From positions 1-45,308 of the IMG/VR virus record IMGVR_UViG_3300027734_000117: DNA of 45,308 bases. One strand, 5' to 3'. Source of the DNA: a virus. Every line of letters begins with the position of its first letter. The first letter of the stretch is position 1. Positions 1 through 45,308 of the stretch are shown here, one piece after another. The notes beneath the pieces are model-generated. The model did no database searches, was not told the DNA's origin, and saw only the letters and a list, made by a program, of their open reading frames with translations. The position numbers and the translations under genes were made by a program.

Positions 1-100
1 GCAGCTGACGCAACATCTAAGGTAGCAGCAGAAGCTGCTCTTAGAGTATCAGGCGATGCAGCCTCAGTAGCGACAGCAGCAGCTGACGCAACATCTAAGG
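1..100 (+). repeat. 78-bp direct repeat in the fibre stalk
   Basis: The same 22 bases occur at 1-22 and 79-100, a period of 78 bases or 26 residues, encoding ADATSK in the same frame. It is probably the end of a longer Ala-rich repeat array that continues to the left of the window. Confidence 0.6.
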
Positions 101-513
101 CCAATGCAGCTCAGGCAGCAGCAGAAGTCACAGCAGCAAATGCTGTAAACGCATTAGCACAAGGAACTTCAAGATTCTCAGAAGTAAATATAAGCAACAC
201 AACTTCACAGAAAGCAACAAAGGCAACATTAACATCTGCTGGAAATGCAGTAGCTACAAGCTGGCTAAAAGCAGATTTCCCAACAGCTAAATTAATTGTT
301 AAATTTGAAACTGCAACACATACTCAGGTTTCAGAAGTTCTTCTTTCATCAGATGCTTCAAACAACATAGCAATCACAGAGTATGCTTCAGTCGGTACAA
401 ATGGAGATCTGGGAACAACCTCAGCTTCATATGGACAAGGATACATCAATGTTGATGTTATCACAGTAAATCCAAATACTACAGTAACAGTAATGGCAAC
501 ATTAATTAAGTAA
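1..513 (+). CDS. Tail fibre-like protein, 3' end (partial)
   Basis: The open frame runs in from the left edge in frame 1 and stops at TAA 511-513, leaving 170 residues. The first 50 or so residues are Ala-rich (ADATSKVAAEAALRVSGDAA type), like the coiled-coil stalks of trimeric phage fibres. The rest is Ser/Thr/Asn/Val-rich with a beta-strand look and could be the distal domain (STSWLKADFPTAKLIVKFET region). No catalytic motif is visible. Position ahead of other fibre genes supports a receptor-binding or fibre role. The N-terminal attachment domain lies outside the window, so length and family cannot be judged. Confidence 0.6.
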   Translation, partial: AADATSKVAAEAALRVSGDAASVATAAADATSKANAAQAAAEVTAANAVNALAQGTSRFSEVNISNTTSQKATKATLTSAGNAVATSWLKADFPTAKLIVKFETATHTQVSEVLLSSDASNNIAITEYASVGTNGDLGTTSASYGQGYINVDVITVNPNTTVTVMATLIK

Positions 514-578
514 TTAAATAAAAGGTATGGGGTCCTTCCAAAACCCCACAAAAACAATTAGGGGATATGTGAACTTAA

Positions 579-941
579 ATGGCAACAGTAAATAAAAACT
601 TTAAAGTAAAGAACGGGTTAAACGTAGCAGGCACTGCAACGTTTGATTCTAATATTGTATTAGGAACAGCCCCACTATCTTTTGATGCAGCAACAAGTAG
701 GCTACAAGTCCAGATCAATGGAACTTGGCAGCCTATAGCTTTGTATTCAGAAATTCCAAATGAGAACACAATGTTGTCATTTATGGATGTTGGACTAGCC
801 ATTGACTATAATGGTCAGCCAACCTATATCATTCAGGCAAATGGAGTAACACCATCAGGAACAAGTAAATATGTTCTTGGAGGGGACCCTTCAACTACTG
901 AATTTGGAATGACTTTTGATTCAGGAGCATTAGTAGCATGA
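579..941 (+). CDS. Small fibre-like structural protein
   Basis: 120 residues. The start ATG follows TTAGGGGAT about 12 bases upstream, a slightly distant Shine-Dalgarno. The N-terminus (NFKVKNGLNVAGTATFDSN) resembles the opening repeats of phage fibre proteins, where short 'G-L-x-V-x-G-x-A' strands initiate a beta-helix or trimer. The middle NGTWQPIAL is also common in fibre and virion adhesin proteins. There is no signal peptide or membrane segment. It sits between two longer fibre genes. I infer a fibre accessory or short fibre; the exact role is unknown. Confidence 0.5.
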   Translation: MATVNKNFKVKNGLNVAGTATFDSNIVLGTAPLSFDAATSRLQVQINGTWQPIALYSEIPNENTMLSFMDVGLAIDYNGQPTYIIQANGVTPSGTSKYVLGGDPSTTEFGMTFDSGALVA

Positions 942-963
942 TGCTAAATTGTAATGGTTTAAA

Positions 964-972
964 TGCTATAAT
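964..972 (+). promoter_or_regulatory. Extended -10 promoter for the 803-aa fibre gene
   Basis: TGCTATAAT at 964-972 is a full extended -10. No good -35 is present at 16-18 bases. It lies 30 bases before the ATG at 1003. The same TGCTATAAT occurs at 17391-17399 before another structural gene. Confidence 0.5.
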
Positions 973-1002
973 TTCAATATATCAAATTAAAGGGGTGGCA
1001 TA

Positions 1003-3414
1003 ATGTCAACAGTAAGAATTCAAGTACGTAGAGGTTTATCTTCAGAATGGACCGCAGCAAATCCAGTATTGGCTGCAGGTGAAATGGGTGTTGAAACAAA
1101 CACAAACAAATTTAAATTTGGTAATGGAACAGATGCATGGACTGCTCTTTCCTATGCGGCTTCAGATGCTGCAGCAATTGGTGAAATTTCCCAAGATGCT
1201 ATCAATCAAGCACTATCAGTAGGAGCAGGATTAACAAAGACTTATAATGATGGCGCAAATACAATTACTGTAACTGTAGATACAGATGTAGTTTCAACTA
1301 AAACATTTGCTATTGCAGAAGCAACATCAAAAGCAGCCGCAGCACAAGCAGCAGCAGCATCCTATACAGATACTGCAGTTAGTGGAATAAATAACTCACT
1401 TACAGATTATTTAGAGGTTGCAGATAGAGGAGTAGCCAATGGAGTTGCTTCATTAAATAATTTAGGTAAGGTCCCAGAGGCACAATTAAATTTACAATCA
1501 CTTTCAACAAACGTAATTACTAGTGGTAACGTAACAGCAGAAAATGTAACAGTAAATGCTAATTTAATTGTTAATGGTACAACAACAACATTAAATACTC
1601 AAAATGTTTCTATAGAAGATACACTTCTATATATTGCTGAAAATAATAATTCAAGCTCATTAGATTTAGGCTTTGTAGCTGGACATAACACTGGTGTATA
1701 TAACCATACAGGACTAGTAAGAGATGCTTCTGATAATAAATGGAAGCTTTTCAAAGATGTTACAGACGAACCAACAACAACAATAAATTTTGCTCAAGCT
1801 AATTTAGATAATTTAGCATTATTTAACTTAGATTCAAATGCAATTCAGGCAGTTTCAATTACAGCAACTGGAACCGCAGCATTGCCAAATAGTTCAATTA
1901 CAACCGCAAATATTCAAAGCCAAGCAGTTACAGCAGAGAAGCTTGCAACAGATTCAGTTGAAACAGCAAAAATTAAAAATGGTGCCGTTACTGGAGCAAA
2001 ATTAGAAGATATGACAGTTACAGCAGCTAAGCTTGGAGCTTATGCAGTTACTAGCGGTAAAATTGAAGATGGTTCAGTTATTACAGGAAAGCTTGGAGCA
2101 GCATCAGTTACAGAAGATAAAATTGCAACAAATGCAATTACTGAACCTAAAATTGCAGCAGGTGCAGTTGTTGAAACAAAACTTGCATCAGGATCAGTAA
2201 CATTAGCAAAGCTTGCAAGCGCTTCAGTTGATTCATCAAAGCTTGCAGCAGGATCAGTAACTTCTGCTAAAATTGCAGACAATTCAATTGTATTAGCTCA
2301 CATGACAGATAACTCTGTTGGAACTGTTGAAATTGTTGACTCAGCAATTACTGAGGCAAAACTTGCCGCAGCAGCAGTTGGCTCTACTAAAATTGCAACA
2401 GGCGCTGTATCAAATGCACATATTGCAGCGGAAGCAGCAATTGCAACATCAAAGATCTCAGGTCTTGATACAGCACTTGGATTACGGGCCCCACTTGCTT
2501 CACCAACATTTACAGGAACAGTAGTTCTTCCAAGTACAACATCAATTGGAAATGTTTCCTCAACAGAGCTTGGATACGTAGATGGAGTTACATCTCCTAT
2601 ACAGACACAGCTTGCAGCAGGTACAACTGCTCTTGCAAATCACGAAGCAGATACAACAAACATTCACGGAATTTCAGATACTTCACTTCTAGCAACTACA
2701 GCAAATGTTGCTACTGCTAAATCAGAAGCTATTACAGCAGCAGGTACTGCAGCAGATACAAAGGTATCTACAGCAGTGGCAGCACTTACAAAGTCTTCAG
2801 TAGGCCTTGCAAATGTTGATAATACAGCCGATACAGCAAAGCCAGTATCTACAGCACAGGCTACAGCAATAGCAACTGCTAAATCAGAAGCAATTGCATC
2901 TGCAACAGCATCAGTCACAGCAGTTATAAATGGTGCACCAGCAGCATTTGATACACTTAAAGAAATTGCAGATTATATTGCAACAGATCAAAGTGCTGGT
3001 TCAGCATTAACTGCATCAGTTGCAACTAAAGCTCCTCTTGCCTCACCAACATTTACTGGAACAGTAACAGTTGGAGCAGCAGGGATTGTATTCTCTGATG
3101 GAACACAAACACGAGCAGCAGTTCCTTCTATAACAACATTTGCATCATCTTTTGCAGCATCAGCAACACTTGCAGCAGGAGAACAAGATAAATTTGTACC
3201 AGTAGATGGAGCAGTAGTTATTACTCTTCCTGCAACAGGATATTCAACTGGACAGTCAATTGATTTCTACCAGGCTTCAGGCACAGGAGCATCATTTGCT
3301 TCAACAAACTCCGTAGTAGGAACACCAGGACTTAAGTTTAGAACTACAAACTCAGTTGTAACAGCAATGAAAACTTCAAGCGGATGGTTGGTCTTTGGAG
3401 ACCTATCAGCGTAA
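1003..3414 (+). CDS. Long tail fibre / receptor-binding protein with 10-residue repeats
   Basis: 803 residues with SD AGGGGTGG upstream. The N-terminus (VRIQVRRGLSSEWTAANPVL, then GEMGVETNTNKFKFGNGTDAW) is the attachment domain seen at the start of many phage fibres and Mtd-type tropism proteins. Residues about 170-270 resemble the 'LIVNGTTTTLNTQNVSIEDTLLYI' fibre domain of marine and T4-like phages. Residues about 298-477 are 18 tandem 10-residue units. After that come two APLASPTFTGTV collars, a SSTELGYVDGVTSPIQTQL segment and a beta-rich C-terminal domain that probably binds the receptor. It is almost certainly trimeric. No chaperone domain is visible on this fibre. Confidence 0.8.
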   Translation: MSTVRIQVRRGLSSEWTAANPVLAAGEMGVETNTNKFKFGNGTDAWTALSYAASDAAAIGEISQDAINQALSVGAGLTKTYNDGANTITVTVDTDVVSTKTFAIAEATSKAAAAQAAAASYTDTAVSGINNSLTDYLEVADRGVANGVASLNNLGKVPEAQLNLQSLSTNVITSGNVTAENVTVNANLIVNGTTTTLNTQNVSIEDTLLYIAENNNSSSLDLGFVAGHNTGVYNHTGLVRDASDNKWKLFKDVTDEPTTTINFAQANLDNLALFNLDSNAIQAVSITATGTAALPNSSITTANIQSQAVTAEKLATDSVETAKIKNGAVTGAKLEDMTVTAAKLGAYAVTSGKIEDGSVITGKLGAASVTEDKIATNAITEPKIAAGAVVETKLASGSVTLAKLASASVDSSKLAAGSVTSAKIADNSIVLAHMTDNSVGTVEIVDSAITEAKLAAAAVGSTKIATGAVSNAHIAAEAAIATSKISGLDTALGLRAPLASPTFTGTVVLPSTTSIGNVSSTELGYVDGVTSPIQTQLAAGTTALANHEADTTNIHGISDTSLLATTANVATAKSEAITAAGTAADTKVSTAVAALTKSSVGLANVDNTADTAKPVSTAQATAIATAKSEAIASATASVTAVINGAPAAFDTLKEIADYIATDQSAGSALTASVATKAPLASPTFTGTVTVGAAGIVFSDGTQTRAAVPSITTFASSFAASATLAAGEQDKFVPVDGAVVITLPATGYSTGQSIDFYQASGTGASFASTNSVVGTPGLKFRTTNSVVTAMKTSSGWLVFGDLSA
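1894..2433 (+). repeat. Eighteen 30-bp tandem repeats coding 10-residue fibre units
   Basis: Eighteen consecutive 30-base units encode decapeptides of the form (S/A)(V/I)T-x-x-K(L/I)-x-x-x, for example AVTAEKLATD, SVTEDKIATN and AITEAKLAAA. The period is exact, with no indels. DNA is less conserved than the peptide, so the array is old and under protein selection. Such repeats typically form an elongated beta-stranded shaft. Confidence 0.8.
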
Positions 3415-3437
3415 TCGGATTAAAGGAGAATATATAA

Positions 3438-4763
3438 ATGTCAAAACAAGCAGGTAGAATGAGCCAAGGAGCTAATGACTTCTTAGCTCCGTATGCTCCA
3501 ACAATTGGTACAGCAACAAATGTAGGCTCAAGTAGAGCTTTCAATAATGGACGGGCAGATGTAACTTTTACAGCTGACTCAAGAAATGCTGCAGATTCAT
3601 TTACTGTTACCTCTTCTCCAGGAAACTTTCTTGGAACTGGGGCATCATCTCCAATTTCAGTTACAGGCCTTCAGTCAGGAGTTGCTTACACATTTACAGT
3701 AACCGCAACAAATGCAGCAGGAACATCAGCTCCATCTGAAGCATCTAATTCTGTTACAGCTACAACTGTACCTCAAGATCCACAAAGTGCAACTGCAACT
3801 GCAGGAATTAATCAAAACACTATTTCTTGGACAGCTCCAAATAATGGTGGATCAGCAATAACAAATTATTATATTGTTGGAAATGATGGAACATCTGGTA
3901 ACACAGCATCTACATCAATAGTAATTGCAGATACTGCTAATACTTCTCAATATTATAATATTTATGCAGATAACGCTAATGGTAGATCAATTGCTTCAGG
4001 TAATACAGCCACTATTACAACTCTAGCACCGTTCTTCCCACCGTTCTTCCCACCGTTCTTCCCACCGAGCTTCTTTGCTCCACCGTTCTTCCCACCGTTC
4101 TTCCCACCGAGCTTCTTTGCTCCACCGTTCTTCCCACCGTTCTTCCCACCGAGCTTCTTTGCTCCACCGAGCTTTTTTGCTCCACCGTTCTTCCCACCGT
4201 TCTTCCCACCGAGCTTCTTTGCCCCACCAAGCTTCTTTGCTCCACCAGGATTCTGGTTTGCCCCACCAAGCTTCTTTGCTCCACCAGGATTTAAGGGCAA
4301 GTGTTTATCACCAGACTCAGTAATATTTACTGCAGATGGATGGGTACAAGCTAAAAATATTAAAGTTGGAGATGCAATATTAACTATTGACGGAAGTCAT
4401 ATTAATCTTGAATCAATAACTTCAAATAAAATTTCTGAATCACTTCCAGAAAATGTTAAATTTACAGATGGTCAAGTTGTTTCTGTTACAGAAAAAACTT
4501 CAACATTAATAGGATTTAATTACAGAGGAAAAGATTACTCAATTACTCAGCCAATATTTGTAAAAACCCCAGAAGGAATTACTTATAAAAATGCTGGAGA
4601 AATTGAAATAGGAGAAATAATCCTACATGTTGATTCTGAAGGATCAGTATCAGAGGTTCCAGTAACTTCAATAGAAAAGGATGAAGCAGAATCAACTGTT
4701 TATGATGTTAGAACATCTCCACAGCCATGGTTTATAGTTAATTCCTTTATAGCAATAGCATAA
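3438..4763 (+). CDS. Fibronectin III / Phe-Pro repeat / Hint-like domain structural protein
   Basis: 441 residues, SD AAAGGAGA. Residues about 20-110 and 113-195 are two fibronectin type III domains (GLQSGVAYTFTVTATNAAG, TISWTAPNNGGSAITNYYIV). Residues 198-288 are a repeat of PFFP and PSFFAP units. Residues 289-441 resemble a Hint (hedgehog/intein) domain: Cys289 in KCLSPDSVIFTADGW, then AKNIKVGDAIL (block A), then SITQPIFVKTPEGI...AGEIEIGEIIL (block B) and VYDVRTSPQPWFIVNSF (block F). The block B His of TxxH is Gln371, and the C-terminal His-Asn is absent (the protein ends FIAIA). Splicing is therefore unlikely, although a Cys289 acyl shift or anchoring role remains possible. It sits between a fibre gene and a strong terminator, and is probably surface-exposed on the virion. 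Confidence 0.7.
   Translation: MSKQAGRMSQGANDFLAPYAPTIGTATNVGSSRAFNNGRADVTFTADSRNAADSFTVTSSPGNFLGTGASSPISVTGLQSGVAYTFTVTATNAAGTSAPSEASNSVTATTVPQDPQSATATAGINQNTISWTAPNNGGSAITNYYIVGNDGTSGNTASTSIVIADTANTSQYYNIYADNANGRSIASGNTATITTLAPFFPPFFPPFFPPSFFAPPFFPPFFPPSFFAPPFFPPFFPPSFFAPPSFFAPPFFPPFFPPSFFAPPSFFAPPGFWFAPPSFFAPPGFKGKCLSPDSVIFTADGWVQAKNIKVGDAILTIDGSHINLESITSNKISESLPENVKFTDGQVVSVTEKTSTLIGFNYRGKDYSITQPIFVKTPEGITYKNAGEIEIGEIILHVDSEGSVSEVPVTSIEKDEAESTVYDVRTSPQPWFIVNSFIAIA
4029..4301 (+). repeat. 12- and 15-bp tandem repeats coding PFFP / PSFFAP units
   Basis: Alternating units of ccgttcttccca (PFFP) and ccgagcttctttgctcca (PSFFAP) are nearly identical at DNA level, and end in PGFWFAP and PGFKG variants just before Cys289 of the Hint-like domain. 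High DNA identity implies recent expansion by slippage or recombination, so copy number is likely to vary between relatives. Confidence 0.85.
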
Positions 4764-4771
4764 ATATCTAT

Positions 4772-4805
4772 AAAAGAGGGGTGGCCTACAAGCTGCCCCT
4801 CTTTT
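4772..4805 (+). terminator. Rho-independent terminator after the fibre block
   Basis: Perfect 10-bp arms AAAAGAGGGG (4772-4781) and CCCCTCTTTT (4796-4805), with a 14-base loop that can pair further. The T-run is part of the 3' arm. It separates the fibre genes from the dioxygenase operon. Confidence 0.85.
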
Positions 4806-4809
4806 GCTA

Positions 4810-4838
4810 TTGTCTTTGTAAATTCAAAATGATACAAT
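4810..4838 (+). promoter_or_regulatory. Leaderless promoter of the dioxygenase operon
   Basis: TTGTCT (4810-4815), a 17-base spacer, then TACAAT (4833-4838) inside GATACAATAA. Only six bases separate the -10 from the ATG at 4845, so transcription would start at or within a base of the start codon. The same GATACAATAA with 17-base spacing appears at 21419-21447. Confidence 0.7.
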
Positions 4839-4844
4839 AAAGGT

Positions 4845-5558
4845 ATGACTACTACAAACAGCCCATATGGATTTTCATCAAAAGAAGAACTTTTCCCAGG
4901 AGTCTGGGTATATAGAGATGTAATTAAAAAAGAATTAAATGTAATAGATAGACTTAACTCAATTGGAGAAGCATCTATCAGAGACAATGAATCAAGATTT
5001 AGTTGGACTTTTGGATTTGTTGGATACAGCGAAAAAAGACCTTCATACAGAGATTGTGAAGATATTAAAGTTGGAGAAATAAATAATCCAACAAATGAAA
5101 CTCAAACGCTAGTTGCTGATTTGTGGTCTGATTTAAAAAAAGTACAAGATGTTGCAGTTCAAGATTATTGTAATAAATACAATGTAAAAATGAATTTTTG
5201 GGAAGTTATGAATTGCATACGATATGGCAAAGGACAGCATTTTCAAGAGCATGCAGATCATGGATTTTCATATAGTGCAACAGTGTCTTTAGTAGCATAT
5301 ATAAATGATGATTATGAAGGCGGTAATTTGTTTTTTCCTAAAATTGGCTTAGACATTAAGCCAAAAGCTGGAGACCTATATATTTTCCCATCTACCTATT
5401 TGTTTTCTCATAGAGCAATGCCAGTAATTGAAGGACAAAAATTTTCTATAGTTACGATGCTTGATTATAATGATCATGCCCACAAACAAGAGTTTTTTGA
5501 AGCAAGAGCCAGATGGGTTGAAGAAGACGCAAAAACTGGCAAAAATTCTTATGCATAA
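4845..5558 (+). CDS. Fe(II)/2-oxoglutarate dioxygenase 1 (prolyl 4-hydroxylase-like)
   Basis: 237 residues, with the double-stranded beta-helix core at about 115-215. The iron ligands are His136, Asp138 (HAD) and distal His189. Lys199, exactly ten residues after His189, is in place to bind the 2-oxoglutarate carboxylate. The segment AYINDDYEGGNLFFP and then PKAGDLYIFPS is the P4H-family core. P4H-like enzymes decarboxylate 2-oxoglutarate and hydroxylate Pro or another side chain. There is no signal peptide, so it acts in the cytoplasm. It is the first gene of a seven-gene run, starts at a leaderless ATG, and overlaps the next gene by 8 bases. The substrate is unknown; flanking fibre proteins are the obvious candidates. 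Confidence 0.85.
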   Translation: MTTTNSPYGFSSKEELFPGVWVYRDVIKKELNVIDRLNSIGEASIRDNESRFSWTFGFVGYSEKRPSYRDCEDIKVGEINNPTNETQTLVADLWSDLKKVQDVAVQDYCNKYNVKMNFWEVMNCIRYGKGQHFQEHADHGFSYSATVSLVAYINDDYEGGNLFFPKIGLDIKPKAGDLYIFPSTYLFSHRAMPVIEGQKFSIVTMLDYNDHAHKQEFFEARARWVEEDAKTGKNSYA

Positions 5559-6264
5559 AATTAAAGCCTATACTATAAGAGAAGGCTACGGAGAAGTTAC
5601 GCCTCTTTCTATTAAAAGAGAGTGGATGGATAATACTTATGATGCACATGCATACAAGTGTTTTCCAGTAGGCCTTACAAATCAATTAGGATGGGGAATA
5701 TCTTTTCCAGAAGATATATCTTTTATATGGGATGGTATTTGCGATAGTACTCCAGATCATGTGAAAATTTTATCTGGAGAAAAATATGCTTATTCTGGAA
5801 GAGCTAATGGAACAATAAGTTTTAATACAGGCTTAATGTTTGTTACAGATGAAAATACAAGTCTTTTATCTATGCCTGTCCCAAATTTATTTTTTGAAGG
5901 TGCTGTTCCATTTACAACTTTAGTAAGTACATCATTTTTCCCTGGGGAATTGCCGTGTGCTTGGATGATAACAAAAGCAAATGAAATTATAACAATTAAA
6001 GCGGGGACTCCAATAATTGCAATATTACCTATAGATCTAGAAGGACTTCAAAACTCAGAAATTAACTTTGAGCCTATGTCATCGGCACCTCAGCAAAAAT
6101 TTGATTCAACTGAATATTCAAATGTTGTTTATAATCTTAATAGATCAGCTACTTGGTCTAATTTTTATAGAGATGCAGTAGATCATTTAAAAAACAGTAT
6201 AGGGAAACATCAAATTAAAGCAATAAGACTAAAGGTAAATAATGAAAACAATACAAGTTTATAA
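5551..6264 (+). CDS. DUF6065-like protein, copy 1
   Basis: 237 residues, starting at ATG 5551, which overlaps the previous stop; the frame is open further upstream, but that part lies inside the dioxygenase gene. It is clearly homologous to the next gene: REWMDNTYDAHAYKCFP, then GWGISFPEDISFIWDG, then MPVPNLFFEG and IITIKAGTPIIAILPI. This layout (REWM, CFP, GW, W-G, then a P-P pair) matches my recollection of DUF6065, a family without known function. The strand-rich pattern could be a cupin-like barrel, but no metal-binding HxH set stands out. It is embedded among dioxygenases, so a partner in the same modification pathway is an inference. Confidence 0.6.
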   Translation: MHKIKAYTIREGYGEVTPLSIKREWMDNTYDAHAYKCFPVGLTNQLGWGISFPEDISFIWDGICDSTPDHVKILSGEKYAYSGRANGTISFNTGLMFVTDENTSLLSMPVPNLFFEGAVPFTTLVSTSFFPGELPCAWMITKANEIITIKAGTPIIAILPIDLEGLQNSEINFEPMSSAPQQKFDSTEYSNVVYNLNRSATWSNFYRDAVDHLKNSIGKHQIKAIRLKVNNENNTSL

Positions 6265-6937
6265 AACAGGCGGTCCAGAAACAATTTTATCCCCACTTGA
6301 AACAGATAGAGAGTGGATGCATGAAAATAAATATGGCTATAATTGTTTTCCAATAACTCTTCCAAACAAAATGGGTTGGGCAATATCTTTTCCAAAAGAT
6401 ATATCTTTTATTTGGCATGGTAGCAATAAGCAAGGTCCCGATGGTGATATAGAAATTTTATCTGGAGAAGAACATTGTTATTTTGAAAGAGGCGGTGGAG
6501 TTATTGGATTTCCCACTAATCTAGTTTTTAAAACAGAAGAAGACTTAAGCATAGTAACAATGCCAGTTCCAAATCAATTTATAGATGGAGCTCAATGTTT
6601 TACATCAATTTTATCAAGTTCATTTTACACTGGAGCACTACATGTAGTTTGGAAAGTAACTTCTCCTAACAAAATTATAACAATAAAGGCTGGCACCCCT
6701 GTTGCAGCCGTATTGCCAATTTCACTAAAAGAGATAAATAATATAAAGGCAGTTATTTCAGAAGAATCAATTTCAGATACGGTTCATGATGGAGATTACG
6801 TTGATGCCATGACCAAATATGGAATGGATAATATGAGAACTTCAGATTGGTATAAAAAAGGAATAGATCATAAAGGTAATATAGTAGGAAAACATGAAAT
6901 AACAAGCTTTAAATTTGAAGTAGAAGAAAGAAAATGA
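6242..6937 (+). CDS. DUF6065-like protein, copy 2
   Basis: 231 residues, SD AAAGG upstream; the start lies 23 bases inside the preceding gene. It is a paralogue of that gene: REWMHENKYGYNCFP, GWAISFPKDISFIWHG, ILSGEEHCYFE, MPVPNQFIDG, IITIKAGTPVAAVLPI. It also has a shared tail in which K-G/S-x-D-H-x-x-N-I-G/V-GKH recurs. The two copies have diverged well beyond recent duplication but keep the same landmarks, so both are probably functional with different specificity. No enzymatic motif is recognised. It may be a sensor, a substrate carrier or an enzyme of a fold I cannot see. Confidence 0.6.
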   Translation: MKTIQVYKTGGPETILSPLETDREWMHENKYGYNCFPITLPNKMGWAISFPKDISFIWHGSNKQGPDGDIEILSGEEHCYFERGGGVIGFPTNLVFKTEEDLSIVTMPVPNQFIDGAQCFTSILSSSFYTGALHVVWKVTSPNKIITIKAGTPVAAVLPISLKEINNIKAVISEESISDTVHDGDYVDAMTKYGMDNMRTSDWYKKGIDHKGNIVGKHEITSFKFEVEERK

Positions 6938-6942
6938 TTATA

Positions 6943-6951
6943 TGGTAAAAT
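6943..6951 (+). promoter_or_regulatory. Possible internal extended -10
   Basis: TGGTAAAAT at 6943-6951 in the 55-base gap before the second dioxygenase. There is no matching -35. The gap also holds the SD AAGAGGAAAT for the ATG at 6993. This may allow internal initiation; evidence is weak. Confidence 0.25.
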
Positions 6952-6992
6952 TAGATAAACAGCACTTTTTATGTATTATGAAGAGGAAATAA

Positions 6993-7667
6993 ATGAAACC
7001 GTCAAATGCTTGGTCACATGAACCACCAAAGTCTATAACTCCATCTGGATTTTTTGGAAACTCAATAGATAACATTGTTGAAATAAAAGATTTTTTAAGT
7101 TTAGATGAACGCAAGCGTCTAATGGACTTTGCTCTGAATAATAAAATTTGGGATATAACTGAAACTCACAGAGATGCAGATGGATTAGTTTTGTATGATC
7201 ACACTGTTTGGGAAGACAGAGTATGCACTTATAATTCTTTAATGGCTTCAGATCCTTCTATATTAGATTTGATTTATAGCATGATTAATAGATTAAAAAT
7301 AGAAGTAGATGCATTTTTTAATGTTGATGCAAAAGAAACTGGACCTGCAATTGTTAGATGGCCCATTGGAGCTCGTCAGGAACCACACGCAGATAAAGAA
7401 TTTCATTCTGGCCCAGAAAAAGGAAGAGCAAATGACTTCCCTTGGTATGACCTAGCTGGACTATTTTATTTTAATGATGATTATGAAGGTGGAGAATTAT
7501 ATTTTCCACAGCATGGAATTGAATTTCAGCCAGTTGCAGGAGCAGCATATTTTTTCCCAGGTGATATGTATTATACACACGGTGTCCGCCCAGTAAAATC
7601 TGGAAATAGATTTACATCGCCATTTTTTTGGACGATAAATAAACATACAGGAGAAAAACAGCCATGA
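6993..7667 (+). CDS. Fe(II)/2-oxoglutarate dioxygenase 2 (prolyl 4-hydroxylase-like)
   Basis: 224 residues, SD AAGAGGAAA. The iron triad is His132, Asp134 (PHAD) and His196 (YTHGV). Arg206, ten residues later, would bind 2-oxoglutarate. The core has YFNDDYEGGELYFP and then PVAGAAYFFPG. The N-terminal third (DFLSLDERKRLMDFAL) is the helical entry segment usual in P4H-like enzymes. It overlaps the next gene by ATGA, so translation is coupled. Sequence outside the motifs differs strongly from the other four copies, which argues for different substrates rather than a simple duplication. Confidence 0.85.
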   Translation: MKPSNAWSHEPPKSITPSGFFGNSIDNIVEIKDFLSLDERKRLMDFALNNKIWDITETHRDADGLVLYDHTVWEDRVCTYNSLMASDPSILDLIYSMINRLKIEVDAFFNVDAKETGPAIVRWPIGARQEPHADKEFHSGPEKGRANDFPWYDLAGLFYFNDDYEGGELYFPQHGIEFQPVAGAAYFFPGDMYYTHGVRPVKSGNRFTSPFFWTINKHTGEKQP

Positions 7668-8515
7668 GTGAATTAAGCTATATAGAACTTTATCCAAAAA
7701 TTGATGTATACAGAAATGTATTAGAAGATCCAGAAGCTTTATATAAAACTATGAATAAATCTGAAAAAACTTCTGAAGGCAAATATTTTTTAAAGACTTG
7801 GGATCCATGGGCACATTTTGGAACTTACACACAAAAAAAAGATATAAGAGAAGTTGCTGATGATGTTTTGTCACATGAAATGTTTATTGAAGAAAAAAAG
7901 TTTGTTGAAGATGTAGAGTCTGCATATAATAAAGTTATTTTAGATTATGTTGAAAGACATAAAATTAACCTTCCAGAAGGGTGGAGATTTAGCGGAGCTT
8001 CATATTCTAAATATAATGCAGGAATAAATAATTTAAATAATAATTTAACAATGCAATATCATACAGATCATATTACATCACAAAGAGATATGCCTGGAGA
8101 TAAATTTTTTATAACCTGTACAATGTATATAAATGATGATTATGATGGTGGAGATATTGAATTTTATATTGATGGGACAATAATTAATCATAAGCCTAAG
8201 CCTGGAGACATATTGGTATTTCCATCTACTCAACCATATTATCATGGTGTTAAAACAATTAACACAAATGAAAAGTTTTTTGTTAGAAACTTTATTATGA
8301 CTCCTCACAATGGAACAGAAGAATGGCTTGCAAACCAAAGAAAATTTGGTGCTTACAGATGGGCAAAAATGGAACAAGAAAGAATAGACAATGAGGATAA
8401 AAGAAATATGCTTTATTTTAATGATGGCGTATTAGTTTCTTACGAAGATCATATTAAAAAACAATTTGGTAGCGAAGAAAAATTACATGACCAGTATCCA
8501 AAGGAGATGATGTAA
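7664..8515 (+). CDS. Fe(II)/2-oxoglutarate dioxygenase 3 (prolyl 4-hydroxylase-like)
   Basis: 283 residues, the longest of the five, SD GGAGAAAAAC. The ligands are His133, Asp135 (HTD) and His194 (YYHGV), with Lys204 at the +10 position. The core has MYINDDYDGGDIEF and PKPGDILVFPST. A C-terminal extension of about 60 charged residues after the barrel (TEEWLANQRKFGAYRWAKME and on) is not shared by copies 2 and 5. It may contact substrate or a partner. The ATG overlaps the upstream stop codon, and the next gene starts one base after its own stop. Confidence 0.85.
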   Translation: MSELSYIELYPKIDVYRNVLEDPEALYKTMNKSEKTSEGKYFLKTWDPWAHFGTYTQKKDIREVADDVLSHEMFIEEKKFVEDVESAYNKVILDYVERHKINLPEGWRFSGASYSKYNAGINNLNNNLTMQYHTDHITSQRDMPGDKFFITCTMYINDDYDGGDIEFYIDGTIINHKPKPGDILVFPSTQPYYHGVKTINTNEKFFVRNFIMTPHNGTEEWLANQRKFGAYRWAKMEQERIDNEDKRNMLYFNDGVLVSYEDHIKKQFGSEEKLHDQYPKEMM

Positions 8516-8516
8516 C

Positions 8517-9269
8517 ATGGAAAGAGATATGATTATAACAAGACATAAGTCAGATATTGTAACTTATGAAAACTTTCTTACTCCAGAAGAATGCAAATCT
8601 GTAATTGAAGTTTTAGCAATTAAAATGGAAAAAGAAGAATTAAAATGGATGCCAATTTCTTTTTATGAGTCTTATTCTTCTGGTATGCCAGAAGTAAATG
8701 ACCCAGATACAATTGCATGCGGATTACCAGGAGATTTTTTTCAAGTATTGAGACAGCGAGTCATTGATGCAACAGCAGATATGGCAGGTAAAAATCCTGA
8801 GCAGATGTCGCAAATAAGCTGGCACTCTCAAAGATGGGCACCTGGAGCATTTGCTAATATGCACTCAGATAATACAGACAATGAAGGAAAATCTGGTGCA
8901 TTTACTAGAAGTAGATATGCAACATTTATTTATTTAAATGATGACTTTGAAGATGGCATATTAAACTTTAAACATGGTCTCACCATTGTGCCAAAAACTG
9001 GGTTAATGGCAACATTTGCTGGTGGATTTGAAAATACTCATGAAGTTACAACAGTCAAGAAAAATATTAGATATACGCTGGGATCTTTTTGGGATGATAG
9101 AGAAGAGTCAGATTATCCACAACAAATAAGAGATGCTTGGGCCACAGAGCTTGCAGAAGTTAGAGCTCATCAAAAAATAGAAGCTGTTGAGTGGGAAGAA
9201 ATTCGTAATAAAGGATTAAGAATAACTAATGCTGGAGAAACTTATCCAGCTTCAGAAGTGGAGAACTAG
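8517..9269 (+). CDS. Fe(II)/2-oxoglutarate dioxygenase 4 (prolyl 4-hydroxylase-like)
   Basis: 250 residues, SD AAAGGAGATG. The ligands are His116, Asp118 (HSD) and His175 (THEV), with Arg185 at +10. The core here is divergent: IYLNDDFEDGILNF replaces the NDDYEGG of the others, followed by PKTGLMATFAGG. The N-terminal ENFLTPEECKSVIEVL segment is the usual P4H lead-in. A charged C-terminal tail (about 50 residues) follows the barrel. The complete catalytic set suggests an active enzyme. The loop difference marks it as the most distant of the five and may reflect a different target. Confidence 0.82.
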   Translation: MERDMIITRHKSDIVTYENFLTPEECKSVIEVLAIKMEKEELKWMPISFYESYSSGMPEVNDPDTIACGLPGDFFQVLRQRVIDATADMAGKNPEQMSQISWHSQRWAPGAFANMHSDNTDNEGKSGAFTRSRYATFIYLNDDFEDGILNFKHGLTIVPKTGLMATFAGGFENTHEVTTVKKNIRYTLGSFWDDREESDYPQQIRDAWATELAEVRAHQKIEAVEWEEIRNKGLRITNAGETYPASEVEN

Positions 9270-9270
9270 T

Positions 9271-9921
9271 ATGGAAAATAATATTGAATTTAAACAATTT
9301 CAAATGTTTGACCTAAAACCACTTTCAAATGATATCTGGTATTGGGAAAATGTACTAAGTTTTCCAGAAGACCTAAAAAAATTTATTGATACTATAGATG
9401 ATGAACCAGAATCTTATTCAAGAATATCAAAATGGGAAAATTGGACGGCAAGCAATGATAGTAGTCTTGTATATGGCAAAACAAAAGTTATCAACAAAGA
9501 TAATTTAAAAATTTCTACTGGGTCAGACTCTATAGATAAAAGAACATTATACATTGCTAATAGTATTTTAATGGCATTTGAAATGTGCACAGAAAGATAT
9601 TTAGCTATACGTAATTTAGATAAAAATAATTATAATTTAAATCTTGATAGAATTACTATTAAAGCATGGAATGAAGGACAGTCCATGGGCCCACATTTTG
9701 ATGGTCAAGATGGAAATAAAGATTTGGCATTTTCTTTGGTTGCATATATTAATGATGACTATGAAGGCGGAGAAATTAGCTTTCCAAATCATAATATTAC
9801 TATTAAGCCAAAGGCTGGAAGTTTAATAATGTTCCCATCGCAAGAGCCATATATTCATGAAGTAAAACCAATTACATCTGGTACTAGATATATGAGCCCT
9901 GCACACGTATATATTAAGTAG
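9271..9921 (+). CDS. Fe(II)/2-oxoglutarate dioxygenase 5 (prolyl 4-hydroxylase-like)
   Basis: 216 residues. I place the start at ATG 9271, directly after the upstream stop and 7 bases behind GGAG; the frame is open to 9229, but that would overlap the previous gene without an SD. The ligands are His142, Asp144 (HFD) and His196 (IHEV), with Arg206 at +10. The core has AYINDDYEGGEISFP and PKAGSLIMFPS, very close to copy 1, so 1 and 5 are the nearest pair. It is the last gene of the operon. The collagen-like fibre gene starts 21 bases later from its own promoter. Confidence 0.85.
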   Translation: MENNIEFKQFQMFDLKPLSNDIWYWENVLSFPEDLKKFIDTIDDEPESYSRISKWENWTASNDSSLVYGKTKVINKDNLKISTGSDSIDKRTLYIANSILMAFEMCTERYLAIRNLDKNNYNLNLDRITIKAWNEGQSMGPHFDGQDGNKDLAFSLVAYINDDYEGGEISFPNHNITIKPKAGSLIMFPSQEPYIHEVKPITSGTRYMSPAHVYIK

Positions 9922-9926
9922 ATCGG

Positions 9927-9935
9927 TGGTATAAT
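9927..9935 (+). promoter_or_regulatory. Leaderless extended -10 promoter of the collagen-like fibre
   Basis: TGGTATAAT at 9927-9935 is a perfect extended -10. The ATG at 9942 is six bases further on, the same gap as at 4845, 34510 and 44600. There is no SD, which fits a leaderless mRNA. Confidence 0.65.
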
Positions 9936-9941
9936 AAAAAA

Positions 9942-11057
9942 ATGACTAACACAGGTATAAATAACTGGCGTTTCCCAGACTATACAGACACCCCAGACGT
10001 CCCCAGAGACCTTGGAAACCTTGGTACTGACATAGCCGCATACATAGCCTCTCATCCAGGCCCACAGGGTCCTTCAGGCACCTTATCCGTAGGTACTGTA
10101 ACTACTGTTAGCGCATCTACTCCAGCATCAGTTGTTAATGTTGGGACATCTTCTAATGCTATATTAAACTTAACATTACCTAGAGGAATAGATGGAATTA
10201 TTGGTGGCCCAGGCCCATCAAATGTTTTAGAGATTGGCACCGTTACTAGTGGAGTTACTCCAAATGCTACCATAACTGGAACAAGCCCAACACAAACATT
10301 AAATTTAGTTTTACCACAAGGTCCTCAAGGAGTGCAGGGTCCGCAGGGTCCGCAAGGCCCAACAACAGTAGCCGTTGGAACTACAACAACAGGTGCTGCT
10401 GGAACAAATGCTTCAGTAACAAATACTGGAACAGCAACAAATGCTGTGTTTGCATTTACAATTCCAAGAGGCGCAACTGGAGCAACTGGCGCACAGGGAA
10501 TACAAGGCATACCTGGTTCTAGCGCAACAATTGATCCAATTCCAACTACAATAAGTTTAAATATACCAATTTCATCTGGCTATGGAGTAAACTCTAATTG
10601 GTATCCATTTGCAAACAATTTGTATTCAATTGGTCAGCCAATTGATGCTGGCTCAGGAGTTACATCAAACAGATTTTGGAAAACAATATATTCTAACACT
10701 GGAACTATAAATACTTCTGATCAAAGATTAAAAACGGATGTATCTGTATCTACACTCGGCCTTAATTTTATAAATGATTTAAATCCAGTAAGCTATAAGT
10801 TTATTGAAGGTGGCAAAGAAATAGTTGACGGCGATCTAGTTTCTATTCCTGGATCAAGAACTCATTATGGACTTATTGCACAAGAAGTAAAAGAAGTTTT
10901 AGACGCATCTGGAGTATCTGACTTTGCTGGTTGGGTAAAGATGGACATGTCAGTAGAAGATTCAATGCAAGGACTTAGATATGATCAGTTTATTGCTCCA
11001 CTTATTAAAGCAGTACAAGAGCTTACAGCGAGAGTTAAAGCCCTAGAAGAGCAGTAA
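9942..11057 (+). CDS. Collagen-like tail fibre with C-terminal S74 chaperone domain
   Basis: 371 residues. Residues about 40-195 hold four short collagen-like Gly-X-Y runs (GPQGPSG, GIDGIIGGPGPS, GPQGVQGPQGPQGP, GATGATGAQGIQGIPG). They are separated by three related beta modules of the form VGTVTT...NLTLPRG. A linker follows at 200-254. Residues 255-371 are a peptidase S74 (endosialidase-type intramolecular chaperone) domain. Ser259 and Lys264 in TSDQRLK form the self-cleavage dyad, and LIAQEVKEVL and YDQFIAPLIKAVQEL are typical. The domain drives trimerisation and is then cut off before Ser259. It sits directly downstream of the hydroxylase operon and is a plausible substrate, although most of its prolines occupy X rather than Y positions. 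Confidence 0.85.
   Translation: MTNTGINNWRFPDYTDTPDVPRDLGNLGTDIAAYIASHPGPQGPSGTLSVGTVTTVSASTPASVVNVGTSSNAILNLTLPRGIDGIIGGPGPSNVLEIGTVTSGVTPNATITGTSPTQTLNLVLPQGPQGVQGPQGPQGPTTVAVGTTTTGAAGTNASVTNTGTATNAVFAFTIPRGATGATGAQGIQGIPGSSATIDPIPTTISLNIPISSGYGVNSNWYPFANNLYSIGQPIDAGSGVTSNRFWKTIYSNTGTINTSDQRLKTDVSVSTLGLNFINDLNPVSYKFIEGGKEIVDGDLVSIPGSRTHYGLIAQEVKEVLDASGVSDFAGWVKMDMSVEDSMQGLRYDQFIAPLIKAVQELTARVKALEEQ
10059..10518 (+). repeat. Collagen-like Gly-X-Y runs in a threefold module repeat
   Basis: Gly-X-Y tracts at 10059-10079, 10180-10221, 10318-10362 and 10471-10518 alternate with three copies of a module of about 45 residues (VGTVTT, ASVVNVGT, ATNAVFAFTIPRG type). DNA identity between modules is modest, so the duplications are old. 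Confidence 0.7.
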
Positions 11058-11060
11058 GAC

Positions 11061-12866
11061 ATGTCATATAAATATACTGTCTTAAAAGATAATCCACTTT
11101 CATTTTTTTTACTAGATGAAGTTCGTTCTGGTGCTGCTGGCGTATACAGTAATTTAACATCATTATTTTCAACATACGCAGATTTAAGAGATAATGGGAT
11201 TTCATATGCAGCAGTAAGTGGTCTGCCAATAAAAGATTATTCTGGTAATGCAATGGAAGGATATGCAATTGATGCTTCTGCCATGGAAGTATTGCCCATA
11301 GTTGGAGCGGGTATTAGAGGAACAGAAATTAATGAAAATATAGACCTGTCTTTAAAAGCTTTAGGAATTGCTACTTCTAAAAATCCAGATAGCCCATTTG
11401 CATTTGAGATATGGTTTAGCCCAGATATATCTGATTCAGAAGAATATTTAATACTTGGAGACGCAACAAATAAAATAGGACTATTTTATAATAATGAAAA
11501 TGTAATATTTAAATGTACAGAACAAGAAAAAATATTTTACAAAGTAACTAAAAATCAAGTTATGCATATAGTAGGTACATTTTCTAAAGACAAAATTTCA
11601 TTATACATAAATGGAGTCCTTGTTTCTGAAAAATTAATCACTTCAGGATTTAAATTTATCAATGAGTCACTTGCAATAAAAATTGGTCCAGCTAATACTG
11701 GTAAAAAATTTATAGTAGATTCTGCAGCAATTTATAATTATGAAATTGAAAATACAAAAATTTTATCTCATTATATGGTTGGATATAAAGAAACAAAATA
11801 CTCACAAATTGTTTATTCTAAAGATGGCACATTATTCTCATTAAATTCTGTGTTTATAAAACCAGATGTATCCTACAGATATCCTGGATTAAAATCTTTA
11901 GATTCTATAGTTTCGGGAGATGCATACTATAATCCAACCTATAAAAGAATAGAGTTTGCACAAACAATATTACCAGAAACAAAAACTTTTATATTTGAAG
12001 AAAGGCTTTATGTTCCTAATCCAGAAACAATTGTTTCTTCTAGAATATCTTATGGCCAAGATGTAGAAAATATATTAGTAGAAGCTAAAGTTCCAGGACA
12101 AGAATGGAAGGCATGCAAAAATAATTCTGTTTTACCATACTACAACAAAAATGAAAATTTAATTGGGCCAATATTAGATATTCGTGTGACAATGACGACG
12201 CTTGATTCTTCTTCTGATTTGCCTTATTTTGATAAGCTAGAAATTGATTTATATTCTAACAAAGACTTTTATTCTGACAGTGGTGGAGGAAAAGTATATT
12301 CGGACTATGACTATTCACTTGGATATTACAATTACCCAGTAAGAATGCAAAATAAATATAATGGTCTTTCCATGATTTCAGGACATGGATTCTCTGTAGA
12401 TCTTGCAATACAGCCAAGAACCATTGAAATGTTTTTTACCCCAAGAGAAGGAAAAAATGTTTTATTCTCATCAAATGCTGCATCCTTTAAATGGACTAAT
12501 GCGGGGGCAATAACAAAAAATGGAATTAGCGCAATATACGTTAATGGTATAAATAGAACTGCATCTACAAATATATCTGAATTCCTTTTAAGTGGAGTTT
12601 CACACCATATACTAATAGTCTTAAGCGCAGTTGCTACAAGCATTAAATTTAATCAGAGTCAAAACGGATCAGAATATGGTGGATCTAATACCTATAGCAA
12701 TTTAGCATTCTATGAGACTCCATTTACCGCTTCACAAGCCTTAAAGAATTATAATCTATATTGCTCAGATAATTCATTTACAGTGCAGGACCCAGGTATA
12801 AATTTTTCAGAAAGTGCTAATGGTCAAGACAATACAGCCTACTTCATCAGATCTTTTGACGTATAG
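11061..12866 (+). CDS. LamG/concanavalin-like virion protein
   Basis: 601 residues, starting at ATG 11061, three bases after the previous stop. Residues about 85-240 look like a laminin-G/concanavalin A jelly roll: FAFEIWFSPDISDSEEYLIL, VMHIVGTFSKDKISLYINGV and FIVDSAAIYNYEI. A second, shorter one seems present at about 450-570 (RTIEMFFTPREG, ISAIYVNGINR, SNLAFYETPFT). Such domains bind carbohydrate or make protein contacts in phage tails and baseplates. No catalytic residues are recognised. It is transcribed with the collagen-like fibre and followed by an AT-rich gap with a 7-bp hairpin (12870-12890) lacking a T-run. Adhesin or fibre-connecting protein is the best guess. Confidence 0.65.
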   Translation: MSYKYTVLKDNPLSFFLLDEVRSGAAGVYSNLTSLFSTYADLRDNGISYAAVSGLPIKDYSGNAMEGYAIDASAMEVLPIVGAGIRGTEINENIDLSLKALGIATSKNPDSPFAFEIWFSPDISDSEEYLILGDATNKIGLFYNNENVIFKCTEQEKIFYKVTKNQVMHIVGTFSKDKISLYINGVLVSEKLITSGFKFINESLAIKIGPANTGKKFIVDSAAIYNYEIENTKILSHYMVGYKETKYSQIVYSKDGTLFSLNSVFIKPDVSYRYPGLKSLDSIVSGDAYYNPTYKRIEFAQTILPETKTFIFEERLYVPNPETIVSSRISYGQDVENILVEAKVPGQEWKACKNNSVLPYYNKNENLIGPILDIRVTMTTLDSSSDLPYFDKLEIDLYSNKDFYSDSGGGKVYSDYDYSLGYYNYPVRMQNKYNGLSMISGHGFSVDLAIQPRTIEMFFTPREGKNVLFSSNAASFKWTNAGAITKNGISAIYVNGINRTASTNISEFLLSGVSHHILIVLSAVATSIKFNQSQNGSEYGGSNTYSNLAFYETPFTASQALKNYNLYCSDNSFTVQDPGINFSESANGQDNTAYFIRSFDV

Positions 12867-12909
12867 CCTACAATATATTAAAAATATTGTCACAGACTAG
12901 TACAGAAGA

Positions 12910-12938
12910 TGGACTTTTGCTAGGAATAATGGTAAACT
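12910..12938 (+). promoter_or_regulatory. Promoter before the portal module
   Basis: TGGACT (12910-12915), 17 bases, then TAAACT (12933-12938) preceded by TGG, making an extended -10. The ATG at 12948 is nine bases downstream and has no SD, so the leader would be zero to three bases. Confidence 0.5.
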
Positions 12939-12947
12939 GGGTTACAT

Positions 12948-13286
12948 ATGGAAATCTTAAATCAAAAAAGCCAAATTATTGAAGAGACACGCCTAGGCAT
13001 ATACGTATGGGAAATGCCAGATGGCCGATGGATCGGTGACGATGATGGCAATTTTCTTTCTATAACATCTACAAAAGGCAACAGATCTAAAATTGCCGCA
13101 CTTGCAGATGCTGTTAGACATTATGGCATTAGCGAAGGCCAACCTAAATTTCTTTCAGGTAAAAGAAAAATTGATGATGAAGAATTTGAACATCAAAACC
13201 AAAGACTTAAATGGGGACTTACTCCAGATCCACTTGATATTGGAGAATATAAAGACTCAGTCTTAAGAGGGGGAGCAGTAAAATGA
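12948..13286 (+). CDS. Conserved-looking unknown protein upstream of portal
   Basis: 112 residues with no family I recognise. The sequence is soluble and charged (YVWEMPDGRWIGDDDGNFL, then SKIAALADAVRHYGI, then KWGLTPDPLDIGEYKDSVL). 'WEMPDGRWIGDDDGNFL' reads like a small beta-hairpin domain. It overlaps the portal start by ATGA, so expression is coupled to the portal, and a role in head morphogenesis or packaging is likely. Its start appears to be leaderless. Confidence 0.6.
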   Translation: MEILNQKSQIIEETRLGIYVWEMPDGRWIGDDDGNFLSITSTKGNRSKIAALADAVRHYGISEGQPKFLSGKRKIDDEEFEHQNQRLKWGLTPDPLDIGEYKDSVLRGGAVK

Positions 13287-14866
13287 CACAATTTTTAGAA
13301 GATGGACCAGAAGATACATACGAGGTATCTGTTAAAAATAGCTCAGACCTATTTTCATTTAAGAAAGAAAAAGAACACGTAGACCCATTTGCTATTGGTA
13401 TAGATGACCTTAAGAAGGTAAGAGGCCTAGGCACAAATTTTAAGAGAAAAATAAATAGAGATTTTGCAAAATCATTTACTGGTAAAGATGGAGCAGGTAC
13501 ACAACAGAATCTATTACAGTCAGCAGTTACTGGATATGCAATGTTTGACCTTGTTCAACCAGTATATAATTTAGAATACCTTTCTCAAATATATGAAGTT
13601 TCAACATACAACTATGCAGCCATTAATGCTAAGGTAGCAAACATTGTTGGTCTTGGATACTCCTTTATGGAAACAAGAAAAACAAACGATGCAATTGATG
13701 CAATAACAGATGACAAGCAGTTAGATAGAGCACGTAGAAAGCTTAATAAGTTAAAGCAGGATCTTCAAGATTGGTTAGATGCAACAAATGATGAAGATAC
13801 ATTTACTGAAACATTAATAAAAGTATATACAGACCTAGAAGCAACTGGTAATGGCTACTTAGAGGTAGGTAGAACTACAGGCGGAGACATTGGATATATT
13901 GGACATATCCCAGCAAAAACTATGCGTGTAAGAAGACTTAGAGATGGATTTATGCAATTGCTTTATGGCAAGGCTGTATTCTTCAGAAATTTTGGAGATA
14001 CAGAAACCATTAATCCAATTGGTGATTCAGAAGATAGACCAAATGAAATCATTCATTTAAAGAAATATACTCCAATGAATAATTATTATGGTATCCCAGA
14101 TATCGTAGCAGCACAGATGTCGCTTGCTGGAAATGAATTTGCTGGCAGATATAACCTAGATTACTTTGAAAATAAAGCGGTTCCAAGATATATTATTACG
14201 GTTAAAGGAGCAAAGCTTTCTCCAGAGTCAGAAAGAAAATTGCTTGAATTCTTCCAGGTTGGATTAAAGGGAAAGAATCACAGATCACTATATATCCCTC
14301 TACCAGCCGACACTCAAGATAATAAGGTTGAATTTAAAATGGAGCCAGTTGAAGCTGGTGCTCAAGAGTCTTCATTTAATATTTATAGACAATCAAATAG
14401 AGATGAAATTCTATTGGCACACAGAGTTCCAATTAATAAAATTGGTGTCCCAGAAGGTGTATCTTTGGCAAATGCTAGAGATGCAGATAAAACATTTAAA
14501 GAGCAGGTTTGCCGACCAGCTCAAATGAGACTTGAAAAAAGAATTAATTCAATAATTGAAGAAAAGACAGATGCATTAAAAATTAAATTTGAAGAGTTGA
14601 CTTTAACTGACGAAGACACCCAAAGTCAAATAGATGAAAGATATTTAAGAATGCAGGTTATTACTCCGAATGAAGTTAGAATTAGAAAAGGAATGATTCC
14701 TGTTGACGGCGGAGATGAAATGGTTGAATTAAAGCCACAGCAAGCTGCTGATCAAAAAGCAACTGCTGGTAAAACTAGGGCCAGGGATTCAGAAAGATCT
14801 GCTGCATCTTCCGATAAAGTCGGAGAAGGCAGAAATGCAAAAGGTGATGGAAAAAAGGTTGACTAA
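13283..14866 (+). CDS. Portal protein
   Basis: 527 residues, SD GAGGGGGAG. Features of HK97-type phage portals are visible: the early helix segment with VSTYNYAAINAKVANIVGLG, the central EATGNGYLEVGRTTGGDIGY, HLKKYTPMNNYYGIPDIVAA, and a late RVPINKIGVPEGVSLANARD. The C-terminus is a long charged helix and a basic, probably disordered tail (KTRARDSERSAASSDKVGEG). The dodecameric portal forms the DNA channel at the head vertex and docks the terminase. Followed by protease and capsid genes, as in HK97-like modules. The terminase large subunit is not in this window and probably lies to the left. Confidence 0.88.
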   Translation: MTQFLEDGPEDTYEVSVKNSSDLFSFKKEKEHVDPFAIGIDDLKKVRGLGTNFKRKINRDFAKSFTGKDGAGTQQNLLQSAVTGYAMFDLVQPVYNLEYLSQIYEVSTYNYAAINAKVANIVGLGYSFMETRKTNDAIDAITDDKQLDRARRKLNKLKQDLQDWLDATNDEDTFTETLIKVYTDLEATGNGYLEVGRTTGGDIGYIGHIPAKTMRVRRLRDGFMQLLYGKAVFFRNFGDTETINPIGDSEDRPNEIIHLKKYTPMNNYYGIPDIVAAQMSLAGNEFAGRYNLDYFENKAVPRYIITVKGAKLSPESERKLLEFFQVGLKGKNHRSLYIPLPADTQDNKVEFKMEPVEAGAQESSFNIYRQSNRDEILLAHRVPINKIGVPEGVSLANARDADKTFKEQVCRPAQMRLEKRINSIIEEKTDALKIKFEELTLTDEDTQSQIDERYLRMQVITPNEVRIRKGMIPVDGGDEMVELKPQQAADQKATAGKTRARDSERSAASSDKVGEGRNAKGDGKKVD

Positions 14867-14919
14867 ACCTAATCAACTGCTATTTGCATTATAGTAGATA
14901 AACCATTAAAATTAAGCAT

Positions 14920-16263
14920 ATGAACATTGAAAAAGCCCAGTGGTCCACCGACGGCCAAAACATTCATTTAGCTGTCCCATTCACAAAGGTGAATAGGGAG
15001 AATAGAACTGTTTCTGGATTTGCTACACTAGATAACGTAGATCAAACAGGCGATGTTGTAACAGCAGAAGCAAGCATGAAAGCATTTGAAAGTTTTAGAG
15101 GCAATCTTAGAGAAATGCATCAGCCACTAGCTGTAGGTAAAGTAGTTTCTTTTAAACCAGAAACATACTACGATCAAAAGTCAAAAGAGTTTTATAATGG
15201 AGTGTATGTTACATCATACATCTCAAAGGGTGCACAAGATACATGGGAAAAAGTTCTTGACGGAACACTTTCAGGTTTCTCAATTGGTGGAAAGATTAAA
15301 GAGTCAGACAACGAAATGAATAAGTCAACAGGAGAGACTGTAAGATTTATTAAGGATTACGATCTAATAGAATTATCAATTGTTGATTCACCAGCAAATG
15401 AAATGTGCAACATCATATCAATTGAAAAGATGAACGGTCAACTTGTATTTAAAGGAATGGCTGCAGATGTAGTTACAGAAAATATTTTTTATTGTGAAGA
15501 AAGCGACTCTGTTTTTATCTCGACAGACAAAACATATGCTTCTCCAGTTACTGGAAAAGAAGCTACGCTTATTGGCTGGGTTGAAAGCTCAGACATAAAC
15601 AAATCAAAAGAGATAGATAAGATTCTTGCTTCATTCAAGAAGTCAAGAGTTCCGTTGCCTGGAATACAAACAATAGCAAAACAGGTAAACGTACAAGGAG
15701 GTAATGAAGTGGAAAAACTAAACGTAACAGCTGAAGATTCAGCAGTAGTAACTGCAGAAACAGCAATCGTTGAAGAGACCGTAGTTGCATCTGATGCACC
15801 TGCAGTCGAAGATGCACCAAACGCTGATAACTCAGTGGAAGATGCAGACTCTGCTTCTGTAGATGTCTTTAAGTCAGTTGATGCTCCTCAAGCAGAAGCT
15901 GCAGTTGAAGAACCTGATTTTGCAAAAATGTTAGTAGACCTAAAGGGATTCTTTGCAGATACTCTTAGCAAGGCTACAGAGGCAAATGCAGTACAGGTTT
16001 CAGAAATCAAAGAAACTGTAGAGACTTTTAGCAAGAGCGTAAATGCTCAAATTACAGAGTTAGCAGAAAAGCACAGTGCACTTAGTGCCGCTGTCACAGA
16101 AATAAAGGGCACCATTGATGGTGTTCAAAAGCGTGTAGATGCCGTAGAAGGCGATACAGCAATCAAGAAGTCCTCAGACCTTGGCGGGTCTGTTGCACCA
16201 GCAGTAAACAAATCAAAATGGAACGGTTCTTTCCTCGGTTCCGTAAACGAAATATTTAACTAG
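14920..16263 (+). CDS. Prohead protease with fused scaffold (S78-like)
   Basis: 447 residues. Residues 1-180 are an HK97-type prohead protease: VSGFATLDNVDQTGDVV, His67 in LREMHQP, the LSGFSIGG motif with Ser118 and Ser121 (one is probably the nucleophile), and LIELSIVDSPANEMC. The middle (about 180-262) is an extra domain. Residues from 263 on are acidic and then coiled-coil (LKGFFADTLSKATEANAVQV, VNAQITELAEKHSALSAAV), typical of scaffold. A strong internal SD and GTG at 15709 can make this scaffold part separately. No SD lies before ATG 14920. The protease would clip scaffold and possibly the capsid N-terminus during maturation. Confidence 0.85.
   Translation: MNIEKAQWSTDGQNIHLAVPFTKVNRENRTVSGFATLDNVDQTGDVVTAEASMKAFESFRGNLREMHQPLAVGKVVSFKPETYYDQKSKEFYNGVYVTSYISKGAQDTWEKVLDGTLSGFSIGGKIKESDNEMNKSTGETVRFIKDYDLIELSIVDSPANEMCNIISIEKMNGQLVFKGMAADVVTENIFYCEESDSVFISTDKTYASPVTGKEATLIGWVESSDINKSKEIDKILASFKKSRVPLPGIQTIAKQVNVQGGNEVEKLNVTAEDSAVVTAETAIVEETVVASDAPAVEDAPNADNSVEDADSASVDVFKSVDAPQAEAAVEEPDFAKMLVDLKGFFADTLSKATEANAVQVSEIKETVETFSKSVNAQITELAEKHSALSAAVTEIKGTIDGVQKRVDAVEGDTAIKKSSDLGGSVAPAVNKSKWNGSFLGSVNEIFN
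15695..16263 (+). CDS. Scaffold protein from internal in-frame start
   Basis: Inside the protease frame, AAGGAGGT (15695-15702) stands seven bases before an in-frame GTG at 15709-15711, the best Shine-Dalgarno in the head module. Translation there gives 184 residues (VEKLNVTAEDS...), an acidic segment followed by coiled coil, which is the expected composition of a head scaffold. Overlapping protease/scaffold pairs are known in lambda-like and other phages. The coding part is 15709-16263; the interval given includes the SD. The product is inferred and not proven. Confidence 0.65.
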
Positions 16264-16277
16264 GGTAGGTGAATTAT

Positions 16278-17327
16278 ATGAGCAATGAAACATTAGAAAA
16301 AGCAATCGCAGCAGGCACAACAGCCTCAACTGGTTTTGCATCAACAGCAGGTGGAGCAGGAGTACACACAGCGTCTGAAAACGGCAACGGTGGTCTTCTA
16401 AATCCAGAACAATCAGCTCGCTTCCTAGACTATATGTTCGATTCAACCGTAATTGGAAAAGTCGCACGTACAGTTCGAATGAAGTCAGACACAACAGAGA
16501 TTGATCGTATGTCAGTAGGAGAAAAGCTTGTTAAGCTTGCATCCGAAGGAGACAACACAGGTGTTAACTCAGCTGTAACTTTCTCAAAGATCTCTCTAAC
16601 AACAAAGAAGCTTCGCATGGATTGGGAACTTTCAACTGAGTCTCTAGAAGACAATATTGAAGGTGCCGATCTTGAAGATCACATTGCACGTTTGATGGCA
16701 ACACAAGCAGGAAATGACATCGAAGATGTTATTCTTAACGGTGATGAGTCACTTTCAAGCGATGCACTATACAAGTCATTTAATGGTGTTGTAAAGAAGG
16801 CTAAGACCTCTGGTCGTGTAGTCGATGCAGCAGGTGCGGGAATTTCCCGTGCTGTATTTAACTCAGCGCTAAAGGCTCTTCCACGTAAGTACAAGCAACG
16901 TCGTACAGACCTTCGCTTCCTTGCAGGATCAAACTTGATCCAAGATTACTTATACTCAAACTCACAGAACATCCAGAATGTTACTCCACAAGATATTGCC
17001 TCTGGCATTATCCGTGGTGATGTTCCTGTTCTAGGAGGTCCTGCAGGATATGTAGCTCCATACGCATTTGGTATTCCAATCGTTGAAGTTCCACTTCTTC
17101 CAGAGACACAGGCTGGTACATATGCAAGCCCATCAGGATCACACGGAGATGTCCACTTGACATTCCCTAACAACGTGGTAATTGGTGTAAAGCGTGACGT
17201 AACAGTTTACCGCTTCTTCTGGCCACGTAAGGACTCAATCGAGTACACAATGTATACTCGTGTTGGTGTTCAAATCGAGCAGGCAGACGCTTGGGTCGTT
17301 GTAAAGAACGTTAAGGTTGCTTCCTAA
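16278..17327 (+). CDS. Major capsid protein (HK97 fold)
   Basis: 349 residues from ATG 16278, chosen over an in-frame GTG at 16269 because GTAGGTG gives the correct spacing to the ATG. The flexible N-arm (MSNETLEKAIAAGTTASTG) is followed by GGLLNPEQSARFLDYMFDST, then MSVGEKLVKLASEGDN, and the ELSTESLEDNIEGADLEDHI spine-helix region. Later come the A-domain segments (LRFLAGSNLIQDYLYSNSQN, VLGGPAGYVAPYAFGIPIVE). It is co-transcribed with the protease/scaffold and followed by a terminator. Arg codons are all CGN, unlike the AGA-rich neighbours, a sign of very high expression. Confidence 0.88.
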   Translation: MSNETLEKAIAAGTTASTGFASTAGGAGVHTASENGNGGLLNPEQSARFLDYMFDSTVIGKVARTVRMKSDTTEIDRMSVGEKLVKLASEGDNTGVNSAVTFSKISLTTKKLRMDWELSTESLEDNIEGADLEDHIARLMATQAGNDIEDVILNGDESLSSDALYKSFNGVVKKAKTSGRVVDAAGAGISRAVFNSALKALPRKYKQRRTDLRFLAGSNLIQDYLYSNSQNIQNVTPQDIASGIIRGDVPVLGGPAGYVAPYAFGIPIVEVPLLPETQAGTYASPSGSHGDVHLTFPNNVVIGVKRDVTVYRFFWPRKDSIEYTMYTRVGVQIEQADAWVVVKNVKVAS

Positions 17328-17346
17328 TTAGGAATTAATCTCGGAG

Positions 17347-17378
17347 AAGCCCCCAATTAATTTTGGGGGCTTTTCATT
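17347..17378 (+). terminator. Terminator after the capsid gene
   Basis: Arms AAGCCCCCAA (17347-17356) and TTGGGGGCTT (17363-17372), extended by TTTTCATTTT. The promoter for the next gene starts within its T-rich tail. Confidence 0.85.
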
Positions 17379-17399
17379 TTAATTATACAATGCTATAAT
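17371..17399 (+). promoter_or_regulatory. Promoter for the connector genes
   Basis: TGCTATAAT (17391-17399) is a full extended -10. A weak -35 TTTTCA (17371-17376) sits 17 bases before TATAAT and overlaps the terminator tail. A second -10-like TACAAT lies at 17386-17391. Confidence 0.5.
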
Positions 17400-17426
17400 G
17401 GTTTTACCTAGAAAAAGGAGTAATAA

Positions 17427-17822
17427 ATGTCTTTTGACACATTAAAAGTCGGAGAGCTAAAAGCAATTGCAGAAGATTTTGCAGTTGAAACAGAAGGACT
17501 TAAGAACAAGCAGGACATAATTGCAGCACTATCAGAAGAAGGTGTTACATACGCAGTGTATGCTAAGACACTAAAAGATATAGAAGATGCAAAAGAGGAA
17601 ATTGAAATCCTCCCAGTATTTGATCCAAAGGCAGAACGTACAGAAGATACTGTGCTAGTTAGAATGACAAGAGCAAACTTTAGGTATGACATTTTGGGGC
17701 ACACGTTCACACAGGACCACCCATTTGTAGCAATGCATAAAGATGCTGCTCAATCAATTTTTGATATAGAGGAGGGGTTTCGTTTAGCCACACCAAAAGA
17801 AGTACAGGATTATTACGGCTAA
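17427..17822 (+). CDS. Head-associated protein with SAP/Rho-N-like N-terminus
   Basis: 131 residues, SD AAAAAGGAG. Residues 1-45 (LKVGELKAIAEDFAVETEGL, then NKQDIIAALSEEGV) have the two-helix pattern of SAP/HeH/Rho-N domains, which bind nucleic acid. The rest (VLVRMTRANFRYDILGHTFT, then EEGFRLATPKEVQDYYG) resembles small proteins encoded next to capsid genes in actinophages. The location between capsid and connector favours a head or head-DNA role. Function is inferred only. Confidence 0.6.
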   Translation: MSFDTLKVGELKAIAEDFAVETEGLKNKQDIIAALSEEGVTYAVYAKTLKDIEDAKEEIEILPVFDPKAERTEDTVLVRMTRANFRYDILGHTFTQDHPFVAMHKDAAQSIFDIEEGFRLATPKEVQDYYG

Positions 17823-17837
17823 TCTTAATCGCAAAAA

Positions 17838-18818
17838 ATGGAAATTATAGTAGGAACAAATGCTCCAATAAAGCAAAGAGTCTTTTGGAAAGGCGGCATA
17901 TCCAAAGCAGACTCATTGCCAACAGTTAAGTTTTATGACATAACTGAAGACCCAGCAGTTGCTCCATCTATTAATCCAGCAACTCTTTTACATACACAAA
18001 CAGCAGAAGAAATAGACACAGACTTTGGAGTATACAGTGTATACCCACCATTGTCTCTTACAAATAGACCTAGATCATTAAAATTGGTTTGGGAATATGA
18101 AGTAGAAGACCAACCAGTAATAAAAGAGCATAAGTTGTTTGTAGTTAAACCATATACTGATTTAACTCAAGCAGCAGATGCATTAGGATTTGGTTTTGAT
18201 CAGTCTGACCCAAATTATAGAACATTTGCAGATCTTACTGCTGCAGAACGCTATGCAAGAAAATTAATTGAAAACTACACGGGTCAACAATTTCATTTAT
18301 ATGATGATGTAAATGTTGTATATTCTACTGGTTCAGATACCTTACCTTTGCCATATAAAATTAATGAACTACATGAACTTTATTTAAATGATATGCTTTT
18401 AATAGATAACATTAATCATATAAATAATTTTGCTTTGCCAATTTTTATATCTGATAGTGGTTTCGGATTAAGAGTGGATAGATCAAAAGCTTTAGATAAC
18501 ATCGTTTACTACGCTAATGGAATGGTCCCACCAAGCATTAATGATGCTGGAAGAGGCGTATTTATAAATGGCGGTACTTACAGAGTTGCTGGCAGATATG
18601 GATGGGAACATGTCCCAGACGAAGTAGAGCTTGCATGCATTGAATTAATGAGAGATTTTTTCTCTAAAGATAAAGAATGGCGCAATAAATATATAAAGAG
18701 CATACAGACATTTGATTGGCAGTTCCAATATGATACATCTGCATTTAGCGGAACAGGCAATAACTATGCCGATCAACTATTGCTTCCATATGTAACAAAC
18801 AAAATGGTAGTTATTTAA
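17838..18818 (+). CDS. Head-tail connector / adaptor protein
   Basis: 326 residues. No SD is visible before the ATG. The N-terminal 110 residues are a beta-rich domain (VFWKGGISKADSLPTVKFYD, then SLKLVWEYEVEDQPVIKEHK). From residue about 125, DLTAAERYARKLIENYTGQQ followed by LPLPYKINELHELYLND and, later, ELACIELMRDFFSKDKEWRN match the helical gp6/gp15-like adaptor of siphophages. The adaptor forms a ring beneath the portal. The extra N-terminal domain makes it about twice the usual adaptor length and may decorate the neck. Confidence 0.7.
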   Translation: MEIIVGTNAPIKQRVFWKGGISKADSLPTVKFYDITEDPAVAPSINPATLLHTQTAEEIDTDFGVYSVYPPLSLTNRPRSLKLVWEYEVEDQPVIKEHKLFVVKPYTDLTQAADALGFGFDQSDPNYRTFADLTAAERYARKLIENYTGQQFHLYDDVNVVYSTGSDTLPLPYKINELHELYLNDMLLIDNINHINNFALPIFISDSGFGLRVDRSKALDNIVYYANGMVPPSINDAGRGVFINGGTYRVAGRYGWEHVPDEVELACIELMRDFFSKDKEWRNKYIKSIQTFDWQFQYDTSAFSGTGNNYADQLLLPYVTNKMVVI

Positions 18819-18819
18819 G

Positions 18820-19248
18820 ATGAACAACCTAGTTGATTCTATTTTCAATATGAAGGTAGATGTATATCTGCAAGAAGATTATCAGGACCAGAATACTGGT
18901 GCCATTAAGAAATCTTGGATATATGAAAAAACTATCCCATGCTTTGCAAAAGGGGTTATATCAAACTCAGCTACTGCAAGAAATGGAGATAGCCAGTCTA
19001 TATCAACTAAATATAAAGATACTCAGACAATAGAAATTAGAACACAAACAAGACTTACATATAGACAAAAAATAACTAACGTTAAAGATTCTTCTAATAA
19101 TGTAATTTGGTTTGAATTAAATTATCCAAATGATACACCAACAGTATTTGAAATTATAAGCTCAACTCCTATTACAGATCCTTTTGGAACACTTATGGCA
19201 TATAACTCAGTTGCCAAAAGGTCGGAGAATCAAATAATTGGAGACTAA
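18820..19248 (+). CDS. Head-closure / stopper protein
   Basis: 142 residues, starting one base after the previous stop. The pattern MKVDVYLQEDYQDQNTGAIK, IPCFAKGVISNS and IEIRTQTRLTYRQKITNV fits the small beta-barrel head-closure (stopper) family: a conserved 'tW.y..t..c...' strand followed by an 'R..D.I' strand. It follows the adaptor, the usual order. Assignment rests mostly on context and fold pattern, not on a diagnostic motif. Confidence 0.55.
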   Translation: MNNLVDSIFNMKVDVYLQEDYQDQNTGAIKKSWIYEKTIPCFAKGVISNSATARNGDSQSISTKYKDTQTIEIRTQTRLTYRQKITNVKDSSNNVIWFELNYPNDTPTVFEIISSTPITDPFGTLMAYNSVAKRSENQIIGD

Positions 19249-20032
19249 CGGAGTAGCACTATTACAAGCAGCTTCTGGCCTAGAAAGATTAATGGTCGGT
19301 TCAGCTGCCGCTGGAGTTCTCAAAGACAGTAACGTAGCACAGATATCTGCATTCTTATATTACCAAGCAAATGTAGCAGCAAAGCTTACGTCAAATAAAG
19401 CATTTCAAAGACTTTTTAAAACTACAATATTTAATCAAATAGACCAAGACTTTGGATTATTCATAGACTCTCAAGCACGTACAAAACCAAAGTCATTACA
19501 TCATGTATACGAATGGAATAAGACTGGGCAAACCACTAGCAGATTATTTAAGTTAAATAGAATGGATTCAACAGGACTTTCATTTAAGATTAACTACGAT
19601 CTAAAATTATCTAAGTCTTCAGTTCCTACAAAAAATAGAAAACAAAAAAGCAGATATGTTTTTGCAAATAAAGCTGCGGTCATGGAAAAGGGTATGCCAA
19701 TTATCATTAGACCAAAATCAGCTGAAAGGCTTGTATTTGAGATTGATGGAGAAGTTGTATTTATGCCAAAGGGGAAGTCAGTTACAGTAAGAAGCCCAGG
19801 CGGTAGAGCATCTACTAATCAATTTGACCTTGCGTATAGTAGATATTTTAGCGGACCTATGGTATCTCATTCTATTAAGGCTTCTGGATTTCAAAATATA
19901 TTTGGGTCTAAGTTTGAAAAAGCAATGAGAGTTCCTTCTTCTATATCCAAGGTGCGTTATTCTTTTAGTCCAGGTACAATTAGACTACAAGCGGACTCAG
20001 CATTAACTGAACAATTTGGAGGAGCAGCATAA
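19238..20032 (+). CDS. Neck / tail-completion protein
   Basis: 264 residues. It starts at TTG 19238, with CGGAG nine bases upstream and an 11-base overlap with the preceding gene. The sequence is basic and beta-rich (SLHHVYEWNKTGQTTSRLFK, then RYVFANKAAVMEKGMPIIIR). The segment 'HHVYEWNKTG' and the 'FANKAAVMEKG' segment recur in HK97-gp10/tail-completion-like proteins encoded between stopper and tail terminator. Function is inferred from position. The downstream ATG overlaps its stop by one base. Confidence 0.5.
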   Translation: METNGVALLQAASGLERLMVGSAAAGVLKDSNVAQISAFLYYQANVAAKLTSNKAFQRLFKTTIFNQIDQDFGLFIDSQARTKPKSLHHVYEWNKTGQTTSRLFKLNRMDSTGLSFKINYDLKLSKSSVPTKNRKQKSRYVFANKAAVMEKGMPIIIRPKSAERLVFEIDGEVVFMPKGKSVTVRSPGGRASTNQFDLAYSRYFSGPMVSHSIKASGFQNIFGSKFEKAMRVPSSISKVRYSFSPGTIRLQADSALTEQFGGAA

Positions 20033-20538
20033 TGGCAAATTATAATATAGATGCAATGTATGAAATTAGAAAGCACTTATGGCAGGAACTAATATTAAAT
20101 AGTTTAGTAGACCCTAATTCATATTACAGCGACAACTTAGGCGAATCAATAATTCCAATTATCCCAGTCCAACAGGCTCCAGAAATGAATCAATTTTTAA
20201 GCGGCAAGACACACATTGTTTATGACAAGATAGGAAGCACCTACGAAGAAAACTGGATGATATGTTGCGAAAAGATATCGTTTACAATCTACTCGGTAGA
20301 CCATGCCGAAATAAATGCTATTAGAAATATGATGATGGATGTATTTAGAAGAATGGACGATTCTGCCAAAGACCTAAATAACTCTAAGTCCACGGATAAA
20401 ATAATATTTCACAACACAATGATTGTAGACATGTCTCCTACAGAGCCATCCGAGGAGCTAGCAGGTTTTCTGGCGGCAGACGTTATATTAGAGGTCAAAT
20501 ACTCTAGGACAGTTGGAGATAAAGGCAGGTTTGATTAG
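20032..20538 (+). CDS. Tail terminator protein
   Basis: 168 residues, SD GGAGGAG, TAATG overlap with the previous gene. The pattern of alternating strands and a long helix (ENWMICCEKISFTIYSVDHA, then EINAIRNMMMDVFRRMDDSA, then FLAADVILEVKYS) is that of siphophage tail terminators, which cap the tail tube at the neck. It is the last gene before the major tail protein, the expected place. Family assignment is by pattern and order. Confidence 0.6.
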   Translation: MANYNIDAMYEIRKHLWQELILNSLVDPNSYYSDNLGESIIPIIPVQQAPEMNQFLSGKTHIVYDKIGSTYEENWMICCEKISFTIYSVDHAEINAIRNMMMDVFRRMDDSAKDLNNSKSTDKIIFHNTMIVDMSPTEPSEELAGFLAADVILEVKYSRTVGDKGRFD

Positions 20539-20548
20539 TTTGCCTTTT
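20521..20548 (+). terminator. Possible hairpin terminator overlapping a stop codon
   Basis: AAAGGCA (20521-20527) pairs with TGCCTTT (20541-20547) around the tail terminator stop codon; one more T follows. It may attenuate read-through before the major tail gene. A TTGCCT/TAAAAT pair (20540-20545 and 20563-20568, 17-base spacer) could be a promoter in the same 113-base gap. Confidence 0.4.
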
Positions 20549-20651
20549 GGTTGATTGTAAGATAAAATTATACCAAGAGGAAATGAGCCTAGCCAGCTTG
20601 ATTTAAAGTAAGTCAATATATATATATTTATTTAACAGGAGGTTTTACAAC

Positions 20652-21365
20652 ATGGCAGTACAAAACGTAGGTAATGCTAAGAATATTCTAGTTGGTGCTT
20701 CACCACTATTTATTTCAAACTTAGACGTTACAGCAGCAAAGTACAAAGCTTCTGAGCCAGGTGCCACCGATGGTGTCGCATATGTTTCAGGAACATCTTA
20801 TACAACAACTTTAAATGCAATTGATCCAAAATTAAAGTCAGGCGTACCAACACCAACTTTAGACTTTGCATACCGTAACGTAGGTTACACAAACAATGGT
20901 CTTCAGGTTACATACAATCCATCATACGGTTCAGTAACAGTAGATCAGCTTCTTGATACAGCAAAGCTTTTCAAGGAGTCAATGGAAGTTATGATTGCAA
21001 CAGAAATGGCAGAAGGTACTCTTGAGAACGTTCTAGCAGTATTTGGACAATCATCATCAACATTAGTAGAAGCAGGAACAGGCTTAACAGCAACCGATAC
21101 ACTTGGTCTTGCTGGTGGTGCACTAGGAGAAGCTCCAACAGAGCGTCAACTTATTGCAGTAGGTCAAGGTCCAACAGCTGATGCAACAAGAACTGAGCGT
21201 GTATATTATGCACGTCGTGTTCTTTCTGTACAACAGTCACAGTTCTCTTTGGCTCGTAACGCAGCATCAACATTCCCAGTAACATTCCGTTTGCTTCCAT
21301 CTGGTGACTCAGCTCACGCAGGCAAGGAATATGGTTTTATTGTAGACCGTGTTCTAGTAGCATAA
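20652..21365 (+). CDS. Major tail protein (tube)
   Basis: 237 residues, with the strong SD AGGAGG at 20638-20643 before the ATG. The sequence (NAKNILVGASPLFISNLDVT, GVPTPTLDFAYRNVGYTNNG, VTYNPSYGSVTVDQLLDTAK, LSVQQSQFSLARNAASTFPV) matches the tube protein class of actinobacterial siphophages. It is isolated by its own leader and by a strong terminator. Arg codons are CGT almost throughout, as in the capsid gene, marking it as a very abundant product. Hexamers of it would stack along the tape measure. Confidence 0.82.
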   Translation: MAVQNVGNAKNILVGASPLFISNLDVTAAKYKASEPGATDGVAYVSGTSYTTTLNAIDPKLKSGVPTPTLDFAYRNVGYTNNGLQVTYNPSYGSVTVDQLLDTAKLFKESMEVMIATEMAEGTLENVLAVFGQSSSTLVEAGTGLTATDTLGLAGGALGEAPTERQLIAVGQGPTADATRTERVYYARRVLSVQQSQFSLARNAASTFPVTFRLLPSGDSAHAGKEYGFIVDRVLVA

Positions 21366-21384
21366 TTAATATAAATTAATTAGT

Positions 21385-21414
21385 AAAACCCCCCTAAGAA
21401 ATTAGGGGGGTTTT
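21385..21414 (+). terminator. Strong terminator after the major tail gene
   Basis: 13-bp perfect arms AAAACCCCCCTAA (21385-21397) and TTAGGGGGGTTTT (21402-21414), closed by a GAAA tetraloop. It would limit transcription from the abundant tube gene into the chaperone and tape measure genes. Confidence 0.9.
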
Positions 21415-21418
21415 ATCA

Positions 21419-21447
21419 TTGTATTGGTAATTCTGATATGATACAAT
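21419..21447 (+). promoter_or_regulatory. Promoter for chaperone and tape measure genes
   Basis: TTGTAT (21419-21424), a 17-base spacer, TACAAT (21442-21447) within ATGATACAATAAT. It shares GATACAATAA and spacing with the promoter at 4810-4838. The leader is about 25 bases and carries AGGAGG for the TTG start at 21478. Confidence 0.65.
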
Positions 21448-21477
21448 AATTAAGACGAGATCCTAGGAGGATTTAAA

Positions 21478-21810
21478 TTGGCAACAACAGTATATGATGT
21501 AGAAGAAATTCAACTACAAAATGGCGCAACCGTAAAGTTAAAGCCTTTAACAATTAAAGAGCTTAGAAAGTTTATGGCAGCTATTGCAAAGACAGCAGAA
21601 GTAACTACAGAAGATGAGACGCTAACCATCCTAATCGATGCTTGTGCAGTAGCATTAGAAAAACAGCTTCCAGAATTAGTGGCCGACAGAGATGCATTTG
21701 AGGACGTATTAGATGTACCAACAATTAATCGCATCCTTGAAGTTTGTGGTGGTATTAAGATGGACGATCCAAATTTGCTAGCAGCAGCGGTTCTAGCTGG
21801 TCAGAACTAG
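21478..21810 (+). CDS. Tail assembly chaperone, short form (gpG-like)
   Basis: 110 residues from TTG 21478, eight bases after AGGAGG. The N-terminus (YDVEEIQLQNGATVKLKPLT, IKELRKFMAAIAK) and the helical remainder are typical of tail assembly chaperones encoded just before the tape measure. Near its 3' end AAATTTG (21771-21777) sits in the X XXY YYZ phase. Ribosomes that do not slip finish at TAG 21808-21810. The protein is thought to coat the tape measure during tube polymerisation. Confidence 0.85.
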   Translation: MATTVYDVEEIQLQNGATVKLKPLTIKELRKFMAAIAKTAEVTTEDETLTILIDACAVALEKQLPELVADRDAFEDVLDVPTINRILEVCGGIKMDDPNLLAAAVLAGQN

Positions 21811-22136
21811 ATCTAGCTGCATTAGAAGGAGAAGTATTCTTAATAGGAAACTATAAGAATTACGAAGAATTAGAAGACAGTCTTTCAATGCCAGAGTTAA
21901 TTCAAACCTTCTCAGCAATGCAAAAGACTGAATCAGAAAAAAGAAAGTTTCTGGCATCCATACAAGGCATAGAGCTTGACAGTGGAGAACAAGAAGAAAA
22001 CAAGAGTTTTGAAGATGTAAAAAGAAAAGCTCTTGGAATAACTGCAGATGCATCTGATATTGTTTCACTACAAGGTCAGTTTGCTTCAGAAGCAGGGTTC
22101 GGTATCGGGGCAGGACTCGGATACCAAAAGGAGTAG
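21478..22136 (+). CDS. Tail assembly chaperone, -1 frameshift product (gpGT-like)
   Basis: A -1 slip on AAATTTG (21771-21777) enters a frame open to TAG 22134-22136 and gives a fusion of about 219 residues. The new part begins ASSSGSSWSELDLAALEGEV and continues with FLIGNYKNYEELEDSLSMPE and FLASIQGIELDSGEQEE, characteristic of the T domain in frameshifted chaperones. The second frame has no convincing start of its own: the first ATG is at 21888, inside the conserved region and without an SD. The site, phase and product therefore agree. The ratio of short to long forms is not predictable here. Confidence 0.88.
21771..21777 (+). other. Programmed -1 ribosomal slippery site AAATTTG
   Basis: A heptamer A AAT TTG in the zero frame (codons AAT 21772-21774 and TTG 21775-21777) permits re-pairing on AAA and TTT. 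The -1 frame continues without a stop to 22136. It lies 31 bases before the zero-frame stop. Confidence 0.88.
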
Positions 22137-22140
22137 GTAG

Positions 22141-25100
22141 TTGGCAGATCAAAATATAGTTACCAACATAACTGCGACGGCTAATTTTAGTAGCCTAACA
22201 GCGCAGTTACAAGCGGTGACCTCTCAACTTCTAAAACTTCAAGCTACAACAATTGGTTTAAATAAAAATTTAACTAGCCAAGTTGGAGTAATGAATCGTC
22301 AGTTTGACGAAACCATGCGCTCCACTGGCCAGTTTGCCAGACACTTTGTAACACTAACTTCAGACGTATCTAAGTTCGGACAGAACCTAGATAGCGGAAG
22401 AATGAAGCTAGGTCAATATTTTCAAACATGGCAAGGACACACAAGAAAAACTAGCACATTAGTTAAAGAGCTAGCTAAACAGCAGGTAATGCTTGAGAAT
22501 GCAATTATCCAACCACTAGGTAAAAATGCTCAAGGATTAATGCAATATAACGTAATGGTTCAATCTGGACTAGATGCAACAAAGAATAAATCTGCACTAT
22601 TAAGACAAGAACTATCTATCATGAATAAGGTCATGAATGATGGGGCGGGCCAATTAATTAACTGGGGTAAAAATACACAGTGGGCTGGTAGACAGCTTAC
22701 AGTAGGACTTACTGTACCATTAGCAGCATTTGGTATGGCTGCAGCAAAAGCATTTAGACAAGCAGACGAAGAGCTTGTTAGACTTACAAAGGTTTACGGC
22801 GGGTTAACAGCAACATCATCATCAGATTTATTAAAAGTAAGAAAAGATGTAGCTGCTTTATCTAGAGAATTAGCATCTGGCTTAGGTGCAAACTTTACAG
22901 AGACTATTGGATTAGCAGCTGACATTGCTGCAACTGGAAAAGAAGGAAATGCACTTCTAGAATCAACTAGACAAGCAACAAGACTTTCAGTTCTTGGTGA
23001 AGTTGATAGGCAAGAGGCAATGAAAGCAACACTATCAATTCAGACAGCTTTTGGACAAAACACAGATCAGTTAGCACAATCAATTGACTTCCTTAACGCA
23101 GTTGAAAACCAGACATCAACGAGCCTTGCAGATTTAGTAGAAGCAATTCCTAAAGCTGGACCAGTTGTAAAAGCATTAGGTGGAGACGTACAAGATTTAG
23201 CACTTTATTTAACAGCAATGCGAGAAGGCGGAATCAATGCTTCAGAAGGAGCAAATGCATTAAAATCTGCATTAGCATCTATCATTAATCCAACTAAGGT
23301 TGCAAAGGGTATGTTCATGGATCTTGGTATAGATCTTGGCGGTATAGTTGAAAAAAATGCTGGAAACTTAACTGGAACAATAATGGCATTAAAAGATTCA
23401 CTAGATACATTACAACCACTAGAAAGAGCAAGAGCAATTGAGCAGCTATTTGGTAAATTCCAATTTGCAAGAATTAATGCATTATTTGAGAATCTTGGGA
23501 AACAAGGAAGCCAGACACTAAAAGTATTAGATTTGATGAAAGCTAGCACATCAGATTTAGCTAGTATATCTGATCGAGAATTAAAAACAATGACTGAATC
23601 TGCCTCTGGTAAATATAAGAGAGCACTTGAATCTGTAAAAGCAGACCTAGCAGTAATTGGAGAACAATTCTTAAAGGTTGGAACATTTGTATTAAATGCA
23701 ATTGATGGAATTGTTAAATTTATTGGGCACCTTCCAGGACCAATTAAAGCAGTACTAGGATTTATTGGAAGCCTTACAGCAATTGCTGGACCTATTATTA
23801 TGTTAACTGGTGTGCTTGCTAACTTCTTTGGATATATTATTAAGGGTATTTTTGCTTTAAAGAATATTGGTAAAGGTGGAACAGGATTTAAACTTTTAAC
23901 TCCAGAATTGATGGCAGCAGCAGAAGCTGGCAAAAGTGTAGAGCAATCATTCTATAGCGATACAAAGGCAGCAGCCACATTCTCTGATGCAGTATTAACA
24001 TTAGCAGCTTCATTTGAAAAACTAAAGCAAAGCGCAATGTCTTCCACTATTGCAACTAATAATAGTATGTCTACAGTTGCTGGTAGCCCAGTTATGCGTG
24101 GCGGAGGAAGAATTGTAGATAAAGAAAACCCTCTTGTTGGAAGACCTTATTCAAGAGATATGTCTCATGTTATTCCAACTGGATCAAAGACTGCAGAACA
24201 AAGAGCAAATGAAACAATATTTTCTACTGTTCCTGGCCCTAAGCCAGTAAACTTAAGACTTTCAAATTCACCACAAACATACATGAGTGAAGATCTTCCA
24301 AGAATTCCTGGAGTAACTTCAGTCAATGGAGTATCTAACGGTATAGTTGCAGCGGAAGCAGCAAAATGGCATTCTATGACAGCAGCACTTGCTATGCAAT
24401 CAAAGGCAGAAATAGCATTACTTAAAACTGAAGTAGCAGCAACTGGAACAGTAACTGCCTCACTAGCAGATTCCTATCAAGCATTACTTCCACAAATGAC
24501 AAAAATAACTACTTTAGCTGCAGAAGAAACAGCACTAATAGTTAATCAATTACAAGCTGGCAAGATTACAGTAGAAGCAGCAAGGGCAAAGATATTTGCA
24601 TTGAATGCACAAGTAGAAGCTATGATGGCTCAAACTGCACAAGGAGTTGCTACAGCTCAAGCAAGAAGCATTAGTTTAACTACAGTTCCATTAACTAGCC
24701 AGCCAGTTGTTAGCGCAGCTGGTAAATCAAATATGAAAGAGCTTTTTCATAAATCAGAAACTTCTAAATTAGTAGATTCAATAGCACGTGGCCTTGGCGT
24801 TAGAACTTCTGGAGCTGGATATAGCATTCAAACAACAAAGCCTAGATTTAATACTGGTGGAAAGATTGAAAACTTTGGTCAAAACAAAACTCGGGTAAGC
24901 GGTCCTGCATCTGTAACATACGATGATCGAATGGGCAGCGTTCCAGTAGGTGGATATGTATTAAACCAAGCAGCATCTATGGATCCAGCAAATGCTCAAT
25001 TAGTAGCAGCAGCTCCATCAACTCATAAAAATAGTGGTGGTAATATAACTGCACTCCTTACACCAAAAGAAACAGTATTTGGTCCAGGCATTCAAGATAA

Positions 25101-28100
25101 TCCAGAACTTTTTGCCGCAGTAGATGCAGCAAATAATGGAAGGCCAGTTGCAGGACATATGGGTGGCGGAAGAATTAGTCTTTCAAAATCTAATTACGGA
25201 GTAATGGGCCCAGCAGTAATGGGTAAAATTTTAGCACAGCTATTTAAGCGCAATCCAAAACTTTCAAGAGAGATGCTACTAGGAAGAGACATGTCTTTGT
25301 CTGGCGCAGAAGCTAGAGCATATCAAGAAAGTGTATTTGGTTCTGCAGTTAGATCATCATCTAAAGAATTAAGTAGACAATATTATTATGTAGGAAATTG
25401 GGGCGGAAGGCTAAGATCAAGTGTTAATACAGCTCTTTCCCATGGTGCTGCTAAAAAAGCTGATGTTGTAAGCGATTTAATGCATGGATCATCACAACAA
25501 GCACTTCCTTCACTTACAAGATTTTTGCAAGTAAATAAAATATCTGCAGATAAAATACAATTGTTAACTGATCGTGCTAGAGCAAATATAGTTTCTGGTT
25601 TATCTGGAACTGGTAAAATTGGAGAAGCAGAGTGGTCAAGACTTCAACACAAAGAGTATCTTGCTATAGCAAAAGAACTTCGATTAAGAAAAGAATACTT
25701 AGAAAGTTTAAATGTTCCAGGACAAAGAAGAGCTCATTCAACTGATCCAGCTGCAAGAGGAATTCAAGCAGAAACTGCTTTAAATCCATATGGCAAAACA
25801 GATTTAGAAAAACTTATTGCCGCAAATGATGCAAATGGAACAAGATACATGGGGTCATACCGTAATTATGGAATAGAAAAAATTAATGGAGAACCAACAG
25901 CGCTAGCGCATATGATGCCTAAATTCAATTATGGTGGCAAAATAAGACCAGGAAAGTCTAATTACGGAAAGCCTATGTTCCTTGGAATGCCTAGAAGAAT
26001 TAAGGATATAGAGCAACAAAGACAATCTAGACTTCACATGGAAGAAATTAGTGCTGGTCTTAAGAACAGCAGATTTGCAGATGTGCCACCAACAGATTTT
26101 GGTAAATTAATAACACCTACTTCTGGAAGAAGTTTCCCAGTTCCAGGTATTGGTGGATTATATGAAAAACCAGATGGCACTAGAGTATTTGTTAAGCCAG
26201 TAATGGATGAGACAGCAGCGTTAGCCGAACAACGTGCAACAATCATTGCAAGAAATGCACATGGATTACATTCACCAATGCAATCAATTAGGACCATGAT
26301 AGACCCAACTGATCCAGCTGGTAAAAGAAAACTTCTTGTTTTAGAGTCCCCATACGATAAAGCATTTGCACAATCTTCTGGAGAATTTAGCAGGAAAGAT
26401 TATTTTAAACAATTAGTAGCCGCTAATTTAAGAGGAGATAAAGATTTAGGGGCAGGCAATCTATATGGTGGGACACTTGCAGATGTAGGAACTGCTGGCG
26501 TATTTAAGATGGCTTCTGGCAAGAGAACATATGAAACAAATATGCCTTCAATGTCAGATCAAGCACGTATTAATTTGCTTGGAGTAAAAGGTGGAGCCAA
26601 GAAGTTCTTTGCAGAATCTACTTTAAATATACCAAAGGGAATGACACCTAAGCAATATCATGAAACAATGATTGCTGAGATAGACACTGTTCTTCCAGCT
26701 TTAAAGAAAACAATATCAGAATTTAAATTAAATGCAGAAGAATTAGCTATATATAATGCAATGATTAAAAGACTTGAAGATGGCAGAAATGTTAATTGGC
26801 AAGAATTTCATGGCATCCATTCTGCAGTAAAACCTGCAGCGGCTAAAGCGCTTACCCCTGCAGCGTTAAAGAAATTAAAAGACGAAGTAGATTTAAGAAT
26901 AAGACAAAAAGGACATGCAATATCTTTAAGCGATAATTCATTTAAAACGCCTCTTAATGGATTTAATGGAGGCGGAGGAATTGGTAATGTCTTAAAGGGA
27001 TTAGCTATGAGAAGAATTGGTGCAGGCTTTGGGCCAACAGGTGCACCTAAACCTAGTACATATGAATCAGCTCCATGGGGAGTTAACTCACTATCTATTG
27101 AAATGGCAAATACATTATTTGCAAATTCTGGATTAAGAAAGCATACACAAAAACTTCTTTACGATAAGTTTGCTGCTGCCTTGGCAAAAGAAAAACCTTA
27201 TGGATACGTTAAAGATGCACAAGGTTCTTTAAAGAATGCACTTGAGCCAGCATCACTAGATGCAGTAATTAGACAAGCTGCTAGCGATTTAGTTGGCGAT
27301 AGAAATCTATTAAGACAACTATCTCCAATAGATAAAGACATTCTTAGAAACAAATATTTAAATTGGGATTCAAGAAAAGATACCCCAATGACTGCAGAGC
27401 TAAAGAAAAAGATATTTGGCATTGATGGTAAAAGAGAAATGGGTGGACCAGTATCTCCAGGACAAAATTATGTTGTTGGAGAAAAAGGCCCAGAAATATT
27501 CAGTCCTTCACAAAGCGGAAATATTATTCCAGGATATGAAGTTGGCGGAGTTATTAGATATGGTAAAGATTCATATGGAGTAAGTGGTAATCCAGCAAAA
27601 CGTGCAGCAGAAGCAGCAGCTAAAGCAGAACGTATTGCAGCTTCTCAAGCTGCAGCAACTGCAAACCCAGAATATAAAGAAGGACCGCTTTCTGTAGGTA
27701 AAACTACAATAGTTGGAAATGGCGGAGTAAGAACAAATGCTTATGGCCTGCAGGGGTCTTTCCCGTATGCTCCAGGATTAAAGCTTCCATTAAGAGGATT
27801 TAATGCAGCAATAGATTCAGCTATATTATCAATTTCAAGTAATTTAAAGGCAGCATCAAATAGATTAATTACTAGCACAAGAATGATTGGCGATCAGATA
27901 AACTCATCTTTAAGAACATTATCTGATGGAGCAAAAAGATTTGGAACATCAATTACAGCATCAACTAAAACACTTGTTTCTTCATATAAGCATGGTGGAT
28001 CTGAAATATTAAAATATGGTGCCCCTGGAGCGTTTGTTGGAACTAGAGAAGATCGTAACGCTAGAATGCTTGGTTCATTTAAAGCTAATGCTGCATATTC

Positions 28101-30777
28101 AACTGCAGCAATAATGCATCCACTTCAATATTTAAAGCAAAAGGGTGTATTGGGAATGGATCCTAATAAGCCAGCTCTTGGAACTGGTGCCCTGGGCAGT
28201 ACTGTTGGAATGATGGGTGGAATGGCAGCTGGAACTGCAATCGGTGCAAAATTTGGAGGACAACAAGGCGCAATGATGGGAAGCATGGCTGGAATGATGG
28301 CTGGTCCAGCTTTAATGTCAGGTGCTGGTAAAGCAGTTTCAATGATGGCAGCCAGATCAGTTACCATGGGAGTTGCATCAGCTGGACTTGGAGCAACAGC
28401 AGCTGGAATTGCAGGCTTAGTAGCACCACTTGCTGCAGTAACAGCTGCAGTTTATGTTGGATACAAAGCGTGGAAACATTATAAAGAAGGACAAACTCTT
28501 AATATATCTACATTTGGTCTTACTGCAGAAGCAGCTAAAAAAGCTAATTTAAGATTTACAGACTTTGGTTCAAAAATAAAAGATACTATTCAGGATTCAA
28601 AAGATTTGGCTGCTGCAAATAAACTTGTATATGAAAGCATGAAAGATGGCGGAACTCCATTTCAGATGACAATTGCAGAATATAAAAAACTAAAGGTTGA
28701 AGTAAAAGAAACATTTGGCGAGCAGATTAAAGCATTAGATAGACAACCGTCTACTAAAGTTCCAGATGCAGTCCGAAGAATTAAAGAACAGTTAATAGCA
28801 GCTGGAATGTCTGCTGAAGAAGCAACTAAAAAAGTATATACAATGCTTCAGCTTTCAAATAAAAAAGATCAATCAATTACTGCAACAATGGGTAACGCAG
28901 ACTTTAAAGCAATTACAGATCCTCAAAGCGCTGCAGTTTCTGCAGTCACAAGTTTTGGTAAAGACACAAAAGATCAAGGAAATAAAGAAAAAGCTGCATC
29001 ATTAAATACAGCTCTCATGGCAACTGAAACTGGAATTAACGATTTAATTGCAAAGAGAGAAAGACTTGTAGCAAAAGATTTGACTGGAAAGACTAAGTCA
29101 TTAACATATGCAGAAGCCGAAAAACAAATGATAGATCAGATAAATAAATCTAAAGAAGCTGGCACAGTAATTACTCAGGGCACAATTGATGAAATGGCAA
29201 AAACAAATCCAGAAGTTAAAAAAATGATTAATGGATCTGATACAGTTGTAAGCGTATGGCAAAAAATTAGATTGCAGGCGCAAGGATTTACTGGTGATCT
29301 TTCTAAATTAAATTCATCTCAAACAAAACTAATTGCTGATTCTTTTGCTGCTATAGCAACATCTGTTGTAGCAACTAATTCAAGTAAAGATGGACTTCTT
29401 TCAAAACAATACAGTGCGCTTGGAAAATTAGAAGACAAGATTAAATCTTATACTAAAGCATTAAAGGGTCAAACAGTTTCTCAGCAGATATCTGATAGGG
29501 ATAAACTGTCTGCACTTAATAAGCAAATTGAGGCAAATAATAAACTTGCTGAGGCCAGAAAGAAAGCACTTACTGCCGCACAAGCAGATGCTGATCTTGG
29601 CAGAGAAATTGAAAAGACTAGACTTGCAATGCAAAATGCTTCAGCTACTGGAGATACAGTACAAGCACAATCATTGAGAATTGATTTAGAATCATTAACA
29701 TCTCAGCAACAAACAGAGTCTCAAACAAAAGCTATTGATAAAGCAACTGAAGCTGCTAATAAGCCGCTACAGGATGCTATTAAGGCTATGAATGATAAGC
29801 AGCAAGGTCTTGCAGACAGTGCAGCATTAGCTGGAGAAAGTTTAGACAAGGTCCGCACTAAATATGATGAGCAAAAAGCAGCTATAGATAAAGTAAATAA
29901 TTCAATGACTGCACTTTATGGAAATGCAGCAGCAGCTGGTAAATCAATAGAAGAATATGTTAAGACAAATAAAGAAGCTGCAGCAGGATTAGTAGCAGCA
30001 ACAGAAGCAGCTACTGGTACAAAGATGGAAAGATATACTGAAACAAAAGCTTATGAGGGTGGACAACTAGTAACTAAAAAAGTTCCAGTTTCACCACAAG
30101 CAAATGCACTATCAATACTAGCAAAAGCAGGAGCGGGATCTGCTGTTAATGACGCACTTGCAAACAGCATTAAGGGTGGAGCAACACTTAAAGATGTTGT
30201 AAATGCAGTAAAGGGTGGCGTTGCAGGAATAAAAAGAAAAGATATTGCAGTATCTGGAGATTACTCTAAAGCAATGGAAGAAAAAGAATTTAATGGAGTT
30301 AAGACAAAAGTTTTAAATGCACAAGCTAGAAGATCAATTGCACAATCACAAGACTTACAAATAGGAGAAACTTTTATTTGGAATGGTCAAAGATATGGGA
30401 AAAGCCAAAAAGATGGCAACATTGTTTTTATGGGTAAAGCTGCAACTGGAGTACAAGGCGGAGCGGCAGGAATGTACCTTGTTGGAGAAAAAGGACCAGA
30501 ATTTGTTCACTTAAAGAGTCGTGCTAATATTATGCCAAACGATGTTATGAATACATTAGCTGCAGCATCTCCAAGATATAATTTTGATAAAGCTCAATAT
30601 AATATGAAAGACGGAACTACTTCAGGTAATTCATATGTTGTAAATCAAAATATTTACGCATCTGAAGGAATGGATGTTGAGGCATTATCAAATATGATTG
30701 TTAAAAAAGCAGAAATTGTTATTGGACAAAAGGCCAAAGTTAATGTTAAAATGGTTGGACAGGGGAAGAATATATAA
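22141..30777 (+). CDS. Tape measure protein with embedded kinase-like segment
   Basis: 2878 residues from TTG 22141 (SD AAAAGGAG). Residues about 1-190 are helical. Residues about 190-510 are the TP901-type tape measure core (NTQWAGRQLTVGLTVPLAAF, LAADIAATGKEGNALLESTR, ALGGDVQDLALYLTAMREGG). Residues about 538-573 are hydrophobic. Residues about 1321-1530 look kinase-like (Lys1352, Glu1363, GDKD at 1432-1435, Asn1440, Asp1448). Residues about 2010-2115 are a Gly/Met/Ala-rich membrane-inserting stretch. Long coiled coils follow at 2300-2560. VGEKGPE motifs occur at 1779 and 2781. The protein sets tail length and is injected with DNA. At the usual 0.15 nm per residue the tail could reach about 400 nm, less if the inserted domains do not span it. 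Confidence 0.9.
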   Translation: MADQNIVTNITATANFSSLTAQLQAVTSQLLKLQATTIGLNKNLTSQVGVMNRQFDETMRSTGQFARHFVTLTSDVSKFGQNLDSGRMKLGQYFQTWQGHTRKTSTLVKELAKQQVMLENAIIQPLGKNAQGLMQYNVMVQSGLDATKNKSALLRQELSIMNKVMNDGAGQLINWGKNTQWAGRQLTVGLTVPLAAFGMAAAKAFRQADEELVRLTKVYGGLTATSSSDLLKVRKDVAALSRELASGLGANFTETIGLAADIAATGKEGNALLESTRQATRLSVLGEVDRQEAMKATLSIQTAFGQNTDQLAQSIDFLNAVENQTSTSLADLVEAIPKAGPVVKALGGDVQDLALYLTAMREGGINASEGANALKSALASIINPTKVAKGMFMDLGIDLGGIVEKNAGNLTGTIMALKDSLDTLQPLERARAIEQLFGKFQFARINALFENLGKQGSQTLKVLDLMKASTSDLASISDRELKTMTESASGKYKRALESVKADLAVIGEQFLKVGTFVLNAIDGIVKFIGHLPGPIKAVLGFIGSLTAIAGPIIMLTGVLANFFGYIIKGIFALKNIGKGGTGFKLLTPELMAAAEAGKSVEQSFYSDTKAAATFSDAVLTLAASFEKLKQSAMSSTIATNNSMSTVAGSPVMRGGGRIVDKENPLVGRPYSRDMSHVIPTGSKTAEQRANETIFSTVPGPKPVNLRLSNSPQTYMSEDLPRIPGVTSVNGVSNGIVAAEAAKWHSMTAALAMQSKAEIALLKTEVAATGTVTASLADSYQALLPQMTKITTLAAEETALIVNQLQAGKITVEAARAKIFALNAQVEAMMAQTAQGVATAQARSISLTTVPLTSQPVVSAAGKSNMKELFHKSETSKLVDSIARGLGVRTSGAGYSIQTTKPRFNTGGKIENFGQNKTRVSGPASVTYDDRMGSVPVGGYVLNQAASMDPANAQLVAAAPSTHKNSGGNITALLTPKETVFGPGIQDNPELFAAVDAANNGRPVAGHMGGGRISLSKSNYGVMGPAVMGKILAQLFKRNPKLSREMLLGRDMSLSGAEARAYQESVFGSAVRSSSKELSRQYYYVGNWGGRLRSSVNTALSHGAAKKADVVSDLMHGSSQQALPSLTRFLQVNKISADKIQLLTDRARANIVSGLSGTGKIGEAEWSRLQHKEYLAIAKELRLRKEYLESLNVPGQRRAHSTDPAARGIQAETALNPYGKTDLEKLIAANDANGTRYMGSYRNYGIEKINGEPTALAHMMPKFNYGGKIRPGKSNYGKPMFLGMPRRIKDIEQQRQSRLHMEEISAGLKNSRFADVPPTDFGKLITPTSGRSFPVPGIGGLYEKPDGTRVFVKPVMDETAALAEQRATIIARNAHGLHSPMQSIRTMIDPTDPAGKRKLLVLESPYDKAFAQSSGEFSRKDYFKQLVAANLRGDKDLGAGNLYGGTLADVGTAGVFKMASGKRTYETNMPSMSDQARINLLGVKGGAKKFFAESTLNIPKGMTPKQYHETMIAEIDTVLPALKKTISEFKLNAEELAIYNAMIKRLEDGRNVNWQEFHGIHSAVKPAAAKALTPAALKKLKDEVDLRIRQKGHAISLSDNSFKTPLNGFNGGGGIGNVLKGLAMRRIGAGFGPTGAPKPSTYESAPWGVNSLSIEMANTLFANSGLRKHTQKLLYDKFAAALAKEKPYGYVKDAQGSLKNALEPASLDAVIRQAASDLVGDRNLLRQLSPIDKDILRNKYLNWDSRKDTPMTAELKKKIFGIDGKREMGGPVSPGQNYVVGEKGPEIFSPSQSGNIIPGYEVGGVIRYGKDSYGVSGNPAKRAAEAAAKAERIAASQAAATANPEYKEGPLSVGKTTIVGNGGVRTNAYGLQGSFPYAPGLKLPLRGFNAAIDSAILSISSNLKAASNRLITSTRMIGDQINSSLRTLSDGAKRFGTSITASTKTLVSSYKHGGSEILKYGAPGAFVGTREDRNARMLGSFKANAAYSTAAIMHPLQYLKQKGVLGMDPNKPALGTGALGSTVGMMGGMAAGTAIGAKFGGQQGAMMGSMAGMMAGPALMSGAGKAVSMMAARSVTMGVASAGLGATAAGIAGLVAPLAAVTAAVYVGYKAWKHYKEGQTLNISTFGLTAEAAKKANLRFTDFGSKIKDTIQDSKDLAAANKLVYESMKDGGTPFQMTIAEYKKLKVEVKETFGEQIKALDRQPSTKVPDAVRRIKEQLIAAGMSAEEATKKVYTMLQLSNKKDQSITATMGNADFKAITDPQSAAVSAVTSFGKDTKDQGNKEKAASLNTALMATETGINDLIAKRERLVAKDLTGKTKSLTYAEAEKQMIDQINKSKEAGTVITQGTIDEMAKTNPEVKKMINGSDTVVSVWQKIRLQAQGFTGDLSKLNSSQTKLIADSFAAIATSVVATNSSKDGLLSKQYSALGKLEDKIKSYTKALKGQTVSQQISDRDKLSALNKQIEANNKLAEARKKALTAAQADADLGREIEKTRLAMQNASATGDTVQAQSLRIDLESLTSQQQTESQTKAIDKATEAANKPLQDAIKAMNDKQQGLADSAALAGESLDKVRTKYDEQKAAIDKVNNSMTALYGNAAAAGKSIEEYVKTNKEAAAGLVAATEAATGTKMERYTETKAYEGGQLVTKKVPVSPQANALSILAKAGAGSAVNDALANSIKGGATLKDVVNAVKGGVAGIKRKDIAVSGDYSKAMEEKEFNGVKTKVLNAQARRSIAQSQDLQIGETFIWNGQRYGKSQKDGNIVFMGKAATGVQGGAAGMYLVGEKGPEFVHLKSRANIMPNDVMNTLAAASPRYNFDKAQYNMKDGTTSGNSYVVNQNIYASEGMDVEALSNMIVKKAEIVIGQKAKVNVKMVGQGKNI
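26101..26900 (+). other. Kinase-like segment inside the tape measure gene
   Basis: Residues about 1321-1590 stand apart from the flanking Gly-rich repeats. In order: GGLYEKPDGTRVFVKPV (Gly loop and Lys1352), Glu1363 in AALAEQR, LLVLESPYD (hinge-like), NLRGDKDLGAGNLYGG (catalytic-loop-like, Asn1440) and LADVGTAGVF (metal-binding Asp1448, DxG-like). The order and spacing recall PI3/4-kinase or HipA-type folds. The domain call is by eye. It could instead be an ADP-ribosylation-type or purely structural domain. Confidence 0.45.
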
Positions 30778-31226
30778 TGGCAGCTTTAGTTTTACCAGTA
30801 GGCTCAGCATTGTTTATACAAGATGCCGCTGGAACATGGCAAAAACTAACTGAACATAATAGATCTCCAATATCTGTAGATGTACAACGCTTTGAGCAGA
30901 CCTCTAGAATGGCCAATGGAAGCCTTAGAAAGCTGTTTATAGCCGATAAGAAGAACGTCTCTACCTCCTGGAGCATGGTTCCTTCATACTCTACCATGAC
31001 CGTAGATGGCGGCTGGGGAGCGGAAGATATAAAAACATTTTATTTAAGCGCTAAAGGCCAAGGAACATTTAATGCCAGAATAGCATATAACGCAGCAAGG
31101 ACCGAAGATTTTGTAGCAAGCTTTACTTCATGCTCATTTAATTTAATTAAAAGAAATGTAAAGGAAAAAGTGGCGGATACAGCACAGGCATTTTGGGATG
31201 TAACTATTGCACTGGAAGAAGTATAA
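30777..31226 (+). CDS. Distal tail / minor tail protein
   Basis: 149 residues, overlapping the tape measure stop by one base. Sequence features: VGSALFIQDAAGTWQKLTEH, SVDVQRFEQTSRMANGSLRK, VSTSWSMVPSYSTMTVDGGW, and a final AFWDVTIALEEV strand. Small proteins of this size and order, directly after the tape measure, usually form the distal tail ring at the tip. Some residues (TSWSMVPS) resemble tube-fold proteins, consistent with a tail-tube-like fold. Assignment is by position and fold pattern. Confidence 0.6.
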   Translation: MAALVLPVGSALFIQDAAGTWQKLTEHNRSPISVDVQRFEQTSRMANGSLRKLFIADKKNVSTSWSMVPSYSTMTVDGGWGAEDIKTFYLSAKGQGTFNARIAYNAARTEDFVASFTSCSFNLIKRNVKEKVADTAQAFWDVTIALEEV

Positions 31227-34200
31227 TGCAATCAGTAAGCCAAACAACTCTAGATAAACTAAATACATCTGCTTCATATTCAATGTCAGGTGGATGCTGG
31301 CTAGAATATAATATGAATGATTTAATTGATAAGGCAGCAGTTACAGCCACACCAGCTGATACTGCAACTCAAATAGATCCCATTACTGGTAAGACCTACC
31401 AGCCATTTAAAAAACTATTCCCCCTAACAAGTATAATAGATCCAAGAAGACCTGGAGTAGCAGGCATTAATTATTTTATATTAAACCAAAACGTTACTAA
31501 CAGCATACCAAAATATAATGTTTCATCAGACCTTCCAGTAAGAACTTATTTTTCTAGTCCTAAGAACCAATATAAATTTTGGGTTTCACCCAAATCTGGA
31601 GGAACAACTTTAGATAATTTTAGTTTTACTGTAGACTACCCAGTATCACAAACTGCTGTTGCAAATACAATAATTGTTAAATTTGAAACATCTTATTCTA
31701 AGCCATCCACATGGTCTATAAAAATACAAGATCACGCAGGCACTGAAACAACAATATCGACAAATGGAGTTGTGCCAGACAATGGGGTATTTCAGTTATA
31801 CTGGAATGGATCCTCATGGTCTACTACAAAATTTACAATACCTTCTGCTCCAGTTAATATTAAAAAAATTATTGTAGCAGTAAATACAATTAGCGTTGCC
31901 AACTCTTATCTTGGAGTAATAGAGGTTGGAGCAAGATATATTCAAGACGTATCAAATAGAATAGTTTCTTTTCAAGTTTCAAAAACTTCATCTGATGACT
32001 CATCTGGCATTGTTCCAGTTGGATCAGTAACCTCAAACGCTTTATCAATGTCACTAGAAGGATATGATAAAAAGGGTATTGAGTATGATAAGACGATGCC
32101 ATTTAACAAAGACAATATTAATCTATACAAGAATGTAAAGGTGTCCCCATTCAATAAAATAGGAGACGATGTTATCCCACAGGGAGTATTTTATATAGAT
32201 TCATTTACATTGTCAGAGTTTGGAGACATTGACATACAAGGGCTAGACGGAGCAAAGTTTTTACAAGAGATCCTTGCTCCAGATATTGTAATTCAAAATG
32301 CCCCATCACAAGCAATAATAAGAAGACTTTTAGATAGCGTAGGATTTACTCAATATAATTTTAATACATATGGTAAGGGCAATACAAACAAAGTTGACTC
32401 TGCTACCATAGTCCCATTGTATTGGTTTACAGAAGATACAAAGACAGTGTGGCAGCATATTCAAGAGTTATGTAGAGATACGCAAATGATAGCGACATTT
32501 GATAATAATGACATGCTTCAATTCTATCCTAGAGATTATTTATTTGATAAAACAAGAACATCTAGTTTTAAATTTAGAAGCGAAACCAAAGGTACTAATA
32601 TCCCCAACATAATATCTTTAACTAAAGAAACAGTTCCATCTGTTAAAGCTGTAAAAGTAATATACACTCCAATTATTAGCACAAACTATCAGGGGTCTTC
32701 AGATAACCTTTATGTTTCTCCACCAGCTGCTATTGGTGCAGCCGCATTACAGACTACTTTATTAGCAACTGCTCCAGCTGAAACAGATGCACTAAAAGGC
32801 GTAGTATCTTTATCTCCTATAAGTGTATACAGCGAGTTGGCAGATACATCTTTTTATAATAAAGCTGGATACTTCCTGATTAACAATGAAATAATTGAAT
32901 ATGATGCAATTGAATTTCAATATGAACCTCTTTCTGCTCCTAATACAGTTATAAAGAAATGGATAACATCAGACTCAGACATTGCTAAATTTCTTGGGGA
33001 AAGCAAGATCAATTCATTTAAGCCTACTCTTAGATATAGAATTAAAGAAAGAAATGCATTTAATGCAACTGGTAAAGGTATTGGTGTTGGAGAAAACCAT
33101 TTAGTAAATATTGATTCATTAAAAGAAGAATGGACTGGGTCTAGGCTAAACTTAAAAGATAAAACAAATATTAGCGACGCAGCAGCATTTTCATTAAGAC
33201 AAACAGATGGATCTGGAACTTCAATATCTAGATCTTTGCTTACAATAGTTGCCCCTCAAGCATCTAAAGAATATTACTGTGCTTCAATTAATCCAGATAT
33301 AAACTTTACATCACAAAAATATTTTTCAATTGGGACAGCTTTATTTTTTAAACTAGCAAAAGCAGGAACAGGCAGAACAACTGGAGAGCAGTATGTATCT
33401 GCTGGATTAGGCATAGGTCTTGACGCCAATAACTTAAATGGGTATATTTTAAAAATTGGAACTTCTCAAAATGTAGCAAACAAAGGATTAAACTATAGAG
33501 ACGTACAGTTATATAAAATAGTTAATGGAGTAGAGACTGCAGTTTCTGATACTCAAAAAACAGAAGATGTATCAATTACTGGAGTATCTGGGGGAGAATT
33601 TTATAGAGTAGACGTAAGAGTTTCTCAAGCAACAACTGGTAAAATAATATTTAAAATTAAATTTAATAATTCAGTTATAACAGCAACAGACTCTGAGCCA
33701 ATAGCATTAGGAAATAAAATTGCATTAGTTGGTATGCAAGGCGAAGTAGCTTTTGACTATGCATATATCTCGTCATTAAAGAAAGAAGATTTTACTGGCT
33801 CTTATTCTTATGACAACTATGGCTCATATGTTGGGTCAGCTACAGAGCTAAAAAATGTATTTGGTGACTTTATAGCTATTGGATCTGCCTCTACTATTCC
33901 AAGTCCATGGATAAAAGAATTTGGTCCTGTTGCAAGAGAAATTAAAAAGATATCAACTAAATATGCAACTAGACCAGGGTTTGTAAAATACCCTCAAATA
34001 ATATTAAACCCTAACGTAACATTATTAGGATATGATGCCAACTCATTTGGAATAGATGCTTATATTTTAAATAACACTGGAGCATTTGTTGATTTAGCAG
34101 ACGGTGGACAAAAGAGTTTTATTGTAGTTGGAGAAACAGTTGCCCCATTAGATCCATTTGAGTATATTGATCCAGATTTATCTGCAACTAAAAATGATGA

Positions 34201-34489
34201 GCAGGTTGCATTTGAATCTATGTGGATACAAAAAGAGTCGGAAGCAATGGAGCTTTCTAAATGGATGAGAACACAATGGTCTAAACAGCAAACAGTAATT
34301 CAAATAGATGTATTCCCTAATCCTATTATTGAAACAGGAGATGTGGTGGAGATATCTTATCCTAATAACTTGGTATATTCAACTGAGGATACTGGTAAAA
34401 CGGCTGGCAAATATATTGTACTAGATATTGAGCAGGGGTATAGTCAGGCTCCATCTACAAAGCTTACCTGTAGGTCGATTTATGTTTAA
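31226..34489 (+). CDS. Tail hub / tail-associated minor tail protein
   Basis: 1087 residues from ATG 31226, which overlaps the preceding stop (TAATG) and follows GGAAGAAG. The frame extends to 31193 but without an SD. Residues about 90-260 look like an inserted carbohydrate-binding-type jelly roll (NIKKIIVAVNTISVANSYLG). Residues about 260-480 resemble the gp27-like hub domains (RIVSFQVSKTSSDDSSGIVP, SLEGYDKKGIEYDKTMPF, PQGVFYIDSFTLSEFGDIDI, TVWQHIQELCRDTQMIATFD). A second jelly-roll-like insert lies at about 620-870. The C-terminal VIQIDVFPNPIIETGDVVEI returns to hub character. It probably forms the trimeric tip below the distal tail ring. No peptidase motif is seen. Confidence 0.7.
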   Translation: MQSVSQTTLDKLNTSASYSMSGGCWLEYNMNDLIDKAAVTATPADTATQIDPITGKTYQPFKKLFPLTSIIDPRRPGVAGINYFILNQNVTNSIPKYNVSSDLPVRTYFSSPKNQYKFWVSPKSGGTTLDNFSFTVDYPVSQTAVANTIIVKFETSYSKPSTWSIKIQDHAGTETTISTNGVVPDNGVFQLYWNGSSWSTTKFTIPSAPVNIKKIIVAVNTISVANSYLGVIEVGARYIQDVSNRIVSFQVSKTSSDDSSGIVPVGSVTSNALSMSLEGYDKKGIEYDKTMPFNKDNINLYKNVKVSPFNKIGDDVIPQGVFYIDSFTLSEFGDIDIQGLDGAKFLQEILAPDIVIQNAPSQAIIRRLLDSVGFTQYNFNTYGKGNTNKVDSATIVPLYWFTEDTKTVWQHIQELCRDTQMIATFDNNDMLQFYPRDYLFDKTRTSSFKFRSETKGTNIPNIISLTKETVPSVKAVKVIYTPIISTNYQGSSDNLYVSPPAAIGAAALQTTLLATAPAETDALKGVVSLSPISVYSELADTSFYNKAGYFLINNEIIEYDAIEFQYEPLSAPNTVIKKWITSDSDIAKFLGESKINSFKPTLRYRIKERNAFNATGKGIGVGENHLVNIDSLKEEWTGSRLNLKDKTNISDAAAFSLRQTDGSGTSISRSLLTIVAPQASKEYYCASINPDINFTSQKYFSIGTALFFKLAKAGTGRTTGEQYVSAGLGIGLDANNLNGYILKIGTSQNVANKGLNYRDVQLYKIVNGVETAVSDTQKTEDVSITGVSGGEFYRVDVRVSQATTGKIIFKIKFNNSVITATDSEPIALGNKIALVGMQGEVAFDYAYISSLKKEDFTGSYSYDNYGSYVGSATELKNVFGDFIAIGSASTIPSPWIKEFGPVAREIKKISTKYATRPGFVKYPQIILNPNVTLLGYDANSFGIDAYILNNTGAFVDLADGGQKSFIVVGETVAPLDPFEYIDPDLSATKNDEQVAFESMWIQKESEAMELSKWMRTQWSKQQTVIQIDVFPNPIIETGDVVEISYPNNLVYSTEDTGKTAGKYIVLDIEQGYSQAPSTKLTCRSIYV

Positions 34490-34497
34490 TGAAATGG

Positions 34498-34503
34498 TAG
34501 AAT
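34498..34503 (+). promoter_or_regulatory. Leaderless -10 before the acidic tail protein
   Basis: TAGAAT (34498-34503) preceded by TGG forms an extended -10, six bases before ATG 34510. This is the same gap seen at 4845, 9942 and 44600. No SD and no clear -35 are present. Confidence 0.5.
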
Positions 34504-34509
34504 CTTAGT

Positions 34510-34917
34510 ATGGCTACAAAAAAACCAAGAATAGGAAAGTCGCAAATTGCTGGCGGAGTTAAAGTCCAGCTACCAATAGACTCACCCCTAATTGGAGTAT
34601 TAAAAACAGATCAATATGATATTGTAAATGTATATACCAATCAAATAGATAAGACATATATTGCTTCATCTCCAGACAACAACGATGACCCTGATGAAAA
34701 TGATGATAATTATCCAGACGATCCCATAGATACATCTGATGCACCAAATTTAGAAGATATAGTATTAATTGGAACTACTGGTAAAAGATATTCATCTGGA
34801 CAAACAATAACTGACCCAGAAATATATTATGACGCAAACAATAACAGATTACTTAGAGTTACTTTCGAAGTTAAAAATAGTGTTGGAGAAACTGTAAAGG
34901 GAGTAATGATAATATGA
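34510..34917 (+). CDS. Acidic small tail-region protein
   Basis: 135 residues with no recognised family. The N-terminus is basic (MATKKPRIGKSQIAGGVKVQ), and the middle is a run of Asp/Asn/Pro (DNNDDPDENDDNYPDDPIDT). The end is a small beta segment (YYDANNNRLLRVTFEVKNSV). The acidic linker could bind Ca2+ or Mg2+ or act as a flexible tether in the tail tip. It overlaps the next gene by ATGA, so it belongs to the tail tip operon. It could be a small baseplate connector. Confidence 0.55.
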   Translation: MATKKPRIGKSQIAGGVKVQLPIDSPLIGVLKTDQYDIVNVYTNQIDKTYIASSPDNNDDPDENDDNYPDDPIDTSDAPNLEDIVLIGTTGKRYSSGQTITDPEIYYDANNNRLLRVTFEVKNSVGETVKGVMII

Positions 34918-35804
34918 TAACAAAATTTGGTAAAAGATTTATAACATCTTATTTAGCAAGTGGACTTAATTTTAATCAAAAAGATATTGCTATTGGAATA
35001 GGGTCACAAACACCAACTCTTAATGACTCAGACATGCAGTTTGAATTTTACAGATCAGGAGTTTTTCTTGGGAGCTCTGACATACAAACAAATACAGCAA
35101 CTGGAGAAACAACATATTCTGTAGTTTATAAAACTACATTGCCTACAGATGTTGAAGGAATTATATCAGAGATTGGAATATTCCCTACTGGATTTATTCA
35201 GAATACAGACTACTCATCCAAATACATATCATCATTTGAAGATACTACACAGTGGGCAGATTCAACTGGAGCTCAACCAACATCAGTATCAACGCCAACT
35301 CCAAGGATAGGATCTTCATATTTTTCTGTTACAGCAACATCAGGACAATCAAAATCATACAGTTTAAATACTGTTTTTGATCTTTCTGGATATGGAGTAG
35401 AAGATTCTATGACTCTTGCTTTTTATCAATCAGATTTAAATTTAGATTATATTTATGCTAGATTTTATAGCTCACCAACTAACTATAAAGAAATAAGATT
35501 TCCTGGATATTCAACAATTGGTCAAAAAATTTCATTACCAATTAAATTATCTAGTTTATTTAACTCAACATTTTCGTCTACTGGATCAACAGATTTTTCT
35601 AAAATTACTACAATAGAAATAGGAGCCAAAGCTAAATCTTCAGGAAATGCAAATGTTTTATTAGATGGATTAAGACTAAACGATGAAGATAGATACAATA
35701 GTCAATATGGTTTAATTAGTAGATCTATACTTACTACGCCTATAGTAAAAACCCTTGGAGTAGAGATGGACATTGAGTATAAGATAGACTTAGGATTTTT
35801 ATAA
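34914..35804 (+). CDS. Baseplate / tail tip protein with jelly-roll domain
   Basis: 296 residues. Residues 1-100 (FGKRFITSYLASGLNFNQKD, IAIGIGSQTPT, EGIISEIGIFP) resemble tail-fibre-connecting baseplate proteins, where the 'SEIGIFP' strand is common. Residues about 100-260 form an insert with jelly-roll character (SYSLNTVFDLSGYGVEDSMT, LAFYQSDLNLDYIYARFYSS, LLDGLRLNDEDRYN) like carbohydrate-binding modules. The C-terminus returns to the base domain (VEMDIEYKIDLGFL). Likely a host-surface contact or fibre-mounting protein. Overlaps both neighbours. Confidence 0.55.
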   Translation: MITKFGKRFITSYLASGLNFNQKDIAIGIGSQTPTLNDSDMQFEFYRSGVFLGSSDIQTNTATGETTYSVVYKTTLPTDVEGIISEIGIFPTGFIQNTDYSSKYISSFEDTTQWADSTGAQPTSVSTPTPRIGSSYFSVTATSGQSKSYSLNTVFDLSGYGVEDSMTLAFYQSDLNLDYIYARFYSSPTNYKEIRFPGYSTIGQKISLPIKLSSLFNSTFSSTGSTDFSKITTIEIGAKAKSSGNANVLLDGLRLNDEDRYNSQYGLISRSILTTPIVKTLGVEMDIEYKIDLGFL

Positions 35805-38320
35805 TGCCTGATAAATATTCACCACCAGACTTAAGTAAAACAGCTGCAGGAGCTGCAGCAGCAGCTAATCAAACAACTGCAGATTCCTTTGTTATTAAAA
35901 AATCAGGATTAAATGTTGTAATGAATGCTAAATATCAATTTTCATTTTCATATTTATATGCTGATCCAAATAATGCTTCAAACCTTATTCCTGGAACAAG
36001 ATCTCCAAATTTTATTGTTACACTACAAACTCCTGATTTAACTCAACCAGTAACAAATTTAGTTGTTACTCCAGGACTTCTTTCTTACTCAGTAAAATGG
36101 GATTTAATAGATAAAGCACTTACTGCTAATAAATGGCTAATAGATATACAAATATATGAAAGTTTAACTGGAGCATTTGCAGGAGAAGAATATTTAGTTT
36201 GGGACGGTAATGGAAGTTCTGCAACGATACTTGTTTCAAATACAGCAAACAGATGGATACGTGTAGATACAAGAGATCAAGATTATAGAAAGAAAAGTGC
36301 ATTTTCTGGTATGTTTAAAGCAACAGATCCAATTGTTGTAGACACGGTTGGTCCAGATAATGTTACTTCAGTTAGTTCTACTAGCGGTATTGATACAACT
36401 GGATATTTGGGATTTAATGCATATGCAAATATATCTTGGCCAGCAGTAACAGGCAAAGGTATAAGAGGATATAGAATTAGATTTAGTAATGATAATGGAG
36501 CTACTTATTCCTATGTTGATTCTCCAGGCACTGGAACAACTTATAAACTTGCAGGGCTTGCTATTGGATCAACATATAAAATAGCAGTTGCAACATATGA
36601 TGAATACAATAATACATCATCCTCATATGTATCTGGATCAGATGTTACAGTTACGGGAACACCATCTGTATCAAATTATATTTCTGGAGGTCCATTTCAA
36701 TTTGGCGTAGGTGTAGGATCTGTTTCTACAAATAAAGGATTATATTTTGACGCTAGCAACTACTGGTATGTTAATGCTACCAATAGCGCAAGACTTAAGG
36801 TTGGCGGAGCATCAAGCAACTACCTTTTGTGGGATGGCTCAACTTTTGCGATAGACGGAAATATTACTGCAAGAGGCGGAACGTTTAGCGGAAACATATT
36901 TATGTCTACTTCTGGTGCATCAATTTATAATGGAACTATTGATGCCACTACTGGTAATTTAACTGGCAATGGGTTTGCATTAAATTCAACAGGACTTAAA
37001 GTAGCTAATGGAACTAACTCAGTAACAATCGCAGCAGCAACTGGAACTATTACTGCAAATGCAGGATCAATTGGTGGATGGACTTTAAGCGGTAATACCC
37101 TTTCTAAGAATAATGTTATATTAGACAGTACTGGTCAAATACAAGTTGGTTCATCTGCAACATCTAGCATTTATTTAAACTCATCTAATGCTAGCTTTCT
37201 TATGTGGGCTGGCAATAATACTCCAGATTCAAATGCAAAATTTAGAGTAGGAACAGACGGAACTTTATATGCTAGAAATGCAGTGTTTGGAGCAGGAACA
37301 TCTGTAGAAGGCTATGCAACTTCTGGACAATTAAGTGCGGTTGATACAAAAGCTACTAATGCAGCATCATCTGCATCAACAGCATCAACAAATGCATCTA
37401 CTGCATTAACTAATGCACAAACTGCAGCAACAGATGCCAATACAGCAAAAGTTGCAGCTGCCGCAGCAAAAGCAATTGCAGACGCAGCTCTTCCATCAAC
37501 AAGTTTTGATCGAGCTGCTATTGTTGCAAAAATAAGCACTAGTACAGATACAACAAGAATTGATGGCGGATTATTAAAAACAGGAACTGTTTCAGCCGAT
37601 GCCGTAGTAACAGATTTTATTTCTGCATTTTCAATTAATGCTAGCAAGATTACTACGGGAACTATATCTGGAATTAAAGGCATATTCACAGATGGAGAAG
37701 TTGGCGGGTTTACATTAGGTAATGCAGACTTAACTGCAAGTACTTCAAAACTTCCCAGAATAATTTTTGGAAACAAAGTATTACTTGGCTATGATTCAAG
37801 TAACGGAGTATACACATTAAATGCTGGAAATCCATATACAGATTCGGGTGGCTCATTCTATGTAAATACAAACTCAAACGTATTTAGATTTGCAGCAGAT
37901 TCAGCATCAAGATCTTATGCAGCTGAAATTAGAAATACTGTAAGGGCAAGAACCTTTAGATATATAGTAGAGTCTGTACTAGATAGCTCGTCTAGAAGAT
38001 TCAAAGAAAATATTGTTGATGTTCCAAAACATTACTATGAAAGAATATTAAAGGTTAAACCTACTTTTTTTACTTATATAAATAATCACCCAGAGACACA
38101 ACCTGAAGTATGGGGAAATCATGGAATGGGTCCAATAGTTGAAGATTTGGAAGAGGCAGGACTAGGAATATTTGTTGAAAGAAATTTAAATGGACAACCA
38201 ACCTCACTTAGAAATCCACAAAATATGGCATTTTTACTTATACCAGTAGTTAGAGATCTTAAAGCCCAGGTTGATACGCTTGAGGCAAGGCTAATAGAAT
38301 TGGAGGGGAATAATGTTTAA
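35804..38320 (+). CDS. Central tail fibre with FN3 domains and S74 chaperone
   Basis: 838 residues, TAATG overlap. Residues about 80-180 and 185-285 look like fibronectin III domains (LLSYSVKWDLIDKALTANKW, AYANISWPAVTGKGIRGYRI). Residues 290-500 resemble the beta-helical shaft of J-like tip proteins (DGNITARGGTFSGNIFMSTS, NAGSIGGWTLSGNTLSKNNV). An Ala-rich coiled coil follows at about 510-560 (repeated ASTASTNAST). Residues 727-838 are an S74 intramolecular chaperone: SSRRFKENI with Ser729 and Lys734, GPIVEDLEEAGL, FLLIPVVRDLKAQV. Self-cleavage would release the last 110 or so residues. This is the second S74 fibre in the window. Confidence 0.82.
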   Translation: MPDKYSPPDLSKTAAGAAAAANQTTADSFVIKKSGLNVVMNAKYQFSFSYLYADPNNASNLIPGTRSPNFIVTLQTPDLTQPVTNLVVTPGLLSYSVKWDLIDKALTANKWLIDIQIYESLTGAFAGEEYLVWDGNGSSATILVSNTANRWIRVDTRDQDYRKKSAFSGMFKATDPIVVDTVGPDNVTSVSSTSGIDTTGYLGFNAYANISWPAVTGKGIRGYRIRFSNDNGATYSYVDSPGTGTTYKLAGLAIGSTYKIAVATYDEYNNTSSSYVSGSDVTVTGTPSVSNYISGGPFQFGVGVGSVSTNKGLYFDASNYWYVNATNSARLKVGGASSNYLLWDGSTFAIDGNITARGGTFSGNIFMSTSGASIYNGTIDATTGNLTGNGFALNSTGLKVANGTNSVTIAAATGTITANAGSIGGWTLSGNTLSKNNVILDSTGQIQVGSSATSSIYLNSSNASFLMWAGNNTPDSNAKFRVGTDGTLYARNAVFGAGTSVEGYATSGQLSAVDTKATNAASSASTASTNASTALTNAQTAATDANTAKVAAAAAKAIADAALPSTSFDRAAIVAKISTSTDTTRIDGGLLKTGTVSADAVVTDFISAFSINASKITTGTISGIKGIFTDGEVGGFTLGNADLTASTSKLPRIIFGNKVLLGYDSSNGVYTLNAGNPYTDSGGSFYVNTNSNVFRFAADSASRSYAAEIRNTVRARTFRYIVESVLDSSSRRFKENIVDVPKHYYERILKVKPTFFTYINNHPETQPEVWGNHGMGPIVEDLEEAGLGIFVERNLNGQPTSLRNPQNMAFLLIPVVRDLKAQVDTLEARLIELEGNNV

Positions 38321-38516
38321 ATTTTTTTGTTCTATATGTGCAGACGATAAAGATCTTTATGCTGAAGAGCTAGATATGAGTTATGCTTATGCAATATGCC
38401 CAGATTGTGGTAATACTTTAAAAGAAACTTATGCAAGGCATGATAATATTACAGAGTCTGAAATGACAACTGAATCATACTTTTCCAATAATGGACTAGA
38501 CACAAATACCCCATAA
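38313..38516 (+). CDS. Small zinc-ribbon protein
   Basis: 67 residues, starting within the last codons of the fibre gene, SD GGAGGGG. Two Cys pairs, CSIC near residue 6 and CPDC near residue 30, make a compact zinc ribbon. The C-terminal half is polar and probably disordered. Zinc-ribbon microproteins of this kind in phages can bind host RNA polymerase or nucleic acid, but nothing here decides the target. Confidence 0.6.
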   Translation: MFKFFCSICADDKDLYAEELDMSYAYAICPDCGNTLKETYARHDNITESEMTTESYFSNNGLDTNTP

Positions 38517-38525
38517 TGGTATACT
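38497..38525 (+). promoter_or_regulatory. Promoter before two small genes
   Basis: TAGACA (38497-38502), a 17-base spacer, then TATACT (38520-38525) preceded by TGG (extended -10). The leader of about 16 bases carries the SD AAGGAGA for ATG 38548. Confidence 0.6.
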
Positions 38526-38547
38526 GTAAATCTATCAAGGAGATATA

Positions 38548-38697
38548 ATGGATAATAAATTAGAATTAGTAATAACAGCATTGCAGCAACGCATTGGAGA
38601 GCTTGTCTCACAATATGAGACACATATTGCATTGCTTCGTGCAGAAATTACACAGATCCAGCAAGTACAAAATCCTGTGGAGTCAGAGGAGAAATAA
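38548..38697 (+). CDS. 49-residue coiled-coil protein
   Basis: The start ATG lies behind AAGGAGAT (spacing 6). The peptide MDNKLELVITALQQRIGELV and on is a single amphipathic helix with heptad spacing, then a short acidic tail (PVESEEK). There is no membrane segment, so it is not a typical holin. One base separates its stop from the next ATG, so the two genes are co-translated. Function unknown; an accessory of the neighbouring lectin-like protein is possible. Confidence 0.65.
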   Translation: MDNKLELVITALQQRIGELVSQYETHIALLRAEITQIQQVQNPVESEEK

Positions 38698-38698
38698 A

Positions 38699-39121
38699 AT
38701 GGCAGAACAATTACAACCAATGCCTGTAAATCCAGGGGATCCAATAACATCAGAGTTGTTGTCTAACATTGTGTCTAATATTAACATAATAAATAGTTTA
38801 TCTAATAGTCTTAGCAGTAGCCCAACAGCAGATCCTACCCCTGCTGCTAGTGCAATACAAATTCAATCTGGACGAATAAAGATTACGGCTAACAAAGACG
38901 GCAAAACTGTTACCGCAGTGAAATTTAAAAAAGATTTTGATGCTCAACCAAATATTGTGTGCTCAATTTGGCAGTCATCTGGAGCAGCAATATTAATCAA
39001 TAAATATCAACCAATAGTAACTGCTGCATCAAATACAGGATTTTCAATACAAGCTCAAAATGTAGGAGCAACCGCTGGAGGTTCTTTTTACGTAAATTGG
39101 ATTGCTTGTAGTACAACATAG
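38699..39121 (+). CDS. Fibre-tip-like protein with lectin-type C-terminal domain
   Basis: 140 residues from ATG 38699. The frame is open to 38594, but that would run through the preceding small gene, and GAGGAG fits 38699. The N-terminus (QPMPVNPGDPITSELLSNIV) is a common attachment motif of phage fibre and decoration proteins. Residues about 60-140 (IQSGRIKITANKDGKTVTAV, KFKKDFDAQPNIVCSIW, GGSFYVNWIAC) match the H-type lectin / gp53-like C-terminal fold of fibres. Likely a small carbohydrate-binding decoration or fibre-tip protein. Confidence 0.55.
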   Translation: MAEQLQPMPVNPGDPITSELLSNIVSNINIINSLSNSLSSSPTADPTPAASAIQIQSGRIKITANKDGKTVTAVKFKKDFDAQPNIVCSIWQSSGAAILINKYQPIVTAASNTGFSIQAQNVGATAGGSFYVNWIACSTT

Positions 39122-39124
39122 GTA

Positions 39125-39152
39125 TTGACATTATGTAGCATTATGCTACAAT
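39125..39152 (+). promoter_or_regulatory. Strong promoter of the replication module
   Basis: TTGACA (39125-39130), a 16-base spacer and TACAAT (39147-39152) preceded by TGC, giving both a perfect -35 and an extended -10. Transcription would begin near 39159, just before a 26-base palindrome. It precedes all replication genes and so is a likely early promoter. Confidence 0.8.
39134..39150 (+). promoter_or_regulatory. Operator-like palindrome within the promoter
   Basis: TGTAGCA-TTA-TGCTACA (39134-39150) is a perfect 7-bp inverted repeat that fills the spacer and overlaps the -10. A dimeric repressor bound here would block RNA polymerase. The HTH protein at 40138 or an unseen regulator is a candidate ligand. 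Confidence 0.6.
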
Positions 39153-39164
39153 TTTATTTATACT

Positions 39165-39190
39165 ATAGGCCATGAATATTCATGGCCTAT
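39165..39190 (+). promoter_or_regulatory. 26-bp perfect palindrome at the 5' end of the transcript
   Basis: ATAGGCCATGAAT followed by ATTCATGGCCTAT, 13-base perfect arms with no spacer. In RNA this gives an 11-bp hairpin with an ATAT loop. No T-run follows, so it is not a standard terminator. It may be an operator, an RNA-stabilising 5' hairpin, or the end of upstream transcription. Confidence 0.6.
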
Positions 39191-39206
39191 TAACATTAAG
39201 GTAAAT

Positions 39207-40007
39207 ATGACAAACGATTTAAAATGGATGCTCTCGTCAGATCAACAGTTCCCGTATCAAGATGATAAGATGATTGAGCTATGGTTTAAGGTCATGAAAT
39301 GGTTTAAGCCAGATGTTGTTGACTACCTTGGGGATACAGACGACCAAGCATGCTATAGCAAATATACAGAAGGACGCTCAGCAGAATTTTTAAACTTTCA
39401 TAAAACAGATAGCAGGGACCTTATCGTTCCAATGATGCGACACGAAGCAAAAGGCGCAAGAGATTTTTATGCAAAGACAAGAGATATGCTTCCAGAGGCT
39501 CAGTTATTTTCAGCACTTGGTAATCACGATGTAAGAATCTTTAACTATGTTGATGCAAAACTTCCAGACTACATAAATGAAGTTACACCAGAAGCATTAT
39601 GGGGACTTGACTCATTAGGATATGAATATATTTATTATGATGAACTACCTAAGCGCCGCTTTGGAGATATTCACGTTCACCATGGACTTTCAATTGCAGC
39701 AACAGGATCTGCAAGAAAAGATATGGAAGACATGCAGGTATCTTTAATTCGTGGTCACTCACACAGAATTGCTTCTCATATGGTAACATACGAACTTAGA
39801 AACAATGGCGCTGGAGAAACTCTTCGTGGATACGAGATTGGTCATATGTGTGACGAAAAGGGTCCAGGAATGAAATATACACAACACCACGATTGGCAAA
39901 AGGGATTTGCTGTTGCACATATTGTTAATGACTATCCTCACATTCAAATGATCCACGTGTCACCAGATTACTCTTGCGTGGTGGATGGAAAGTTTTTTCA
40001 AGTATGA
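39207..40007 (+). CDS. Metallophosphatase
   Basis: 266 residues, SD AAGG. Calcineurin-like metallophosphoesterase motifs in order: an N-terminal SSDQQFP (the usual D-x-H here is D-x-Q), DYLGDTDD (the GD motif), SALGNHDVR (GNHD) and VSLIRGHSHR (GH-x-H). The central HVHHGLS adds another metal His. Enzymes of this type cleave phosphomonoesters or diesters. In phages they may act on nucleotides or DNA ends. As first gene of the replication operon it probably serves DNA metabolism. The His-to-Gln change in motif I would alter one metal ligand. Overlaps the next ATG. Confidence 0.82.
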   Translation: MTNDLKWMLSSDQQFPYQDDKMIELWFKVMKWFKPDVVDYLGDTDDQACYSKYTEGRSAEFLNFHKTDSRDLIVPMMRHEAKGARDFYAKTRDMLPEAQLFSALGNHDVRIFNYVDAKLPDYINEVTPEALWGLDSLGYEYIYYDELPKRRFGDIHVHHGLSIAATGSARKDMEDMQVSLIRGHSHRIASHMVTYELRNNGAGETLRGYEIGHMCDEKGPGMKYTQHHDWQKGFAVAHIVNDYPHIQMIHVSPDYSCVVDGKFFQV

Positions 40008-40192
40008 TCAAGTGTAATAAATGCGGAGGAAGAGTATTCGTTGATAGAGTATTCTCTCAAAAAATGCATATGGAACTATTTTGCATCATGTGCGGTAAAC
40101 GCTGGATGATGAATAAGCATACAAATAGGATGGGTAAATGGCTAGAGACACTAGAAGAAAATCACTCAAAGAAGTACGGTATTTCTTCTTAA
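40004..40192 (+). CDS. Small zinc-ribbon protein
   Basis: 62 residues from ATG 40004, which overlaps the previous stop (ATGA). The frame is open further upstream, but that lies inside the metallophosphatase gene. CNKCGG at residues 4-9 and CIMCGK around residue 28 form a zinc ribbon. A basic C-terminal half follows (NKHTNRMGKWLETLEENHSK). Probably a nucleic acid or polymerase-binding adaptor. Its last 55 bases overlap the following gene. Confidence 0.6.
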   Translation: MIKCNKCGGRVFVDRVFSQKMHMELFCIMCGKRWMMNKHTNRMGKWLETLEENHSKKYGISS

Positions 40193-40620
40193 ACGAAAAG
40201 ATACACAAGACTCTTAGTCTATCTAGAGCCAAAGATCAGCTTATTGCTTGGTCTTATTTAGATAAGAAAAGAATGCTTTACCCATATTCAGAAGTAGATA
40301 AAAATATGGGGAGTGCTTATAGTATTGTTCAGGTTGCCTCAATGTTAAATAAGCATAGGGTTACAATACAAGACTACATTCTAGAAGGCAAAATAAAATC
40401 TCCACAAAAGATTTATCCTATTGGCAGCGCTTCAGAAGATACTTGGTATAAGTATATGTTTAGCGACAAAGATATATTAGATCTACACCAATATATATTA
40501 GAGGCTGGACATTCTAAAAATGTTCCATCTAAGGCAGAATTATTGGCTCTTCTCAAACACAGCTTTATATTGTATACTAAGACCGTAGACGGTTTTGTAC
40601 CAGTATGGAAGGCGGAGTAA
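40138..40620 (+). CDS. HTH protein, MerR/excisionase-like
   Basis: 160 residues. Residues about 60-95 (AYSIVQVASMLNKHRVTIQD, then YILEGKIKSP) form a winged HTH of the MerR/excisionase type: 'S-V-x-Q-V-A-x-x-L' plus a recognition helix and wing. The N-terminal 50 residues are basic; the C-terminal part is helical (DILDLHQYILEAGHSKNVPS). It could regulate the palindromic promoter at 39125, or act as a replication initiator. Its stop overlaps the next ATG (TAATG). Confidence 0.6.
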   Translation: MARDTRRKSLKEVRYFFLNEKIHKTLSLSRAKDQLIAWSYLDKKRMLYPYSEVDKNMGSAYSIVQVASMLNKHRVTIQDYILEGKIKSPQKIYPIGSASEDTWYKYMFSDKDILDLHQYILEAGHSKNVPSKAELLALLKHSFILYTKTVDGFVPVWKAE

Positions 40621-40751
40621 TGAGTTACAACGCAATATATACACTTGAGACTGGCGCTTCTAAGAAGCGTAAGAGAGAAAAAGAAGTTGAGGAATGGAAT
40701 TCAAAGAACGGCCCTGTTGTAGTGAAAAAGGTGGAAGATGGAAAAAAGTAG
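40620..40751 (+). CDS. 43-residue basic protein
   Basis: ATG 40620 overlaps the previous stop, SD AAGGCGGAG. The peptide has a charged middle (ASKKRKREKEVEEWNSKNG) and ends in KKVEDGKK. No family is recognised. The tight packing, SD and overlaps on both sides make it a real gene. The charge suggests nucleic acid contact. Confidence 0.55.
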   Translation: MSYNAIYTLETGASKKRKREKEVEEWNSKNGPVVVKKVEDGKK

Positions 40752-40851
40752 GGTAGTTACTTGTGATATTTGTAATCGGGATATAGAAGTTCGTTGGGGC
40801 ATATTTGCCAGTGATACACTAACTAGACATAAGAAGGCGGAACATAAATGA
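40738..40851 (+). CDS. 37-residue C2H2-like mini zinc finger
   Basis: ATG 40738 sits behind AAGGTGGA inside the end of the previous gene. Residues 9-36 read TCDIC...RHKKAEH, giving C-x2-C-x18-H-x4-H, a C2H2-like arrangement in which the finger loop is longer than the classical x12. Its stop overlaps the next ATG (ATGA). Such tiny zinc proteins may tether to DNA or RNA polymerase. Too small for a confident family call. Confidence 0.6.
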   Translation: MEKSRVVTCDICNRDIEVRWGIFASDTLTRHKKAEHK

Positions 40852-41054
40852 CAACGAGAGTAAAGGTCGATCTTTCTTTTACTAGAAATCTTGGTAACTA
40901 TGAAAGCATTAGGATTAATGTTGGCGTAGAAGATGATGTTCGTTCTGGGGAGACAGTTGATTCTGCCACCGAAAGGGTATACGCATTTGTAGAAAACAAG
41001 CTTGTTCAAAAGACAAGCGAAGTAGAGGAAGAGCTTAAGAGTGGCAAACAATAG
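40848..41054 (+). CDS. Small unknown replication-region protein
   Basis: 68 residues, ATG overlapping the previous stop, SD AAGGCGG. VKVDLSFTRNLGNYESIRIN, then VGVEDDVRSGETVDSATERV and a helical end (FVENKLVQKTSEVEEELKSG). The strand-strand-helix pattern suggests a small alpha/beta protein. Proteins with similar 'NLGNYESIRI' segments are common in phage replication operons, but I cannot name a function. The next gene starts 14 bases before its stop. Confidence 0.6.
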   Translation: MTTRVKVDLSFTRNLGNYESIRINVGVEDDVRSGETVDSATERVYAFVENKLVQKTSEVEEELKSGKQ

Positions 41055-41361
41055 AGAGCCATATATCCTTATGACAAATTACCAGAATCTTTACAAAGAG
41101 AAATATGGTAGACTTCCTACACTAAACAAGTTTAGAGAAAAGTGGGCTATGCAAGATGTAATTGATAGCGTAGGATTTCATAAGGCAAATGATCTATTAA
41201 ACTATTATTTTAGTCTAGAAAAAACGGGCCACCCACTGCAATTTTTTTATTATAACTTTGACAAAATGGAAAATGCTAGAATAGAACTACAAAAGGATAT
41301 TGAGACACGCCGACTACTGCGAGAGTCTACTAAGAAGATGGTGGAAGAGGGCGGGCTATGA
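41041..41361 (+). CDS. Unknown protein upstream of the helicase
   Basis: 106 residues from GTG 41041, with AGAGGAAGAG about ten bases upstream. Helical throughout (NYQNLYKEKYGRLPTLNKFR, then EKWAMQDVIDSVGFHKANDL). Its stop overlaps the helicase ATG (ATGA). Size and position suggest a helicase loader or replication accessory protein, but no sequence motif proves this. Confidence 0.55.
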   Translation: MANNREPYILMTNYQNLYKEKYGRLPTLNKFREKWAMQDVIDSVGFHKANDLLNYYFSLEKTGHPLQFFYYNFDKMENARIELQKDIETRRLLRESTKKMVEEGGL

Positions 41362-42605
41362 ATACAGAAGCAACACTAATCTCTGCTATATGCAAGAATA
41401 AAGACATTAGCACCGTTATGGCAGAGAATGTAGATGAACTATTTACTTCTCATGGAGATGTTTGGGATGGATTAAAGTCCTATTATAATAAGTTTAAGGC
41501 AATACCAGAAATTGGAATCCTACAAGAAAAGTTTAAAGACTTTGAGCCAGACTTAAATGCAACAGCAGAGACTGCATATTATCTAGATAACCTTAAGAAT
41601 GAGTTCTTATCTAGCAGACTAAAGAGTATTTTAATTCGTGGCGGATCCATGCTAAAAGAAGATGCAGCCTCTAGAGTAATTGGCGAACTTCAATCACAGC
41701 TTTCTAGTTTAAATAAATATACTAATAATGTGCGTGACTTAGATATAACTGATGCAGATAATGCCATTAAGCATTTAGAGGCTCTGAAGGTCCGTACAGC
41801 CGAGATGGGCGGTTCTCCAGGCATCAAGACAGGGTTCCAGTCAATTGACCTTGCATACCCCACTGGAATGGCTCCAGGGCACCTTATAGTGGCCATTGGG
41901 TGGCCAGGACGAGGTAAGACATGGTTCACATCATATCTAGCCTGTAAAGCTTGGGAGCAGGGATTTAAGCCAATGATTGTTTCTCTTGAGATGACTCCTG
42001 AAAATATGCGTGACAGAATTTATACTATGTTGGGGTCTGGCCTATTTAAAGCAAGCGACTTTGCTAAGGGTGATATTAATATTGATGATTTTAGAACTTG
42101 GTCTGGAAAGAAATTTGCGGACAAGAATAAGTTTATCTTAGTTTCAAATGAGGGTTCTGGAAACGTAACTCCAAATGCTATTCAGGCTAAGATAGATCAG
42201 CATAAGCCAGATATTGTTATTCTTGATTACCACCAGTTGTTTACTGACAATAATAATTCAAAGGCACCAACAGAACGTAACATGAATATCTCTCGTGAGT
42301 TTAAAAACTTAGCGGTGAGAAATAACATTCCTATTATTGATATTACTGCTGCTACTGCAGACGATATTACAGATCAAGATAACCCACCTATGATGAGCCA
42401 AGTTGCTTGGTCAAAAGCAATTGAATACGATGCTGATATGGCTATGGCTATTCATAAATACAAAGGAACTGACATGATTGAAATTGTTTCCAGAAAGAAT
42501 AGACACGGACATGACTTCGGTGTATTCTTAGATTGGGATATTAACAGGGGTATAGTCAAAGAGATTTACGAAAATCCGTTTGCAGATGACGCACAAAAGA
42601 ATTAA
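41358..42605 (+). CDS. Replicative DNA helicase (DnaB-like)
   Basis: 415 residues. The N-terminal helical domain (about 1-120) is followed by a RecA-like core. Walker A is GWPGRGKT at 181-188 (Lys187). FKPMIVSLEMTPENMRDRIY is the H1a-type segment. Walker B is IVILDYHQ (Asp290). AVRNNIPIIDITAATADDIT and MSQVAWSKAIEYDADMAMAI are the H3/H4 regions. It is a hexameric 5'-3' helicase that unwinds the fork. It is followed at once by a small protein and the primase, a complete primosome set. Confidence 0.88.
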   Translation: MNTEATLISAICKNKDISTVMAENVDELFTSHGDVWDGLKSYYNKFKAIPEIGILQEKFKDFEPDLNATAETAYYLDNLKNEFLSSRLKSILIRGGSMLKEDAASRVIGELQSQLSSLNKYTNNVRDLDITDADNAIKHLEALKVRTAEMGGSPGIKTGFQSIDLAYPTGMAPGHLIVAIGWPGRGKTWFTSYLACKAWEQGFKPMIVSLEMTPENMRDRIYTMLGSGLFKASDFAKGDINIDDFRTWSGKKFADKNKFILVSNEGSGNVTPNAIQAKIDQHKPDIVILDYHQLFTDNNNSKAPTERNMNISREFKNLAVRNNIPIIDITAATADDITDQDNPPMMSQVAWSKAIEYDADMAMAIHKYKGTDMIEIVSRKNRHGHDFGVFLDWDINRGIVKEIYENPFADDAQKN

Positions 42606-42888
42606 AAGATTTCAAATTGATGTTGAGTTTAATGACGATAGTCAGATTATAAGCTTAAGACCTCAATACGAAAACTTATTAACACAAGACATGCGTGGCA
42701 AGGGATACATAAGAGTATTAGATATTGATCCAGCTTTCTCAATAGAGTTTACTGGAGAAACATGGAGATTCTTAATGACTCTCCATGGGGTATATGTGGG
42801 AAGGAAAAAGGCATGGCAATTCGAGGGTACAACTCAAAACAAATTGATACCAAGGACTACGCCCCAAGCCACATTAAATCAGTTCTAG
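42586..42888 (+). CDS. Small unknown protein between helicase and primase
   Basis: 100 residues from ATG 42586 (a TTG at 42580 is possible). It overlaps the helicase end and the primase start. Beta-rich: IKRFQIDVEFNDDSQIISLR, MRGKGYIRVLDIDPAFSIEF. The C-terminus shares bases with the primase gene in another frame, which constrains both. No family is recognised. A role as a helicase-primase coupler is only suggested by position. Confidence 0.5.
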   Translation: MTHKRIKRFQIDVEFNDDSQIISLRPQYENLLTQDMRGKGYIRVLDIDPAFSIEFTGETWRFLMTLHGVYVGRKKAWQFEGTTQNKLIPRTTPQATLNQF

Positions 42889-43808
42889 CTGAAATAGGAC
42901 TTAATGTTGTTGGTGCTACAGGCAATGACTTTCTATGCTACTGCCCATTTCATTCCAATAGACATACCTCTAGCTTTAGCGTAAGCCAAACATCTGGTGC
43001 GTTCATTTGCTTCAACCCTGCTTGCGGAGAGACTGGCACTCTAATTGATTTAATTAAACGCACTATGCACAAAAATGATTTTCAGTCTTTAAGATTAATA
43101 GCAGCAAAAGAAACAGAAGCGCTAGACAACTTTGATGAAATTATGGAAGACATGCTTGAAGAGAAGCCAGCCTTTGAAGAATTTTCGCAAGGCATATTAG
43201 ATAGGCTTCACTCCGACCTTGCTAGTAATTCTAGTGCCAGATCATATCTTGAGTCTAGAGGAATTAACATAGAGTCAATGAAACATTTTGGACTTGGCTA
43301 TTCGCCAGCAATGAATATGGTAGTCACTCCAGTGCATAGCCCAGACGGAATGCCAATTGGAATAGTCGGCAGATCTATTGAGGGAAAGACTTTTAAGAAT
43401 AGCACTAGCCTTCCAAAAAGTAAAACTCTATTTAACATTCATAGGGCAAAGAAAATTGGAGACCAAGTAATAGTTTGCGAATCAAACTTTGATGCAATAA
43501 GAATTCATCAGGCTGGTTTTCCCAACGTTGTTGCAACTCTAGGTGGATTTTTGTCTAACGAACAACAATCTTTATTGAATAGACATTTTAATAAGATAAT
43601 AATTATGACAGATGCTGATGAAGCTGGCAGAGAATTAGGCAAATCTATTTCTGGCAAGCTTAGGAATAAAGATATTTCTTGGGCCTCCTTTGGATATCGT
43701 GAGATATATCCAAATAAGGCTAAGGATGCGGGTGATTTGACTGAAGAAGAAATAAAAACATGCATAAAAAAATCAGTATCAGATATTGAATATCGCTCAT
43801 GGATATGA
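42813..43808 (+). CDS. dnaG: DNA primase (CHC2 zinc + TOPRIM, DnaG-like)
   Basis: 331 residues from ATG 42813, behind GGGAAGGAA. The frame extends to 42762, but without an SD. The zinc-binding domain has Cys44, His47, Cys66 and Cys71 (CPFHSNRHTSSFSVS...CFNPACG). The TOPRIM domain has Glu223 in VIVCESNFDAI and Asp267/Asp269 in MTDADEAGREL, the metal ligands. It lacks the long C-terminal helicase-binding domain of bacterial DnaG. It makes RNA primers for the DnaE polymerase encoded downstream. Confidence 0.85.
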   Translation: MAIRGYNSKQIDTKDYAPSHIKSVLAEIGLNVVGATGNDFLCYCPFHSNRHTSSFSVSQTSGAFICFNPACGETGTLIDLIKRTMHKNDFQSLRLIAAKETEALDNFDEIMEDMLEEKPAFEEFSQGILDRLHSDLASNSSARSYLESRGINIESMKHFGLGYSPAMNMVVTPVHSPDGMPIGIVGRSIEGKTFKNSTSLPKSKTLFNIHRAKKIGDQVIVCESNFDAIRIHQAGFPNVVATLGGFLSNEQQSLLNRHFNKIIIMTDADEAGRELGKSISGKLRNKDISWASFGYREIYPNKAKDAGDLTEEEIKTCIKKSVSDIEYRSWI

Positions 43809-43814
43809 TATACT
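43786..43814 (+). promoter_or_regulatory. Promoter for the ssDNA-binding protein gene
   Basis: TTGAAT (43786-43791), a 17-base spacer and TATACT (43809-43814) preceded by TGA, overlapping the primase stop codon. The leader of about 45 bases ends in AAAAGGAGA for the GTG at 43863. Confidence 0.7.
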
Positions 43815-43862
43815 AAAACAACAGATGGATTTACACCATCAACTATATAAAAAGGAGATACA

Positions 43863-44540
43863 GTGGGTATCGTAAAAGGTCTAAAAGGATTAAATCAGGT
43901 TATGGACAAGCCTTCATACAGCGAAGGTGACGGAACAAAGGCACGTTGGGCAAAGCTAGAAGATGCAGAAAGCGTAAAAGTTCGTTTCTTGCAAGAACTA
44001 GATCCTGACTCACCAATGTACAACGAAAAAAATGGTTTGGGTTTTATTGCTGTAGAGCATACTAACCCTAAAGACTACAAGCGCAAGGCACTATGTTCAA
44101 TGGAAGATCAAGGCAAGTGCTATGGTTGCGAACAACACCGCAAAGATTATAAGGCGGGATGGAAAGGTCGTTCACGACTTTACATGAACGTATTAATTGA
44201 TGATGGCAAGGAAGAGCCATACGTAGCAATTCTTTCTCAAGGTTCAAGTGGTAAGACAATCACGCCAACCCTTATTGAGTATGCTGGCGAGATGGGTTCT
44301 ATCAGTAATTTAATGTGGCGTATTAAGCGTACGGGCACAAAGACAGATACAAGTTATACAATAATTCCTTTAGCTAAGGATGAAACACCATTTGATTCCA
44401 CAGCACTTGAATTGTATGATTTGGAAACAACAGCAATTCGAGACTTGCCCTACACAGAGCAAGAAGGATTCTTTAATGGAGAAGGCGGAAGCCACGAAGC
44501 TCCTGCAGCTTCGGACTCAGACAGCAATTTAGTCTGGTAA
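43863..44540 (+). CDS. Single-stranded DNA-binding protein (gp32-like)
   Basis: 225 residues from GTG 43863, nine bases after AAAAGGAGA. VKVRFLQELDPDSP opens an OB-fold-like core. ALCSMEDQGKCYGCEQH supplies C-x7-C-x2-C-x2-H, a zinc-binding loop comparable to T4 gp32-type proteins. KGRSRLYMNVLIDDGKEEPY and TSYTIIPLAKDETPF are typical core strands. The C-terminus is acidic and ends NLVW, as in SSBs that recruit partners. Arg codons are nearly all CGN, matching a high-abundance product. It has its own promoter and terminator. Confidence 0.8.
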   Translation: MGIVKGLKGLNQVMDKPSYSEGDGTKARWAKLEDAESVKVRFLQELDPDSPMYNEKNGLGFIAVEHTNPKDYKRKALCSMEDQGKCYGCEQHRKDYKAGWKGRSRLYMNVLIDDGKEEPYVAILSQGSSGKTITPTLIEYAGEMGSISNLMWRIKRTGTKTDTSYTIIPLAKDETPFDSTALELYDLETTAIRDLPYTEQEGFFNGEGGSHEAPAASDSDSNLVW

Positions 44541-44551
44541 CTATTTACAGT

Positions 44552-44580
44552 CAGGGGCAGTCTATTGACTGCCCCTGCTT
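44552..44580 (+). terminator. Terminator after the SSB gene
   Basis: Perfect 11-bp arms CAGGGGCAGTC (44552-44562) and GACTGCCCCTG (44567-44577), loop TATT, followed by CTTTATTT. The downstream -35 box lies inside the hairpin. Confidence 0.85.
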
Positions 44581-44593
44581 TATTTAGTAGAAT
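44565..44593 (+). promoter_or_regulatory. Leaderless promoter embedded in a terminator
   Basis: TTGACT (44565-44570) lies in the loop and 3' arm of the terminator. A 17-base spacer leads to TAGAAT (44588-44593), six bases before ATG 44600. There is no SD, so the mRNA should be leaderless. Confidence 0.65.
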
Positions 44594-44599
44594 AACATT

Positions 44600-44806
44600 A
44601 TGCTTACATATGAAATCCCAGATCCGTTTGAGACATTTGTTGCTAATAAATATAAAGACTATAAAGGAATGCTATACGACTTCTTTGCAAGGGAATGGTA
44701 TTTAAAAACTGCATGTTGTGGAGAAGATCTTTACGCACCAAACAAAAAGACTATGACTAAGATAAGACTTTATCATACAAGAAACGAATGCATGGGCGGG
44801 TATTAA
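44600..44806 (+). CDS. Small unknown protein before DnaE
   Basis: 68 residues from a leaderless ATG. Aromatic-rich (VANKYKDYKGMLYDFFAREW) with CC at residues 39-40 and a late Cys, a possible metal site. No family is recognised. TAATG overlap couples it to the polymerase gene. Conserved juxtaposition would suggest a polymerase accessory, but that is a guess. Confidence 0.55.
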   Translation: MLTYEIPDPFETFVANKYKDYKGMLYDFFAREWYLKTACCGEDLYAPNKKTMTKIRLYHTRNECMGGY

Positions 44807-45308
44807 TGAGTTTTACACACCTACACGTTCATTCATATTATTCATTAATGGATGGACTGAATTCACCTAAAGAATTATGCCAAGCAGCGCTAGATGCTGG
44901 GCAAACTGCGATTGCAATTACAGACCATGGTACTCTCTCTTCACACAGAGATATGCAAATTGCCGCAAAGGAAATTGGCATTAAGCCGATTCTTGGTGTT
45001 GAGGCGTACATTTCTCCAACCGATAGATTTGATAGATCTTCTAAGACAGATAAATCTATTCAGGCCTATAACCATATTATTTTGTTGGCGAAAAATAAAA
45101 AGGGGCTGGAGAATATTAATGCTCTACAGGAGCTGGCATGGAACGAAGGCTTTTATCATAAGCCCCGTATTGATAGAGAGGTTTTAAATGATTATAGCGA
45201 AGGTATTATCGTTCTCAGCGGATGTCTTAATGGACTCATTAGTAAGGCTATCGATAAAGGTAACATGGAGGAAGCAGAACTTCTTCTCAAAGGCTTTAAA
45301 CAAACTTT
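44806..45308 (+). CDS. dnaE: DNA polymerase III alpha subunit, DnaE-type (partial)
   Basis: The ATG at 44806 overlaps the previous stop and the frame runs off the right edge, showing 167 residues. MSFTHLHVHSYYSLMDGLNS has the H-x-H-x-S opening of the PHP domain of C-family polymerases. ITDHGTLSSHRDMQIAAKEI carries the DHG motif, and GVEAYISP follows as expected. The PHP domain is a metal site tied to proofreading. The polymerase palm lies outside the window. A phage-encoded DnaE alongside helicase, primase and SSB indicates largely self-sufficient replication. Confidence 0.9.
   Translation, partial: MSFTHLHVHSYYSLMDGLNSPKELCQAALDAGQTAIAITDHGTLSSHRDMQIAAKEIGIKPILGVEAYISPTDRFDRSSKTDKSIQAYNHIILLAKNKKGLENINALQELAWNEGFYHKPRIDREVLNDYSEGIIVLSGCLNGLISKAIDKGNMEEAELLLKGFKQT

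Follow-up and report, generated by a model that had tools for sequence, protein, structure and literature searches.

A phage cassette of prolyl-hydroxylase-type oxygenases that recurs beside a proline/phenylalanine-repeat tail protein

Introduction

Prolyl-hydroxylase-like genes are known in viruses. One of them encodes the prolyl 4-hydroxylase (P4H) of the chlorovirus PBCV-1, which is sequence-specific on proline peptides and whose product has been sought in the virus's own virion proteins. According to the accessible portion of that report, the enzyme accepts peptides as substrates, but the search of the virion yielded no hydroxyproline (PMC7019647). The use that viruses make of prolyl 4-hydroxylase "remains cryptic" in the wording of a survey consulted in part (PMC9301287).

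The DNA analysed here, referred to as the window, is a 45,308-nucleotide stretch of an uncultured virus record (IMGVR_UViG_3300027734_000117). Its portal protein shares 55-59% identity over 94-99% of its length with those of Streptomyces phages (15 matches listed). The genes running from LamG-like protein to tape measure have homologues, in unchanged order, in the Stanwilliamsviridae phages BillNye and StarPlatinum; the comparison covered the portal and the surrounding gene order, in a family set by whole-genome similarity. In contrast, tblastn (E 1e-4) against the 29 and 33 kb stretches compared from these two phages gave no match for the tail protein H, the oxygenases ox1 and ox2, the first DUF6065 protein or the collagen-like fibre.

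Results

Five plus-strand genes of the window encode proteins above the Pfam cut-off for 2OG-FeII_Oxy_3 (PF13640): ox1 (4845..5558, E 2e-13), ox2 (6993..7667, E 2e-7), ox3 (7664..8515, E 2.4e-8), ox4 (8517..9269, E 1.6e-6) and ox5 (9229..9921, E 8.8e-13), the last of which may start at the in-frame ATG 9271. The initial annotation had described five adjacent oxygenases; all five reading frames are present, with two DUF6065 genes lying between ox1 and ox2. It had also read an HxD motif, a distal His and a Lys or Arg ten residues later in each enzyme, and the alignment bears this out for both the iron ligands and the basic residue, in 5/5 sequences. The Lys or Arg at this position is known for its role with 2OG. 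Of 801 distinct relatives, 768 contain a pattern for this signature; among 801 sequences shuffled once, 58 do. A profile built from the five oxygenases retrieved prolyl 4-hydroxylase 3itq as the best of the 60 PDB rows listed (E 8e-11), and these rows also include prolyl 3-hydroxylase 1 (8k0e, E 6e-10), then PiuC and EGLN1. By sequence, ox1 to ox5 are 2OG-Fe(II) oxygenases of the prolyl-hydroxylase type, and hydroxylation of peptidyl proline would be their expected reaction.

A terminator-like stem-loop of 15 pairs (4771..4806, plus strand) and promoter-like -35 and -10 boxes (TTGTCT, 17, TACAAT; 4810..4838, plus strand) precede ox1, the latter ending six bases 5' of ATG 4845. The region contains nine terminator-like sites where 4.9 +/- 2.7 are expected, and 36 promoter-like sites where shuffles lead one to expect 43.8. 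Since sites of the latter kind do not exceed the level of shuffled sequence, the promoter call rests on its position, directly before ATG 4845, which is consistent with a leaderless start. The proposal that the operon has its own leaderless promoter behind a terminator keeps its stem and its boxes at the expected place, while the promoter scan itself stays at chance level.

Upstream of the operon lies the gene of H (3438..4763, plus strand), a tail protein with an fn3 domain (E 2.8e-9, above the Pfam cut-off), a Pro/Phe repeat and a C-terminal Hint domain. A Pro-rich protein with PPFFPPFF repeats had been noticed at this place; the repeat is indeed there, joined by the fn3 and Hint domains. 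It spans 88 residues (4029..4292, plus strand), in the frame shared by the upstream fn3 and the downstream Hint domain, and consists of 35 Pro, 35 Phe, 8 Ala, 7 Ser, 2 Gly and 1 Trp, with 0 charged residues.

This composition bears on which residue would be modified. Phe is as frequent as Pro in the window and makes up about one third of the residues across 219 distinct repeat regions, and five enzymes exceed the obvious need of a single proline chemistry; both points would suit a repeat modified chiefly at Phe or flanking residues, or by another 2OG reaction. However, the oxygenase profile lies nearest to prolyl 4- and 3-hydroxylases, and no Phe-modifying enzyme was seen among the 60 PDB rows listed, so we consider a target other than proline improbable.

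The C-terminus of H (4302..4763, plus strand) matches Intein_splicing (E 1.5e-4) and Hint_2 (E 0.004), both below the Pfam cut-offs. Its AlphaFold2 model (mean pLDDT 94.7) has a Hint (Hedgehog/intein-like) fold, with the Hedgehog autoprocessing domain 6tyy as best solved match (E 1.7e-7). Like Hedgehog autoprocessing domains and inteins, it has a Cys1, which is present in 52/52 aligned tails, in rows preselected by their Cys pattern. Splicing inteins also have a central His and a C-terminal His-Asn. In the alignment, both are absent from the window copy, which has Gln preceding the central-motif Pro and terminates in NSFIAIA, whereas some relatives have His at that position and some an HN end. 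The domain is probably a self-processing one, perhaps degenerate in the window.

To examine how regularly enzymes and repeat occur together, open reading frames were called mechanically and oxygenases were counted, for stretches, portal loci, subtype correlations and enzyme-first loci, with our own iterated profile rather than Pfam's; tallies count loci, some of which come from one contig. Starting from the repeat, oxygenases were found in 76 of 84 stretches of at least 6 kb with FF[AS]PPxFF[AS]PP (mean 3.6) and in 54 of 68 with FFPPFFPP (mean 3.7), against 4 of 91 collagen-first stretches, among the matches listed in each case. DUF6065 behaved likewise (65/84 and 44/68 repeat stretches, 0/91 collagen-like ones, again among the matches listed). 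Hand-picked whole records with the repeat, each 40 kb or longer, had enzymes in 49/49 cases, while whole collagen-bearing records had them in 6/50 (4/18 at 40 kb or more). The search for co-occurrence in metagenomic contigs that the initial annotation had called for therefore turned out positive for the Pro/Phe repeat and not for collagen-like sequence. The carriers of the pairing are uncultured freshwater phages.

The converse search, starting from the enzymes, located a P/F-rich reading frame in 44/44 (ox5), 44/44 (ox2) and 42/43 (DUF6065) eligible loci, lying 5' of the first oxygenase at a median distance of 86 b, and in 0/120 collagen controls. These three sets overlap (52 distinct first enzymes) and eligibility demanded that at least 2.5 kb precede the first oxygenase, which dropped 34/78, 36/80 and 37/80 loci, 7, 13 and 19 of which still had a P/F-rich frame. 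The single miss is a 6.8 kb contig (L626). Among relatives found through the portal, the enzyme cluster is absent from 11/11 without the repeat, and whole records of repeat-free portal relatives have one or two PF13640 genes in 6/16. Only two of 71 enzyme-bearing portal loci depart from the rule. One is a whole contig (L042) that begins with sulfotransferase-like and Asp-hydroxylase-like genes just upstream of ox1, and the place of the repeat gene therefore falls off the contig end; the other (L038) is truncated at the edge of the locus, and P/F-rich frames are present in a longer locus (L605) of that contig.

Repeats without enzymes also occur. Forty-five repeat stretches have no enzyme nearby, and 12 of them belong to records that are enzyme-free throughout, including records of 36.8 and 38.4 kb, just below our 40 kb threshold, and some long repeat-bearing records have a single PF13640 gene (G028, G117). 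In a cellular genome collection, none of 24 repeat stretches had an oxygenase by our profile within the stretch; by eye, these look like low-complexity sequence or antisense reading.

Shared ancestry limits these statistics, as 211 of 231 repeat-bearing stretches fall in one linked network of related phages. On a portal tree reduced to 55 distinct portals, the enzyme cluster underwent two changes, each accompanied by a change in the repeat; four independent pairs differ in the repeat, and the enzymes differ the same way in two, the opposite way in none and are unchanged in two, too few to test. The 49 records include 18 that lack any match to the window portal, and 14 of these 18 have an oxygenase in the repeat's own stretch; the pairing therefore seems to extend beyond a single portal lineage.

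Neighbouring genes can travel as a unit and still have unrelated functions. The enzymes could act elsewhere, on a host protein (a translation factor, for instance), on nucleotides or DNA, or on another virion protein, and adjoin H through block exchange in the tail region. The module does move as one block on the portal tree, cyanophages commonly carry 2OG oxygenases of this superfamily, a repair function has been suggested for cyanophage proteins with a P4H domain (PMC2984593, seen in part), and the predicted fold of DUF6065, described below, hints at nucleotides. We nevertheless regard this explanation as unlikely, because the pairing is nearly complete in both directions over many sequences, portal-unmatched records included, and the nearest solved relatives listed are mainly peptide prolyl and lysyl hydroxylases.

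The correspondence of enzyme and repeat subtypes was also analysed. Presence of ox3 and ox5 correlated with PPGFF and PPSFF (raw correlations 0.42-0.57): over 103 loci, ox3 and the repeat subtype were both present in 59, both missing in 32 and apart in 6 and 6, and the figures for ox5 were 59, 28, and 10 and 6. The idea that enzyme subtype tracks repeat subtype was set aside as not demonstrable once shared descent is considered, as the ox2 tree leaves only four independent pairs with a median p of 1.

Downstream of ox5, the fibre gene (9942..11057, plus strand) encodes a weakly collagen-like protein with Peptidase_S74 at its end. Of the Gly-Pro-Gln collagen-like fibre previously described here, the GXY triplets are present and the likeness to collagen is weak (Pfam Collagen E 0.092, below cut-off). 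The fibre lies directly 3' of the cassette in most close relatives, and among 71 enzyme-bearing portal loci 54 contain at least 20 residues of GXY run, as would be expected if the enzymes hydroxylated this neighbour in the way animal P4H does collagen. However, 17 of the 71 lack any collagen-like run of at least five triplets, and runs of at least 60 residues occur in 8 of 11 enzyme-free portal relatives against 3 of 71 enzyme-bearing ones; the longest collagen-like fibres belong to portal relatives with neither enzymes nor Pro/Phe repeat. In the window fibre, six prolines occupy X and one occupies Y (a GIP triplet); a collagen-type P4H system, with a GXY substrate bearing Pro at Y wherever the enzymes occur, is not what these counts show. 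Together with the 4/91 collagen-first count among matches listed and the 6/50 whole collagen-bearing records, this led us to reject the fibre as substrate, a role that we judge very improbable; it is a neighbour. The caution already voiced, that its prolines are mostly at X and that the FFPP repeat may be the real target, was well placed, as the pairing favours the repeat.

The two DUF6065 proteins, announced as such from the sequence, both pass the PF19541 cut-off of 26.6 bits: copy 1 (5551..6264, plus strand, E 1.5e-29) with 103.6 and copy 2 (6242..6937, plus strand, E 1.8e-25) with 90.2 bits. The predicted model of copy 1 (mean pLDDT 91.5) suggests a dUTPase fold, with 3ecy retrieved by Foldseek (E 1.7e-4) and 3lqw by VIA (Z 11.7, rmsd 4.9, 126 aligned). 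The sequence gave no PDB match up to E 1, copy 1 gave none in the phage collection at E 1e-5, and comparison with a dUTPase profile, for which 4/6 dUTPase loci yielded a usable frame, was not significant. Motif III of dUTPases contains a catalytic Asp; hhalign places a Thr opposite it, in a match that is itself insignificant (probability 0.3%, E 0.19). In bacteria, DUF6065 occurs in 25 of 398 Pseudomonadota genomes (23 above cut-off). No oxygenase was detected by our profile in 13 bacterial regions, two of which (L557 and L558, weak matches) have no DUF6065 match by our own profile, and these surroundings point to no function. A search of open papers listed none with DUF6065.

Discussion

We propose, with a probability of about 0.6, that this block is a phage-encoded tailoring cassette whose five P4H/P3H-like enzymes hydroxylate the Pro/Phe repeat of H. 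The operon behind the tail gene would yield the five 2OG-Fe(II) oxygenases, which would bind extended Pro-Pro segments of the uncharged repeat and hydroxylate prolines within it. Several enzymes may have been kept because each prefers a different proline or local context (PPxFF, FFyPP, FFPPFF). The hydroxyls could render a very hydrophobic stretch soluble and rigid, and possibly offer an anchor for further decoration. The earlier suggestion that the phage hydroxylates its own adhesins is supported for the Pro/Phe repeat and not for the collagen-like fibre, because of the two-way repeat pairing and the low collagen control; the chemistry itself we infer from the enzymes' relatives.

More tentatively, and with somewhat less than even confidence, the repeat proteins may form a class of adhesins that are non-functional when unmodified. 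Several prolyl hydroxylases and a dUTPase-fold helper (DUF6065) would make a densely hydroxylated, further decorated stalk with interchangeable tips (Hint, Cys-rich or short tails), to which some lineages would add Asp/Asn hydroxylase and sulfotransferase genes.

Viral prolyl hydroxylases thereby gain a concrete, testable target. As a short simple repeat recurs beside the enzymes, the question becomes one of a direct peptide assay. Candidate substrate peptides are PPGFFAPPGFFAPP and FFPPFFPPFFPP, with GPQGPQGPQ as control peptide. If the proposal is true, phages produce hydroxylated structural proteins, which bears on host recognition and on the oxygen dependence of infection, and virion proteins would be missed by proteomics run without variable hydroxylation.

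Titles and abstracts of the open papers listed contained no recognisable report of an oxygenase-Pro/Phe-repeat pairing. By term look-up, the word oxygenase occurs neither in PMC10202952, which mentions collagen-like proteins near a tail fibre, nor in PMC6802176.

The window enzymes share with the P4H family (PF13640 superfamily) the HxD...H iron site, the basic residue at His+10 and a significant profile match; they differ in forming five divergent copies in one phage operon, apparently tied to a Pro/Phe repeat instead of collagen. PBCV-1 is likewise viral; it is an algal virus with one enzyme and, in the accessible text, no linked repeat gene is named (PMC7019647), against five enzymes here. 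Finally, phage 2OG-Fe(II) oxygenases are gathered in PHROG 61, and all five window enzymes match phrog_61; the part of PMC12774648 available to us, where such oxygenases are EGLN3-like, presents a wide family and gives no substrate, whereas the window has a multi-enzyme cassette with a recurrent partner gene.

Gene content of the cassette

In the window, a virus record 45,308 bases long, the tail protein H (3438..4763, plus strand), which combines an fn3 domain, a Pro/Phe repeat (4029..4292) and a C-terminal Hint domain, opens a cassette spanning positions 3438-9921. It is followed on the same strand by the oxygenase gene ox1, two DUF6065 genes and ox2, ox3, ox4 and ox5, the five 2OG-Fe(II) oxygenases lying within 4845..9921. 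Upstream is a fibre protein of 803 residues (1003-3414) with, as judged by eye, many imperfect repeats of the GAVT..KLA..SVT type. Directly after ox5, a weakly collagen-like fibre with a Peptidase_S74 domain starts at 9942, and a LamG-domain protein (start 11061) separates it from the portal (start 13283), assigned by its match to phage portals.

All five oxygenases exceeded the PF13640 cut-off and matched phrog_61. Their alignment revealed low identity of the other four to ox1 (20-29%) and bore out the initial annotation in that each of the five keeps the HxD motif, a distal His and a basic residue ten positions after that His. Compared with solved structures, the five-enzyme profile matched prolyl 4-hydroxylase (3itq, 8e-11) and prolyl 3-hydroxylase 1 (8k0e, 6e-10), followed by PiuC, EGLN1, P4H alpha-2 and lysyl hydroxylases. 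In the 88-residue repeat of H, 70 residues are Pro or Phe and charge is absent.

Portal and ox5 relatives repeatedly show the gene order F-H-1-D-(D)-2-3-4-5-(C)-L, where F is the fibre that starts at 1003, D is DUF6065, C is the collagen-like fibre and L is the LamG protein. By similarity grouping, ox1 and ox2 types are present in 146/146 loci that combine the repeat with four or more oxygenases; ox4, ox5 and ox3 types are present in about 90%, 73% and 70% of these loci, some of which are cut by contig ends.

Pairing of the oxygenases with the Pro/Phe repeat

The oxygenases are paired with the Pro/Phe repeat whether the search starts from the candidate substrate or from the enzymes. Three patterns were scanned, each giving at least 120 stretches, and oxygenases were counted with our own iterated profile unless PF13640 is named. 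For FF[AS]PPxFF[AS]PP, 116 stretches had an in-frame ORF; among the matches listed, 84 of these measure 6 kb or more, and they contained an oxygenase in 76 cases (mean 3.57) and DUF6065 in 65. FFPPFFPP gave 110 new stretches, 96 with an in-frame ORF, and among the matches listed the 68 of at least 6 kb contained an oxygenase in 54 cases (mean 3.7) and DUF6065 in 44. The collagen pattern GPxGPxGPQGP (118 in frame, 91 of these 6 kb or longer) was accompanied by an oxygenase in only 4/91 stretches and by DUF6065 in 0/91, again among the matches listed.

Whole records were then considered for the 45 repeat stretches with no enzyme: 33 have PF13640 in the record as a whole, 31 of them over the cut-off. 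The 12 records with no PF13640 comprise ten shorter than 20 kb and two of 36.8 and 38.4 kb (L284 and L365), where the FFPP repeat stands, by eye, in a different protein context. PF13640 was over the cut-off, in 1 to 15 copies, in 49/49 records that carry the repeat and reach 40 kb, which were hand-picked among the matches listed, both long PF13640-less records falling just below the 40 kb line. The first 50 among the 120 listed collagen loci served as control; PF13640 was found in six of their whole records (five over the cut-off), and in 4/18 of those that reach 40 kb.

The initial annotation had named an enzyme cluster persisting with no Pro-rich or collagen-like neighbour as a finding that would speak against hydroxylation of the phage's own adhesins. 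Where 2.5 kb or more of sequence precedes the first oxygenase, a P/F-rich ORF was present in 44/44 loci found from ox5, 44/44 from ox2 and 42/43 from DUF6065, the three sets overlapping in contigs and containing 52 distinct first enzymes in all. This ORF lies a median of 86 bases upstream of the first oxygenase, and within 300 bases in 41/44, 37/44 and 29/42 loci, respectively. The Pro/Phe repeat thereby withstood the refuting condition set by the initial annotation. The collagen-like fibre, the other substrate proposed, did not hold up as a constant partner: 17 of the 71 enzyme-bearing portal loci have no collagen-like run.

Portal relatives and independence of the loci

Upstream sequence was sufficient in 82 portal loci. 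Enzymes and repeat occur together in 69 of them and are both missing from 11; two have the enzymes alone, and no locus has the repeat alone. The two enzyme-only loci are edge cases: the place of the repeat gene lies beyond the contig end in L042, and L038 is cut by the locus edge, the longer locus L605 having P/F-rich ORFs. Enzyme-bearing portal loci contain 5 to 8 oxygenases (71 loci), and whole records of repeat-free relatives contain PF13640 in 6/16 cases, in one or two copies. Collagen-like runs totalling 351-495 GXY residues per locus were found in 8/11 loci with neither enzymes nor repeat; these very long fibres (L043, L046, L050, L051, L054, L057, L072 and L077, no enzyme cluster) are apparently an alternative fibre module.

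The loci are not independent, since most repeat-bearing stretches share genes (211/231 rows in one linked component). A tree of 55 distinct portals shows two changes of state for the enzyme cluster. Four independent pairs differ in the repeat: the enzymes differed the same way in two, the opposite way in none and not at all in two, and four pairs are too few for significance. No match to the window portal was found in 18/49 long repeat-bearing records, some of 98 to 205 kb, although portal absence from a fragment can have trivial causes; in 14 of these 18, a single stretch contains both the repeat and an oxygenase.

Variable ends of the repeat protein

Across 219 distinct repeat regions, composition is constant in kind (33.6% Pro, 32.3% Phe). 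The tails behind the repeat exceed 90 residues in 94, many being Hint domains, and are short in 125, a sizeable share of these being Cys-rich. In L163, L151, L356, L369 and others such a short Cys-rich tail stands in place of the Hint domain, which would suit an interchangeable tip. Longer Pro/Phe-repeat proteins (L218:9637-12021, L213:8942-11323, L223:1-1557) share their end with the shorter cassette-adjacent ones, and some genomes seem to encode two repeat proteins, because the contig of L223 also bears the cassette (L017).

For the C-terminal 153 residues of H a Hint fold is predicted (pLDDT 94.7), best matched by the Hedgehog autoprocessing domain 6tyy (E 1.7e-7). Cys1 is retained in the window copy; since the central His and terminal His-Asn found in some relatives are absent from it, splicing is unlikely and cleavage uncertain.

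DUF6065 and accessory genes

A DUF6065 model built from a 58-row alignment (mean pLDDT 91.5) found its best solved matches in dUTPases (Foldseek E 1.7e-4; VIA Z 11.7, rmsd 4.9, 126 residues). DUF6065 also occurs in 25/398 Pseudomonadota genomes, and our profile found no oxygenase in the 13 bacterial regions examined. A second family resembles DUF6065 (hhalign E 4.3e-6, probability 87%) and is present in 80/293 loci with at least four oxygenases versus 1/120 collagen controls. It was seen in 102 loci, including L067:4449-5171, L036:2418-3164, L069:4224-4931 and L278:7416-8210; several members keep an IIDSD stretch, and a Pfam scan of the L278 member gave no match.

Relatives of Asp/Asn beta-hydroxylase (PF05118) and of sulfotransferase (PF03567) occur in 27 and 31 of the same 293 loci, respectively, and each in 0/120 collagen controls. 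A gene of the former type (E 1.1e-12) lies directly before ox1 at L042:771-1379 and L686:771-1379. Sulfotransferase-like genes, at L146:4117-4818 (PF03567, E 2.2e-6) and L042:107-808 (assigned by similarity), are placed either directly before ox1 or in the interval that separates ox1 from the repeat gene. A sulfotransferase adjoining hydroxylases would fit decoration of newly made hydroxyls.

Proposed function and comparison with known systems

From what is known of their family, the oxygenases would hydroxylate peptidyl proline using Fe(II), O2 and 2OG, and the composition of H suggests that the hydroxyls would help its uncharged Pro/Phe stretch. More speculatively, labour might be divided among the five enzymes, and DUF6065 might act as a chaperone or have a nucleotide role.

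Earlier reports already describe prolyl hydroxylases in viruses (PMC7019647, PMC12774648, PMC2984593), and their viral use is called cryptic in PMC9301287. In the literature searched, no earlier account was found that links an oxygenase cassette with a Pro/Phe tail repeat.

Among the Streptomyces phages compared, BillNye and StarPlatinum belong to the Stanwilliamsviridae. The stretches fetched from them (29 and 33 kb) differ from the window in having no tblastn match (E 1e-4) to H, ox1, ox2, DUF6065 copy 1 or the collagen-like fibre, whereas the genes spanning LamG protein to tape measure have homologues there with their order preserved. The window portal is 55-59% identical to Streptomyces phage portals (in the 15 records listed). 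Because of this portal identity and the shared LamG-to-tape-measure order, the host of the window phage is likely to be found among Actinomycetota.
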